A DNA stretch of 64,000 nucleotides from the NCBI GenBank assembly GCA_036426205.1, contig CM071570.1:56898926-56962925 (forward strand), written 5' to 3'. The notes under the pieces are model-generated. The model was not told the origin of the DNA and made no database searches. It was given only the letters and a program-made list of their open reading frames with translations. Origin of the DNA: Ascaphus truei. Lineage: Eukaryota; Chordata; Amphibia; Anura; Ascaphidae. Of the stretch, positions 1 to 64,000 are shown in pieces (positions within the stretch are counted from its first letter, which is position 1; every line of letters starts with the position of its first letter). The position numbers and the translations under genes are program-made.

Positions 1-261
1 AATGACTGGTGGAGACACAGATATTGGTACATATAACATTGTATGTACATCAACTCTCATCACTTCTCCCATATTTTCTGATGTCGCTAATGTAACCACT
101 TACCACATTGCAAAATTGGTGCCAAGTGTCAGAGATGAATGCTTGCCTGTTCTCAATAATAAATCATTTGTTATCCTGGATGCCCACATGCCCGGGTGTA
201 GTAGAAGTATTCCACTGCAGTTTAGCTAAATCCTCAATGATAAAAACAATCCAAGTAGGTT
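1..261. other. unassigned flank
   Basis: I see no gene, RNA or recognisable repeat boundary here. The short open frames have no familiar motif and show no conserved second copy in the window. Confidence 0.4.
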
Positions 262-795
262 TTATGAAAAGAAAAAAAACAGCGCACAACTCTCATAGCG
301 TAGTAATGTAAATATACTGTGATAAGAAAAAATTGGTATTATATGTACGTACAGAAATTCTAATTGTTAAAATATGGCATGTAATGGGCACATGTTACCA
401 CTGCAGCATTCAACTGGTCTCACTTCTGCTAACATTCGCCGCCATCGCACCAGTCCCAACCAGGTAGGTGAAGGCGGAATTGTGTCAAGGCGATCTGATA
501 TCAACAGATTCACTCCCTCGGCTGTATCCATTTCCACAGCGGAGGCGACTTCCCCAACAAGGAATCCAAGAAGTGTGGTTGAATTAACGGAACAGTAATA
601 GTCCCTCATTGCTGGCTATGGGGCTCAGTACCCACAATGGAGCCTGAGACAGAGCTGCTGACGTCACCAGATCGCGCCGCACTAATGTGACCAACTAGCG
701 CTGCCCATGATTGGTTGAGTATTACCCCCTGAACGGTCATTCATGAGCAGGACATGGGGTATAAATACCATCTGTATTTGTGCATTTAATTATCC

Positions 796-829
796 CTGAA
801 GAAGAAGACTTGATCTACAAAACGTGTAG
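796..829 (+). ncRNA. degenerate hammerhead-like motif
   Basis: CTGAAGA is followed by a weak stem and then ACAAAACGTGTAG. The order resembles a hammerhead core (CUGANGA, stem II, GAAA, stem III), but GAAA has become AAAA and stem II is poor, so it is probably inactive. It lies in the loop of the surrounding fold-back. Confidence 0.3.
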
Positions 830-1294
830 GAGTGTTAACTGTATAGCAACAATTGCTTTTTTGTCCAATTTCACTGTGTTCTGCTACAACGGAGCCTGCG
901 GTAAGCCTTCTGAGTCAGCGCTAGTTGGTCGCATTAGTGCGACGCGATCTGGTGATGTCAGCGACTCTGTCTCAGGCAACGGGCACGAACGGCTTACATT
1001 GTGGTTACTGAGCCCCATAGCCAGCCGTGAGGGACTATTACTGTTATGTTAATTCAACGGAACTTCTTGGATTCCTTGTTGGAGAAATTTCCTTCGCTGT
1101 GAAAGTGGATACAGCCTTGGGAGTGAATCTGTGGACATTGGAGCGCCCTAACATGAGGACGCCTTCACCTACCTGGCTTGGACTGGAGCGACGGCGGCGG
1201 CTGTTAGCAGAAGCGAGACCAGTTCAATGCTTCAGTGGTAACATGTGCCCCAAACATGCCTTGTTTTAACAATTGGAATTTCTGTACGTGCATA

Positions 1295-2109
1295 TGTAGC
1301 GGACATGTAAAATGGCTACAGTCATCTCTCCTGCTGACAGTAAGGCCTGGTAAGTTGTGGGCATGCCAGCAGTAATTATGGAGGTTTGCCCTCACACCCT
1401 GGTGGGGTGCCCTGTGTATGGATGGGAGTAGTCACATGCTCTGACTCCATGGTTAGTGATGTCAGAGGTGTGTCAGCTTCCAGAGTGTACATAAGGCACA
1501 GCACTGAGTCTAAAGTTAGATCTACATTCAGCTCTGCCAAGAGGAGGAGTTCTGGCAGGAGCCCAAGTTCAAGTACTAGCCTAAGAGACTGAAAGTTATG
1601 TTATAGTAACCATAGCGGAGACTGTGTCCAGGGACCTGGCACAGGGCAGTGATCCCTGCGGGGATAGGGAATCCCTATCTAAGGAGAGATACACCTTTTA
1701 AAGGGAGGCACTGACTGCAGAATGAGTGGCTAAGAATATACTGCGAGGGGCAGCTAGCCCACATCACCCAATAAAGATGTTCTCATTCACAAACCCTCTC
1801 GTGTACATGTGTGGAGTGAATGTACAGAGAGGAGCACCACGGAGGAGTTCCTCAACAGGATCATCCCCTTGCGGACGCAGGGACCCTGATGAGGTGGAGG
1901 CGCTGCACTGGAACTAGGTGAGACTCAGCACACTACCTCAGCTGCCTGTCTGGGCGGGTCCTCCCCATACACCATCATGCGGGAGACTCAGGAGTCCTGT
2001 TGCCAACAGGTGCACCACCAGACACTACCACACTGTAATGGGGGCCGGTTAGACCACAGGGGCCAATGTGAGATTGGGTGGGTCAGGCCGGTTCAGAAAT
2101 ACCGTTACA
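1295..2109 (+). mobile_element. solo LTR (family A), inserted in fold-back arm
   Basis: The 815-bp block starts TGTAGCGG and ends CCGTTACA. It is flanked by the 4-bp direct repeat CATA (1291-1294 and 2110-2113) and cleanly interrupts the fold-back arm. It has an AATAAA signal (1770-1775) and a GGAGGCGCTGCAC block (from 1896), followed by a conserved tail around GTTGCCAACAGGTGCA. The tail is shared with 3682-4182, so both belong to one LTR family. No internal coding region or second LTR is adjacent. Confidence 0.7.
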
Positions 2110-2195
2110 CATATAATACCACTTTTTTAGTATCACAATATATTTACATTATTACGCTATGAGAGTTGTGCGCTGTCTTTTTTCTTGTCATGTCA

Positions 2196-2979
2196 TCCTG
2201 GATGTCGAGCCATCTATTTTGATCAGCAGCAGACTCTCTCACATTGTTGTATGAGGTTATTTTCATATTGTATACACAGTCACTGACTTGTAAAATATTT
2301 AACCTTTGGTGCACTTTATTATTGTGAGCACTATCACGTTATTTTTGTAAGTCTCTTCAAGACTTTGATATTTAAGTGTCACAACTCACAACACAAAATG
2401 ATGCACAGTTTTTTCCTGTATATTCCAAGTAGGTTTTAGGCAGGCAAATTAAGTTTTGCAACTACACTAAAAAGAACAGGTTGGCTGACAGATCCATTAC
2501 AATGAAATATATGAAAATAATCAACCGTATGCACGATTCCTTATCACGTGCTTCCAGTCATATCAGATTGGCCACACCCCCAATCCACTCCTGGTACACT
2601 GACTCAACACTGGATTTTTCCTGTTCCAAAATAGTCGATCTGTTATTGTAACATATCCCCATCCCTATCAGGCCTAACCAAAATGTATTAGCTATCCAGG
2701 CCTTGAGTCACTAGCCATATTTATACCAGCTTTATCTTCGTTGTTTTTCACATTCCAGTGTTTCACTGATGCACATCAACACAAACTATGAGAGACGAAC
2801 AGAATTAGTATTAGAAGATAGAGTTTCAGCCTAGAAATAACACCTACTAACTCACTACAATAATAAAAACAAATAGAGATATATAGATAGAATATGGTGT
2901 GTGTGTGTACTTACTTACCTCTCCTATCCACACAAAGTACCTGGATGTAGTGATGCTACAAAATATATACATACTGTAC
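2196..2979. other. unassigned, AT-rich
   Basis: No coding signal. There is a short GT run near 2896-2908. I recognise nothing else. Confidence 0.4.
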
Positions 2980-3596
2980 TGTAGGAGATACGTGCAGAGG
3001 TATAACCAGGAAGACGTATGTGAGGGAAAATAACATTGGTTTTTATTTAGCCCGCGGGCTTTAAACAGTACAGCTTTTTGTCAGCATGCAAAATAAACAA
3101 AACAGGCCTATCCCTTTGTAAGGGCTAACTTACATTTACCAGTCCCTATCTGCAGGTCTGGGAGGCTTGGCCTCTTACCAACTTCTGACAACAAAGTCCA
3201 AAGAGGTACTTGAAAGCAGGGGCTCTTTATATCAGACTCCAGGTCTGGGTTGGTGTCCGTTGGGGGAGGGGGGGAAGGGGGACAGCCTCTGGTGTGTTCC
3301 AGAGTCTGCTGTGCCTTGGAATAGAGGGTCTGGTTCCCTGGGATCTCTCTCTGGCAGCACAGTCCTTCTGTGTTAGAGATGTGATCTCTCTGGCAGCCCA
3401 GTCCTCCTTGGCTAGAGAACTCTTTGCAGTGTGTGCAGCACGCTTTTGAACCTGCTTGATCAGCCAGGTGGGGACTGGCTAATTGATTCTAGCTCCAATT
3501 AACCAGCTCCCTGCTGGATTCATCAGCTACAGGCTTTAAGGCTTTAAGTGTGCTGCCTTTTTAAACCTGGGAAAGGCCCTTTCACACATACCAACA
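2980..3596 (-). mobile_element. solo LTR-like repeat (family B)
   Basis: This block begins TGTAGGAGA and ends TTTCACA. It is clearly homologous over its whole length, in the same orientation, to 23762-24349. Shared blocks include TATAACCAGG near the start and TTAACCAGCTCCCTGCT near the end. The sequence GGTTTTTATTTAGCC near 3038 is an AATAAA signal on the other strand, which suggests that the LTR is transcribed on minus. The flanking pentamers TGTAC/CATAC agree at only 3 of 5 positions, so the boundary is approximate. Confidence 0.55.
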
Positions 3597-3681
3597 AAAT
3601 CAATGGCGACAATTTGATGATAAAATATATTGTTTTGTAGCTTTGTCCTCATGAGAAAGAATAAAGAACCTGGCATCCTTA

Positions 3682-4182
3682 TGTAGCCTAGCCTCTGGCC
3701 GCTACTTAATTTCCTGGGCCCTACCAGTGTACGACCTGTTAGGTGCAGGCAGTGGATGGGATAATTCCTTCTTAAAGGCTCGGTGTGCTTTTGCAGCCTT
3801 GGATTCATTAGATGTATCGAAGGGCGGGCCTTAGCAACAGCCAGAGAGTGCCAGCCTGAGGGGTGGGTACTGATTGGACCACACACTGGATGTGAGGGCC
3901 TATCAGTATACAGATCTGATTTGTTATGAGTCAGAGTTACAGTGCTGAATGAAAGGTGTCAAGTATGGGCAATCCTGCTGCTATCCAGAGCATCCATGTT
4001 GACTGGAGGCGCTGCACCAAAGAATTAAGGTAACCTGTAAACCTGTCCTGTTATCCCCACAACACAGTGGAGCACTCAGCCCTCCTGTTGCCAAACAGGT
4101 ACAGCACATCATCTAACTGGAGTAGCAGAGAAACAGATGACACCAATCTCACTTAGGGGGGGCGGGGGGTAGAAGGGCTACA
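3682..4182 (+). mobile_element. solo LTR (family A)
   Basis: The 501-bp block is bounded by TGTAGCC and GGGCTACA and flanked by the 4-bp direct repeat CTTA (3678-3681, 4183-4186). It carries the same GGAGGCGCTGCAC block and the CTGTTGCCAAACAGGT tail as the copy at 1295-2109. The shared 4-bp duplication length is consistent with one integrase. Confidence 0.65.
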
Positions 4183-7100
4183 CTTAAAAATACACAATAA
4201 TTTGAAAAACATTACAGAAGAATATTACCATACAGTCAAGAGACAATGTTTTTGGACACTTGTTAAATATAAAACCTTGAGATAGCCTAAAATTACACTT
4301 TGTTTCCCCATTTGTTGGCTATTTGATAACACTTTGTTTGTGGATTGCATTTGTAATTGGACTCTGTATTTCAGTGGTACTCATACTCTAGTTGAACATG
4401 GTGGTTTTCTTGCTTTAAGTAAGGGTTCTTGCTATGTTCCTAAAAACATCATGCTCATTATCGAATTACAAAACGATGAACTATTTGAAACATGTGTATG
4501 ATCTGTTGCGTATTTGTAATCACTCCTAACTTCTAGTTAGTGAGCTACAGGGTGTACAAGAATAAAGCATCAAACCTTATGCATTCATATGTGTCTGATC
4601 CTGCAATTTATCCTCCTTGAAAATCATAATCCTCAACTGTCATAAATCTAAGGAGGAGACATGAGCTGGAGGGTACATTAAATTATTTATTGATTCACTT
4701 TACATAGCAGTAGTCTTCCAGCATGGATCCTAATCATCAGGAAAGTGAAAGGAGGGAAATCTCTAGAGCAATATATTTCACAAAGAGTTCTCTCATCATT
4801 TTATCCAAAGTTACTTAGTTACATACTGTAGTACGTTTGACTCTAACTTTGAGTTCATTGAGTTCTTTCTTTGGCTTTCTGCACTTTTCTTTCTGTTTTA
4901 GAAGAGATGAAGAAACAAAGGTGCCGCAGCCCATTATGTGACTTGAAACTCAAGGAGCAGAACTTTGCTGTTTTCCCCACCAGAAGGATATGCTACAGCA
5001 GATAAGCTTGAACTATAAGAATAGGAAAATGGGAAAATGTCACCTGTCAACAGTGTTTGCCCCACCAGTAATGACATCATAAAAATGGTAGGACATTAAA
5101 GTATTATTATACCTCCCTTGAGGTTCAGACGAGTGGAGAAAAATATAAATGCTAAAAAAAATTTTTTTTTAAATAAGTCATGGTAATCTTGCTATAGTCC
5201 ATTAAAATGTGCTTGTAAATACAGTATGAGAGATAACAGCAGTGTATTCATGTTCCATTATGCTTTTCTAGTATTATACATTTATGCATTCAGGCAGAGA
5301 AAGGTTCCATGATGATAAATGGCAGATGTGTCAAATCCTAAAATAGTTTTTAAATGTCCGAAAAAGATGAAACTACTTGGGTCTCAAATGTATTTCTCTT
5401 GTGATGATTTCTGATTTCCCTGATTAAAGATAGTCGAGAGAGAAATATACAGATATGGTCTTCCGTTCCGTCTCCAGAAACACTCCATGGGCAGTGCGTT
5501 TGCTGCCCGCGGTGGAATATGTGCCTCTCCGTGACACATTTTCACCCGCTATGGCTTTTAAAAAGCCGGGTGAAGCTCGGGCACACTTTTTGTGGACTTC
5601 ATCTGTATTGAATTGCTGAAAAAATAATAACACACAACCCCATTGTGATGTGATCTGGATACATGGCTAAGGCTGGGATAAACTTGCTTATACTGTTTAT
5701 GCATTTCACTGCAGCTGCCGTTTCATCAGAAATGTAACACTGATAACTACATCCCGCTAAGGAGAAGGAGGGGGGTGGGTCCTTTTTGAGCACAGGTGTC
5801 TTTCCATATGTTATTTGCAGGGAGGCTTGAGGGGTTATATATAGTGTTTGGGACCCTACTGAAAGGATGCTTTAAAACTGATTAAAAATTACATTAAGAG
5901 TTGAATATATTTTAAAAAAAAGTCACTAGTATCTAATACTACAGAACTGATCTATTTAAAAAAATAGCAATGTTTTGCTATTGTACTTTAAAGGAAACTA
6001 GGAGTACAGGGCTACAGCTGTGAGTTGTAGAGCTCAAAAGTATGCTGTAATAACAGCATTTCCCAGCATCTGGGTTAGTTCAATGCACGCTGCCCTGCAT
6101 GTGGGTTCTAATCCTGTTGTGTCTGACACTGGTACCCCCTTTATCAAAAGGGCCTTTTTAAACTGATTGGCCGTAAGGATATATTTTAGGATGTGTGACT
6201 CATTTAAATATACTTTAGCATATCTCCCAGGGTACCTCAGATATGTTTATTTTTCAGCACAGGCATCTCTTCTCCTTGTCACAAAAGCCCTAAATCCGGC
6301 TATGGAGAGAACTCGGAATTCCTTTCTCACCTGCTTTGCGGTAGTGAGAAAAAAAATGTGACTTGTTTAGCAGAGATTTAGCCTTTTGCCCTTTTTGGAG
6401 CTACTGGAATACAGTAAATTTGCAAAAAATGCGATTTTGGTAATTCCTCCCGGATTTGCACTGGCAGAATGAAAACACTTCTAGAAAAGCCTTTTTCGCA
6501 CAGTGACATGTGAAAATGGCTTACAGAATAGCAAAATATGCAATTCGGAGCTACTAGAATAGGCCTGATACGCCTGTTTTTTCACTTGCAGTATGTGAAT
6601 AAATCTAATCTTGTTGCTGAGGGCATGCAAGTTTATTTTCCCTTTTCTTCTGTGCTTGTTCCTGCAATATGTTTTGTGTTCCTTGCAGTTTGGTATGCTG
6701 AAGAGGGATATCCAGGAAATGTAGCACCAGCACACTAATTATCTGACACCCTTTTTGCTATTCTGTAGTAAATACACAATAGTCCCAACTTTTTTACATT
6801 TCTTTTAACTAATTCTTATTTATTTTGTTTGGTTATGTTTTGTATTCTAAGTTGGGATGTGATGTCTTGTATAATTATTTCATTTTATAACTTCTGTTTC
6901 TAACATTAGTTGCACATATTTTTGAGTCATTTTTTTAATATATATTTCCTTTTTATTTACTAATTTATTTGGCTCTTGAAAGTATTTTGCTTTGCCACTG
7001 CAAATACTGTATTAATAATCCCTTGTCAAGAGTTATATTATGGTTTGCTCTTTTTCTCTCCCTTTTGCTTCTCATGTTCTTTGATGTTATTCAAATCTGT

Positions 7101-7190
7101 TGCTATTGTTCTACTTCATTTTTTATGTATAGGATTGATTCATTGTTATGTGAACTATGCATTTTACCATACTATAAATAGTTTTTTTGC
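4183..7190. other. unassigned AT-rich interval
   Basis: Three kilobases without a recognisable gene or transposon end. Open frames are short and lack motifs. Single-copy intergenic or intronic DNA, or old unrecognisable repeats, are both possible. Confidence 0.4.
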
Positions 7191-7275
7191 TGTTGCCATG
7201 TCAACTTGTACAAGTCCAAAGTGTGGGGAAACAGTTTCAGGCGAAGAGAATCCTGCTTGTGCAGCCAACACAACA

Positions 7276-7316
7276 TCATCAGGTGTGAAAGGTCCATATA
7301 GGACCTGAAACGTTGT
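7276..7316 (+). ncRNA. hammerhead-like hairpin
   Basis: AGGTCC (7290-7295) and GGACCT (7301-7306) form a perfect 6-bp stem, immediately followed by GAAACGTTGTC. Stem, GAAAC and downstream GUC fit a hammerhead layout, but the 5' core is degraded to GTGAA. It is one of several such motifs in the window. Confidence 0.35.
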
Positions 7317-7549
7317 CTTTCCACTATTCTTGGTTGTCACATTAAATGGAGAATTGTATTATGAACATATGAGTAGAGATCTACTGTACTTTGCATCTCT
7401 GTCTTAGAGGAGACCGGTACATTGAAGAAATTGCCATGTCAACTTGTCCAGTCGCCCTGTGCTAGATGCCAGGCACTGCATGACACACGAATATCAAGCG
7501 TGTAATGTGGCGCACTGAAGTCTCATTATGGCTAATAATATGGTACGAC

Positions 7550-7584
7550 ATGAAGAAGAGGCAGGCTTGCCTCAAAACGTTGAC
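7550..7584 (+). ncRNA. hammerhead-like hairpin
   Basis: ATGAAGA is followed by a perfect 5-bp stem GAGGC/GCCTC (7558-7562, 7569-7573) and AAAACGTTGAC. It has the same arrangement as the motif 270 bp upstream, with one core substitution on each side. Possibly two ends of one old Penelope-type unit. Confidence 0.35.
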
Positions 7585-8435
7585 ACTGTCTACAGTGCCT
7601 AATACCTTTCTGCCTAAGGGTTTATGTTTACATTTTAAATATGTTATGTTGGTATATATTTATTCTAATAATGTTTCTTTATGTCAATTATTAATACATT
7701 ATATTTTTAAATTACTCAATCATTGTCTTCTTAGTTCCTCATTCCATGGCACTTTTGCATATCTTAGGAAGTGAGGTGCCGATCTAAAGTACTGTACTCC
7801 CATTTTTGTTGGTGCAGCACCTTACAGCCTTAATTTATAGCTTTTTTTTTTCTATTATCGTGATTTCTTTTGCGCGGTTCTACTGGCCAGTTTTATATTG
7901 TTTTTCAACTTAATGAAACTGGTAGAGAATAAATAAGCGAGCCTCTAAAAATGTTTAAGTGAATGCAAGATGGGCATAAAATAGATGGGACAATTAAGGT
8001 TTTGAAATTTAAGAGTTTGGCTGTGCTTCCCAAGAATAATCTAGGCTTCTTAAACAGGGCCTTTTCAAAGGGAAGTGCTAGAGAAAGAGGAGGGGCAGAA
8101 GGCTGATTTAAAACAACGTTTGGAAAGAGCACATATTCGGAAAATACTTTATAGTAGCAGGAAAATGATGGAGAGAAAGGATGGTGTATTCCATAAGCAG
8201 AAATCTTAGCCTCACAATAATGAAACGTGCACTATCTGTGCATGTAACATGTATTGTACTTGCTGTATAAAGTTAAATGAGTAACACACTGTATCTCTAT
8301 GTTTGTGTATTCCCTGTATACAACAGACGGTCTATCAAGAAGTTAAGAAACAAAGCTATATTTCAATTTTCCTCATTAACTTACAAAAAAAAATAGTTCA
8401 TGATAAATTAACTTTCTTTAAATACACGTTTTAAG
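7585..8435. other. unassigned
   Basis: No gene or repeat boundary recognised. Contains a T-run near 7843. Confidence 0.35.
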
Positions 8436-8439
8436 CACT

Positions 8440-9010
8440 ATGGCCCGGATATATAAAAATCCATTACAATTGAGTTAATATCACACAAGGTAAAAAATGA
8501 ATGATGATGAATTTTAAGACTGGGTTTATTAAGATTGCGGTAAAAAATTACCAGGTACAATACAGTAGATATTCGGGCCAAAATTGCAAAGTGGAAATGA
8601 ATGAGACCATTAATAATAATGCATCAATTACAACATCACCATCCCAATAGTTATTACAGAAGCCTATGATCGAAATAACATTAACCGTTTGATGCCTGTG
8701 GTTACCAAGGTATACCAGAGGCACCAAAGGGGTTAATACTTTAAAAAAAATACATTGCATCCCCTTGGTCACCTTAGTGGGTAGTCAAGCATTGCCATGC
8801 AATGCTTCACTAACCGCTAATATTACCAAGGGGTTAACCCCGACCCCCCCCCCCCCACCCGCTGGGAGGCCTAACCACCCTCCCCAGGATAACTACCCAC
8901 TCCCCCATCCAACAAACCTATGCCCCTCTAGGCTAATCGCCAATAGCAGTGATTAAAGTGGGCCATTATAGTCTGGTAAACAGTACCGGTAAAACAATAA
9001 GTGCCGGTAC
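8440..9010. repeat. non-coding dispersed repeat
   Basis: The block around 8755-8850 (CCTTGGTCACC, GCAATGCTTCACTAACCG, AAGGGGTTAACCCC) is repeated with divergence at 12750-12840. A related hairpin, ggttaataaccactatgg followed by AAGGGGTTA, occurs near 37950-37995. These look like non-autonomous DNA transposon fragments of one family. There is no coding capacity. Confidence 0.45.
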
Positions 9011-9888
9011 TGCATACTGGTATAAATTATTGAGGATTTAAAATAATTAAAGTAAAGAGAACTGATCTGCCTCTCTCACTGTCTCCTTGCCTCTGCACCC
9101 GTGTGTCTCCCCTAAGTCCGCTCTTATAGTCCTTGCTACGGCGACGCGACAGCGTGATGTCATCCGTCACCTTTGTAGCCGTGCTTTTTAAAAGCAAAAA
9201 AGACGGTGCAAAACAGCGCTAAAGAACATAAGCCCCTATGGGATGTTACGTGAAAAATAGAAGAGAAAGGGGAGGGCCACAATAAAAAACAACTCCAAGT
9301 TATACACACTTCTTATTTTTAGAGTGGGAAGGGAGGGGTGGTAGGGGAAAACAGGGGAAGAATGATATTGAACACACTGTTAGGGTAGAGACACACTCAC
9401 ATGGAATTTCTAATATCATGAGCTGGTATTCTCGCCTCAGCATGTAATGACATAGGTTGTAGATGAGGAAGTGCCCTCTGGTATCTTCCTTGACAAAAAA
9501 TAAAAGGGAAAAACAAAATAGTGTAATACAATTTAATTAGACAGTGGGTGCATGAGATTTAAAACTTACAAGCGACCGATATTTTCAAGCATAGAAAGGA
9601 GATGTCGCCGGGCTCCACAGTATATCCCTCTCTGGGTTGCAGTGTTGCTTCTCGGCTGATCCCTGCTGGCAGAGGGTCTTTGTATCTGTATATGGGGATA
9701 ATTCTGGCTGCAGTATGGATACTTAAGGCCAGTCACAGGCTATGTTCTCCTCCGGCCGCCTATCTCCTCCACAGATGTAGTCTTCAGGCTTCGTTACTCC
9801 GTGCGCGTGCGCATGCGCAGACGGCTAGATGCTGGGCCAGGATACAGGGAAAGAAAATCCTCGCTACAGTGGCTTGAAGGACCAAAAA

Positions 9889-9919
9889 CGTCAGACGCGT
9901 TTCGCCAATGCTTCCTCAG
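9889..9919 (-). ncRNA. hammerhead-like motif, left of palindrome centre
   Basis: On minus it reads CTGAGGA, a short spacer, GAAACGCGTC, then TGACG. It is the mirror of 9928-9958. Core halves are intact, but the intervening stem is weak in this copy. Confidence 0.35.
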
Positions 9920-9927
9920 TGACGTCA

Positions 9928-9958
9928 CTGAGGAAGCATTGGCGAAACGCGTCTGACG
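9928..9958 (+). ncRNA. hammerhead-like motif, right of palindrome centre
   Basis: CTGAGGA (9928-9934) and GAAACGCGTC (from 9944) match the hammerhead core order. ACGCGT is self-complementary, as in Penelope hammerheads that work as dimers. Stem II is only marginal, so catalysis is uncertain. Confidence 0.35.
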
Positions 9959-10604
9959 TTTTTTGTCCTTCCAAGCCACCGTAGGAGGAGTTTTCTTCCC
10001 GTATCCTGGCCCAGCATCTAGCCGTCTGCGCCATGCGCACGCGCAACGGAAGTAGTAAGTAAGTACGAAGCTGAAGACTCTTGTGGAGGAGATAGGCGCG
10101 GCGGAGGAGAACATAGCCTGTGCACGGGCGCTTAAGTATCCATACTGCAGCCAGAATTATCCCCATATACAGATACAAAGACCCTCTGCCAGCAGGATCA
10201 GCCGAGAAGCAACACTGCAACCCAGAGAGGGATATACTGTGGACCCGGGACATCTCCTTTCTATGCTTGAAAATATCGGTCGCTTTGTAAGTTTTAAATC
10301 TCATGCACCCACGTCTAATTAAAATGTATTACACTATTTGTTTTCCCTTTTATTTTGTCAAGGAAGATACCAGAGGGCACTTCCTCATCTACAACCTATT
10401 CATTACATGCTGGGCAGAGGAATACCAGCTCATGATATTAGAAATTCCAGTGAGTGTGTCTCTACCCTAACAGTGTGTTCAATATCATTCTTCCCCTGTT
10501 TTCCCCTACCACCCCTCCTTCCCCTCTAAAATAAGAAGTGTGTATAAACTGGGAGTTGTGTTTTATTGTGGCCCTCCCCTTTCTCTTCTATTTTTCACGT
10601 AACA

Positions 10605-11900
10605 TACGTCGTGGAGCTGGGAGCAGAGTGACGCGCCCGAGGACATTTCCCCTTTTCTACCCATACTCATACAGAGGTTGGTGAATAACCTCTGAAAGAC
10701 TCAGGCAGCGGAATCATTCTGTGGAAAGGACTGAAGCCATACCTTGAATAGTAGGCAAAAAACTTTTTTGGCGCGAATTTTCTCTTTTTCCAAGCCCCTA
10801 TGGGACAATTAATAAAAATTGGCAGCCAGACAACAACTGACTGTACAGTCAGTAACACAAGTGAAAGGAAAAAAGACAATGTCGGCGCCAAACAATAAAA
10901 TTAAATCAAACCATATAGTGAATAGTCCAAATCAAAGTCATTGTATGACAAAGGTGGGTAGGCAATTGCAAACTCTCTCCAGGACGTGACGTGGTATATG
11001 AAAAACAAAAAGAGATAATTATAGTGCAGTATGCCAATATATAGGGACATAAAAACATATAACACTGACAACATAAAACATACAAGACAGACTAACAACA
11101 ACAACAACAGGCCAGACTAAAAATAATAAAAAAGCTATTTATTATCAACTAATGTTGGACTCTGGATGTGGCTGTCACACACCAATCCGGGGGGGGGGGG
11201 GTAAAATCGTTACCCTACTCACAGAATTGTGGACAATAAAAGGCAGCAGGACTGGAATCACTTTTACGAATCCAAGATGGCGGCCGTAGCTCTCTCTCCG
11301 GCTTCCCCACGTGTGTCAGATGCTGTGTAGAGCCTCCTGGACGTGGCGTCGCGCTCTCCTCTCCTGCCGGTCTCCTGTCCTCCCAATCCGGGCATGCAAC
11401 TCCTCTCCCTCGCCTCCTGACCGTATGGTGTGCTTTTTGTATAGTGTTAAAGACAAGAGAAGGCGACCGGGGGGGTGTGGTGGGGGCATGGTCATGAGCG
11501 GGTCACCCTTATTGGCTGAACCACTCACGTGACCGCTGACATCACACTGCGGTCACTGAAAACTCAATTTTCATTGATTTCCAACCAAGCTGTCACGTCG
11601 TCGCATCGGTCCTTCTATAGGCGCGCGCGACGGATTCAATACATTTGTTTTGACGTGACATCGCATCACTGGGACTATAAGCATGGCCTAACAGATGCCG
11701 TCTTCACAGATGAAGGATGCCCAAATATGGATATGCCCAAGTATGGATATGCTCATATTAGGGCATCCTATTCCCTGACCGGAACCATCTTCTGTTGGGG
11801 TGACACTGGAGAGGCAGGGAGATGAGACAGGGTGACAGAGAGAGAGGTTAATTTTGGTAAGATGGAGGACCGGCCCGTGACAATAGACTACCATCAAGGT
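10605..11900. other. unassigned, with CpG-rich patch
   Basis: No gene recognised. A G-run lies at about 11188-11202, and a CpG-richer patch at 11270-11660. Short frames read across the patch on both strands, which argues against real coding. Confidence 0.35.
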
Positions 11901-11904
11901 ATGT

Positions 11905-12480
11905 ATGTGTATTATTCTTTGTATTTTGTGGGGGGATATTCTATTGTAGGGGGGATATATTATTGTGTGTATTGGTGGTTGAGGGATAATATATTGTGGG
12001 AAGTATTGTTGTGGGGGGGGAATATTTTATTGTGTGTATTGTGGGGGGGGGGTGTATTGTGGGGGTGTGTATATTGTGAGGGAATATTATATTGTGTCTA
12101 TTGTGAGGGCATTATATTGTGTGTGTATTGTGGAGGGGTATTCTGTATATTGTGGGGATAGTATTGTGTGTGTATTGTGGGGGCTAATTAATTATTGCTG
12201 GGGGAACTGTGTGGTTATAGGGGTGGGATTGTGCGTTTGTGGCCGGGGGAGAGGGGGGAATGAGTATCAAGAGGGGCGGATTGAGGGAGTGTGATTGAGT
12301 GAGAGAGGGGTCATTGAGTGATAGCGGAGGGAGGGGAGTGTATGAGGAGAGATGGGGTGTAAGAGAGGGAGAAGTGGGGAAGAGGAAGAGTGAGAGTGAG
12401 GGGGGAGAGTGAGTGAGAAAGACGGGGAAGAATAAGAGACAGGGAGGAGAGAAATACATGGAGTGAAATAAGTGGGGGGG
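11905..12480 (+). repeat. G-rich minisatellite and purine-rich tract
   Basis: 11905-12185 is an irregular tandem array built on TATTGTGGGGG and TATTGTGTGTATTG. 12240-12475 continues as GA-rich sequence. Open frames here (for example 11832-12161) are low-complexity products of the array. Confidence 0.7.
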
Positions 12481-12589
12481 CTCACACGGCGGCCCTGATG
12501 AGGAGTGAGTACTTGTAAGAATAAAAATCTACTTTCACCACTATTGTGCGCTATTGGGGGAAAAAATGCACACGTGTACAAAAAATACA

Positions 12590-13760
12590 CCACTATATTA
12601 AAAATACTTCAAAAAAAAGTTAACCATAAACCTATTGATTGTCACGGTGACTACACAGGACCTCTCAATGGGGGCCTATATAGCCATATTGGCAGACAAT
12701 GGTAAGCTATATTAAAAATTAACAAAAATGATCAAGTTTAAAATACATTGCTTACCCCCCTTGGCTCACTTAGGGGCTAGTAAACAATTACCAAAGCAAT
12801 GCTTTACTAACTGCTAAGATAATGAAAAGGTTAACCCCCTCCTCCCAGGGACACCTAACCAGCCATCCCAGGGAAACTACCCCAATTACCCACCACCCTA
12901 CCCCCAGAAAATGTACCACACCTCACAGTAATGGGCAATAGTCCTATTAGCCAAATGTGGGTAATAAGGCTTTTGGCCATTGATAAGCGTAACAAAAATT
13001 ATTCACTAAACAAAATAGACATTACAATAAATAGTAACATAATCAAAAGTAAACCATTAAATCCATTGATTGTCACTGTGGCTACCTAGGTCCTCAATGG
13101 GGGCCTAGATAGCCATATTTGCTATCAATGTAGACCCTAAATAAATAATTGTATTACTTTCCCCAGCCAAGATTAATGCCACCCCCTCATCCTCAGGGGA
13201 ACCCGGACATAAATCCAATAAAGTGCCCAACCATATTTAAAAAAAAAACCAAGTTCAATAGCCAATAATAACATTTAAATAAAACATTCAAAATAATCCA
13301 AGCCTGATGGCAAAATTAAAAATAAAAATCCACAAAAGCATTAAAAATTAATCCCAGTCTGATGACACACAAATAAAGAATAGCAGGAAAAATAAATCCT
13401 GTGTGAAGATTAATAGATCCTCAACTTGCCACTATGCCCTGGATCTATTTTTTTATAGTTGAAGATGGTGCAACTATTTATTCTTTTCTTCAACTACGTC
13501 TTCTTTCTTCTTTTCTTCAGGCAGGATGCTGCCCCTTTATCTTCTTCCTCTCTTCTGAGATGTTCAAGACCTGATGTAAGGCCTGTGACATCACAGAAGA
13601 CCAGTCACATGGTACACAACCAATCCTATTAGTTGATGTACCATGTGGTCCCCTCACTGTTGCCTGGAAATTACCGCTGAGGCAAAAGTGAGGGAATCAC
13701 ATGGTACATGATCCAATCAGATTGGTCCATGTACTCCAGTATGTGATTCCCTCACGTTTG
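12590..13760. repeat. tandem/dispersed non-coding repeat block
   Basis: A unit with ATTGATTGTCAC and TCAATGGGGGCCTA occurs twice in direct orientation (about 12630-12705 and 13055-13130). 12750-12840 matches 8755-8850. 13590-13760 contains inverted copies of CACATGGTAC next to CCAATC, similar in style to 33900-34030. Probably nested non-autonomous DNA transposons. Confidence 0.45.
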
Positions 13761-14920
13761 AGTCATTTTCATATTGTATGTACTTTAAGTAATATTGTAT
13801 AATCTATTTCAGTTTGGCATGCTTATCTTGACCATGTATATAATGGATATATTGCCCATTATATACCTAGTTAAGAAGGCTTATGCCAGCCTGGGGTAGG
13901 TGATAAAATATTTGTGGTATTTCGTGGCATTAATCCCATTCCGATAAACATCGGAACACGATGAATGGCAGATAATACCAAAAATTGCAGTATTAGGCCT
14001 CTTTTATTGGATGTGATATTTCTACCAAATCTGATAAAAAGTGCAACATTAATGTACTGCACTAAAATCAAAAATACTTTTTTTTCTTGATAATACTGCA
14101 TTTTTAGGTTACCACAGTTTGATGTATCCAGGCCTATGAAAGATGCCTCTGGACTGTACCACAGAAAACACAACAGGTAAGCTGTTATACCAAGAGGCTG
14201 CAGTTGCGTGAAATGCCTTCGGCCTATTGAATCTAAACAGATGGGTAGTTGTATGTTCCTCTTCTTACTTTTAGCCTTTAAGCAGAGCCTCAAGGTCTAA
14301 ACTGAACAGACGGTTAAGTGTGACATTTAGAGTAAGCTAATGTTGACTCTTAAGAGACAAATGTTGGCAAAAATAAGAGACCTCAGGGACAGACTTTGCC
14401 TAAAATAGAATTTACTGACAACCTTATGTAATAAACATCATCTTTGCTCATAGTAAGACATGAGCAAAAATAAAATATTGCTGAGAACATTGTGCAAATT
14501 TATTTTTAGAACTAAAAACTGTGTAAGATAATTTAAAAGAAATTTAAAGCAATAATTTCCAGTTTGTCAATCCTTGAGTTACAGTAGTTTATAATATTTT
14601 TCCAAAAATTAATTTTGATAATTCATTGGTGGCTTGAGATGTGTCATATCATCCCAGACATTTTTTGAATGTAGTTAATAATGCATACTTGTCTGACCAT
14701 GGAAATATATTAATTATATCCCTTCAAAATGAATAGATACACACATTCATTTAGAATCTCTGCATCTTTTATTTTTTCTCTTCGGTTACCAGTATAGTCA
14801 ACCAATCTGCTTAAGGTGTGTACAAATTCAATATAGAAAGATTTATAATTAGTATTGTTGGCATGCTGTTGTAAGGATGTGTTAGGAATGTGTACATATA
14901 TATGTGGGTTCCGCGCTGTT
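13761..14920. other. unassigned
   Basis: No gene or repeat boundary recognised. A 140-residue open frame on minus (13871-14293) has no recognisable motif, and I do not support it as a gene. Confidence 0.35.
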
Positions 14921-14924
14921 ACTA

Positions 14925-15340
14925 ATGCAGGAAGCGCCATACTGTTCTTTTGCAAGTAAGATTACTGTGTGAATAGCAAGGTTGCGCATGCGCGAGGAAA
15001 GCGCGCGAACGGCAACCAATCCGGCGGGACCTTGGGGTTGAACTTTGAACTGTGAACTGTGGTGAAGTCAGCTGAGGCTGGGGACCAATAGGGTGATCGG
15101 GTTTTGGAGAGGAGAGAGACAGGAAGCGTGTGGGAGGACACACGAGTGAGGGAGTGGAAGGAGAAAGGTGGCGGAACCTCGTGTGTGCGAGCGAGGGTCA
15201 TTGACCCTTCCGCTTAGGACAGATACATTCCCCAGCCCCCAGGAGTAATACCCCTGTCATCGTAGGGTGCTGCTTTTGTAGGGACGGCCGTAGCACTTAG
15301 GGAAGCATCCCGTTAGTGCTGGTTCAGCTGCAGGATTTGT
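14925..15340 (+). repeat. CpG-rich leader upstream of non-LTR fragment
   Basis: A GC- and CpG-rich 400-bp segment that lies directly upstream of the CR1-type coding fragment. It could be the promoter/5' UTR of that element or an unrelated LTR. No diagnostic ends were found. Confidence 0.3.
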
Positions 15341-16390
15341 GATCATATCACCTCATTGCAACTCATTTCCCAACCCACACGGACAAACCAGAAATCGCAC
15401 AACCATTCCTTGCTCGACTGGATTCTCTCCTCAAATCCCAGCAGAATCCAATCCTCTGGCATCCTTCCTGATATTTTCAGTGGCCATGCAATAGTGTACT
15501 GTGTAAGGAAAATGAAACCGCCCCAATCAAGACCTAAAGTTCTCCTCACTAGAACATTTAGAAACTTTAACCCACAACAGTTTCTGGCTGACCTTACCAA
15601 CTGCCCTTGGCACAGAATCGATTTAATTCCCGACCCTGATTCTGCGCTCGACTATTTCCAGTCCGAGTTCTTAAAACTCTGCGATACCCATGCTCCACTA
15701 CGCAAAATAAGGGTACGGGGTGCTCACCTTCCATGGGTTACACCTGACCTTATAGCACTCTACCAGTTCAGGGATGCCTTGTGGAAAAGCTACAAAGTAA
15801 CTGGCACTACCAAGGATCTCAATCACTACAGATGCCTGCGGAATATGTGCACAAGGCAAACAAGGCATGCAAAAGCACAATATTACTCTGACAATCTCCT
15901 CCAGAATACATCAAACCCAGCTAACTTCTGGAAGGTTATCAACAACATATTCCAGCCTTCTAACCATCAACAGCCAAGTAATATAACTAAGGGCGATATT
16001 ACTCTGACAAACCCCACCGACATTGCAAATGCATTCAATTATTACTTTATGGGGTTTGCCACTAACATATTAGCAAAACGCAACCCAAACCACAAACCTG
16101 AATCTCATCCTGGGAGTACCCATATAGCCCCACCCCCTCCCAACAATGCCCACAATTTTCAATTGGGCCCAGTATCCGAAGAGGAGATTACACAAGCGCT
16201 CCTCAAATTAAAACTAAGCAGCCAATGTGGACCCGACTTACTACAATCTAGGTTCCTAAGACTTGGTGCCCCAGCAATTGCCAAACCAATTGCTTCCATA
16301 GTCAACTCTATCCTGTCTGCAGGCCATATCCCTAAGACCCTAGGTTTAAATATTGATTTCGATTTGGCAGCTTTTTTAAAAGATACGTAG
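15341..16390 (+). pseudogene. CR1-group non-LTR retrotransposon polyprotein fragment
   Basis: An open frame of about 340 residues without a proper start; its first codon is TTG, so this is an internal fragment. It begins at the end of the apurinic endonuclease domain (SLLDWILSS, then a degraded version of the SDH motif, here SGH). It continues through the linker typical of CR1/L2/Rex1-type elements, with PWVTPDLIALYQFRDALW near residues 125-142 and QYYSDNL near 178-184. It reaches the first reverse transcriptase block (EEEITQALLKL, CGPDLLQSRFLR). The RT catalytic core is absent, and after about 16340 the frame runs into unrelated sequence. The element is dead. The exact clade is not resolved. 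Confidence 0.65.
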
Positions 16391-16699
16391 AATGTTTATT
16401 CTTAACTAATGTTATTCAGTTCTAATTTTATTTTCCATCATTTATTATATTTCCAGTTGATTTTCATTTTAAGGTGAGAATAGTATATGCATTGTCCAAC
16501 AGGCATGTAATAGTATACATGTTTGTGTTTCAATATTACCCACAATGTAATTTATACTGTTGTGCTATACTGATGTGTGTTGAACAGGCATATAACATTA
16601 TATATGTTTGTGTTTCAATCAATAGTATTCACCATGTAATCATGCAAGTAATATATTTTAATTGGATGTAACTAAGGTTTGCATGATTAGCATGCTCAC

Positions 16700-17180
16700 C
16701 ATAATGCAATTGATCCCAGCAGCCACCTAGATCCCAATTGCTGCTAATTGCCCAACTCCAGCTCTCATTGACATTAAGTCCAGGACCTCCCATTTGTGGG
16801 TGGACTCTCTTGATATGCAATGGTATATAACACAGCTCCCACTAGGCTCCCCCATCCCGAGGAAGTGACGCAGAGTCACGAAACGCGTAGGGAGGAGGAG
16901 CCAAGTGTTTGAGCCAGTCCAGCCACCATAGTCGTGCCGATGCTGTGAGAGCGTACCTGCACCGCCCTGCCGCTGACGTCATCGGCTAGGAGTTTCAGAG
17001 AACGCTATCCAGGAAGGCTCCCTAGTGCGCAATAGGCTGTAGACAAGTTGCGTACGGCATCCGTGAGTCATATCGTCATCCCCCATTTACTGTAAGTGTG
17101 GGTGATTTGTGTTTTAAAGTTTTTTAATAAAGTGTAAACGTATTACACCATTGTGTCAATCCTCTGTTCCTGCATGACAT
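16700..17180 (+). mobile_element. retroelement end with hairpin and poly(A) signal
   Basis: Contains the best-paired hammerhead-like hairpin of the window (16857-16891), a GC-rich segment, and then AATAAAGTG near 17127. The order hairpin, leader, poly(A) signal resembles a Penelope terminal repeat, but no coding region is attached. Confidence 0.35.
16857..16891 (+). ncRNA. hammerhead-like hairpin
   Basis: CCGAGGA is followed by one extra A and a perfect 5-bp stem GTGAC/GTCAC (16865-16869, 16875-16879), then GAAACGCGTAG. GAAA is intact and ACGCGT is self-complementary. The first core half has C instead of the essential U, which would be expected to impair cleavage. Confidence 0.45.
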
Positions 17181-17762
17181 GCCTGACTTACGTCCCCTGT
17201 GAGTGCTGGTCGCTGCATGGAATAAGAGATCACTGCTGCCGGTCACGTGGGATCCGTGAAACACTGAGACAGAGCAGAGACACAGTTACAGATTCTCTCC
17301 CTTGAACGCACAAGATAATATCTTGTAAGTAGGGTTTCTTTGTCCGTTGGTTCAGAGTGGGGTAAGGAGTAGTGGCATACTGTGCAATTGGTGTGTACCT
17401 CTTATGTTTCCCCAGAATCACTGCGGACATCGTTAAAGGGAATTATCAACTCCCTGGGACTCTGTGAAAATATCCTGTACCATCCATCTGAGAATTTTTC
17501 ATCCGGGACTTTCCATTTGGATCACGGTATCTGGGACATTTGTAGCGCCGGGACTTTTATTTTGTATTTGTATTTATTTCACAGGTTGGGAAGATCTGTT
17601 TATTAGTTTCTCTGGCAGCTTGTACACCACTTAGAAGTGGTTTTCACTTACATTGAGTGATCACGTTCACATCACCAATTTATTGCTATTTTTCACACTA
17701 ATGTGAGTTAATTGCACATTGTAGATTAGCGCTTGTTAAGGGTATTATTGTTGTTTGTATTG

Positions 17763-18368
17763 CACACTAACTTAAAAACATGAATATACTAAAGACAGCC
17801 TAACAAAATATATGTATCAAAAATATATTGGATAAAAGGGGGACTGTTAATCTAGTGAATGAATTCTATTTTACCTCAAAAAAACTAAAATGTGTCTAAG
17901 TGAATATAAATTGTAACACAAAAGTAGTTTAATATAACCCTTGAAGGTAATACAAAATATTATAAATCCCTACTGGCATGAATGCCTAATAGAGAGATAT
18001 ATGATGGATTGTGGCATGGAGGAAAAGTATATAATCAATGACCCAGTATACAGCCAGAAAAAATAATATATTACCAAAAATAAAGGGGGGAGAGAAAGGC
18101 AAATAGGGAAAAAAATGATATAAAAATAATAATCATACCCTGCCTAGCAATTCCCCCAAAAAAAGAAAACAATGAGAACTGATGCAGCAAACAAAAAAAA
18201 ATAATATATATATATACCTATAAATGACATGCTAACAAACAGAGTCATACAAATGGAAAATACAGCAGTGATTCACTAGATTAACAGTCCCCCTTTTATC
18301 CAATATATTTTTGATACATATATTTTGTTAGGCTGTCTTTAGTATATTCATGTTTTTAAGTTAGTGTG
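17763..18368. repeat. element with 98-bp perfect terminal inverted repeats
   Basis: 17763-17860 is the exact reverse complement of 18271-18368, without a mismatch that I can see. The 410-bp interior is AT-rich and non-coding. This has the form of a young MITE or an inverted duplication. Outside the arms the sequences differ (TTG and TCT), so no target duplication is obvious. Confidence 0.85.
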
Positions 18369-18516
18369 TCTTGCTGTTATTCCAATAAAATCTTGTTCAT
18401 TTTTCTGACTCTGCAGTGCATCTGGTTCTTGCAATATAATCTTTATTAGTAGATTTTCTTTAGGTGTAATTTAGAGTGCTAACAAGGGGGTTGTCTTTGT
18501 CCTTTTCATTTGTGTG

Positions 18517-18521
<5 letters not shown>

Positions 18522-18556
<35 letters not shown>
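18522..18556. repeat. (AT)n microsatellite
   Basis: About 17 uninterrupted AT units. Confidence 0.95.
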
Positions 18557-19239
18557 CTATTTCCATAAAAAGAAAAAAAAGAAATAATCAACTCTCCAGT
18601 GCTCACTAAAATAATAATATTATAGTGTAAATTATTATGTGACAATTAGAATGACTAACTATTGAATATATTAAATGTGTATGTAGTGATATAATGTAGT
18701 TTAAATATAAAGTATATAAACAGTGAGATAACAAAACAAATTATATTGCATAATATAAATATTATTAACCTCAAAATGTTTATAACTCCAATAAAACAAA
18801 ATATCGTATGCGTAAATTGACTAAGTACTGTAGGAAAAATATATAGAACCATTGAGACATAGCAGCTACAAGTGGGAGCAAGGTGTACCACAGATTAGAT
18901 AACAAGAAAGGGGGGGGGGGAAAGTGCATGCTCCATATCACAATATATATTTAATTACAGTGTTAAAAACAGAGATATGATGTATACACTCAATTGTGAA
19001 TGAGAGGTGGATAGCAATATTTCAGCAATACCCATAATCTTCTGAGAGGTATCAGATAAAGACACAACGCCAGCCTTCAACATCACACTGTAAGGCAAAT
19101 GATCTACATCAGATGATTCCACCAGTAGAGGTCCCTGCTGTGGGAATCCTACCGGGCTTCACAGTCTGTAAGAGATGCGCAGTAAGAGATATACTGAATC
19201 AGTCACTCTACCTGCGTGCCTCTATCAGGCTATCATGGG
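18557..19239. other. unassigned, AT-rich
   Basis: No coding signal. There is a G-run at 18911-18920. Confidence 0.35.
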
Positions 19240-19760
19240 AATTTTATTTTTATCACACACTATTGTAGAAGGGGTCTCTGAACCTGAACCGCATTGATTT
19301 CAGGTCCGGGACCCCTTAATACCTGAGATACAGACCCCGGTATGGGGCGCCGGTTTCCCTGCAATGTTAAAATCCTCCACCTCACTTGACAGGGGGATTT
19401 AAATCCTGCAGGGCGATACCTGCACCTCATACTAGGGCCTGTATCTTGAGAAGTAGGGGGTCCCCGAGGCTGAAATCAACACGGTTCAGCTAAGAAAACC
19501 CCTGCTCCCGCACTCTAGTATCAAAAGCCCCCCAAAACATAACAAAAATCATTACTGTAGCGACTAGCCGATAAGGTAATGAAGCTGCTTAAATTTTATT
19601 TTTACTAATAGTGTGCTGGAGCAGGGGTCTCATGAGCTGAACTGCAGTGATTTCAGCCTCGGGGACCCACTGCTTCCCAAGTTACAGACCCGTTATGGGG
19701 TGCCGGTATCCCCCTGCAGGATTTAAATCCCCCAGTCACGTGGCGCTGAGGATTTTAACA
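19240..19760. repeat. dispersed repeat with direct and inverted copies
   Basis: Segments starting near 19250 (GGGGTCTCTGAACC, CAGACCCCGGTATGGGG) recur directly near 19620-19745 and inverted near 19380-19500 (GGGGGTCCCCGAGGCTGAAA). At least three arms of one non-coding element are stacked here. Confidence 0.5.
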
Positions 19761-22760
19761 TTGATCAGAGATAAAAACAAACCATTCATATTCCAAAGGA
19801 GGCTGAACATTTCCTAAATGAAATATGTCTCAAACTCAGGAAACAGTCCAGAGAGGAAGATAGTCCTCCAAGACTCGAAGACAAAAGGAGTATATTGGAG
19901 AGAACAGACCTGATTCATGCTGAGATGTGAGGGGCTGCGGGAGGAGATAGTCTTTATTGGCAGGTTGCAGCGGAGAAGAGAAGGAATGGAGCGTTTAGAG
20001 AGAAGAGAGTCTTTCCCATCACAAAAACTTGAGGAAACAGGAAAGGAACTAATCTTCCCCAGAGGATATGAGCCACATGACCAGAGGAAAGGAGAGCCAG
20101 TGGGAAAAGGCCATAAACCGCTAAAGAGCCGACTTCAGTCTCAAGCGAATCATTGACCCAAACTGATCGAATAATTCTGGTCCCCCACTAAAGAGACTAA
20201 GAACTGGACTATGCTAAGACGTTCCTCGTTGATTGGTTGGTTTCTAAAAGGAAATTGGTATCTTTTAACTCAAACTGATATGGCTTCAAGTCAATGTTGT
20301 AATGTTTTATTGTTGTTCAGAACTAGACAAGTTTTAAGAGTGTTGTGTTAAAAGTAGGAAACTGTTAAATAGATGAAATTGCTCCAGTGGGGTTTTGTTC
20401 GGTAGCTGGGGAGGGATAGATCTAGGGCTAGGTCATGACATAGGAAAGTGACACTTAGTCCAGCAGCCATTTTGAGAGAAATATGTGTTCCTGACCATCC
20501 TTTCCTGGGGTTATCGTTGAAAACTACCCTTAAAAGATACCTTTACGTGTATTTTAAGTTTTTTTGAATCTGTGAGTACCATTCTCATGGGGATTGGGAA
20601 GAATTAACTTCCAACACTTGAAACATATTGCACCATCAGATATATGTTTTCTTTTACATGTTTGCACTCCACATCAATTTGGAGATCTGAGAGAACAACT
20701 GCATGGATTGAGAAAGCAATCCATGGGTTGAAGCTGCATACCTAATTTGTTTGTATACTTACCATATCACCCTATCACTTGAATTCACGTGCACTAATAC
20801 ATTATGCACATGTTAGTGATTTAGTTATCACATATACATATATATATATATTTTTTTATTTTATTATATTATTATATATATATAAAATATATATCATATA
20901 TATATATAATATATATATGAAAACAGAAAAAGAGAAAAAGCGCCCGATCCTTGTGTAAAATCAGATGAACATTTTAATAAATCATGGACAAGACAAATGC
21001 ACACTTACAATTTGTCTGATTAAAATAAGCATTTTATGGGACCTGCCCATGCACCAATCGAAGACTCCACAGTCACCTCCGCTCTGCAATCTCACGATCA
21101 GTTCGAGACCCAGTAGTTGAGAACGCCGTTTACTCCAAGGTGTATAGATTATCATCCGTCAGGAGCTTCTCAGCAGCGTGCGTCCGCCATTACTCCCACG
21201 CATGTGGTACTGGATACCGGAAGGACTTTCCTTGTGGTTCCTGTGTCTCTCTCTGGTGCCGAAGGCAGGTCAGCCACCGTAGTTGTAATGCAAACCGTCC
21301 CTTATTCCAATTGTTATAGGTAGGCACTAGTTGGTTCATGTAAACATCACACTCAATTTTGATATTTGGTGCAACATTTTGGCACACGTCACCAGGGGGG
21401 CAGCAATTTGGGTGTGTTGAAAAAGGAGCGCTGTCTTTAAAACTGTTCATATATATATATATATGCACTTTGTTCACATTTTCTTATTTGAGAGCATTTG
21501 TATTAATTAGATTTGATAGCACCATTTGGATAACACTGTTCATTTGCACTATTTTAAGGGAAAGAGAGTAGTCTGCATGCGCCTGCAAAAGTTAACAAAG
21601 TTATCAGGGAGTAACAGTAGATTTTAGATTAAGCGTTAACCAAATTAAGGGCTCAGTTAACCAAGATTCATAATCAAATGGCCTAGTCACGATCGGTTAT
21701 GCATACAACATTTTGACGAAGAACTAGGTAAATCACAAGAACGTGCCCTATGTTAAGATATTAAGATTGGATTATTATTAAATGGTTGTTATGTTAACAG
21801 GTGCACTTGTGGGAGGTTAAAAGGCTATAACTCTGCGGTTCACTCATTAGACCTGCTTTAATTGATTATACCCTTCCCTTAGGCCAAGATTAGTTCTATC
21901 CTACCCTCCCTGTGCCTAAGGCCCGGGTAGGTAGAGGAGGCAGTGGGAAGGACAGCCATTTTAGGCACATAGAAGCTCATGGAGTGGGCCTGAGAGAGAG
22001 AGACCTTTTTTGCAAGCCAAGTGACCAGGATTCGATGAGTAGGTAACTTGGAGGTCCTGTCATGGAACAGTGGAGTTGAAGTAAATAAGGACAGAAAATA
22101 TTTGTGATTCAGACTCACTCTCACGCAATATCAAGGTACATGGAGAGGGTCAGGACTGCAGTTAAGTTATGAGGCCTTGAAAATGTTAAATGGTATAGAT
22201 TATTGAACAGGGAGGGAGGTTTGCCTATAGGACACACATTCCACCACCCTCCCACCCCCCACACACACATACTTTAACTAACAGGACTGGAATTATGACA
22301 GGCAGACAGATTAATATATATATAGGGGAAGGGGGGAAGGGGGGAAGGGGGAATGGCCCTGCTCAGCTTCTGAATGAACTTACTGGAGTGGTGCTATCTA
22401 GGAAAATTATATATTTATTTTGAATATTTGTGGAGGTGTGTGCTTCAGCAGGGATTCTTTCTCTTTCTCTCTTCAGGCGGACAGGCTGGCCTGCTGAAAA
22501 CACCATAGAGAGGGAAAGCAGAAATAACGGGAAACCACGCTTTATATCCCTAGGTCCCGGGAATGGAGGAGGTAAGGGATACATATCTGGAGTTGAGCAT
22601 TGGTGATAATTAATTAATCAAGTTAGATTGGAGAGCTACATATGTAAAATAATTAGGTATATTCTTTCAAAACAGTACCATAAACTGTTTGAGAGAAATT
22701 GCAAGGGCCTATTTGCACAAATCAAAAAAAGATCTATTAGCCGGACAAAATTTTAGATCT
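19761..22760. other. unassigned, with AT microsatellites
   Basis: No recognisable gene. AT-rich microsatellite at 20835-20925, (TA)n near 21452, and AC-rich DNA at 22260-22275. The segment at 20940-21330 has the CpG content of a retroelement terminus, but I could not match it. Confidence 0.35.
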
Positions 22761-22769
22761 CATGATTGG

Positions 22770-23761
22770 GGTGTATAACTTCAATTGAAGATTAACATTT
22801 TACCAAGACTACTATATCACTTTCAGAAACTCCCAGTAACTATTCCCAACAATGCCATAGTCCAATTTATTTGGAAAAATAAGCATCCTAGAACCCCAAG
22901 CTCCAAAAGCAGGAGGGCGACTGGCTGTCCCTGACATAAAACAATATTATTTGGCCTGCCAAATAAAACAAATTAAATACTGGCATGCCACCTGGGATAC
23001 TTACTGTTGAGTGTATATAAAATCCATGCTGGTGGAACTTGTGTCCCTGACATCAACATTGTGGTTGGGAGGGGTGGCAGAGAAACATAAAACTCAAAGA
23101 ACAAATGTTGATGTTTTCTTCCATACACTAGGAATATGGAACCCAGTGAACCCTACATTTTGCCTGACAAACTCTTCCTCAAAGCGAGTACCCTTCATAG
23201 ATAATCCCAAATTTGAGTCTGGTTTCTGCACAAAAGCCTTCCATCTTTGGAAACATAGAGGGATACTAGAATTAGGAAATCTGACTTGTAAGGGTAGAGT
23301 ACTAGATTTTTGAAGAACTTGGTACCAAATACTCACTTCTACCCACAGAAAGATACATGTTCATACAGACTAGACACTGTTCCTCTCAGACATTTACCAC
23401 CTCCAACAGTTTCGGAAGGGTGTTGCAGAGACAGGGGCTAGTAACAACAATATATAGAGTTAGATGAGTGGAAGAACCAGGCCGAGAATTCGCATTTGAG
23501 AAGATGGGAAGCAGATCTGCAGGTAGAAATATCTAGAGAGGACTAGGAGGATATATGATAGGCAGACTCAAAAATGTCGATTTGCACCACCACCAAAGAA
23601 AATATGTATAAAATAATGTATCTGTGGTACTTAACAACCATGAGATTGAGTATAATTTTCCCAGACACATAAAATCTCTGTTGGAGGTAATGTATTCAGG
23701 TTGGAGGCCTTAAACATATTAGTGGTCCTACCCTAAAGTGCAAAAGTTCTGGATTATGATC
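22770..23761 (+). pseudogene. L1 ORF2 fragment (RT C-terminal region), 5' part
   Basis: Broken frames spell the part of L1 ORF2 that follows the RT palm: ILPRLLYHFQKLPV, FIWKNKHPRT, then after a frameshift GGRLAVPDIKQYYLACQIKQ, and near 23735 the CPKVQ.FW-like motif. It is interrupted by the solo LTR at 23762-24349 and resumes after it. There are several frameshifts and stops; no activity is possible. Confidence 0.6.
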
Positions 23762-24349
23762 TGTAGGCGACAAGTACAAAGTTATAACCAGGTAGACATA
23801 TTTGGGGGAAATAAACCTTAGCTTTAAACAATACACCTTTAAGATAGCACACAAAATTAACAAAACAGCCTATATCCTTGTAAGGGCTAACTCACTCTCC
23901 CAGTCCGTATCTGAAGGGCTTGGAAGTTAGTCCTGCTACCAGTCACTGACCCTCAAAGTCCAAAGAGGTACCTGTAAGCAGGGGATCTTTACATCAGTCT
24001 TTGGGTGTGGGTTGGTGTTCATGGGGGGCACCCTCTGGTGGGTTCCAGCGTGCAGCGAACCCTGGAACAGAGGGTCTGGTTCTCTGGGAATCTCTTCTGT
24101 CAGCACAGTCCCTCTTTGCTCAAGAGATTTACAGTATTCCTGGGAATCTCTTCTAGTACCAGATGCCCTCTGTGCTCAAGAGACATATGCAGTTTGTGCA
24201 GTACATATTTAAACCTGCTTGATGAGCCAGGGGGAGACTGACTAATTGACTCTACTGTAGCTACAATTAACCAGCTCCCTGCTAGACTTATCCAATACAG
24301 ACAGGCTTTAGGTGTGCTGCTTTTTAAACCGGGGACAGGCCCTGTCACA
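23762..24349 (-). mobile_element. solo LTR (family B) inserted in L1
   Basis: 588 bp, starting TGTAGGCG and ending CCTGTCACA. The flanking pentamers TGATC (23757-23761) and TGGTC (24350-24354) differ by one base and are read as an old 5-bp target duplication. It is homologous to 2980-3596. The host L1 frame continues on both sides, which fixes the boundaries. Confidence 0.65.
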
Positions 24350-24480
24350 TGGTCCAAAACATAACTGAAGAAACATTGGCATAATTATCCCGTTAGATCC
24401 AGTAACTATTCTGTAGCCAAGTGGGTGGCAAACAACTTTGGCTTCGAAGGGGTTATATACACGTGTTATGGCAAAATTAT
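24350..24480 (+). pseudogene. L1 ORF2 fragment, 3' part
   Basis: Continuation of the L1 at 22770-23761 beyond the LTR. Fragmentary translation gives ITEETL and then AKWVANNFGF. Decayed. Confidence 0.4.
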
Positions 24481-26640
24481 TCAATCATTTAAAAAAAAAC
24501 CTAGATATACAGAAAGAAAATAACTGGAATAATTTGTATTTCTGAACCAAATGAAACAAGTATCCATAAGTTTGGATCCAAGTCTAAGCAATCTTAGTTT
24601 CTGCTGTTCTGCTGGCATGTCACTCAACTCAGAAGCCTAAAGAAAAAAATTCAAAGAACAGACTCAATTTGGATGAATCATCGCCAGTTTGGAATCATGC
24701 TCATTATGAGATGGTTTTTGCTTTCGATAATACCTACTGATCTGTCATTTGACTGCTAATTCAAACACCCAATACTGACTTTGAAGATTCAGGTGAGCCA
24801 TTTCTATTTAGTTTAAATGTCAAACAAATTAATTTAAGCAGCACGAGTAAAGAAAAAAACCCTAATGCTTAGAACTTTATTGGCTGACATTTATAGTACA
24901 ACTTTGCTGTTGCAGTGGAAATGTAGGGGTTTGCAATTGAAGACAATGGAACATTACTGGTTAAAGATGTGACCAAAACATATTTTGTAATAAGTTAATT
25001 CTTAGCTAGATGTATGGGGCTCAAGAAATGTTAAAATGCTGCTAAACAAGACTGGATTCAAGATTAAATCAAATGGAAAAGTAATGATGGATTAAATGAA
25101 CAGCTTCTTGAAACATCTGATAAGGCTATCATATATACACAGCCTCAGATTTGGCTACCTAAGCATAATATTTTTGCTGGCTTGAATGTTAGTGAGGATG
25201 TTGTGCCAGAGAAATGAAAAACATTATCAGATGTTTGCTTCAGATGTTTTGGGTTATAAAGAAGAATGCAAAGTAGACATCACCACTGTTTTTATTTATG
25301 CCACATTCAGAATTTGCAGGCTGTCCAGAGATCTCCGAACGTAGAGTAGGATGAGCCATTATTGTTGCATTTGTGTTGAGCAATGGAGTAAAAGTTTTAA
25401 ATACGATACATAAAAAGGATGAATGTTCTGGGTAAGCTAATGAGACCATAGTTTCGATTTAAAGATAACAAAAATTGTTTGATTTATTATTACAACACTT
25501 TGCAGATGCTATATGTGAAGCATAATTGGTCACTTGGAGATCTGCAGTAAAACTATTGCTACAAAACTAATACAGTTCTCTTACTGTACAATAATACTGT
25601 AAACAAACTTTTTTCATGACAACACCTCATTCATTTTTACCTTACAGTACCACACAACGATAAAAGCGAATTAAAAAATTACCAATTTAAATGTTGTCTT
25701 TGTAATTTCCAAAGTGAAGAAGCTGTGAAAAGCTGAGGCAGATGAGTGTTTAGCCAAGAGTTCTTTATAGACACTCTCACTATACTATAGAGATGGGGGG
25801 GCGAGTGTTGGGGTTCCCCTGTGTGTGCGCGTAAGTGGGAGAGGGTGTGTGTGTGTCTGTGAGTGTTCGTGTGCGTGTGTGTAAGTGGGAGAGTCTGTGC
25901 GTACATGCAAGAGGGGGAGAGTTAGGGTGGGAGAGATGGGGAAACAGATAAAGGGGTGGGAGAGAGATGGGGCGAGGGTTGGGGATTCCCCAGAATTTCA
26001 AAATCGAATTCCTGGGTTCCCTAACCAAAAAGTTGAAAACCACTAACCTAAAGGCTTGAATGAGTGTTTTGTATTTACCCCATTCATCTAATATCAGCCA
26101 GCCTAGTGATGAGATCCAGGTACCAACAATAGTAGAGTGTGTATCTTGCTCCGACTCAGCTCTATGTAACATGTTACATCCTTGTCACCTACCATGTCCT
26201 GAATTTGTATATGAATGAAGAAAATGTTTTTAAGGCGCTAATGTATATTAACTAGTGTTTATAATATTAAGTGAATAATTCCTAGTGGAATAAGTGTAAT
26301 ATATTTCATTTAAATTTACATTTTGCAGCTTAGGTGAAAAGGGGAATCTCTAAACCCTATAAATGTGCAAGAGAAGGAAAAGACACCCAGGCGCATGAAA
26401 ATTGAATCTGATAAATGTAGTATTGAAGCAATATTGGTATAACCGAGGTTTCTAAAGAAAAAGTTTGTGCAGTTTAAATCCTAAAAATGTAATAAAATAC
26501 AATATAAAATAATACACTTAGATGAATACTAACATCAATGTTATATATCACAAAATAATGTAAACCCATGCCTTGATTAAGCTTAATCAATTACAATAAA
26601 CAGTTAATAATATTACAATTTATACCATATCACAACGGAA
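24481..26640. other. unassigned, with GT-rich tract
   Basis: No gene recognised. 25815-25900 is GT-rich simple sequence, and open frames over it are artefacts. Confidence 0.35.
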
Positions 26641-28620
26641 AATCCAGAAATGTAAAAGTGTCTTCCGCACCCCTCCAGATGATGATCACGTCATCGATAT
26701 AGCAACGCCAAAGCACAAGATTTGCGCCAAAGATTTTGTTGGACCATATAGTTTGGTCCTCCTACTGACCCATAAAAGGTTGGCATAGCTAGGCACAAAT
26801 CTGGTGCCAATTGCAGTACCTTTGAGTTGTAGGTAGTGGTCACAATCGAACCAAAATTAATTGTGTCCTAACATGAACTCAATCCCTTTCACAATAAATT
26901 TGATCTGTGCTACTGCGAGATCCCCAATTTTCACCAGGTTGTAAAGTATGCCGTCACATCCCTACACATGATCTATACTGGTGTACAGGGACGTGACGTC
27001 ACACTTTGACATGATGAAATTGTCCTCCCATTTTAGACCCTAAAAAAGTTGTAAAATCTGAGTGGTATCTTGCAGAAAGAGACAGGGGTGCCCAATGCTG
27101 CATCCAATTGACAAAACATATAAAGTAAAATACTTCAATAATAATAATTGGTTATTTAGTTAACCCTTTGGCCAAAGGCGTCATAAGCCTGCATACCAAC
27201 GTCAAGGTACCAAAATAATGCAGGTCCTACAATATACACTGTGAAACCTTTCCTTTAAAGGAAAGTTCACAGTGTAGTGTAGGACCTGCATTATTTTGGT
27301 TATACCTTGACGTTGGTATGCAGGCTTATGACGCCTTTGGCCAAAGGGTTAACTAAATAACCAATTATTATTATTGAAGTATTTTACTTTATATGTTTTG
27401 TCAATTGGATGCAGCATTGGGCACCCCCTGTCTCTTGTTATATACAATTGCCACGCTCAGTAGCTCTCTGGTTGACATAAATATATATTCACTTTGTGGT
27501 GGGTGGGGGAGTTTGAGCTTGCTGGGTATCTGTGTTAACCTATATCTTGCAGAAAGGATGACATCCCTTTAACATATGGATGCAGTAACACATGAATGTA
27601 TTCGGAAAAGTTTTGGGTTAGGGACCCAATCCCCGATATTATAGGTCTCCTAGGGGAATTATTTATATCCTTTTGTATTTTTGGGATATAATAGAAATGG
27701 ATGTGTTATTGGATGCGATGTATATACAGTATGTACTCATTCTTTTTTTTTTTTTTTTTTTTTTAATATCTAAAGCTAACCCTTCATCAAATATTTTTTG
27801 ACTCTCATTAGCAAACTCGGTGATCGGATTATGTTTCAATTTTTTATATGTAGTGGCATCTCTTAAAAATCTATGTGGCTCCTTCATATAATCAGATGTA
27901 TCTAGGACAACAATCACCCCCTGTCTGCAGGTTTTATGATCATTTCAGTATTATTTGAAAGTTCCTGTAGGGCCTGAACCTCTTTTTTAGTGATATTTAC
28001 TTGTTTGGAATTGTTGGATTTTGTATCCATTATTTCGATATCTTCTTCTACAAATTTTTAAAATGTCTCCAAAAAAGGACCTCAACAAAAGGTAAGAAAT
28101 AATTTGGAATTGTTTTTAAAGGCGTATGCCTTCATTCTGTCATTGTTATATATCTTGGGACAATTGAATTCCTAACACCATTCTTAGCATGAGATTTTAA
28201 GAAATGTCTTTTTAACGGTAGCCTCCTAACGTATTTTTGGAGGTCTATGTAAGTCTGAATCTTCCTTTCTTTTTAGCGATTGGGACGGTGTTGAAGTTAT
28301 ACTGTACTTTCTCGCAATGATATTGTGTGGCTTCCCTTTTTGCCAGTAAGTACCTCGTCTTAAAAAATACGCTCTCTCTTTTCATTTTGTTTGGGTTTGT
28401 AAACCTTTTTTTCTTTATATTCTCTATTATTGCTATGTTTGGTATAGTACATTTTTCTCTCTCTAGCTTTGTATCCTCCCCATCCTCTATTGGCTCCTTC
28501 CGGTGGCCTATGATATGATTCCCTTTGATGGTAGTTTTCATACCTTGTAACACTGGCTGCTGGAGTTTTTTTTTTGACCTTGCAGACTGTTTTTGACACC
28601 TCTTGGGATGTAGATGGTAC
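26640..28620 (-). pseudogene. Penelope-like element reverse transcriptase, broken copy
   Basis: Read on minus. An N-terminal region rich in R and K (28245-28599) resembles that of the second copy at 62649-63026. Then come RT blocks: SGIGSLTQNFSEYIH (near 27630), the NFIMSKCDVTSLYT region (near 27010), GTAIGTRFVPSYANL (near 26800), and the catalytic YIDD in RCYIDDVIIIW (near 26690). The order matches Penelope-like RT. The copy is interrupted by the 463-bp palindromic insertion at 27080-27542, has a long T-run at 27745-27764, and contains frameshifts. The endonuclease end is absent; the copy stops soon after YIDD. Confidence 0.75.
27080..27542. mobile_element. palindromic insertion with 14-bp target duplication
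   Basis: Identical 14-mers TATCTTGCAGAAAG flank the block (27066-27079 and 27543-27556) and are part of the Penelope RT sequence, so the insertion is precise. 27080 to about 27258 is the near-perfect reverse complement of about 27262-27437. The centre is CTTTCCTTTAAAGGAAAG. The remaining 100 bp lies outside the palindrome on one side. No coding capacity. A 14-bp duplication fits target-primed insertion better than a cut-and-paste transposase. Confidence 0.75.
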
Positions 28621-28989
28621 TGATCCCTAAATGTATATAGTCTGATCCCAATGTGCTGTCTCTTAGCTTCCTTATTGTTTTGACATTCTGGATGCAGTGA
28701 CTTTTTGCAAGTTTATAAGGAATTGATTCCTTTATGTATCACCATCTATGGTGTGCACCTAACATCTATAGCGGTTCATAACCACAAGGGATCATTATAT
28801 CACTGTAGAGAGGATGATATAAGCACTGCATTAATACTAGGAGTCTCAATTAGATCCACACCCTTACCTCATTGAGACATTCAACTACACAGTTGCGCAT
28901 CATGCTCTTTTACATAACTGCAGTATATAACATTTTTATATAGTAGTAGTCAAACTGGGCTGTATCGCTTAGCTACACAGTTGCGGCAT

Positions 28990-29290
28990 CTTGCTCTTTG
29001 AAAAGGCTGCAATTTATATTACTTGCATGTAGCAGTATTTACATTGGGCTTAATTACTAATATTATTGCCCTACTTACCACCACTTGGATGATAAGCGGT
29101 GACTGACCTTGTGTCATCGCTTCATCAGATTGTTCGCTACATCTAGTACATTTGTGGCTAAGAGCGATACTACACACCCGTGCGTGGAATTTTAGTTGGC
29201 TGACATCAGTCAGCCTTTTTATACAAGGGCCACGCGCGTGCACGGCAGGGAGCGGGGAGCCGACAGACAGCGGCGAAGATGAGGAAATTC
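28990..29290 (-). mobile_element. Penelope-like terminal region
   Basis: Contains, on minus, CTGATGAAGCGATGACACA and its partner ACCGCTTATC, which can form a hairpin. It lies upstream of the minus-strand Penelope copy. The assignment rests on position and this motif only. Confidence 0.35.
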
Positions 29291-29321
29291 ATCTTTCACA
29301 TCGCTACCCACTTTGAAAGTA

Positions 29322-29545
29322 TGTATATGTTTGTGTGTATATATGTATGCATGTGTATGTATGTGTATGTGTGTGTGTGTGTATGTGTGTATGTTTTTGT
29401 GTGACTACATAAATGTAATAAATATATTATTTCTACCAATGTTTTTTTTTTTACTAAATAATAAATTACACATACATACACACATACATACACATACATA
29501 CACACACACAAACACTGTATATTCAACACTGTATACTCACACAGT
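29322..29545. repeat. TATG/CATA microsatellites in inverted arrangement
   Basis: TATG/TGTG repeats (29322-29402) and CATA/CACA repeats (29468-29545) flank a short unique loop, which produces long low-complexity frames on both strands that are not genes. Confidence 0.9.
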
Positions 29546-32500
29546 ATACATACAAAAAGCATGCGGCACGTGCACGCGCGTACTCATAGGCCCGCACGGC
29601 CGCATGCTGTATATAACAGCCCTTACAGAGCATTTAAATCTAACCACGCTTTGAGCTTGTAATAGTCCATATCATAGGACTTATCCAGGCTGTAAGGTTT
29701 ACGCCTCACTCCCTCCTTGTTTGCTCACATTGTGGGGCTAATTAACTCTCTCATTTTTATTTTTGAATAGATTTACGACATACGAGTATCCATCTATTCT
29801 ATTGATTCTTCTTGATCCAGAGCACCTATCATAGTACTGTTAAGAGGATCACATGTGCATCAATTTTAAATTTTTAACACCCATTATTTAAATTTGATAT
29901 TGTAAATAAAGTATTTTTATATTACCTACTAATCATCCAGAACGGTAGTAGAGTGCCCATAGTGGGTCTCTTTTTCTTGTTCAGTTTACGCACCTAATGT
30001 GCCCATAGGAGCACCACCACCAAAGTTGAGATGTTCAAAAGTCAGATGCTGGTCATTAAATTCGGGAAACACCACTAAACGGTTTGGAATTGTAATTCTG
30101 ACAACCATCCATAGTTTATATTTTGAATTTTTCCTCCAGCATTAATCATACAGATGCTATAAATTGCCACAGAAGATAGAAGAAGCTACTAGGTTTCCGG
30201 GGATATCAATAGGTGGGGAGAGCGGAACAAGTGCTCCGGACCCAGAAAAAAGGGAGGCCTGGCCAGCCGATCCCAGAAAGTCGGCATAACTTCCGTGATC
30301 TGACAGGTCTTCTCGAAACACCTCGTTGCACAGGTGGGTCCCTCCGCAGTCAACAGTAAGGCTGGAAAAATCACCCCCCCCAACAATCTGCCAGCTCACC
30401 CAACAAGCCAGTGTCCCAGGAAAGCTGTTGGCAGGCTTATAGATTACATTGGTCTGCCTGCTACCAGTCACCTCTCACTATGCAAAATTAGGTTATTGGG
30501 CTTTCGAAAATGACCCACTCTGAAAACTGTTATGAAAATGTCCAGGTACACTTGGAATGTATTACTTTTTATAATTTAGCTTTCCATAAATATTGTTCAG
30601 CTACATCTGACGGTGACGGTGTTCTAAAAAGTCTGCAAATCTATGAGGCCACAATTTTCAATATGCAAATTGTACAAGTATCGTTGTGGAATGAGCACCA
30701 CGAAATATTTAGCTCTGCGCTTTATTGAACCAGGAATATTAATGAGAGGACTAAAAAGTATATAAAGCCTAGGGCAACTGTTTTAATCAGGGACATTATT
30801 GTACAACTTTGAGCAGTTTCAAGGGACCTATAACAAGATATAATGCTTATTTGGGAACTTTTATTGCTAATTGACATTTTTCAGAGCTCCCTAGACAGCA
30901 GTAGTTAGTACTGATTGGTAGAGCAGTGAAAAGCATTACAACATCAACTTCTGTATGGTACCCAGATGGGCTCATATATCTCAGGCACCCAAGTAACAAA
31001 GTTAATGATGAAAATAAACTCACATAAAGGATGCTAAGAAATCTAGAAGTTGCCACATGTGTTTACATCTATAATGGAGTTAATCAAATCAAGTGTCTTA
31101 AAAAGGAGAGCTATTATCTGCAAACAAATAATTAAGGCTCCACTGTTATAAATGTGCATTAAATGTGGTTATATTTTGTAGCTCAAATCAATTAACTGTT
31201 TGGTCTAATATATTAACTTACATATATTATAAATTACATTTAAATGCATGAGATTCAGCTAGTTTTAATTGGTTTAATGGATTTGGTACATGGAGTTACA
31301 GTATATGCTGATCTAAATGAAGGCAACATCTGCAGATACTGTAGTAAGGTTCTGAGAAACATAAATAGTAATACATTTTATTTTTTCTGATAGCTATTTT
31401 TGGGCCATGACTTCAACAAGAAGTGAGACTAAGAAAACCAAGCAAGTACATCAAGATAAAAGTGACTTTGTACTGACAGCAGAGAAGTGGTAAGAAAATA
31501 AATAGTTTGCAATAGTTGGCTCATAATAAAAGATGTTGAGGATAAAAACAATAGCAGAAAATGTAGTTATACAGGGGGCAAAAGCTCACATGAGGACACA
31601 AGTGTAAGGTATGTAGGTGGATGAAAGTGGGTTGTGAAGCTAAGGCAGCAGAGAAATCAGAGTACAAATGAAGTGCACTTTGAAACATTATATATTCTAC
31701 TAAAAAGACAAAGAAACAGCAGGAGCAATGATAAATGCTCTGCTTTTAAGTAAGAATTCTGAATCACTGGTGAGTTTGAGAATAAGAGACACGCTGAATA
31801 TCCTGCTAGAAAAATCTGCTGCTAACTGTCTGACTATCACTGTGTATGACACATAAAAAAAGAGCCACATAAAGAAGACCTCACAAAAAAGACTTGTAAA
31901 GTCTTGAAAGCTACTGTACTATCTTCATTTATGGAGAACTATCAACGTAAACCTCTAAAGGTATCACTCACATAAAAATAAAAATAAAGGTTTCATTTAT
32001 GTTGTTAAAATCCTTTTGGTCCTTCTATAGAGATACTTTTTCATATTGTTACATACTGTATATGTATTTATTTTAGATGTTTTATTTTTCTGTGTGTACT
32101 GTAAGATTACCGTTACATTCTCCATAGGAAGTTATGGTTTTGCTATCCTTTGGTTAGATTACATCAGAGTCTCTTACGCCTCTCCCTGAGACACCCCAAA
32201 TAGGGAATATTTTAAGGATAACCAGCTAATCAAAGATTAACATATAAAATAAGAGCAAATGTTTGCTATTATACAGAGGTAGGCAAATTTAGCTTGTCAG
32301 AAGCCATAGGAAAAAAGTATTTCCATGTTATAACAACAACTTTATTGCACATAGCCCTTTTCTCCTAATGACTCAAAGCACTTCACAATTACAGCATAGT
32401 GTGCAATATGCAGCATTGTACATAGGATTTCTAAAAACACAATTCCTGCCCAGATGAGTTTATAATCTGTGTTTTTGGTGCCTTGTCACAAGGTACCCCT

Positions 32501-32847
32501 CCTTCAAACTCTGTGTCATTATCAAAATCAGTGCCTTTACTCGCTGAGCCACTCCGTCTAAGTAATGGCCTCACAGTTTTTTCTCCTCCTGACCCAGGAT
32601 TGTGCACTCAATTTTCCCTGACATTCTAATGGTTATATTTGTAATTCATTGATTGTGTATGTCAGATTTTAGAAACTATTTTAGCAACCTCAAAACTCAG
32701 CCCTCCAACAGTATTATATTTGTACTGTATACAGTACATTTATTTGTGCTAACTGAAGTGCTACTAGGCAAGTGACTACAGATATATACAATAACAGTAA
32801 ACAAAGAAGCCCCAATAAATGAACGATGACAAATTATTTGATTCTAT
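29546..32847. other. unassigned interval
   Basis: 3.3 kb without recognised gene, transposon end or RNA. Frames are short (104 residues at most) and motif-free. Candidate single-copy DNA. Confidence 0.4.
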
Positions 32848-34330
32848 GGGGTCATGCACTAAGCTCCGTTAAGTCGTTTTTAGAGCGCAAAGTGCTCTTA
32901 GAACGTGATGTTGCGCTGAACACGATGCACTAAGCCACGCAAACAGGCACTTTGTGCTCTAAAACGGACTTTTTTCAGGAAATTTTTCTAAGTCCAACTT
33001 TGCTCGTTCATTACCCTGTTTGCGTTAAATTCTGCCCTTAAGCGGTTTGCACTAAGCAATGCAACCTTAGCGTACGCGAAAGTTGCGTTCAACAGAACAC
33101 GTCAGCTCAAGGTAGACGCAACAAAAGCTGGACTTTGAAAAAATTCTTGCTTTACATTTTTGCATGCGCAACACCCATACAACAGGCCGGCGGGGGGTCC
33201 CCAGCTGACCCCGCGGCCGTCCCGGGGTCCCCGTGGGAGTCCCGGGGGCCTGCGGTACCAATGTTGTGCCTACAAAAATACTAAACATTATTTCTAACTA
33301 AATACACCCCCCTAACACATACAGTACTATAATGTGCAAAATAACTATTATCCAGATATGGATAATAGATTATTTGCCCATTATTAAACACTGCATTAGC
33401 ATACCTAAATAAAAACAGTAGCCAGCTAATCCAATGAATACAAGCAGTAACAACATCAACAATGAATTAATTAAACCATTAACCAATGAAACCAATTAAT
33501 TCCTAAACCAACTCAAAATGAATAGTAACAGGAAGCTCACGTACCTTGAAGGCCTCCAACAGCATCCGATGCCATCCGCCATGAAGATCCAGATCAGGTA
33601 CCCAAATCTTCTTTTTTCTTTCTTTAATCACCTTCTTCTATCTTCATCTGTCACCATTTCTTGATCTTCTTTATCTTCTATCTTCATCTGTCAATCCAAA
33701 AAACCCCCATGGTAAATCCCAACCGATGTTGTCTCGTCGTCTTCTTGGGCTCAAATGAGGCGTCACGGCCTTAAATAGGGCTTGTGACGTCACATTTAGC
33801 CTCAAAATGGTTAACAGCCACCTGATTGGCTGTTCAAACCATGTTCCGACTTTATTTTTTTTTTACATGACGTCACTTAAAGGGAATGATGCCAGCCAAT
33901 CAGAATGGCTGTGCTTCATTTGCCTTTAAGATGACTTCACTAAATCCAAGATGGCCGGCGTCACATGGTATTTCAGCCAATCAGAGTGTGGAATTGGTTC
34001 CCACGATCTGATTGGCTGAAATACCATGTGACGCCAGCTTCGTCACATCATTTTGCAATATCATCAGTCACCCTTGTGTAAACACACTCCGATTTTTATT
34101 ATATGTTCACGTGTTTGTTTTGTTTTGTTCCATATCCCGTACACTTTATTTTAATTACGTTAATAAAACCGAGTTTTAATTTGTTAGGTGTGTGCCACTA
34201 CCTAAAGGGGATACTTTCCTGTCTCACCTTCTGATAGCTACAGGCTGCGGCAGGCAATCCTGTGGGCTTTTGACCCCCCTCATTCCGACTGCCTGAGTGA
34301 CGAAGTGTTGGTGACATAGGAATCTGTGTG

Positions 34331-34880
34331 TAGCCTATCATGGTACAGATCCTGTGCCCTCCACTTCTGGTCCTCAGGGAGGAAGTGAAAATTGGTTAGT
34401 CAATCTGTTTAACTCTTTCCTAAGGAGTGGATGTGAGTGCCCTCTCCCCCTGACTGGGAATGTGAGAGGCCATTCAGCCCTCATGGCTGACTGGCCATGA
34501 AAGATCTTAAGCTCCAAACTCAGTGAGCACGCACCATCCAGAGGCCTGGGATCCTCTGTCCATCATGCACCGCTGTATAAGATCAACTGCAGTGACTGCC
34601 ACAACAATAAACCCTTTTGCTTTTGTATACTCCTGCTTGAGTGTTCAGTCCATTTGAGAAGGGGGGAAGATCTGTGTTTTGGAGGGGGCCGACTCTGGGT
34701 ACTGTGGATCTCACCACAATTGGAGACGCTGAACACCCGAGGAATCTCAGAGGACATCAAAAGCCTGTCCTGGTCTCCACTACAATGCAGACAGCTCGGC
34801 TCTCCTGGACCCTCACAGGTACGCCGCACACCTAGTAGCCGCAACACGTATCTCTGAGAGGGTGGGGGTACATGTGCTAC
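34331..34880 (+). mobile_element. LTR-like block
   Basis: Begins TGTAGCC and ends GTGCTACA, like family A LTRs. It has an AATAAAC signal near 34607 and an internal GGAGACGCTGAAC block. It is followed at once by ATTGGAGGCGCTGC, which could be a primer-binding region or a repeated internal block. The other LTR was not found. Confidence 0.4.
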
Positions 34881-35099
34881 AATTGGAGGCGCTGCTGATA
34901 TCAGGACAGGCTTTCAGACTTTAAACAGCAGCTTTAAAAAAAGGGTTTATAGCAGCGGATGCAGCAGAGAAATGGTGCAGAAAGGGACCAGGGCCCTTGA
35001 TGCTACCCCAGGGACCCTTGGGCACCCATATCCTATCCCAGAAGGAGGACTTGTCTCCATGAAGTGAAACCAGGGAGGGGAAACCTTCAAGATATCTCC

Positions 35100-35450
35100 T
35101 GTTGAAAGATTGGGGCCAGGGAAATGCCAGAAGCAGCACCTGGTGACCCAGTTCTTAAACTGGCACGTTGTACTGTGCTGTGGGGGAGGCACACCAGGAT
35201 CAGTTATCTCTGGGAGTGTGACCCCCACGTTTCTACTCAATATAGAGGTGACCCCCGAGGGGATGTTTTTGGGGAAAGCTGTAACCATCTACATGCAGCC
35301 TGCTAAGAAAGGTTTGAAGCTGGGGCCAGGGAACTTGCTATCAAGGTTGAAGAACCCTGGGTACCCGTTACTTAAAATAGCACAACGCACTGTGCTGTGG
35401 GGGAGTCGCCCCAGGATCAGTTATCTCTGGATTATATTATGGGGGCTTCC
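35100..35450 (+). repeat. direct repeat pair, unit about 210 bp
   Basis: TGGGGCCAGGGAA, GCACTGTGCTGTGGGGGAG-like blocks and CAGGATCAGTTATCTCTGG occur at about 35108-35216 and again at 35320-35430 in the same order. An open frame of 141 residues (35110-35535) spans the repeat but has no recognisable domain. Confidence 0.6.
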
Positions 35451-37239
35451 AGTTCGAAAATTATCCTGGGAGCGTGAACCCCATCTCTGCCTCAAAACCA
35501 GAGAATTGTGTTCTGGACTGTGCTATGGACTTTAACATCAAGATCTGTGGCATGGACCGTTCTAAAATGGCAGCCACCGCGTGGTTGCCTGTTCCCTTGC
35601 TTCCAAAATGGCGCTCCCTCCAGGAAAAACAAGTGAAGAGGGTGTAATAAAAACGAAGTAACATCCCGTTTTCCTGCTACATACTAATGCATGATGACAT
35701 CACCAGCGTCATCCAAAACTAAAAACAATAACTTTATTTAAATAAACGGACACAATAAACCATAGACAACTATAAAACAACCAGTTAGAAAAGCTAATTC
35801 AAATGAAATTTGAATGCTATAACTTAACTTAGCATGTTTACCGCACCATGTGTCGCCGACCATCTTTGTTTTGATGACGTCATCTTAAAGGCAATTGAAG
35901 CTCAGCCATTCTGATTGGCTGGCGTCATTGCCTTTAAATGACATCATTTTTTTTTTTTAACAAATCACGTTTTTCATGGCCCAATCAGGACCGTGGGAAA
36001 CATCTGACCAAAATGTGACGTCATAGGCCTATAAAAGCCTATGTCGCCTCATTTTGAAGCCAGACACGGAGGAGGGAATACCTCGCCTCCTAAGAAGAGA
36101 AGAAGGGCGTGGCAGAAGAAGATGGAAGAAGACGGAGAAGACCCCAAAGAAGACCCCAAGACTGACGGGAAGGATTACAAATAGGAGAAAGAAGACACCG
36201 TTATGGATTGTAAGGGTTTATTATTTTATGGTTACCTGTGGATTGGTTCCAGTGCTTCCGGGTCGCCTGAATTTCGGTGAGTGGGCATCTAATGGTGAGT
36301 AAGCAAAAGAAAAGTGTATTATTTTTACTTTTACAGGTTTTTTTTTATTTTTGATTCATGTCTTTTATTTTTTCAGTCCTATTTAATGCCCGTGAATGTA
36401 TCTATGTACCTATGGCTATACATACATTCACGGACACTGAATGGGTGTATTCTATGTGATTTTTGGATGTAAATGCATTTTTTATGCTCTATTATTGCCC
36501 CTGTATGTTATGTATATCTATCTATATGGATAGACATACAGGGATAATAATTGATTGTTTTGCTAATGTTTATGTTCTTTTCATGTATGTCTAATGTATT
36601 TATAAGCTTTATTTAGACATTGGTGTGAATAATGTAATTTGTATTTAGTTACAGGTTATTTTTAATGGCTTCTTTCTGGTAGTTAGATTAGAATGATGGT
36701 GGTTACTTTCAATTAGAATTGTTTTGGCAATGGTTTGGCTTTAGGAATTGAATAGGGAATTGTATAATTGATTTGTATTGTATTGTAATTGGTTTAGGAA
36801 ATGGATTAATTGATTTATGGTAAATGTATTGATGTTGCTTAGTTTATATTTGATTTTCATTATGGCATTGGTGGTTAGGGGACATTGTTCATAGTGTATT
36901 TTATTGTTACATATATTTTGCATAGTGTTACATGATGCACAGATTAATTGCATCATGTACACACTCAATGCAATTGTGTGACATTTCATTTACATTTGTG
37001 TAGCTGCTGGTTTGTTAGTTTATATTTACAATTGCTGTTGGATTTATTGTAACATGCAATGTGGTGATTTTAAGATTACGAATTCATGTTTTGATTAATG
37101 CATGTTTTATGTGTTTCATAATGGGCAAATAATCTATTATCCATATCTGGATAATTGTTATTTTGCACATTATTGTACTGTATGTGTTGGGGGGGGGGGG
37201 GGGTTGATGTATTGAATGTATAGGTCCGATTCATTTTTT

Positions 37240-37680
37240 TTACATACAGGGTTGTTTCCTTCTGGTCTGCAAGAGACCTCTGGAGACCACCTGAGGTATC
37301 CTCAGGCTTCTCACGGGTACCAGGCTGCCGGGTCCACGGGGGACACCTGCGGGGAAGAACTGGTGGCCCCACAACTGTGGGGGCACCGTGGACACGTAGG
37401 GACCACCCGTGGGTCCCCAGACCCCTGTGGGAACCACCCGAGGCCCTTCAGACACCTGTGAGTCTGACCCAGGGCCCTCCAGACATCCGCGGGCCTACCA
37501 TGGAGACCCCATTGTGGCCCACGGTGACCCGCGGAGACCACCTGGTGGACCATGGCACCTGTCGGGAACCACCAACAGGCCTCCAGATCCTGTGTGAAAC
37601 ATGATGCTGGGCACCTGTAGGTCTGTGAGGTGCCCCGTCAGGCCCACCGGGGACTCCCGTGGGCCTGGGGTATTAACCCT
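37240..37680. repeat. GC-rich minisatellite
   Basis: Irregular units of about 30 bp built on CCACCCGNGG and CAGACNCCTGTGGGA. All six frames stay open for long stretches, which reflects the array and not genes. A similar GC-rich segment lies at 38290-38470 and inverted at 33185-33255. Confidence 0.7.
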
Positions 37681-38576
37681 GTATGTAAAATAATAAATCA
37701 TGTATTTATGGGGGGGGCCACAGGGGGTGGGTTATGAATTTAATAAATATAATGATGTTTATTTTGGGGCTGTGTGTTGTTTTTATTGTGGGAACTGGGG
37801 GTGGGGGAAGGGGGTATTGGCCCCAAGGGTATGTGGGTAGGCCTCCAGGCTGGGTAGTGGGTGAGGGTGGTTAGGCCTCATGGGGTGGGGGGTTAGTGGG
37901 GCAGGGTATGTAGGCCTCCCGAGTGGTGGGTGAGGGTGGGTTAACCCCTTAATGACTGTAGCGGTTAATAACCACTATGGTGATTAAGGGGTTAGAGGAC
38001 ATTACATTGGCTGTTTTTATTCTTGTGTATGTTTTGCAGCATCGGAGGGGGCATGGGCAGGATGAAGATGAGGATGAAGACGGCCTTCATCGTGGGTGCC
38101 TGTAAAAGGTAAGTGTAATATGTTTTTACTCTATTTATTGAAAGTTATATGTATTTAAAATGGGCAAATGCATTATTATCCATATGTGGATAATAGTAAT
38201 TTTGCCCATTACTGTATTGTATGTGTTAGGGGGGTGTATTTAGTTATAAATATTGTTTATTATTTTTGGAGGCGCAACATTGGTACCGCAGGCCCTCGGG
38301 TACCCCAGGACTCCCGCGGGGGACCCCGGGACGGCCGCGGGGACCCCCGCACTCCCGCGGGGATCCCCGCTTGGTGAGCCGGGGACCCCCGGACTCCCGT
38401 GGGGTCAGCCGGTGACACCCGCGCGACCCCCGGCCTCCCTCGGGGACCCCGCGGGGTCAGCCGGGGACACCCGCCGGCCTGTTGTATGAGTTTTGCGCCT
38501 GCAAAAAGGTAAATAAATAATTTTTTCAAAGTCCTGCTTTTTTTATCACCAGCCTTTAGCTGGTGAGCTTTATTCA

Positions 38577-38795
38577 GCGAACTTTCACGTCCGATCAGTT
38601 TGCGTTGCTTAGTGAATCCCGCAGAAGGGCAGGATTCAGCGCAAACAGCTGATCGTACGAGCAAATATGGACTTTGAAAAAATTTCATGAAAAGTCAGTT
38701 TTGGAGCGCAAAGTGCCTGTTTGCGCGGCTTAGTGAATTTTGCTCGGCGGAACTTCACGTTCTAAGAGCACTTTGCGCTCTTAAAACGACTTATC
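38577..38795. repeat. 219-bp direct repeat, left copy
   Basis: Nearly identical, with about four differences, to 42441-42659 in the same orientation. It is the subterminal region of the 9.8 kb element. The two copies exactly flank the minus-strand L1. Confidence 0.85.
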
Positions 38796-41700
38796 CAAAT
38801 TGATATATTGCTTACCGATAGGCCTGGCACGAACTCTGAATTGTTCCACAGGGGTGACATCATAGAGCGTGTCGTTGTGAGGGAATGTTTAAAATTTGCG
38901 GCCTCCCAGATTGACAATGAGTTGGTCATTGAGGATAGCGGCGTATTAGCGCCTTTTCGACTGTTTTGGGGAGCCAGATTAGATTACTTATTCTATAGGT
39001 TCACATGCTGCGCTCTCTAATTCGACCCTTCTTGGATCTCGGGTCCGACTGCAAGTTGTATAATTTGGCTCAACTGTGCCGCTTTGTAATATGATAACAG
39101 GCAGGGTACTGCTAGGCCCCCAGCCAAGACCGGCCTTTTCCTATTGATTTTGCTGACTCTTGGTTTTTTACCTCCCCATATAAACTTGGAGATGTCGGAT
39201 TGAAGTGAGTGCAGGTCCTTCAATCTGAGTGGCACTGAGAGAGTTTGGAAGAGATATAAGATACGGGGGAGTAAGTTCATTTTAACACTATGGATTCTTC
39301 CTATCCAGGAGATCCTTTTAGATGTCCACTTTTGTAGGTCTGATTTTAGGATCCGGATTAGGTTGGGGTAATTTGCGTCGTATATTTCTTTGACGTTTCT
39401 GGTGATGTGGACACCCAGATATTTTATAGATTTGTGTTGCCAGTGAAATTTAAAGTTTAGTTTTAATAATTTTTCTATGTGTCTGGGGAGATTGATATTG
39501 AGAGCCTCAGATTTGGACTGATTGATTTTGAAGCCGGAAATTTTAGAAAACCGGTTCAGCAGGTCAAATAGGTTCGGTAGTGAGGTGAGGGGTTTAGTGA
39601 TCATCAAGAGGATGTCATCTGCGTACAGGGCCGCTTTATGGGTTTGGGAGTATGCGTTTAACCCTGAGATGTCAGGGTTTCCTCTGATTTGCGCCGCCAG
39701 GGGTTCGATACAGAGGGCGAATAGGAGGGGTGATAATGGGCAACCCTGTCTCGTACCACTCTTAATTTGGAAGGGCCGAGAGGGGTAGCCTTGATGCACA
39801 ACCCTGGCGGTGGGGTTAGAGTACAGCGATAAAATTGCGGCACCCACCCGATCTCCAAAGCCAAATGCCGCAAGCGTCTCCTTCAGCTAGGGCCAGTCTA
39901 TCCTATCGAAAGCCTTTTCGGCGTCCAGACTTTACAACATACTTTGAGCAGTGTCATTAGTGGCCAAATCTATCAGATCTATAAATCGACGGGTATTATC
40001 TGCGGCTTGTCTGCCCTTGATAAATCCGACCTGATCTGGATGTATAAGTCTGGGTAGGATAAGACATATTCTATTGGCCAGCAACTTAGCATACAGCTTG
40101 ATATCCGTATTGATTAGTGATATGGGCCTATAACTTTTGCAATCTAGTGGGTCTTTCCCTGGCTTAGGAATGATTGATATAGACGCCTGTAACATCTCTT
40201 TGGGGATGGGGGCTCCCGCTAAAATAGCGTTGAATACTTGGAGCAACCGTGGGGCAAGCAACTTGATACATTTCTTGTAGTATAACCCTGAGAAGCCGTC
40301 TGGCCCCGGTGCCTTTGAAGGTTTAAGTTCCGTAATGGCCTGTGTCAACTCCTCATGTGTGAAGTCGGCATTTAGGCCGGCTTTGTCTGATTCTGTCAAT
40401 CTCACCAGATTGGAGCTAGCCAGGAAATCTCTTAGTTTACTGCTCGTGTTAGGATTGTGTGCCACTTTCTCACCATTATAGAGCGTCTCATAGAAGGAGC
40501 CAAATTCATCTACTATCTTCTGGGGGTTGGAAGTAGGGGTACCAGATTTTAAGCGTAAAGCTTGGATGTTGTATTTAGATTGCCTGTCTTTCAGCATGCG
40601 GGCCAGCATCGTATCCGGCCCGTTTGCTTTTTCGTAAAATTTCCTCTTTGACCAACTCAATGAATTATCAGCCCTGGAGGTCAATATCATGTTTAATTCA
40701 ATTTTAGTGTCTTTTACCTCTTGTAGGGTTTGCGGATCTAGTTTCTTTTTATGCTTGGTGGAGAGAGCTTGTAATTTAGTTTGGAGCGTGACAATTTTTG
40801 CCTCTCTCTCTTTTTTTCGTCTAGCTGTGATATTTATGAGGGTACCTCGGAGAGTCGCTTTATGCGCCTCCCAGAGGACCAGATGTGAGGAGACAGAGCC
40901 GGCATTTACCTTGAAAAATTGGTCTATCTCATTACCCACAGTATCACAGATCTCTGGAATTTTTAGAATGGATTCATTTAGATTCCAGTTCGTTCCTGGT
41001 CTAGCGGTTTGAATATTGTTGCACCGGAGCTCTATGGGTGCGTGGTCAGACCATGAAATATCATGGATCTCCGCTTGGGTGACCTTGGGGACCAAGTGGC
41101 AGGACACAGCGAAGTAATCGATCCGACTGTATGAGCTATGTGGGTGCGAGAAGTATGTGTAATTTCTATCTGCTGGATGTAGCTCTCTCCATATGTCTAT
41201 TAGTTGGTTACATTTGAGACCTCTGCGTAGGGATATACCTGCTCCTTTATTGTGTAGGGTAACTCCACCTGATCTGTCCATGTGAGGTTGTAGGACCATA
41301 TTAAAGTCTCCTGCTAAGACCACGCTTCCCTGCGCAACCAAGTTTAGGGTTCTAAAGAATTTTTCGAAGAAGATTGCACTCTTTTCGCAGGGGGCATATA
41401 TACAAGCGATTGTGATCTTCTGTCCCCTAATAGTTCCAACTATTATAATATACCTGCCATCTTTATCCCGTTTGGTTATAAGGCCTTCGAAAGGAATGCT
41501 ATTACGGAATAGGATGGCAACTCCACGCTTTTTGACTTCAGCAGAGGCCGAAAAAACCTGGGAGAAGTCTTTATCAAGGTATTTGGGGGTATTGGTTTTG
41601 CTGAAATGTGTCTCCTGTAGGAGCAACACATCTGCATGTTTTCTTTTATAATCTGTGAAGGCTAGCTTGCGTTTAGTGGGGTTGTTAAAGCCCTGCACAT

Positions 41701-42440
41701 TGTGAGATATAAAAGTCAACGCCATTTATTGCTGTGTGTGACTACGCACATCACTATGTTGCTTGACTTACCCGTGAAATCCATGTGTTGGGCCGGACGT
41801 TCACTTCCTTCAGGTCGCATATTCGAAGGTACGTATTTGTGGGTAGGGTAAGGAGGGAGTGGGAGGCAGCGGGGAGGGAGGGGGAGGGGAGGGGGGGACT
41901 GGGAGGAGTACATGAGGGTCAACACAAAGGGGGTTGGGTTCACGACACAAAACAACAAATACTCTAATGTACAAAAAACAAATAGGAACATGAAGACAAG
42001 AGCCCACTCCGGGAGCCCCCGGGGGTGGCCCTTGCGCCCAAGGGATGGGTCCTTTGGCCCAGACTGACGACGGGATCTCCCCTGCCTGCTGGGTCCTGGC
42101 TTCCCTGGGACTTGTTTGCGACCCCTATTCTGTAGGGATCGTAGCGGGGGACACATACACGCCGATCAGGGGACTGTCCTGCCGGCGCATCTCCTTTAAA
42201 CAGACAACAGTTAAATAACAGTATAACTTATAACTTTAGCAATAAAAAACTCTCAATCACATAACATCTACCTACTGAGTTTCTCCCCTAATTCCACCTC
42301 TCCCTGCTTCTCCTGTTTTTGCCCTCTATGTGCGTGTAGGTTGTAAGGAGCACCGTGTCCTCCCAAAGGGTTCTTATTGTGTGGTCCTTGTAGCACCAAT
42401 CTCGATCACTTTTGGTGGTGATGAGCCCAGAGAGAAGTGA
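38796..42440 (-). pseudogene. L1 retrotransposon, ORF2 nearly complete at 5' end, truncated at 3' end
   Basis: ORF2 starts at 41725 (ATG; MALTFISHNVQG). Residues 1-235 form the endonuclease: LLLQETHF, CIYAPCE, AGDFNM, SDHAPIEL. RT follows with APGPDGFSGLYYKK, SIIPKPGKDP, RPISLINTD and GFIKGRQAADN. After TAA (39932-39934) and TAG (39887-39889) in the same frame come LDAEKAFDRIDW, GTRQGCPLSPLLFALCIEPLA and the catalytic YADDILLM. Coding similarity runs with further stops up to 38796 and ends in mid-ORF2, about 975 codons from the start. There is no 3' UTR and no poly(A). 41726-42440 holds the 5' part, possibly the ORF1 tail. L1 copies are normally truncated at 5' ends, so loss of the 3' end here is odd. 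Confidence 0.85.
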
Positions 42441-42659
42441 GCGAACTTTCACGTCCGATCAATTTGCGTTGCTTAGTGAATCCCACAGAAGGGTAGGATT
42501 CAGCGCAAACAGCTGATCGTACGAGCAAATATGGACTTTGAAAAAATTTCATGAAAAGTCAGTTTTGGAGCGCAAAGTGCCTGTTTGCGCGGCTTAGTGA
42601 ATTTTGCTCGGCGGAACTTCACGTTCTAAGAGCACTTTGCGCTCTTAAAACGACTTATC
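42441..42659. repeat. 219-bp direct repeat, right copy
   Basis: Right partner of 38577-38795. It runs on without a break into the terminal GCTTAGTGCATAGCCCCC of the 9.8 kb element, so this copy is in its native place. Confidence 0.85.
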
Positions 42660-42680
42660 ACCGCTTAGTGCATAGCCCCC

Positions 42681-44330
42681 TAAATCCTTGGCCCTTAGTA
42701 TAAATCTCCCTAAAGAAATGTTAAAATTACTCCAACTTAATTTCATTTTAAATTGAATCCGAACCATATTAAATATTTAGGTGTCCAAATAACTAAAGAC
42801 TACTCTACACTATACAGTACAAATTTGAAACCCTTTTTCAATCAAATAACAAAATATCTGGCCACCTGGAACCCACACATAATATCCTGGTTTGGGAGGG
42901 TAGCAACAATTAAAATGAATATCCTACTCCTTTATCTTTTTCAAACTATGCCAGTTAAAATCTGCCAGAAAGACCTACATAATGTACAAAAGAAAACATT
43001 GACATTTGTATGGCAAAATAGACGCCCCAGAGTCTGCAAAGATATTCTTTATAAATCTAAATCAGAAGGAGGTCTAGCTCTCCCAATTTTACAAAAGTAC
43101 TATAGAACAGCTCAATTTGGGCAATTAATTAGTTGGCATTCAAACCCAGCAGATAAACGATGGGTTGAGATAGAAAATTTGATTTGCTCCCATTTGAAAT
43201 TAAGAATCTCCTTTGGTTTAACAAAAAATCTAGACCAGCTGGAACCTACAGAAATCCAGTGATATCTTTTGCCTGTAATCTCTGGGACTCTTTTAAATCC
43301 AGGTTCCAGTTAACTAGCCTCCCCTCACTCATACAACCTCTGTTTACAGACCCCTCCCTTCCTTTTATATGATTAACCCACAAACCAACCCTTGGACTCA
43401 AAAAGGACTCAAGAGTCAATGATATTCTTATCCATGGGAAGGTCCCCTTCTTTGCTTCATTGCAATCTAGTCATTAATTTCCCCCCTCTGAATTTTTTTA
43501 GATTTCTCCAGATCAGACACTATATTCAATCTACAAATCAAATCGATCCCACAATCCTACTCCGTTTGAGAATTGGTATTTACACCAGTCCCATTCAAAA
43601 GGTATTAGCTCTGGACTATACTTTAACCTGTCTCCCATTAAAAGGAACCAAACTCCTGATAAATATACAGTATGACTCCTGGGAGAAGGATTTAAATACC
43701 AATTTAGATCTGGATGTATGGAGAGATATATGGGAGGCCGCCTCCAAAAACTCATCGTGTGTTGTGATCAAAGAGAATATCTACAAACTAATATTCAGAT
43801 GGTACATGACTCCTACTTGGTTACACTCTTTTTTCCCAGGTGTCTCCCCATTATGTTGGCGTGGTTGTGGTGAAATGGGGAATATAATGCACACATTTTG
43901 GTCATGCCCTAAAATCCAAACACTATGGAGGGAAGTGTTTGCCCTGATATATAGGATCCTGGGGATCACTGTTCCCCATGATCCATTATATATTACTAGG
44001 GAAACCAATGGGCAACCAACATTTTAAAAAAATCCAAAATTTTAAATGCCACTAGGTGCAAAATCGGCAAGAATCGGGAACAATCTGACCCTCCATCTCT
44101 ACACAAAATAAACAATAAAATCTGGCATATAGTTTATATGGAAAAACTCTCTGCGTATCTGAACGGCTCTATCTCACAATTCTCAGTGATTTAGGCCCCT
44201 TGGTTCCGACATACGGGTACATCCCCATATAAAGATTAAAACATTTTAATTTATGCTGTATCTAAACTGATGTTCATTATATTGTATATGTACAAATGCT
44301 GTATCCTTCCCCTTTCCCCTAATCTCTCCC
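42681..44330 (+). pseudogene. L1 ORF2 3' fragment
   Basis: Starts abruptly at the end of the preceding element, in the RT thumb (KSLALSINLPKEMLKL), and continues with IKYLGVQITK, SWFGRVATIKMNIL, EGGLALPILQKYYRTAQ. A later frame (43392-44027) has the C-terminal CWRGCGEMGNIMHTFWSC, a C-x3-C-x7-H-x4-C zinc knuckle typical of L1 ORF2. A stop and frame changes separate the parts. It is a different subfamily from the minus-strand L1 upstream. The 3' UTR is cut by the solo LTR at 44331. Confidence 0.75.
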
Positions 44331-44941
44331 TGTAGGCGGGCGCTCACAGACGTATGTAAGGGAGACTGGTTATGGTGAAATTAAATAAGGCTTTTATTGC
44401 GCCTGTTTCCTTAACATCAGGAAACCATAAAAACAAGGGTAAACAAAGCTTCTATTCACTTGGGAGTATTTCTAGTGAAATACTATGCAGTCCACAACTC
44501 CCTTTAGATAAGCATGTCTCCCAGCCCCAAACATATAGCATGAAATGAACAGATATAAAAAGTCTTATAAAGGAAAGTCTTATCTGTTAGCTGGGCTGCT
44601 GTAGGGGAAGCTTCTCTGCTCTCTTGGGACCGCATCCTTGTGTGCACAGGAAATGTCAGGCTCCAGGTTAGAATCTTGTCCCCTTTGTCTTGTGGTCAGC
44701 TTGTCGCTCAAGACATCTGTCCTTCCTTGGTTCAGCCCAGTTGTGGACTAAGGAATCTCTGCTCTGTCTCCAAGTTCAGCTCAGGTGTGAGCTAAGGAGT
44801 CTCACTTCCTGTCTCAAAAGACAGGCTATTCTAAGCAATCTAATCAGGCAGGTGGTGTTTGTTACTTGACTACCAGCAGTTAACCACCACACTGCTGGAT
44901 TAGAGGCACATTACCTGAACAGAGATAACTCCCCTGTTACA
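44331..44941 (-). mobile_element. solo LTR with perfect 5-bp target duplication
   Basis: 611 bp, TGTAGGCGGG to CCCTGTTACA, flanked by CTCCC on both sides (44326-44330, 44942-44946). AATAAGGCTTTTATTGCG near 44384 gives a poly(A) signal on minus. Layout and the end segment (ACCAGCAGTTAACCA, CTGCTGGATTA) resemble family B at 2980 and 23762. Confidence 0.75.
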
Positions 44942-45436
44942 CTCCCCATTTGTGATTTTCAAAAAACAAGATGGATCAAACCACTCACCAGTGTGTATAG
45001 ATAGGATTGATACAGAGGTGCATAGGAGGAGCATATAATGTACACAGCACTGATTCCGATAGGACCAAAAAAAGATCCTACAAATTGTTGCACTCAATGT
45101 ATACTTTACAGGTTATGTAGGACAACAGATTTTCTGCAAAGGCTGTCAGATAGACAAGGTGGAGGAATAGGAGCCAGTGCTCCTATGCAATGCTCACAGG
45201 AAACGTCCACGCAAAGCAAACAATGAAGTAATTCCAAAACACACAGCTTTGTATTATTATGTTCTTCTCACTAATAATCCTTAAAGCCACTCTTTGTGGA
45301 CTCCCACTAACCGCTATATAGGGTATATTGTATGGGTGTCACAGGCCATGGGTACAGTGAAAACAGGAAAAAGGAAACTCACAAGTCTCTTGAGATCCAG
45401 GTGCTGTGGGGCGTGCTCCTACCGGGTTGGTATTCA
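44942..45436. other. unassigned
   Basis: No gene or repeat end recognised. Confidence 0.35.
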
Positions 45437-45554
45437 ATACAAAAGTTTCTTGGGTGGCGGTGCAGCTGCCTTTGAAAAAATTTGTGGGACCAAAATTGCA
45501 ATATGCTGGGTACAAAACGTTTAATGGCACATAAAAAACAGCAACAGACAAACT

Positions 45555-45592
45555 CTGACGCGTTTCAGCCGCCAAGGGCCTTTGTCAAAGAG
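45555..45592 (-). ncRNA. hammerhead-like motif, left arm
   Basis: Minus strand: a degraded first core half (TTGACAAAGG), an imperfect stem with GCC/GGC, then GCTGAAACGCGTCAG. GAAACGCGTC is intact. Mirror copy at 47726-47760. Confidence 0.35.
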
Positions 45593-46119
45593 TATGGTAT
45601 GCACAATACACTTAAAATTTAAATATCCCAGTTCCCACCTCATATGATGACGTATCGGCGCTCTCTGCCTATGAGAGTCATCCCGCCCCCTCTGACAGGG
45701 ACGCTAAGTAATTACCATATTAAACACAGTGAATATCTTCTAAAGAAGGCAGGTAATCACAGGAGAAAAAGAAACTTCAGCTTCCCTATGACGTGATGGC
45801 TGAGCCACCAATGAGAAGCTTTTGGTTTGTTTATAATTTGGCTTAACAATTGGCCTGCTGGCCTGCCTCTGTTTATGTATTATTGGTTCCAGCAGGCCAA
45901 TTGTTAAGCCAAATTATAAAGCATGTCATAGGGGAGCTGAAGTTTCTGTTTCTCCGTGTGATTCCTGCTATTTAAGAGATTTCAGCTGTGTTTAATATGG
46001 TAATTACTTAGCGTCCCTGTCAGAGGGGGCGGGATGACTCTCATAGGCAGAGAATGCCGATACGTCATCAAAGGAGGCGATAACTGGGGGTATTTAAATT
46101 TTAAGTGTATTGTGCATAC

Positions 46120-47710
46120 CAGGCCTGCACAACTCGTAAAGTGAGAAGGGCCGAACTGCTCCAAGGAAAAAAAAATTGGGCCGCACGGGTAAAATCATCA
46201 TCATCAATCATCATCATTTTCTCCAGCACATCATCATCATCATCTCCTCCTCAGCACCTCTCATCATCAATCTCCCCCAGAACCGTCACTATCAACCTTT
46301 GCGATACTCCCCATCTATCTCTCATACCTCACTCTCACCCTCACCCACACACATAATACTCCCCCTCCACATCAAACACACAATAACCCCCTGCACACCA
46401 CAACACATCCCACCCCTGACCCCACACACATCCCACTCCCCTGCCCACATCACTTCCCCCTGCACCTCACATCACCCCCTGCACATCACATCCCCCCCTG
46501 CACATCACATCACCCCCCCCTGCACCTCACATCACCCCCCCGGCACCTCACATAAACTCTCCCCCCCTGCACCCCACATCACTCTGCCCCCCTGCACCTC
46601 ACATCACCCCCCTTCACCTCACATCACCCCCCCTGCACCTCCCATCACTCCCCCCTGCACCTCACATCACACCCCCTGTACCTCACATCACTCCCCCCCC
46701 CTGCAACTCACATCACTCCCACCCCCCCTGCAACTCACATCACCCCCACCCCCCGGCAACTCACATCACTCTCCCCCCCGGCAACTCACATCACTCCCAC
46801 ACCCCCCTGCAACACATACTCCACCCCGTGCAAATCAAATCACTCCACACCCCCCCTGCAACTCACATCACTCCCTCCCCCCCTGCAACTCAAATCACTT
46901 CCCCCCCCCCTTCCGCAACTCACACACCCTCCCCCCCCACAACTCACACCACTCCCCGCCCACCCCCCCTGCAACTCACACCACTCTCCCCTCACAAAGA
47001 AAACAGAGTCGGGCCCACAGCCCATTTCAGCAGCCCCCCCAGCCCATTCCATTTCAGCAGTCCCCCCCATATGTTCAGCAGCCCCCCAGCCAACTCTCCA
47101 TGTCAGCAGCCCCACACCCTTCCTCCCATGTCAGCAGCCCCCCACCCCCCTCCCATGTCAGCAGCCCACCACCCCCCTCCCATGTCAGCAGCCCCGCAGC
47201 CTCCCTCCCATGTCAGCAGCCCCTGCTTAAGCCTCGCGCATGTCCTCCCTCACCTCGCGCTCCCTCTTTGCTGCGGCTCCTGCTGAAGCTTCACCAACCA
47301 CCCAGGCCGCGAGACACAACCGGCAACGATGATGGCGACAGCGAGATCACCCTCCCCGCTGTCTGTCTCTTTCGCTGCGTCACGCACCCGAGAGACCAAT
47401 CAGCGGCCGGCTTGCCCAGATGACGCCGCCCCGCGTACAACGTTAGCTGCGGCAGGGAAGCGCGAGGGATGCGCGCTCTAGCAGCAGACCCGGAAGTTCC
47501 GGGTCGCGCTACACTGCTAGAGCGCGTCCCCGTGCTGGAGGAGGGAGGAGGTTAGGTTAGGTGAGAGCGCGCACTCCTACTGGAACGCGTCCTTTCCCTA
47601 CCAGGGAAGGGGGTTTTAAGAAGGGGGGGTTGAAGGGGGTCCATCGCGGGCCGCACGGGGTGCCCCGGCGGGCCGCATGCAGCCCGTGGGCCGTATGTTG
47701 TGCAGCCCTG
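46120..47710. mobile_element. non-autonomous hAT element
   Basis: Ends CAGGCCTGCACAAC and, inverted, CAGGGCTGCACAAC. Perfect 8-bp target duplications GTGCATAC lie at 46112-46119 and 47711-47718. An 8-bp duplication and CAG-type ends are diagnostic of hAT. The subterminal GGGCCG-rich sequence on both sides is common in Charlie-like members. No transposase frame. The interior is mostly minisatellite plus a CpG-rich 3' part (47300-47560). Confidence 0.85.
46440..47225 (+). repeat. two C-rich minisatellites inside hAT
   Basis: 46440-46995 has units of about 20-25 bp on CTGCACCTCACATCACCCCC, drifting to CTGCAACTCACATCACTCCC. 47025-47225 has units on CCCATGTCAGCAGCCCC. They keep a 415-codon frame open (46176-47423) that has no protein-like composition. 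Confidence 0.85.
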
Positions 47711-47725
47711 GTGCATACCATACTC

Positions 47726-47760
47726 TTTGACAAAGGCCCTTGGCGGCTGAAACGCATCAG
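47726..47760 (+). ncRNA. hammerhead-like motif, right arm
   Basis: Mirror of 45555-45592, with GCTGAAACGCATCAG. One base of the self-complementary ACGCGT is changed. Confidence 0.3.
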
Positions 47761-48119
47761 AGTTTGTCTGTTGCTGTTTTTTATGTGCCATTAAACGTTT
47801 TGTACCCAGCAAATTGCAATTTTGGTCCCACAAATGTTTTCAAAGGCAGCTGCACCGCCACCCAAGAAACTTTTGTTAGATAGACAATATCATCAGTAAA
47901 TACAATAATTTAAAAAAATGTATTACATCCAAGGAATAATAGGTGACAGTGAAAATAATTTTATACAGTGATAAATATAATAAAATAAAATCCCCGTAGT
48001 GGAGTGCAGAGTAGGTAGGAAGCTGGGATAATATAATATGTTAGACTTATCATAAACGCTTATAATTGCGTGTCTATAACATACTGTATATACCCAGGAT
48101 TTCTAATCAGACATCAGAC

Positions 48120-48780
48120 AGATTTTAGATGGTAACAAAAAGAAAACAAAAAGAAAAAACAGCGCAAAACCTCATAGTGTAGTATTAAAATAATAATATA
48201 TATTGTTGAATAGCAGGTGAGTATCTCACGTACATCAATTCAATGATTAGAAAGCATGGCATGTTATGGACATGTTACCAGACTGCTACCGCAACAGCAC
48301 ACGACAATCCGATCGATCGAGGGAGTGGATCCTTCTCTCTCACACGAATTCGTCTCAGCCGGTGTAGGAAGTCGCGGTCTGCAGGTAAGGTGTTGGCTTC
48401 AGTCTCAGAGCGCTCTCTCCCTCGTTGGATGTATAGTTCCGGTATACAGCAGCCCACTGATGACGTCACCATAGTTCCGTCGCAAGTATGACCGGAAAGG
48501 ACTAGATAGATATGGTCCATGAGGGGTTTAGCCTCTTGCATAGACTTCAATGTCCGTAGAGAGTAACAATCAGAGTGACACTGGAATGCGCCTTCCAACG
48601 CGTTTTGTCATAGAATTACTTCATCAGGGAATATCTGGGGTTCTCATTGGTGGTTACTTATAGCCAGAAACCTCTCCTGATTGGCTGCTAATGATTTAGG
48701 AACAGCTCATACTTATATTTGATTAGGGATATATCTAACCTCTGTCTACAAAGAAAAGAGGAGGTGAAAAATGTTCTATG
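48120..48780 (-). mobile_element. Penelope-like terminal segment
   Basis: Starts near TTTTAGATGGT, a sequence that also occurs at the other end of the Penelope copy (63147-63157). It shares GCATGTNATGGNCACATGTTACCA with the fold-back at 380-405. It ends in a hammerhead-like motif. I infer that it is the 3' terminal repeat of the minus-strand Penelope copy whose coding part lies at 59.7-63.1 kb, now separated by the 10.5 kb transposon. Confidence 0.45.
48595..48627 (-). ncRNA. hammerhead-like motif
   Basis: Minus: an exact CTGATGA, an extra A, an imperfect stem (GTAA.../...TGAC), then AAAACGCGTTGG. First core half perfect, second with one change (AAAA for GAAA). Confidence 0.4.
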
Positions 48781-48964
48781 AACAGGAAAAATATATAATA
48801 AATTACAATGGTTTTATTAGACTAAACATAACAATATTATACATATAATTAAAAAATAGAGAATAATAAGAATAATAAAACATATCTATGAAATAGAAGA
48901 AAACATATGTTAATTACATTAAAATTAAATAACAATAAAAAGACAATAGAATGATATATATATA

Positions 48965-49200
48965 CTGCTGCGGCAGCTTTTATTCTAACAAATCACCGGT
49001 TTTTACCTGGCTTGTTCCTGGAATGCGACGCTGTTCACCTGGCGCATGCCGCGTTCATCTTGCGTTCCCAGCCACGGGTCATGCCCGGCTGATGCGTTTA
49101 TTGATAATGGTTCGGTTTTTAATTTGGCTGAAATGCTTCGCGTGTCCGCCAGATGGCAGATATTCATGAATTGTAATGCGCCGAATCAGTAATGTGTCGG
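48965..49200 (+). repeat. left terminal and subterminal region
   Basis: Nearly all of this 235-bp stretch matches the reverse complement of 62080-62299, including TGCTTCGCGTGTC, CAGATGGCA and ATTCATGAATTGTAATGC. GCTGCGGCAGC at the very end is itself a small hairpin. Confidence 0.8.
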
Positions 49201-49372
49201 CTTGCAGGTGTTTCGTTTAAAAAAGATACTGTACCACAGTGTGCTATTGTAACTTGGCCTTGGCCTTGAGACTGAAGGAAGAGGTTGCAAAAATGTATCA
49301 ATTTAGACTTTTCATATTAAAGAAAGACAAAGACCAGTTTCAGTTACAGTATTTTTCAGAGACCCACCCGCC

Positions 49373-49954
49373 ATGAGTGTTCAAGTGCAGCCCGCTTTCC
49401 AAAAACCCGACAGAAGTTACGCGTATTTGATATGTGCCGCGATTAATGCAACAGATGATAAGATGGCAATAGTTGCTCAAATTTATCAGTATTTTATCGA
49501 AAACTATGACTTTTACAAATTTTCGCCAACTCCTCATACGTGGAAGCGTGCAGTAAGGAAAAGCTTATTTAGTGATCCCTGTTTTCATCGTATTGAGCCA
49601 CAATTTGTTGGAGGGTATTGGTGTGTATCACCGGATTTTCCCCGTATCTATGATCATGAAGGCGGCAAAAGGCGAAGGGTCGTGTTAAAACCAAATAAGA
49701 AGCGACAGTCGCTGCCAAGCAATGCACAAGCACCAGCACCGGCTTCCAATGACGGTCCCACCGTCAGTGACAACCCTGAGCCTGAGTCGGATTTCGCGTG
49801 CAGTTTTGATGAAGCTTGCATGTACCTAAGCAATTTCCAGTCTCACCAGCTGACTACAGGTGGACTAGTCCCGCTGCAAACTATCGACGTGGATGATCAA
49901 GAAAGCTGGACTGGCAGTGGACTGGCGCCAGCTGAATGGGAAATTCTATGGTGA
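49373..49954 (+). CDS. forkhead-domain (FOX-like) protein encoded by transposon
   Basis: 193 codons, ATG in a strong context (CCGCCATGA). Residues 11-89 align with the forkhead winged helix: KPDRSYAYLI (helix 1), IVAQIYQYFIENYDFYK (helix 2), TWKRAVRKSLFSDPCF (recognition helix), GGYWCVSPDF (wing 1). In the recognition helix the usual base-contacting Asn and His are Arg59 and Lys63. A basic stretch follows (KRRRVVLKPNKKRQ, about 99-112), a likely nuclear signal, and then an acidic, Ser/Pro-containing tail that ends in DVDDQESW...AEWEIL. The frame is intact. A GTGAGT donor overlaps the last codons (intron 49951-50057). Spliced or not, the protein ends within two residues of the same place. Two AATAAA signals lie at 50141 and 50155. 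The role is inferred as a DNA-binding regulator or accessory factor of the transposon. It could also be a captured host FOX gene fragment. Confidence 0.8.
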   Translation: MSVQVQPAFQKPDRSYAYLICAAINATDDKMAIVAQIYQYFIENYDFYKFSPTPHTWKRAVRKSLFSDPCFHRIEPQFVGGYWCVSPDFPRIYDHEGGKRRRVVLKPNKKRQSLPSNAQAPAPASNDGPTVSDNPEPESDFACSFDEACMYLSNFQSHQLTTGGLVPLQTIDVDDQESWTGSGLAPAEWEILW

Positions 49955-50057
49955 GTACTGTAATGTTGCTGTATTATTTTGGTGAGGATGGCTGGGTACT
50001 TCTTTAAGGGGCTGACCATTACTGTACATTAAAACTTTTCTTTTTGTTTTTCCTCAG
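49951..50057 (+). other. predicted intron of forkhead gene
   Basis: Donor ATG/GTGAGT and acceptor TTTTTCCTCAG with a good pyrimidine tract. 107 bp. A spliced transcript would have TGA across the junction, so translation ends at the preceding leucine. Confidence 0.6.
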
Positions 50058-50140
50058 AAAAGAAAATGGCTAATAGGGGGATTTCGATGGATAATATTGT
50101 ACTGTATGCTGATGCTTTCCGGCCGTACAGTATACTGTGT

Positions 50141-50160
50141 AATAAACCCGAAAAAATAAA
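50141..50160 (+). terminator. poly(A) signals of forkhead gene
   Basis: AATAAA at 50141-50146 and 50155-50160, about 190 bp after the stop codon, with a T-rich stretch downstream. Confidence 0.55.
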
Positions 50161-50239
50161 ACTATGCATTTATTCTACATGTTCAGTATCGTTTCATTAT
50201 GTGTCTTCTACAGTATACTGTACAGTGGTATACAGTGCC

Positions 50240-51335
50240 TAACATCTATGGGCAAAATGATTTTTATTTCTTGGTGCCCTAGAACAGAAGTTCCCATGCC
50301 AATTGGCCGTGAACTTGACCGAGGCCCTAAGTAGTTCCCATGCCAATTGCGCGAATATAATTTAAAATAATCCGTTCTGTGGGTCTGAGCAGGTTGAAAT
50401 TCGCCTGGTCCTCATGCGGAAGGAGCCTTGCCATAGTGGCAAAATATCAGCCTTCCACGACCCCCGGAACCGGAGATACCAAAAGACAGTTTAAAAGCAC
50501 ATTACCAAAGTGGCTTTTTTCTGCCATGTAAGTCAATGGCAGAAACCTAAACTTTAACATTACCCTGACTCCGTTCTGTTGCCACGAGAGGGTCGCAATT
50601 TGGCATGCAATCCTGCCGCAACTAGGACTACATGGTGACCGAATCTGAGCCCTCTAGGTTGAACAGAACCGGAGTTGTGGGTTCCAGGTTTCTGCTCATT
50701 CTGACTTAGCCGTTTCAAAGCTTTCTCCGCCATTACGCTCAATGATAGGACCCTCCTCGCCGGTGTGACCCTTTCTCGCCGCCATTACTGGTTGGACCCT
50801 GTTGGGGTGAAGTGAGAGGGTTCCTAACATCTAGGGGCAAAATGAATTTTATCTCTAGGTGCCCTAGAACAGAAGTTCCCACGCCAATTGCCCTAGTTCC
50901 CACGCCAATTGCCCTAGTTCCCACGCCAATTGCGCGATCAGGCGGAAAAAAAACAGTGCAGCAAGCCTCGACATTCTAGAAACACTGTATTTTGTTATAC
51001 AGTACTATCAAAGGAGCAAATGGAAACAATGTACAGTACAGTAAGACAAATCAACATGTTCTTTTATTGGTGCAGTCAGTTCAAAAACATTTATTTACAA
51101 ATACAATGTTGAAGCATTATAAGTACTATCTCCTTTATTAAAGAAACACAGTACTGTATACAGTACAGTACAGTACAGTGGGATGGTGCGCAACACTGTC
51201 AGTCAGACCTGCACCAGTTCAGTCCTAGAGGGCAGCAAACAGGGCAGGTTTTCAGGGCAACCTTGAAAACCGTGCCTGTTTGCGGCCCTCAGGGACTGGA
51301 GTTGTGCATGTCCTGTGTAAAAAAACACACAACAA
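50240..51335 (+). repeat. module A, internal inverted-repeat partner of modules B and C
   Basis: About 1.1 kb that recurs inverted at 56640-57520 (B) and 57950-59150 (C). It contains a 590-bp unit flanked by about 110-bp direct repeats (CTAACATCTA, GGGCAAAATGA, CCCTAGAACAGAAGTTCCCA) and a 21-bp tandem array on GTTCCCACGCCAATTGCCCTA (50875-50936). A poly(A) signal for the minus-strand BEN-like gene lies inside (51134-51139). Conserved between copies but with no shared intact frame in all three. Confidence 0.75.
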
Positions 51336-51414
51336 CATCTCCTTTTTTAAGTACAGCGGGTACTATAGGGCAAAACATGTACAGTACAATACAGTTCAGC
51401 ACAACAGTATGGTC

Positions 51415-52812
51415 TCACTGAAAGTCCTCCACATTGTCCATCCATGGCCGATTCCTTGCATGGCGCAAAACACCATTAATGCAGTCTCTAACGCCTTTCA
51501 TTACAGGATCTGTAACTGGATAAAAGCGCAGCATTTCTTCCACAATGTTTTTCCTTAAATTGACAGGAAGCGCCTTTTTTACGCGATTCCCATCGTAGTT
51601 CACTTTGAACACCCACTCGCAGTACAACGAGTAGGGAACATGGTGCTTAAAAATGATCAAGGCATACTTGTGGGGTACACCAGCACTCTTCACCCTATAA
51701 TTCTCCCTGAGCTTCGGTGGCAGATCGCACAGGGTGATGTCGGGCACCGTTTCGATGCGAGCGTGTGTAGGTCTTTTGGGAACAGGTGTGCTTGAGGCGA
51801 CGGGCGATGGTAGGTTGTCTGGGAGGAAGCTTTCCTCCGGTCGTGGTTGCCGTGTTGTCTCCTGGCGTGGTCTTGATGGGGTTGTCATGTTCTCCTCAAC
51901 GGCATACATGTACACTACATCTTCTGGTGGAGGGGGTGCGCTTGGTGATGGAAGGGGGTCGAAGGTCCCATTCATCACATCCATGCCACCCCCCTGCTCC
52001 GGCATCGGGGAAACAGGGGCATTAGCACCGAGCAAATAATTTATGCCCGCTATGTCAGCCTCTATCTTCTCCATCCGTCGATCCATCCGTTGTTCCATTT
52101 GTAGCATCCATTGCTCCACATTTATCATAGTCTCCAGAAGCAGATTTATCTTTGCTAGCACAATAGAATTCCCGGGGAGATCCACACTTATCCCATTCAG
52201 CATCCGGTCTAACGAGCTGCTTCTTGTGCATGGCATCTGGACATCTGGGGGGATGGGTGCAACTGAGGATGAGATGGGGGTTCCATGGACAGAAGCAGCA
52301 TCGATGGAGAGTGGAGGAGGTGACCTGTGGATACCCGGTAGAGCAGAAGCGGCAGCGTCGTCGAAGAGGGATGGAGAAAGTGACCTTTGTATTTCCGGGC
52401 GAGAAGCAGAGTCGTCCAAGAGCAAAGGAGACAGTGACCCGTGGATTTCAGAGGCGGCAGCGTCGTCAGATGGAACCGGAGAAAATGGGGGTGGAGAAGA
52501 CGGGCTGAAGACTTCCGGGACAGCTACAGCAGAGTCGTCGAAGCATATGGGAGGAAGTGGTCTGCGGATTCGATGGGTTGGCTGCCAATCGTTTTGTGTC
52601 GAGAGTACAACACCGTATATCTTCTTCACATAATAAGGCTGACGTCTAAGAAAACCCTTAACCTTTGGGGTCAGCAGAAGGTTTTCTTTATTGGCCTTAG
52701 CCTGTCGCTTTGCCCTTGGCGTGGAAACGGCAACCGCCTTTCGCTTTTTCAGCTTGACAGGCACGGCAGAGGTGAGTGGGTTCTTGCATCCATAGAACCG
52801 GGGTTGCTCCAT
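51415..52812 (-). CDS. BEN-like domain protein encoded by transposon
   Basis: 465 residues from ATG at 52812 (context CTTCCATGG); an upstream in-frame GTG adds five codons but is not a eukaryotic start. Residues 20-40 are strongly basic (KLKKRKAVAV...AKRQAK), a likely bipartite nuclear signal, followed by KEN at 42-44. Residues about 91-172 are imperfect tandem repeats of about 20 residues (DDAAAS-EIHGSLSP, LLDDSASRPEIQRSLSP). Residues about 205-265 are heptad-like (EQWMLQMEQRMDRRMEKIEADI), a probable coiled coil. The C-terminal 103 residues (GVPHKYALIIFKHHVPYSLY, KKALPVNLRKNI, GVRDCINGVLRHA) fit the BEN-domain pattern of helices with a conserved KxALP. BEN domains bind DNA or proteins in chromatin. 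The frame is intact and divergent from the transposase. The domain name is tentative. Confidence 0.65.
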   Translation of the reverse strand: MEQPRFYGCKNPLTSAVPVKLKKRKAVAVSTPRAKRQAKANKENLLLTPKVKGFLRRQPYYVKKIYGVVLSTQNDWQPTHRIRRPLPPICFDDSAVAVPEVFSPSSPPPFSPVPSDDAAASEIHGSLSPLLLDDSASRPEIQRSLSPSLFDDAAASALPGIHRSPPPLSIDAASVHGTPISSSVAPIPPDVQMPCTRSSSLDRMLNGISVDLPGNSIVLAKINLLLETMINVEQWMLQMEQRMDRRMEKIEADIAGINYLLGANAPVSPMPEQGGGMDVMNGTFDPLPSPSAPPPPEDVVYMYAVEENMTTPSRPRQETTRQPRPEESFLPDNLPSPVASSTPVPKRPTHARIETVPDITLCDLPPKLRENYRVKSAGVPHKYALIIFKHHVPYSLYCEWVFKVNYDGNRVKKALPVNLRKNIVEEMLRFYPVTDPVMKGVRDCINGVLRHARNRPWMDNVEDFQ

Positions 52813-53063
52813 GGAAGCAGGTGGCACAATGCACTATCTGGACAAGGGCAAGTTCAGATAAAGATCATCGAGTGGGAGGCTATGCAAAGTGTGTGACCTT
52901 TTATGCATGGCGACCAGGTACAGGTGTTGAAAGTGGGCGTACTCTAATGTGAGTCATTACCGTATAAATACACCATCCATTTTGTGTTGACTGCACATAG
53001 AATACACATCGACTAAACATCGAATATACATTCTTGTGTTTGTATTTCTTTCTACTCGCAGCA
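52813..53063. promoter_or_regulatory. divergent promoter between BEN-like gene and transposase
   Basis: 251 bp between the two starts. TATAAATA (52963-52970) faces the transposase, about 94 bp upstream of its ATG. On the other strand CATAAAAGG (52898-52906) faces the BEN-like gene, 86 bp upstream. The two boxes imply coordinated expression from one short region. Confidence 0.55.
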
Positions 53064-54670
53064 ATGCCTGTTAAAAAGATTTCAAAGGATCTCAGCATGC
53101 GAATTAAGGAGATGTACACGAGCTGACACCGAATTGCTGCTATCCAGCGCTGGTTAGCTACTTCTGACCTCGTTGTGCCATTAACCACCGTGTGCTATCA
53201 TGCATACGGAAAAAACAGAGACCGCAAAAGGGCACCAAGGGTAACTAACGCGTAAGTATATTTATAAAACTTAACAAAAAAAATATAGAAAACTGTACGT
53301 ACTGTACAGTTCATACAGTACAGTACATCTACAGTACAGTTCTGTATCTACTGTAATACTGTTGTTATTTCTGTTGATTTATATTACAACATAGTTTGTC
53401 TATTTATATTTATAGTACAGCAGTATACATTTTTTGTATATTTCTATTTATCTTACAACGGTATATATAGGATGTATATTTATATTTATATTACAACAGT
53501 ATATTTATTTTGTATATTTATATTACAACAGTATACATTTTTTGTATATTTATATTTACTGTATATTACAACATTATATTTATATACATTTTATATTGCT
53601 GCATATTAATAAAACAATATATTTTCTTTACATTGTAGGGAGACAACTCTTCTGGTGGACAAAATAAGTGAGGAGAATGATGAGAGGAGTGCATTAAGGG
53701 TTAAAAACACTCTGCAGGAAAAGCGCAATCTGACTGTATCCGAGACCAGCATAAAGAAGATGAGACGCAGCATTGGATGGAAATATGGACGTGTGAGGTG
53801 TGCCGCTAAAATGTTTTATTCCTTGTCATTACAGAGCGTACCCGATGATACGGGACGCAAACAAAATAAAAAGAGTGGTCCAGGCCCAGGCATGGATCGA
53901 CAGTGGAGAGACTTTCCAGGATTGCATCTTCACTGATGAGTCTACTGTGTCGCTGGAGAGATTTGCAAGATTTGCGTTCCACAAAAAAGGCCGCATATCT
54001 TTGAAGCCGCGGCCAAAACACCCTGTGAAGCTGCATGTGTGGGGTGCCATCTCTAGGCGTGGACCGGGATGCATTGTCATCTTTGAAGGTAAAATTTATC
54101 AAATATAATGTCGCCTAATGCACTGTACTTGACTAGTGTTGCCTTACCGTATGCACTGTACTGTACTATTGTGCAGTTTTTTGAGCACTTTTCTTTTCTT
54201 GCTATAGGAATCATGAATAAAACTTTCTTCCAAGACAACATTGTGCCCGAGATACATCACACGCGAGTTCCCCAATGGTCACCACTTCTACCACGACAAC
54301 GATCCCAAGCACACCGCGTCAACGGCGCATATCCTTGAGCGCGACATCAACTGGGTGAAGACGCCAGCGGAGTAAGTGCAGTAGACCGTGTCCCATTTTT
54401 GTTCCCCACTGTTTTTAGCTCTTAAACCAATTGTTCTTTCTTTCCAATGACAGATCGCCAGACTTCAATCCGATCGAAATGGTCTGGCATCAGCTGAAGG
54501 ACCATATCCGGAAAGTGGCAAAACCCTCCAAAAAGGACGAGTTGTTGAAAGGCATAATGAGTTTTTGGAACGATGTACTCACCGTGGAACGCTGCAATAA
54601 ATATATAGACCATATTGCCACTGTGTTGCCCATTGTCATCGCGCGTAATGGGCAAGCATCAGGAAAGTAG
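53064..54670 (+). pseudogene. Tc1-type DDE transposase, five exons, two lesions
   Basis: Predicted exons: 53064-53251, 53639-53797, 53835-54088, 54208-54371, 54454-54670, about 327 residues, a normal Tc1 length. The N-terminal HTH region (IKEMYTS*HRIAAIQRW) has TGA at 53124-53126. The second HTH half is LTVSETSIKKMRRSIGWKYGR. The catalytic domain starts YPMIRDANKIKR. Catalytic residues: Asp in FTDES (53935), Asp in HDNDPKH (54295), Glu in SPDFNPIE (54476). Exon 4 has a one-base frameshift between HHTR and the FPNGHHFYHDND segment. Between the second Asp and the Glu I count 32 residues; 34 is usual in Tc1. Intron 2 would be only 37 bp, so it may be an indel. The other donors (GTAAGT, GTAAAA, GTAAGT) and acceptors are good. 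Reaction in the intact family: cut-and-paste at TA. Confidence 0.8.
53390..53620 (+). repeat. AT-rich minisatellite in transposase intron 1
   Basis: Irregular units on TTTATATTACAACAGTATA, about 30-60 bp apart, between exons 1 and 2. Confidence 0.75.
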
Positions 54671-55620
54671 TACTGTGCTGTAGTATTGTAAGTACAGTAT
54701 GATACAGGTAAGTATGGCACAAATTTTTTTCTTTCCAGATAGTAAGAGTATACAGTAGTTAGTTTTTCTTTACAGAGAGAGCAGCACCAGCCATCAGGTT
54801 ACAGTACAGTACATAGAATTTAACAGTAGTCAGAGTATACAGTAGTTACAGTATACAGTAGACTAGTTTGACAGTACTACAGTAACTGCCTACTAACTGC
54901 TCCATTTTTTTCTTTCCAGAGAAAGCTGCACCAGCCACCTACAGTAGTTCTACACATCACACAATGCCATTATACAGTACAGTACGCACATACAGTACAG
55001 TACAGTAACTGCACTAATTTTTTGTTTTCTTGTCGTTTCAGGAAAAAGGGTGGCCTAGGGGGAGGTGGGGGTGTTGTGTCCAGTCAAATCTGCTTATACA
55101 GTCAAATGTACAGTATATAAACAGCAGTAATGATGTACACAAAACCTCTCCTCTCTCAATGAACTACTGTACTGCAGACAGAATGAGGAAAAGATAAAGA
55201 CGGAAAAAATAATATTACTATACAGTATATAGTATATATATTATACAGTACATTACAGTACTGTATATAGTATTAAATAATATTCTTATAAATGTGCATT
55301 ACTCATGTTTCCCCATGTTTTACAAATGTTTTACAAATGGTTATCCAATTTCAAGCTGCCAAAAGAACTTAATAAAGACTGCATTATGTATTATTCCTGA
55401 TTATTTTTATATTTGTATTTTTTGGTTCCTGATAAAATAAAATAAATATTTATTCACTTTCCTGCGAATCATAATCATTGACAATCACCCCTACAGTGCA
55501 CCAATGAATAAGAATGTTTTGTAAATGTTTCTCCGATTTCACTCTGCCAGAAGAATTTAATAAAGGCTGCAGTATTGTATGTATTATTATGATTATTTTT
55601 CTTTGTATTTTTTTTTCCAT
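54671..55620 (+). other. transposase 3' flank, TACAG-rich
   Basis: Repeated CAGTACAGTA motifs (54800-55020, 55220-55270). AATAAAG at 55368 within CTTAATAAAGACTGCA, a likely transposase poly(A) signal. The same block returns at about 55558 and 56620 (TTTAATAAAGGCTGCAGTAT), so the 3' end is triplicated. Confidence 0.5.
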
Positions 55621-56138
55621 GATGAAATATCAGTTTACTCTCAATTCTCACAGTGCTGTGCACATCAGATTTACATTTCAAATTAGAGAGGGGATTTTCC
55701 AAAGCGTTACCGTTAACAAAACAGGCCTCTAAGGGTTGGGGGAGGGGGATGTTGTGATTAGACGCAGGCGTACTGAGTCTTTGTAGCTCGGCTATGGGCG
55801 GATTAAGAACACAATGGCAATATGCAGAAGATTAACGACCCAGTGGAGAGAAGGGGTTGGTAGGATAGGGTGACTCAGCCGATTGACGCTTGGCTAGGGA
55901 GGGATTAAAAACACAATGAGAAAAGTACTGCAACTGCAGAAAATGAATGACTCTGGAGGTGTGTGGCTGAAATAGTTAACAGCACTGTAATTTCAAAAGG
56001 CAGTTCATCATAATAATTTGATGAGTAAACCCCCAAATACAACCCCCAAATACAGTACATAAAAAGCAAGTCACTTTAACTCCCTGTGCCTCATGCACCA
56101 AAAACAAACAGTAGATTTTCTATATATATATATATATA

Positions 56139-56498
56139 CTGCTGCGGCCGAGTTTATTCGAGCATTTGCCCGTTCTCGGCCGCAGCAGTAGCCTGGCGTG
56201 CGCTGGAGGGTGACGGGCACGCGCCGAAGCAGCGGAAGAGCGCCCTCCGATCGGGGCGCTCTCCCTCCCGCTGCCGGGTCCGCCGGGTCCCCCGGAACCC
56301 CCTGCCGCCGTCCCCCACATCGCGGGACACCAGGGCTCCCTCGGGGAGCCCTGGACGCGTGTGCAGGGGGCGCACGCTCCCAATGACGCGTGACCGCGCG
56401 TCGGTGACGCGCGGCACGCCGAGGGGTGGCCACTAGCAAGCCGGGAAATCTCCCGGCTTGCGGATCTGGCCGCAGTGCAATAAACTGTGTCGCCAGTG
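56139..56498. mobile_element. 360-bp nested element with related terminal repeats
   Basis: Ends CTGCTGCGGCCGAG then TTTATTCGAGC; inverted right end CACTGGCGACACAG then TTTATTGCACTG. TA lies on both sides. The ends are of the same type as the large transposon, but the interior is CpG-rich and unrelated. Two strong hairpins: CTGCTGCGGCCGAG with its complement 22 nt later, and GCAAGCCGGGA/TCCCGGCTTGC with a 4-nt loop (56433-56462). Confidence 0.7.
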
Positions 56499-56639
56499 TA
56501 TACTGTAAATATATTATAAATTAATATTGATACAGTATAAATGTCCATTTTTCATGTATCTCCATGTTTTATAAATGTTTTGTAAATGTTTCTCCGATTT
56601 CAATCTGCCAGAAGAATTTAATAAAGGCTGCAGTATGTA

Positions 56640-57520
56640 TTATTGTGTGTTTTTTTACACAGGACATGCACGACTCCAGTCCCTGAGGGCCGCAAACAGG
56701 CACGGTTTTCAAGGTTGCCCTGTACTGTAGCAGTAAACCATACACCTGTTGATGGTTTGAATTGCTGTGCACTTTAAATGTTTCAACATTGTACAGTATT
56801 TGGAAACAAATGTTTTTGTACTGACTCCACCAATAAAAGGACATGTTGATTTGTCTCACATTGTTTCCATTTGCTCCTTTGACAGAGTAACAAATGTCGA
56901 GGCTTGCTGCACTGTTTTTTTACTGCCTGATCGCGCAATTGGCGTGGGAACTAGGGCAATTGGCGTGGGAACTAGGGCAATTGGCATGGGAACTTCTGTT
57001 CTAGGGCACCTAGAGATAAAATTCATTTTGCCCCTAGATGTTAGGAACCCCCTCACTTAACCCCAACAGGGTCCGAGCAGTAATGGCGGCGAGAAAGGGT
57101 CACGCCGGCGAGGAGGGTCCTACCATTGAGCGTAATGGCGGAGAAAGCTTTGAAACGGCTAAGTCAGAATGAGCAGAGACCTAGAACCCACAACTCCGGT
57201 TCTGTTCAACCTAGAGGGTTCAGATTTGGTCACCATGAAGTCCTAGTTGCGGCATGATTGCATGGCAAATTGCGACCCTCTCGTGGCAACAGAACGGAGT
57301 CAGGGTAATGTTAAAGTTTAGGTTTCTGCCATTGACTTGCATGGCAGAAAAAAAGCCACTTTGGTAATGTGCTTTTAAACTGTCTTTTGGTATCTCCGGT
57401 TCCGGGGGTCGTGGAAGGCTGATATTTTGCCACTATGGCAAGGGTCCTTCCGCATGAGGACCAGGCGAATTTCAACCCGCTCAGACCCACAGAACGGATT
57501 ATTTTAAATTATATTTATAT
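56640..57520 (-). repeat. module B
   Basis: Inverted copy of module A: GTTCCCACGCCAATTG array at 56934-56998 on minus, and the shared GTCTTTTGGTATCTCCGGTT block. The 60-codon frame open in A and C is stopped in B. Confidence 0.75.
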
Positions 57521-57949
57521 ATTTATATATTTTTATTTTAAAGATATTAAAGAATGTACTGTATTGTATTTAAAACATGTGACTGTAAACAATACTGACT
57601 GACAAATGTTTAAACACCCTGATGAAATATCAGTTTACTCTCAATTCTCACAGTGCTGTGCACATCAGATTTACATTTCAAATTCGAGAGGGGATTTTCC
57701 AAAGCGTTACCAATAACAAAACAGGCCTCTAAGTGTTGGGGGAGGGGGATGGTGTGATTAGACGCAGGCGTACTGAGTTTTTGTAGCTCGGCTATGGGCG
57801 GATTAAGAACACACTGGCAATATGCAGAAGATTAACGACCCAGTGGAGAGAGGGGTTGGTGGGATAGGGTGACTCAGCCGATTGACGCTTGGCTAGGGAG
57901 GGATTAAAACACAATGACAACAGTAACTGCAGAAAATGAGCAACGCGTT

Positions 57950-59150
57950 GTTGTGTGTTTTTTTACACAGGACATGCACGACTCCAGTCCCTGAGGGCCG
58001 CAAACAGGCACGGTTTTCAAGGTTGCCCTGAAAACCTGCCCTGTTTGCTACCCTCTAGGACTGTACTGGTGCAATCTCAACCCGCTCAGACCCACAGAAC
58101 GGATTATTTTAAATTATATTTATATATTTTTATTTTAAAGATATTAAAGAATGTACTGTATTTTATTTAAAACATGTGACTGTAAACCATACTGACTGAC
58201 AAATGTTTTCACACATGTACTGTACTGTAGCAGTAAACCATACACCTGTTGATGGTTTGAATTGCTGTGCACTTTAAATGTTTCAACATTGTACAGTATT
58301 TGTAAATAAATGTTTTTGTACTGACTCCACCAATAAAAGGACATGTTGATTTGTCTCACATTGTTTCCATTTGCTCCTTTGACAGTATAACAAATGTCGA
58401 GGCTTGCTGCACTGTTTTTTTACTGCCTGACCGCAAAGCCGCAAGATCGGCAACATTGTAAAAAAGGAGCAATGAGCGCGCAATTGGCATGGGATCTAGG
58501 GCAATTGGCGTGGGAACTAGGGCAATTGGCGTGGGAACTTCTGTTCTAGGGCACCTAGAGATAAAATTAATTTTGCCCCTAGATGTTAGGAACCCCCTCA
58601 CTTCACCCCAACAGGGTCTGACCAGTAATGGCGGCGAGAAAGGGCCACGCCAGCGAGGAGGGTCCTACCATTGAGCGTAATGGCGGAGAAAGCTTTGAAA
58701 CGGCTAAGTCAGAATGAGCAGAAACCTGGAACCCACAACTCCGGTTCTGTTCAATCTAGAGGGCTCAGATTCGGTCACCATGTAGTCCTAGTTGCGGCAG
58801 GGTTGCATGCCAAATTGCGACCCTCTCGTGGCAACAGAACGGAGTCAGGGTAATGTTAAACGTTAGGTTTCTGCCATTGACTTGCATGGCAGAAAAAAAA
58901 GCCACTTTGGTAATGTGCTTTTAAACTGTCTTTTGGTATCTCCGGTTCCGGGGGTCGTGGAAGGCTGATATTTTGCCCACTATGCAAGTGGTCCTCCGGC
59001 ATGAAGGACCAAAGGCGCATTTCAACCCGCTCAGACCCACAGAACGGATTATTTTAAATTATATTCGCGCAATTGGCGTGGGAACTTCTATTCATTTTGC
59101 CCCCAGATGTTAGGAACCCTCTCACTTGACCCCAACAGGGTCTGAGCATG
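57950..59150 (-). repeat. module C
   Basis: Second inverted copy of module A, longer than B. It includes a repeat of the first 100 bp at its far end (59065-59150). It lies 300 bp from the right terminus, so A and C give the transposon long internal inverted repeats. Confidence 0.75.
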
Positions 59151-59179
59151 TACAGTACTGTACTTTAAAATAAATTAAA

Positions 59180-59451
59180 TATGCAATATTACTGCGTGCG
59201 CACGCACAGACTATGTACTGACGTAGGTTGAACTGCCAAGGTATTAGATTTCAAAGACAACAGCTCGCAAACGCCCCCATGAGTTTTTACACGGCATTGC
59301 AGAATTGCAGACAGCGGGAATAAAATGCTTAATTCACGGGCGCGAAAATAACGCAATACACTCCGGGAGAAAATGACACAAAACCGCACATAACCGGGAT
59401 AATCTGAAATTCGTGGAGCTAGCCGAGTTAGAATAAAGTTGGTCGCCTCTG
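59180..59451. repeat. right terminal and subterminal region
   Basis: Reverse complement matches 61903-62055: the first 44 bases agree at 36 positions, followed by GCATTTTATTCCCGCTG and CTGCAAT blocks in the same spacing. This fixes the right end of the large transposon. Confidence 0.8.
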
Positions 59452-59692
59452 TATAAAAATATATACAACGGCAGACATATAGAGTATAATCTATATACCA
59501 AAGTTATTGTATGGAACGAAAATTATCCAACTATATAAATAGTATCTATGCTATATAGATGGATTGTTTAATGGTGTATTCATGGTTAAAATTGAACTTA
59601 TATAGGCATAAGGAACACAGTAAAATGAAAAATATATAAAGGAGCATTGAGCTCAATTAAACGTGTATAATGATGAAATATACTAGGGATTT

Positions 59693-60067
59693 TTATAGAG
59701 ACCAGATGTCTATCTCCTCATTTAGTCCCAGAGGTGCCATGGTTTGCATTTTGTAGATCCATAGGCTCTCGTGTTTGGATAATGTTTTTTCCCTACCTCC
59801 TCCTCGTCTTCCAACCGGTATGGTCTGGAGCAATGTGGGATCACAATTGTGTCTCCTCTTAAAGTGTCTAGGTACACTATGTTTGTCTAGCCCATGTCTA
59901 ATATTTCTAGCATGTTCCAGAATTCTAGTTTTGAGACATCTTTTTGTGCGTCCAATGTACTGATATCCACAGGGACATTGGAGGAGATAGATCACATGAG
60001 TGGATTTGCAGGATATACAATCCTTCACCACAAATTTCTCTTTTGTGGTGAAGGAGATAAAAGTCTT
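59693..60067 (-). pseudogene. GIY-YIG endonuclease domain of Penelope-like element
   Basis: Continuous with the RT frame upstream except for TGA at 60068-60070. Motifs: CISCKSTHVIYLLQCPCG, YQYIGRT (GIY-YIG core), R-x3-EH with Arg in LKTRILEH, RHFKRRHNCD, and the C-terminal GLNEEID typical of the family. The domain nicks DNA for target-primed reverse transcription. It is intact as a domain. Confidence 0.85.
60020..60056. other. 14-bp hairpin at RT-endonuclease junction
   Basis: TCCTTCACCACAAA and its exact complement TTTGTGGTGAAGGA are separated by 7 bases, in the coding stretch between the cysteine linker and GIY-YIG. May be chance or a local inverted duplication. Confidence 0.6.
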
Positions 60068-62465
60068 TCATTCTGGGTTAAGCATACTGCACACCTTACA
60101 CTTCCCACAGCAAAAATTCCTCGATGGTTTTTTAGCTGGTAACCATGATGTTTCGGTTATCTTAGATACTGGAAATCCAATATCACTGGGGGCCAAGAAA
60201 TGTTTTAGGTTCTTTGCCTTACGATATATAAAACTTGGTTGTAGCTGTAAGGAAGGGCCCAGGATAGGATCATTACAAAGAATGTTCCAATTTTTCTTGA
60301 TGACTTTCTGGATACTACTGGTGGCTGAATTAAACTCCGTAATAAAAGGAACCTTGATTTTATTGTCATTATTGATACTAATGAATTTTTCCTTCTTAGA
60401 TTGTATCAATAGGGAGTCCCTTTCCATACTGTCAACCCTATTTAAGGATTCAGCCAACAGAGATCTATTGTATCCACGTTTAATACATTTTTCAAACATG
60501 GTTTTGGATTGAGTATTGAAGTCTTCCTGGAAACTACAGTTGCGCTTTAATCGCATAAATTGGCCTGTAGGTATGTTATTAATCCAAGATTTCTTATGAT
60601 TACTTGACGATAAAAGTAAGCTATTGGTGTCTACTTTCTTGAAGAAAGTTTTAGTAATTATTGGAAAGTCAATTTTTGCTTCCAAACTCAAGTCTAAAAA
60701 GTCTATTTTATTGCTATTGTAATTTGAAGTAAACTTGAGATTAAAACTATTCTGATTCAAATATATCTCGAATTGCTGTAAAGTTTCCTCGTCACCATCC
60801 CAAATACAGAGAACATCATCGATATATCTGCGCCAAATGATAACATGGCTGGCGAATGGATTGTTGTTCCAGATATATTGATGTTCCCATGCCCCCATGT
60901 ATATATTGGCATAGCTGGGGGCAAAGCGTGTACCCATAGCTGTGCCACATAGTTGGATAAAAAATTGGTCCATAAATAAAAAATAATTATGTGACAATAT
61001 AAATTCTATTGCATTAGCAATGAATAAGCTATTGGATGGATGTAGCTCTGGATCTCCTTGTAGTGTATTAGACACTGCTTGTATACCATTTTTTATGGGG
61101 AATACATGTATAGAGTGATTGTACATCAAATGTGGCCCACATATATTTTTCTTGCCATTTCACACTCTTTAGTAGGTTCAACACCATAGTTGTATCTTTT
61201 ATGTAAGAAGGCAATTTTTGGACATATCTCTGTAGAAAAAAGTCTACATACTGAGATAGGTTTGATGTTAGTGAACCAATGCTCGAAATTATGGGCCTTC
61301 CCGGCGGATCTTTTAAGCTTTTGTGAATTTTTGGGAGGTGATAATATATTGGTATACGAGGATATTCTGTATATAAAAACTGTAATTCCAATTTATTCAA
61401 GACTGTTGACACCATAGCATCATCAAGTAATATTTTAAGTTCTCTTAAAATCTGACTCGTGGGATCTTGACCCAATTTACCATATGATGAAGATTCACCT
61501 AATATGCGTATTGCTTCACACTCATAATCTTTTCTATCTTGGAGGACAATTCCCCCTCCCTTGTCTGCTTGACGTATAATTAATTCTTTGTTATCCTGCA
61601 ATTTTTTTAAAGCTAAATACTCCTCATGTTTCAAATTATGTTTCACATCAGTGTTTTTATAGTTCTTTACTAACGATGAAAATTCATTATTTACTACGTT
61701 GAAAAAAGAATCAATAAAGCTCCCTTTACTTTGTGCAGGGTAAAATCGAGAGGGTGGTTTAAAACCCGTATGTTGGCATGTTATCTGATCGTCCTCTTCA
61801 ATGGGTAAATCTACAATTTGTTCATCACCTAAGGGTTCTAGTCCCATCTCCTTTTTTAGAAAGTGTCTTTTAAGTGTTAAATTTCGTGTGAACTTGTATA
61901 TACACTGGCGACACACTTTATTCGAGCTCGGCTAGTCCCACGAATTCGGGTATACCCGGGTGTATTGAGGTTTGTGACTGTTTTCTGCCCGAGTGCATTG
62001 AGGTATTTTCCAGGCAGGGATTATAGCATTTTATTCCCGCTGGCTGCAATACTGCACAGTATATATATATATACTGCATTACAATTCATGAATTTATGCC
62101 ATCTGGTAGACACGCGAAGCATTGCAGAATATTAAATCCTAATCATTATCATTTAACAGATCAGCCGCCCGTCAGCCAGGCATGAACCCAGGCTGGGAAG
62201 GCAAACGCAACGGGGCTTGTCAGAGGTGAGGAGCGGCGCATTCCAGGTATCTGCCAGGTACATACTGGGTATTTGCTCGAATAAAGTGTGTCGGTGCAGT
62301 ATCAGTAAATAACTGAAATCCATTCGGACCACATGTTTTTGAAAAGGAAAGGCCCTTATTAAGGACTTGTTCCTGATCTGTGGTCAAAGTGACTGAGGAC
62401 AAATTAAAAATTCTGTTGTTATACCCTCTCCTATTCTCTTCTTTTTGATAGCTTGTGATCTCCAA
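60068..62465 (-). pseudogene. Penelope-like reverse transcriptase, interrupted
   Basis: N-terminal block LNKGLSFSKTCGPNGFQLF (62300-62400) is cut by the 397-bp element at 61903-62299. It then continues with KFTRNLTLKRHFL, ADKGGGIVLQDR, PIYYHLPKIHK, GRPIISSIGSLTSNLSQYVD and TFDVQSLYTCIPH. A frameshift follows near 61080-61130. The second part has LCGTAMGTRFAPSYANIYMG, the catalytic YIDD in RRYIDDVLCIW (near 60820), KIDFLDLSLE, and a cysteine-rich linker CCGKCKVC. TGA at 60068-60070 separates the endonuclease. Closest to Neptune-type elements known from frogs and fish (family knowledge). It is the host of two insertions of one transposon family. Confidence 0.85.
61903..62299. mobile_element. 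397-bp deletion derivative of the forkhead transposon family
   Basis: Left end CACTGGCGACACA then CTTTATTCGAGC; right end inverted CTGCACCGACACA then CTTTATTCGAGC. Flanked by TA. 61903-62055 matches the right end of the 10.5 kb transposon, and 62080-62299 matches its left end, so the element is two ends joined after internal loss. Insertion is inside the Penelope RT frame; with one TA removed, the reading frame on both sides is in register. Confidence 0.8.
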
Positions 62466-62639
62466 CCCCCCCTCGTCCCTCTTCGGGTGAGTGATGTCTT
62501 TTCAAATTCCTGGGTGACTCTAGAGTTTGTTTCTCCTTCCCCCTGTCCCCGTTCTCCTTCTCTTAGGGCCCCAAATATCTGGTCTTTAGGGCCTCTAAAA
62601 AAAGGGAACGTTCTGGTGTTTGGCGGTCAGAGTCCAATC

Positions 62640-63130
62640 TAGGTGGAGTTATTTCCCTTCTATGTTCCTGATGCCTATCTTTATGGTGATCCTGATATGC
62701 ACTTTTATGATAAGTCTCCTTATTACTTTTTCCTGTTGTGGAATGGAATCTATCTCTACTTTGGTGATAGTAATTTGTCTGGTGTTCCCTATCCTCTTTT
62801 TTATGGCATCTATAGAGTTTCCCTTTATACCCTTTAGTCCATTCCCCTTGGCCTCTCCAGCTATCTTTTCGGTAACCAAGAAATTTGGATTTTTGGTAGT
62901 TGCCCTCATTTTGCTTTTTGGAGGGATTTTGGCCCGGGGTAGTGGCATTTTTCTCTTTTCTTTCCTTTTCCTTCTCAAATTTAGCCCAGTCTTTTTGTCT
63001 GCCGTTGTCATAATCATGTTTGTCACGATTGTTTATTGTTTAATTTAATCACATTGTGATATTCACTTTATTGGTATATTTAATACTTATCACTATTGTC
63101 ACGGTCCTGAGCGCACTTCTTCTCTTTTTT
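62640..63130 (-). pseudogene. Penelope-like N-terminal region
   Basis: Minus-strand frame 62649-63026, very rich in K and R (RRKRKEKRK, KGIKGNSIDAIKKRIGN). It is similar in place and composition to 28245-28599 of the first Penelope copy. Ends near a T-run (63123-63140) and the TTTTAGATGGT terminal sequence. Confidence 0.45.
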
Positions 63131-63349
63131 TTTCTTATATAGATTTTAGATGGTGTATGAATGCTGTGAGCCCTAAATAGGATCAAAATATATATATCAT
63201 TGCTAGGATATTATCAAAGAAAGGATATGTGACATAAATGTATATAAATGGTAAAAGTAACCAAATTAGTCATATTTCAAGGAAGATGTAGTTATTGTTA
63301 CATAGAGATAAATCCCACATCCACAGTTTTATAGAGTGGAGTCATATAT
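63131..63349. other. unassigned
   Basis: AT-rich DNA after the Penelope end. No gene. Confidence 0.35.
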
Positions 63350-64000
63350 TGTAATGGACGTGCTCGCCACAAACCGGAACTGGACCGCAGGGCTGAGGTG
63401 GGAATGTGAATACACCGACCTTAGACCACGAAGCTGGTTCAGGATTGCACAGTCCGTAGTCAATCGTAGCAGGGTCAGGGTTGGAGATGGTAGAGTAATC
63501 CATTAACATGCCAGGGTCAGGGTTGGAGACAGTAGAGTAGTCGGCAACTAGGAATCAGGTACACAGCGCTTCAGAGGAGCGGGAGCTGCCCATAATGACG
63601 GCCTTTGCAAGGCAGGAATGCAGCAGGCCTCAGGAATCTGAAGGTTCACGCTGGAGATCCAGTGCTTCAGCACAGGAACCAGGACACGGCCTCTGCAATG
63701 GAGAAATGCAGCAGGCCCCAGGAACTAAGAGGCTAAAACAAAGTAGCTTGTGGCAAACACAGTTACATCCTAGTAAATCTAGGGTTATGCTCAGCACTTC
63801 CTGGAGGGAGGGACTGGTTCTATAAAGTATAGCCAGCGAATAGAGGCAGAGCTGCTGTGATTGCAAACACAGATGAGTGCTTGCAAATCCAAGGGAAGGT
63901 CTGTTCTGAGAGCTCACCAACTCTGCAAGAGTGAGCTCCAGCCAAAACCAGGAACAGATTCCTTACATATATTCACGGTTATTGAAGTGTAGGAACCATT
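63350..64000. mobile_element. possible LTR, cut by window end
   Basis: Begins TGTAATGGACG, an LTR-like start. Contains two direct copies of a GGCCTNTGCAANG...GAATGCAGCAGGCC block (63600-63640, 63690-63725) and of CAGGGTCAGGGTTGGAGA (63471, 63512). The other end is outside the window. Confidence 0.35.

What the first reader, a model, noticed from the sequence alone, without database searches (positions are those of the whole stretch)
48965..59451. A Tc1/mariner-type transposon that carries a forkhead protein and a BEN-like protein
Seen: TA-flanked related terminal repeats, a transposase with the Tc1 catalytic motifs, and between the ends two further genes with intact frames, a forkhead winged helix and a 465-residue protein with a BEN-like C-terminus. 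Known: Tc1/mariner elements are normally 1-3 kb with a single gene. Inferred: the two proteins are accessory factors, for example end-binding, targeting, or control of host or transposon transcription. Cargo capture by one copy is the alternative.
Basis: partly seen in the sequence, partly recalled or inferred. Interest (0 to 1): 0.95.

Follow-up and report, generated by a model that had tools for sequence, protein, structure and literature searches.

The report
Frog Tc1-like transposon with forkhead gene
A multicopy jumping gene of the Tc1/mariner kind in a frog genome carries, besides its cutting enzyme, a forkhead-type DNA-binding protein and a second fast-evolving protein as standard equipment, which is unusual because such elements normally carry one gene.

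Summary
The element is real; its ends are exact (48965-59451, TA-flanked). A 397-bp gene-less relative interrupts a retroelement frame nearby; removing it plus one TA restores that frame, fixing the family's ends and TA duplication. The host genome was searchable. All 20 fetched left-end copies carry forkhead sequence just inside the end. Five loci of a diverged subfamily keep the order forkhead(+), second gene(-), transposase(+) wherever these segments were found. Capture by a single copy is excluded.

Corrections: the transposase has five exons, spacing DD32E, and is broken here (a TGA, a frameshift). The "BEN" label is not supported by any test. The second gene's ancestral start lies 32 codons upstream of the reported ATG, with a TAG between in this copy.

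Between subfamilies the transposase core is strongly conserved (omega 0.11). Forkhead (0.80) and second gene (0.78) cannot be told from 1, yet their consensus frames hold no stop, which chance would rarely give (P 0.022, 0.003). Best reading: resident, fast-evolving accessory regulators acting in trans; function is inferred. Ciliate TBE/Tec elements are the multi-gene Tc1/mariner precedent; my paper searches listed no vertebrate one.

The parts
48963..48964 (.). TA target duplication, left
   Evidence: TA precedes the left end in 19 of 20 fetched copies, in the 20th (L017) only the A was fetched
48965..49372 (+). left end with imperfect terminal repeat CTGCTGCGGCAGCTTTTATTCTAAC; its first ~215 bp recur in the gene-less relative
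49373..49954 (+). forkhead gene, 193 aa, intact in this copy; an AATAAA follows at 50155-50160
50235..51340 (-). repeated unit A, inverted relative to units at 56640-57515 and 57947-59150
51415..52812 (-). second accessory gene (465 codons from this ATG); family start is the ATG at 52908, cut off here by TAG at 52834-52836
52813..53063 (.). 251-bp spacer between the divergent second gene and transposase, holding TATAAAT at 52963-52969; lowest divergence of five non-coding stretches measured (JC 0.041 between subfamilies). Its first 96 bp overlap the ancestral N-terminus of the second gene
53064..53251 (+). transposase exon 1, in-frame TGA
53639..53797 (+). transposase exon 2
   Evidence: array of exon-2-like repeats in P0003
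53835..54088 (+). transposase exon 3, first catalytic D; the intron before it is 37 nt here, 82-101 nt in 8 of the 9 other copies measured (the ninth, L015, was measured across a duplication)
54208..54371 (+). transposase exon 4, second D; 164 nt here against the commonest 172 nt, so the frame is shifted
54454..54670 (+). transposase exon 5 with catalytic E; TAG stop at 54668
56139..56498 (+). nested short element with related ends, TA on both sides
   Evidence: 93% copy in L012
56640..59150 (+). repeated units B and C (inverted relatives of unit A) and a repeat of 55617-55932
59151..59451 (+). right end; last ~158 bp recur in the gene-less relative
59452..59453 (.). TA target duplication, right
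61903..62299 (-). 397-bp gene-less relative joining the same left and right ends, inserted in a retroelement frame with TA duplication

Best explanation
This is one decayed copy of a multicopy, recently active Tc1/mariner-type element that encodes three resident genes: a spliced DD32E transposase, a forkhead protein, and a protein of unknown fold on the opposite strand. Shown: exact ends, TA duplication, forkhead sequence in all fetched left-end copies, conservation of the three-gene order in a diverged subfamily, and strong constraint on the transposase core. Inferred: the two extra proteins act in trans as DNA-binding regulators of the element (its transcription, silencing or timing of transposition). 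A gene-less relative moves with only ~215 bp and ~158 bp of the ends, so the genes are not needed in cis. The proteins evolve fast while keeping open frames, as expected for proteins that track changing DNA sites or host silencing rather than for a catalytic part.
For: Left end: 40 scored (window included) of 3499 candidate places, 95-100% identity. 20 copies fetched: all carry at least the first 167 bp of the forkhead gene inside the left end; L011 keeps 196 bp of it, L012 488 of 582 bp, and in L023 and L027 it is split by an insertion. Second gene or part of it in 9 of 20 (L023's lies in a noisy stretch); transposase exons in 9 of 20; right end in the same orientation in 8 of 20, each followed by TA; one fetched copy (L022, 8.7 kb) shows every part. 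Diverged subfamily: forkhead in 4 of 5, second gene 5 of 5, transposase exon 1 at least in part 5 of 5, later exons 3 of 5, in the window's order. NG86 between subfamily consensuses: transposase exons 2+3+5 (206 codons) omega 0.11 (0.05-0.21), forkhead 0.80 (0.47-1.46), second gene 0.78 (0.57-1.12). No stop in consensus frames where 3.5 and 5.0 were expected (P 0.022, 0.003). Changes shared by two or more copies of the window's subfamily have lower omega (0.60, 0.72) than singletons (1.10, 0.90). Named Ascaphus truei proteins match all three genes.
Against: The omega intervals of both accessory genes include 1, and random placement of the same changes gives omega as low in 27% and 23% of trials. 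12 of 17 forkhead copies and 6 of 6 second-gene copies examined carry a stop or frameshift (L016's forkhead counted as intact), and one forkhead stop is shared by two or more copies; some single-base indels may be assembly error. No forkhead motif (RYAAAYA) lies in either end and only 2 in the spacer (P 0.057); the whole element holds 35 against 19.6 expected (0 of 300 shuffles reach it), so sites inside the element are not excluded. Nothing here shows expression or binding.
Confidence: 0.6

Rival explanations
1. The two proteins are part of the transposition machine itself: they bind or bring together the long ends, as accessory end-binding proteins do in some other transposon superfamilies (recalled: Harbinger Myb-like protein, CACTA TNPA).
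For: Both are present in two subfamilies in the same order. The transposase's own N-terminal exon also shows no constraint (omega 1.02 over 62 codons, interval 0.37-4.8), as if DNA-binding parts co-evolve with the changing ends.
Against: No exact 9-base words shared between left and right ends beyond the terminal repeat and one other, and no forkhead consensus site in the ends. The gene-less relative needs only ~373 bp of end sequence.
Confidence: 0.25
2. Passengers: genes captured once in an ancestor and carried along without function.
For: Omega of both genes is not separable from 1.
Against: Consensus frames of both subfamilies are stop-free although chance would give several stops. Four of five diverged loci have 520-530 codon open frames of the second gene, but these loci were chosen for long frames.
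Confidence: 0.12
3. Cargo captured by one copy.
For: None found.
Against: Forkhead sequence in 20 of 20 left-end copies; the same genes in a diverged subfamily.
Confidence: 0.01

Closest known systems
TBE and Tec elements of ciliates (Tc1/mariner, DD34E)
   Same: Tc1/mariner-type elements with three genes, one in complement, and accessory genes of unknown function; the TBE 57kD gene is described as having evolved rapidly under relaxed constraint after the families split (PMC4724952 and PMC7325037, passages only).
   Different: All three TBE genes have overall dN/dS 0.1-0.3 and the 57kD protein has zinc finger and kinase domains (PMC4724952, passages); Tec carries a site-specific recombinase and terminal repeats of about 700 bp are described for the ciliate elements (PMC7325037, passage). 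Here: a vertebrate, a forkhead gene, short imperfect repeats, fast-evolving accessory genes.
Tc1-like single-gene transposons
   Same: DDE_3 transposase, TA duplication, terminal repeats; closest near-full-length named relative outside Ascaphus in the list is Xenopus laevis LOC121396371 (52%, also 32 residues between the second D and E).
   Different: Tc1 elements are described as ~1.3 kb with a single ORF (PMC7325037, passage); this one has three genes, introns and 8-10 kb. Whether the Xenopus relative has companion genes was not testable.
Forkhead (Fox) transcription factors
   Same: PF00250 well above the gathering score.
   Different: The helix that in FoxA2 reads WQNSIRHSL reads WKRAVRKSL here (alignment); that N and H of this motif touch bases is recalled.
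VANDAL/MuDR accessory proteins (anti-silencing VANC/VANA, MURB)
   Same: Fast-evolving non-transposase proteins of a DNA transposon (recalled, not tested).
   Different: Different superfamily and hosts; no anti-silencing was tested here.

Membership tests
Tc1/mariner superfamily | DDE transposase of the Tc1 type | tested here: met
   PF13358 E 1.8e-19 on the conceptual protein; 186 homologues at E<=0.001 of 882 candidates, 120 listed, several named Tc1-like or Tcb2 transposase
Tc1/mariner superfamily | TA target duplication | tested here: met
   empty-site restoration for the 397-bp relative; TA at 19 of 20 left ends (the 20th clipped) and after the right end of the 8 copies that show one
Tc1/mariner superfamily | terminal inverted repeats | tested here: met
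   17 of 27 identical in this copy; short and imperfect
Tc1 family (DD34E) | 34 residues between the second D and E | tested here: not met
   32 residues here and in P0005, P0007, P0014; 34 in P0009 (sequences; counted by hand)
Tc1 family (DD34E) | single gene, about 1.3 kb | tested here: not met
   three genes; 8.7 kb (L022) and 10.5 kb (window) in the two copies seen with both ends and all genes
Forkhead domain | match above the curated Pfam cut-off | tested here: met
   55.8 bits, cut-off 27
Forkhead domain | base-contacting N and H of the recognition helix | tested here: not met
   R and K at those positions in the alignment; their role is recalled
BEN domain | match to PF10523 or a solved BEN structure | tested here: not met
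   no BEN match in Pfam up to E 10; no BEN chain; PF10523 in the whole genome gives 6 matches, none here; hhalign against four BEND3 domains scores 11.2, 60 column shuffles mean 11.5, best 17.5
BEN domain | BEN fold | tested here: inconclusive
   model mean pLDDT 54.6, all-helical, no Foldseek match at E<=0.001
TBE/Tec multi-gene elements | homologous accessory genes | not tested
   their proteins were not compared; similarity is in gene number only

The most novel reading that the evidence does not exclude
A vertebrate Tc1/mariner lineage captured a forkhead gene and a second DNA-binding-type gene and uses them as its own fast-evolving regulators (for example against host silencing, or to time transposition to a cell type), flipping part of the element by recombination between its internal inverted repeats.
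Probability: 0.3. Interest if true: 0.88.

Novelty: new variant of a known kind. Interest (0 to 1): 0.75.

Why it matters
Tc1/mariner elements are the textbook minimal transposons: one gene and two ends. A high-copy vertebrate family that keeps a forkhead gene and a second gene through subfamily divergence shows that this superfamily can become multi-gene outside ciliates. It gives a concrete case in which transposon-encoded transcription-factor-like proteins can be tested for transposition, silencing and host gene effects.

Tried and rejected
BEN identity: tried by Pfam, PDB sequence and profile search, two AlphaFold2 runs (mean pLDDT 42.0 and 54.6), Foldseek, whole-genome PF10523 search and profile comparison with the four BEND3 domains of the same genome; all negative or uninformative. 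By eye the C-terminus resembles a BEN domain, which is no test.

Forkhead sites in the ends: none. A 9-bp match between the right terminal repeat and the spacer was set aside because it overlaps the conserved start context of the second gene. The L023 copy seemed to show a diverged second gene, but that stretch has the dense insertions of unpolished reads. Selection within recent copies is uninformative for function: singleton changes have omega 1.10 (forkhead, 17 fetched copies plus the window) and 0.90 (second gene, 6 plus the window); copies covering less than 80% of the gene in one match were dropped there. In one search rows covering less than 60% were dropped, leaving 20+4 (forkhead), 8+5 (second gene) and 7-8 + 3-4 (transposase exons), window included in the first figure; whether L023's noisy second gene entered that set was not printed.

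Limits: the subfamily-2 consensus rests on 3-5 copies per gene, and exon 4 was left out of the omega test. Candidate counts (3499, 4876, 14368, 29118) are first-look figures, not copy numbers. Subfamily-2 loci were chosen by long open frames of the second gene, so their intactness is biased upward.
Full report
What is there. The element runs from 48965 to 59451 and is flanked by TA. In order it holds: a left end (48965-49372); a forkhead gene on the plus strand (49373-49954, 193 aa); a repeated unit; a second gene on the minus strand (51415-52812); a 251-bp spacer with a TATA box; a transposase on the plus strand in five exons (53064-54670); repeated units; and a right end. The exons are inferred from frames, GT-AG borders and alignment with relatives, not from transcripts. 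The intron between exons 2 and 3 is only 37 nt here but 82-101 nt in 8 of the 9 other copies measured; the ninth, L015, gave 2944 nt because its exon pieces were matched across a duplication. This copy's transposase has a TGA in exon 1 and an exon 4 of 164 nt against a commonest length of 172 (6 of 10 other copies). It is therefore not functional as it stands.

Ends and target site. A 397-bp element at 61903-62299 (minus strand) joins a left end (75% identical to 48979-49179) to a right end (79% identical to 59298-59455) with about 20 bp between the matched stretches. It sits in the open frame of a retroelement; a neighbouring frame has a weak GIY-YIG match (E 0.0021, below Pfam's cut-off) and the other two frames tested have none, so 'Penelope-like' is by resemblance only. 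Taking out the insert and one TA restores the frame ...NGFQLFTDIYKFTRN.... This fixes the family's ends and its TA duplication, and indicates that about 215 and 158 bp of ends suffice in cis. The right ends of the 8 fetched copies that show one end ...CACTG followed by TA. TA precedes the left end in 19 of 20 copies; in the 20th only one base was fetched.

Copies in the genome. The host genome (2.82 Gb) was searchable. The left end gave 40 scored matches (window included) at 95-100% identity out of 3499 first-look candidates; the second gene gave 40 at 95-100% out of 4876. I fetched up to 10 kb downstream of 20 of those left ends. Forkhead sequence lies directly inside the left end in all 20: L011 keeps only its first third, L012 lacks its last sixth, and L023 and L027 are split by insertions. 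The second gene or part of it is in 9 (one of these, L023, in a noisy stretch). Transposase exons are in 9, and a right end in the same orientation in 8. Because the fetched stretch was at most 10 kb, absence of later parts in a copy is not proof of loss. L022 has every part within 8.7 kb. Six copies with both ends lack the second gene and transposase (L010, L014, L018, L024, L025, L026), i.e. internally deleted derivatives. Eighteen forkhead rows differ from their majority by 0.9-3.5%, so the family spread recently.

A diverged subfamily. Using the named Ascaphus truei protein P0002 as query I got 153 matches from 14368 first-look candidates (136 scored); listed identities are 76-98%. The best covers it fully at 98%, so the window's genome is very probably Ascaphus. 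Five such loci, chosen for long open frames, were fetched. Forkhead is in 4 of 5 (not found in L033), the second gene in 5 of 5, the spacer in 5 of 5, transposase exon 1 (at least in part) in 5 of 5 and later exons in 3 of 5, in the same order and orientation as in the window. Left terminal repeats related to the window's were seen for L029, L030 and L031.

Selection. Between majority sequences of the two subfamilies (NG86), transposase exons 2, 3 and 5 together give omega 0.11 (95% bootstrap 0.05-0.21), exon 1 gives 1.02 (0.37-4.8), the forkhead gene 0.80 (0.47-1.46) and the second gene 0.78 (0.57-1.12). Within the second gene the three parts give 0.98, 0.56 and 1.09; within the forkhead gene the domain gives 0.75 and the tail 0.86. 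Placing the same changes at random gives omega as low or lower in 27% (forkhead) and 23% (second gene) of trials, so omega alone does not show constraint. Yet the frames stay open: 3.5 and 5.0 stops would be expected by chance and none is seen (P 0.022 and 0.003). Four of the five diverged loci have second-gene frames of 520-530 codons. Inside the window's subfamily most copies are dead: 12 of 17 forkhead and 6 of 6 second-gene copies examined carry a stop or frameshift (L016 counted intact), and one forkhead stop is shared by at least two copies. Non-coding divergence between subfamilies is JC 0.106 (left end), 0.110 (forkhead 3' region), 0.148 (tail), 0.065 (an intron) and 0.041 (spacer). 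Nonsynonymous divergence of the two genes (0.133, 0.128) exceeds four of these five. The low value of the spacer is partly due to 96 bp that code for the ancestral N-terminus of the second gene.

The second gene. Eleven of 14 aligned rows have TAC where the window and L015 (two rows) have TAG, in the frame that starts at the ATG at 52908 and adds 32 codons. No test supports the BEN label. I call it a fast-evolving protein of unknown fold with a heptad-like middle part (by eye).

The forkhead protein. It scores twice the Pfam cut-off. The recognition helix differs from FoxA2 at the two residues that contact bases (alignment; their role is recalled), so its target is probably not the canonical one. 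The canonical motif is absent from both ends, occurs twice in the spacer (P 0.057) and 35 times in the whole element against 19.6 in shuffles; the last may reflect AT-rich repeats.

Transposase relatives. 186 homologues at E<=0.001, 120 listed. In the alignment the window family, Xenopus laevis P0005, P0007 and zebrafish P0014 have 32 residues between the second D and the E. A paper search including the term DD32E listed 12 of 95 papers, none with that term.

Named Ascaphus proteins. Homologues of all three genes occur among Ascaphus truei proteins: P0001 (forkhead, 75% over 42% of the query), P0002 and P0003 (second gene, 66% over 53% and 75% over 30%), P0004, P0006 and P0011 (transposase). 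P0003 is a gene model in which repeats of transposase exon 2 precede the start of the second gene (42% identity over 53 residues, pairwise E 2e-9).

How it most likely works. Cut-and-paste by the DD32E transposase on its short ends follows from family knowledge and the TA evidence. The two other proteins are not needed in cis. I think they most likely act in trans as DNA-binding regulators of the element; their pace of change fits proteins that follow shifting DNA sites or host silencing. This last step is inference.

Novelty. In the held library I searched for forkhead, BEN and accessory genes in Tc1/mariner or DNA transposons and for transposon work on Ascaphus. No listed title or abstract beginning reported a forkhead gene in a transposon; only two papers were opened, by passages. 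Subscription papers and repeat databases were not searchable. Ciliate TBE/Tec elements are the known multi-gene Tc1/mariner elements, so I file this as a new variant of a known kind.

Noticed in passing
L015, L016, L017, L021: In 4 of the 11 left-end-anchored copies that hold second-gene or transposase segments (a fifth, L023, is noisy), that segment lies inverted relative to the left end and forkhead, without a right end of the large element in between (L015 has a short diverged element there); unit A and units B/C are long inverted repeats that could mediate the flip.
   Followed up: partly
window 59693-62465: Retroelement-like open frames on the minus strand with a weak GIY-YIG match in one (E 0.0021), interrupted by the 397-bp element.
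   Followed up: partly
L011, L013, L015, L023, L027: Short elements with diverged ends like those of the 397-bp element lie inside large copies: both ends seen in L015, L023 and L027, one end in L011 and L013.
   Followed up: no
L023:about 3000-5100 (in the reverse complement of the fetched stretch): Dense single-base insertions relative to the window; reads like unpolished long-read sequence, a warning for indel counts in this assembly.
   Followed up: partly
window 46387-47223: Low-complexity repetitive stretch that yields long proline/serine-rich chance frames.
   Followed up: no
G000 C11422:56518-58152 (L034): Host BEND3 with four BEN domains in one 745-codon frame; used as control.
   Followed up: yes
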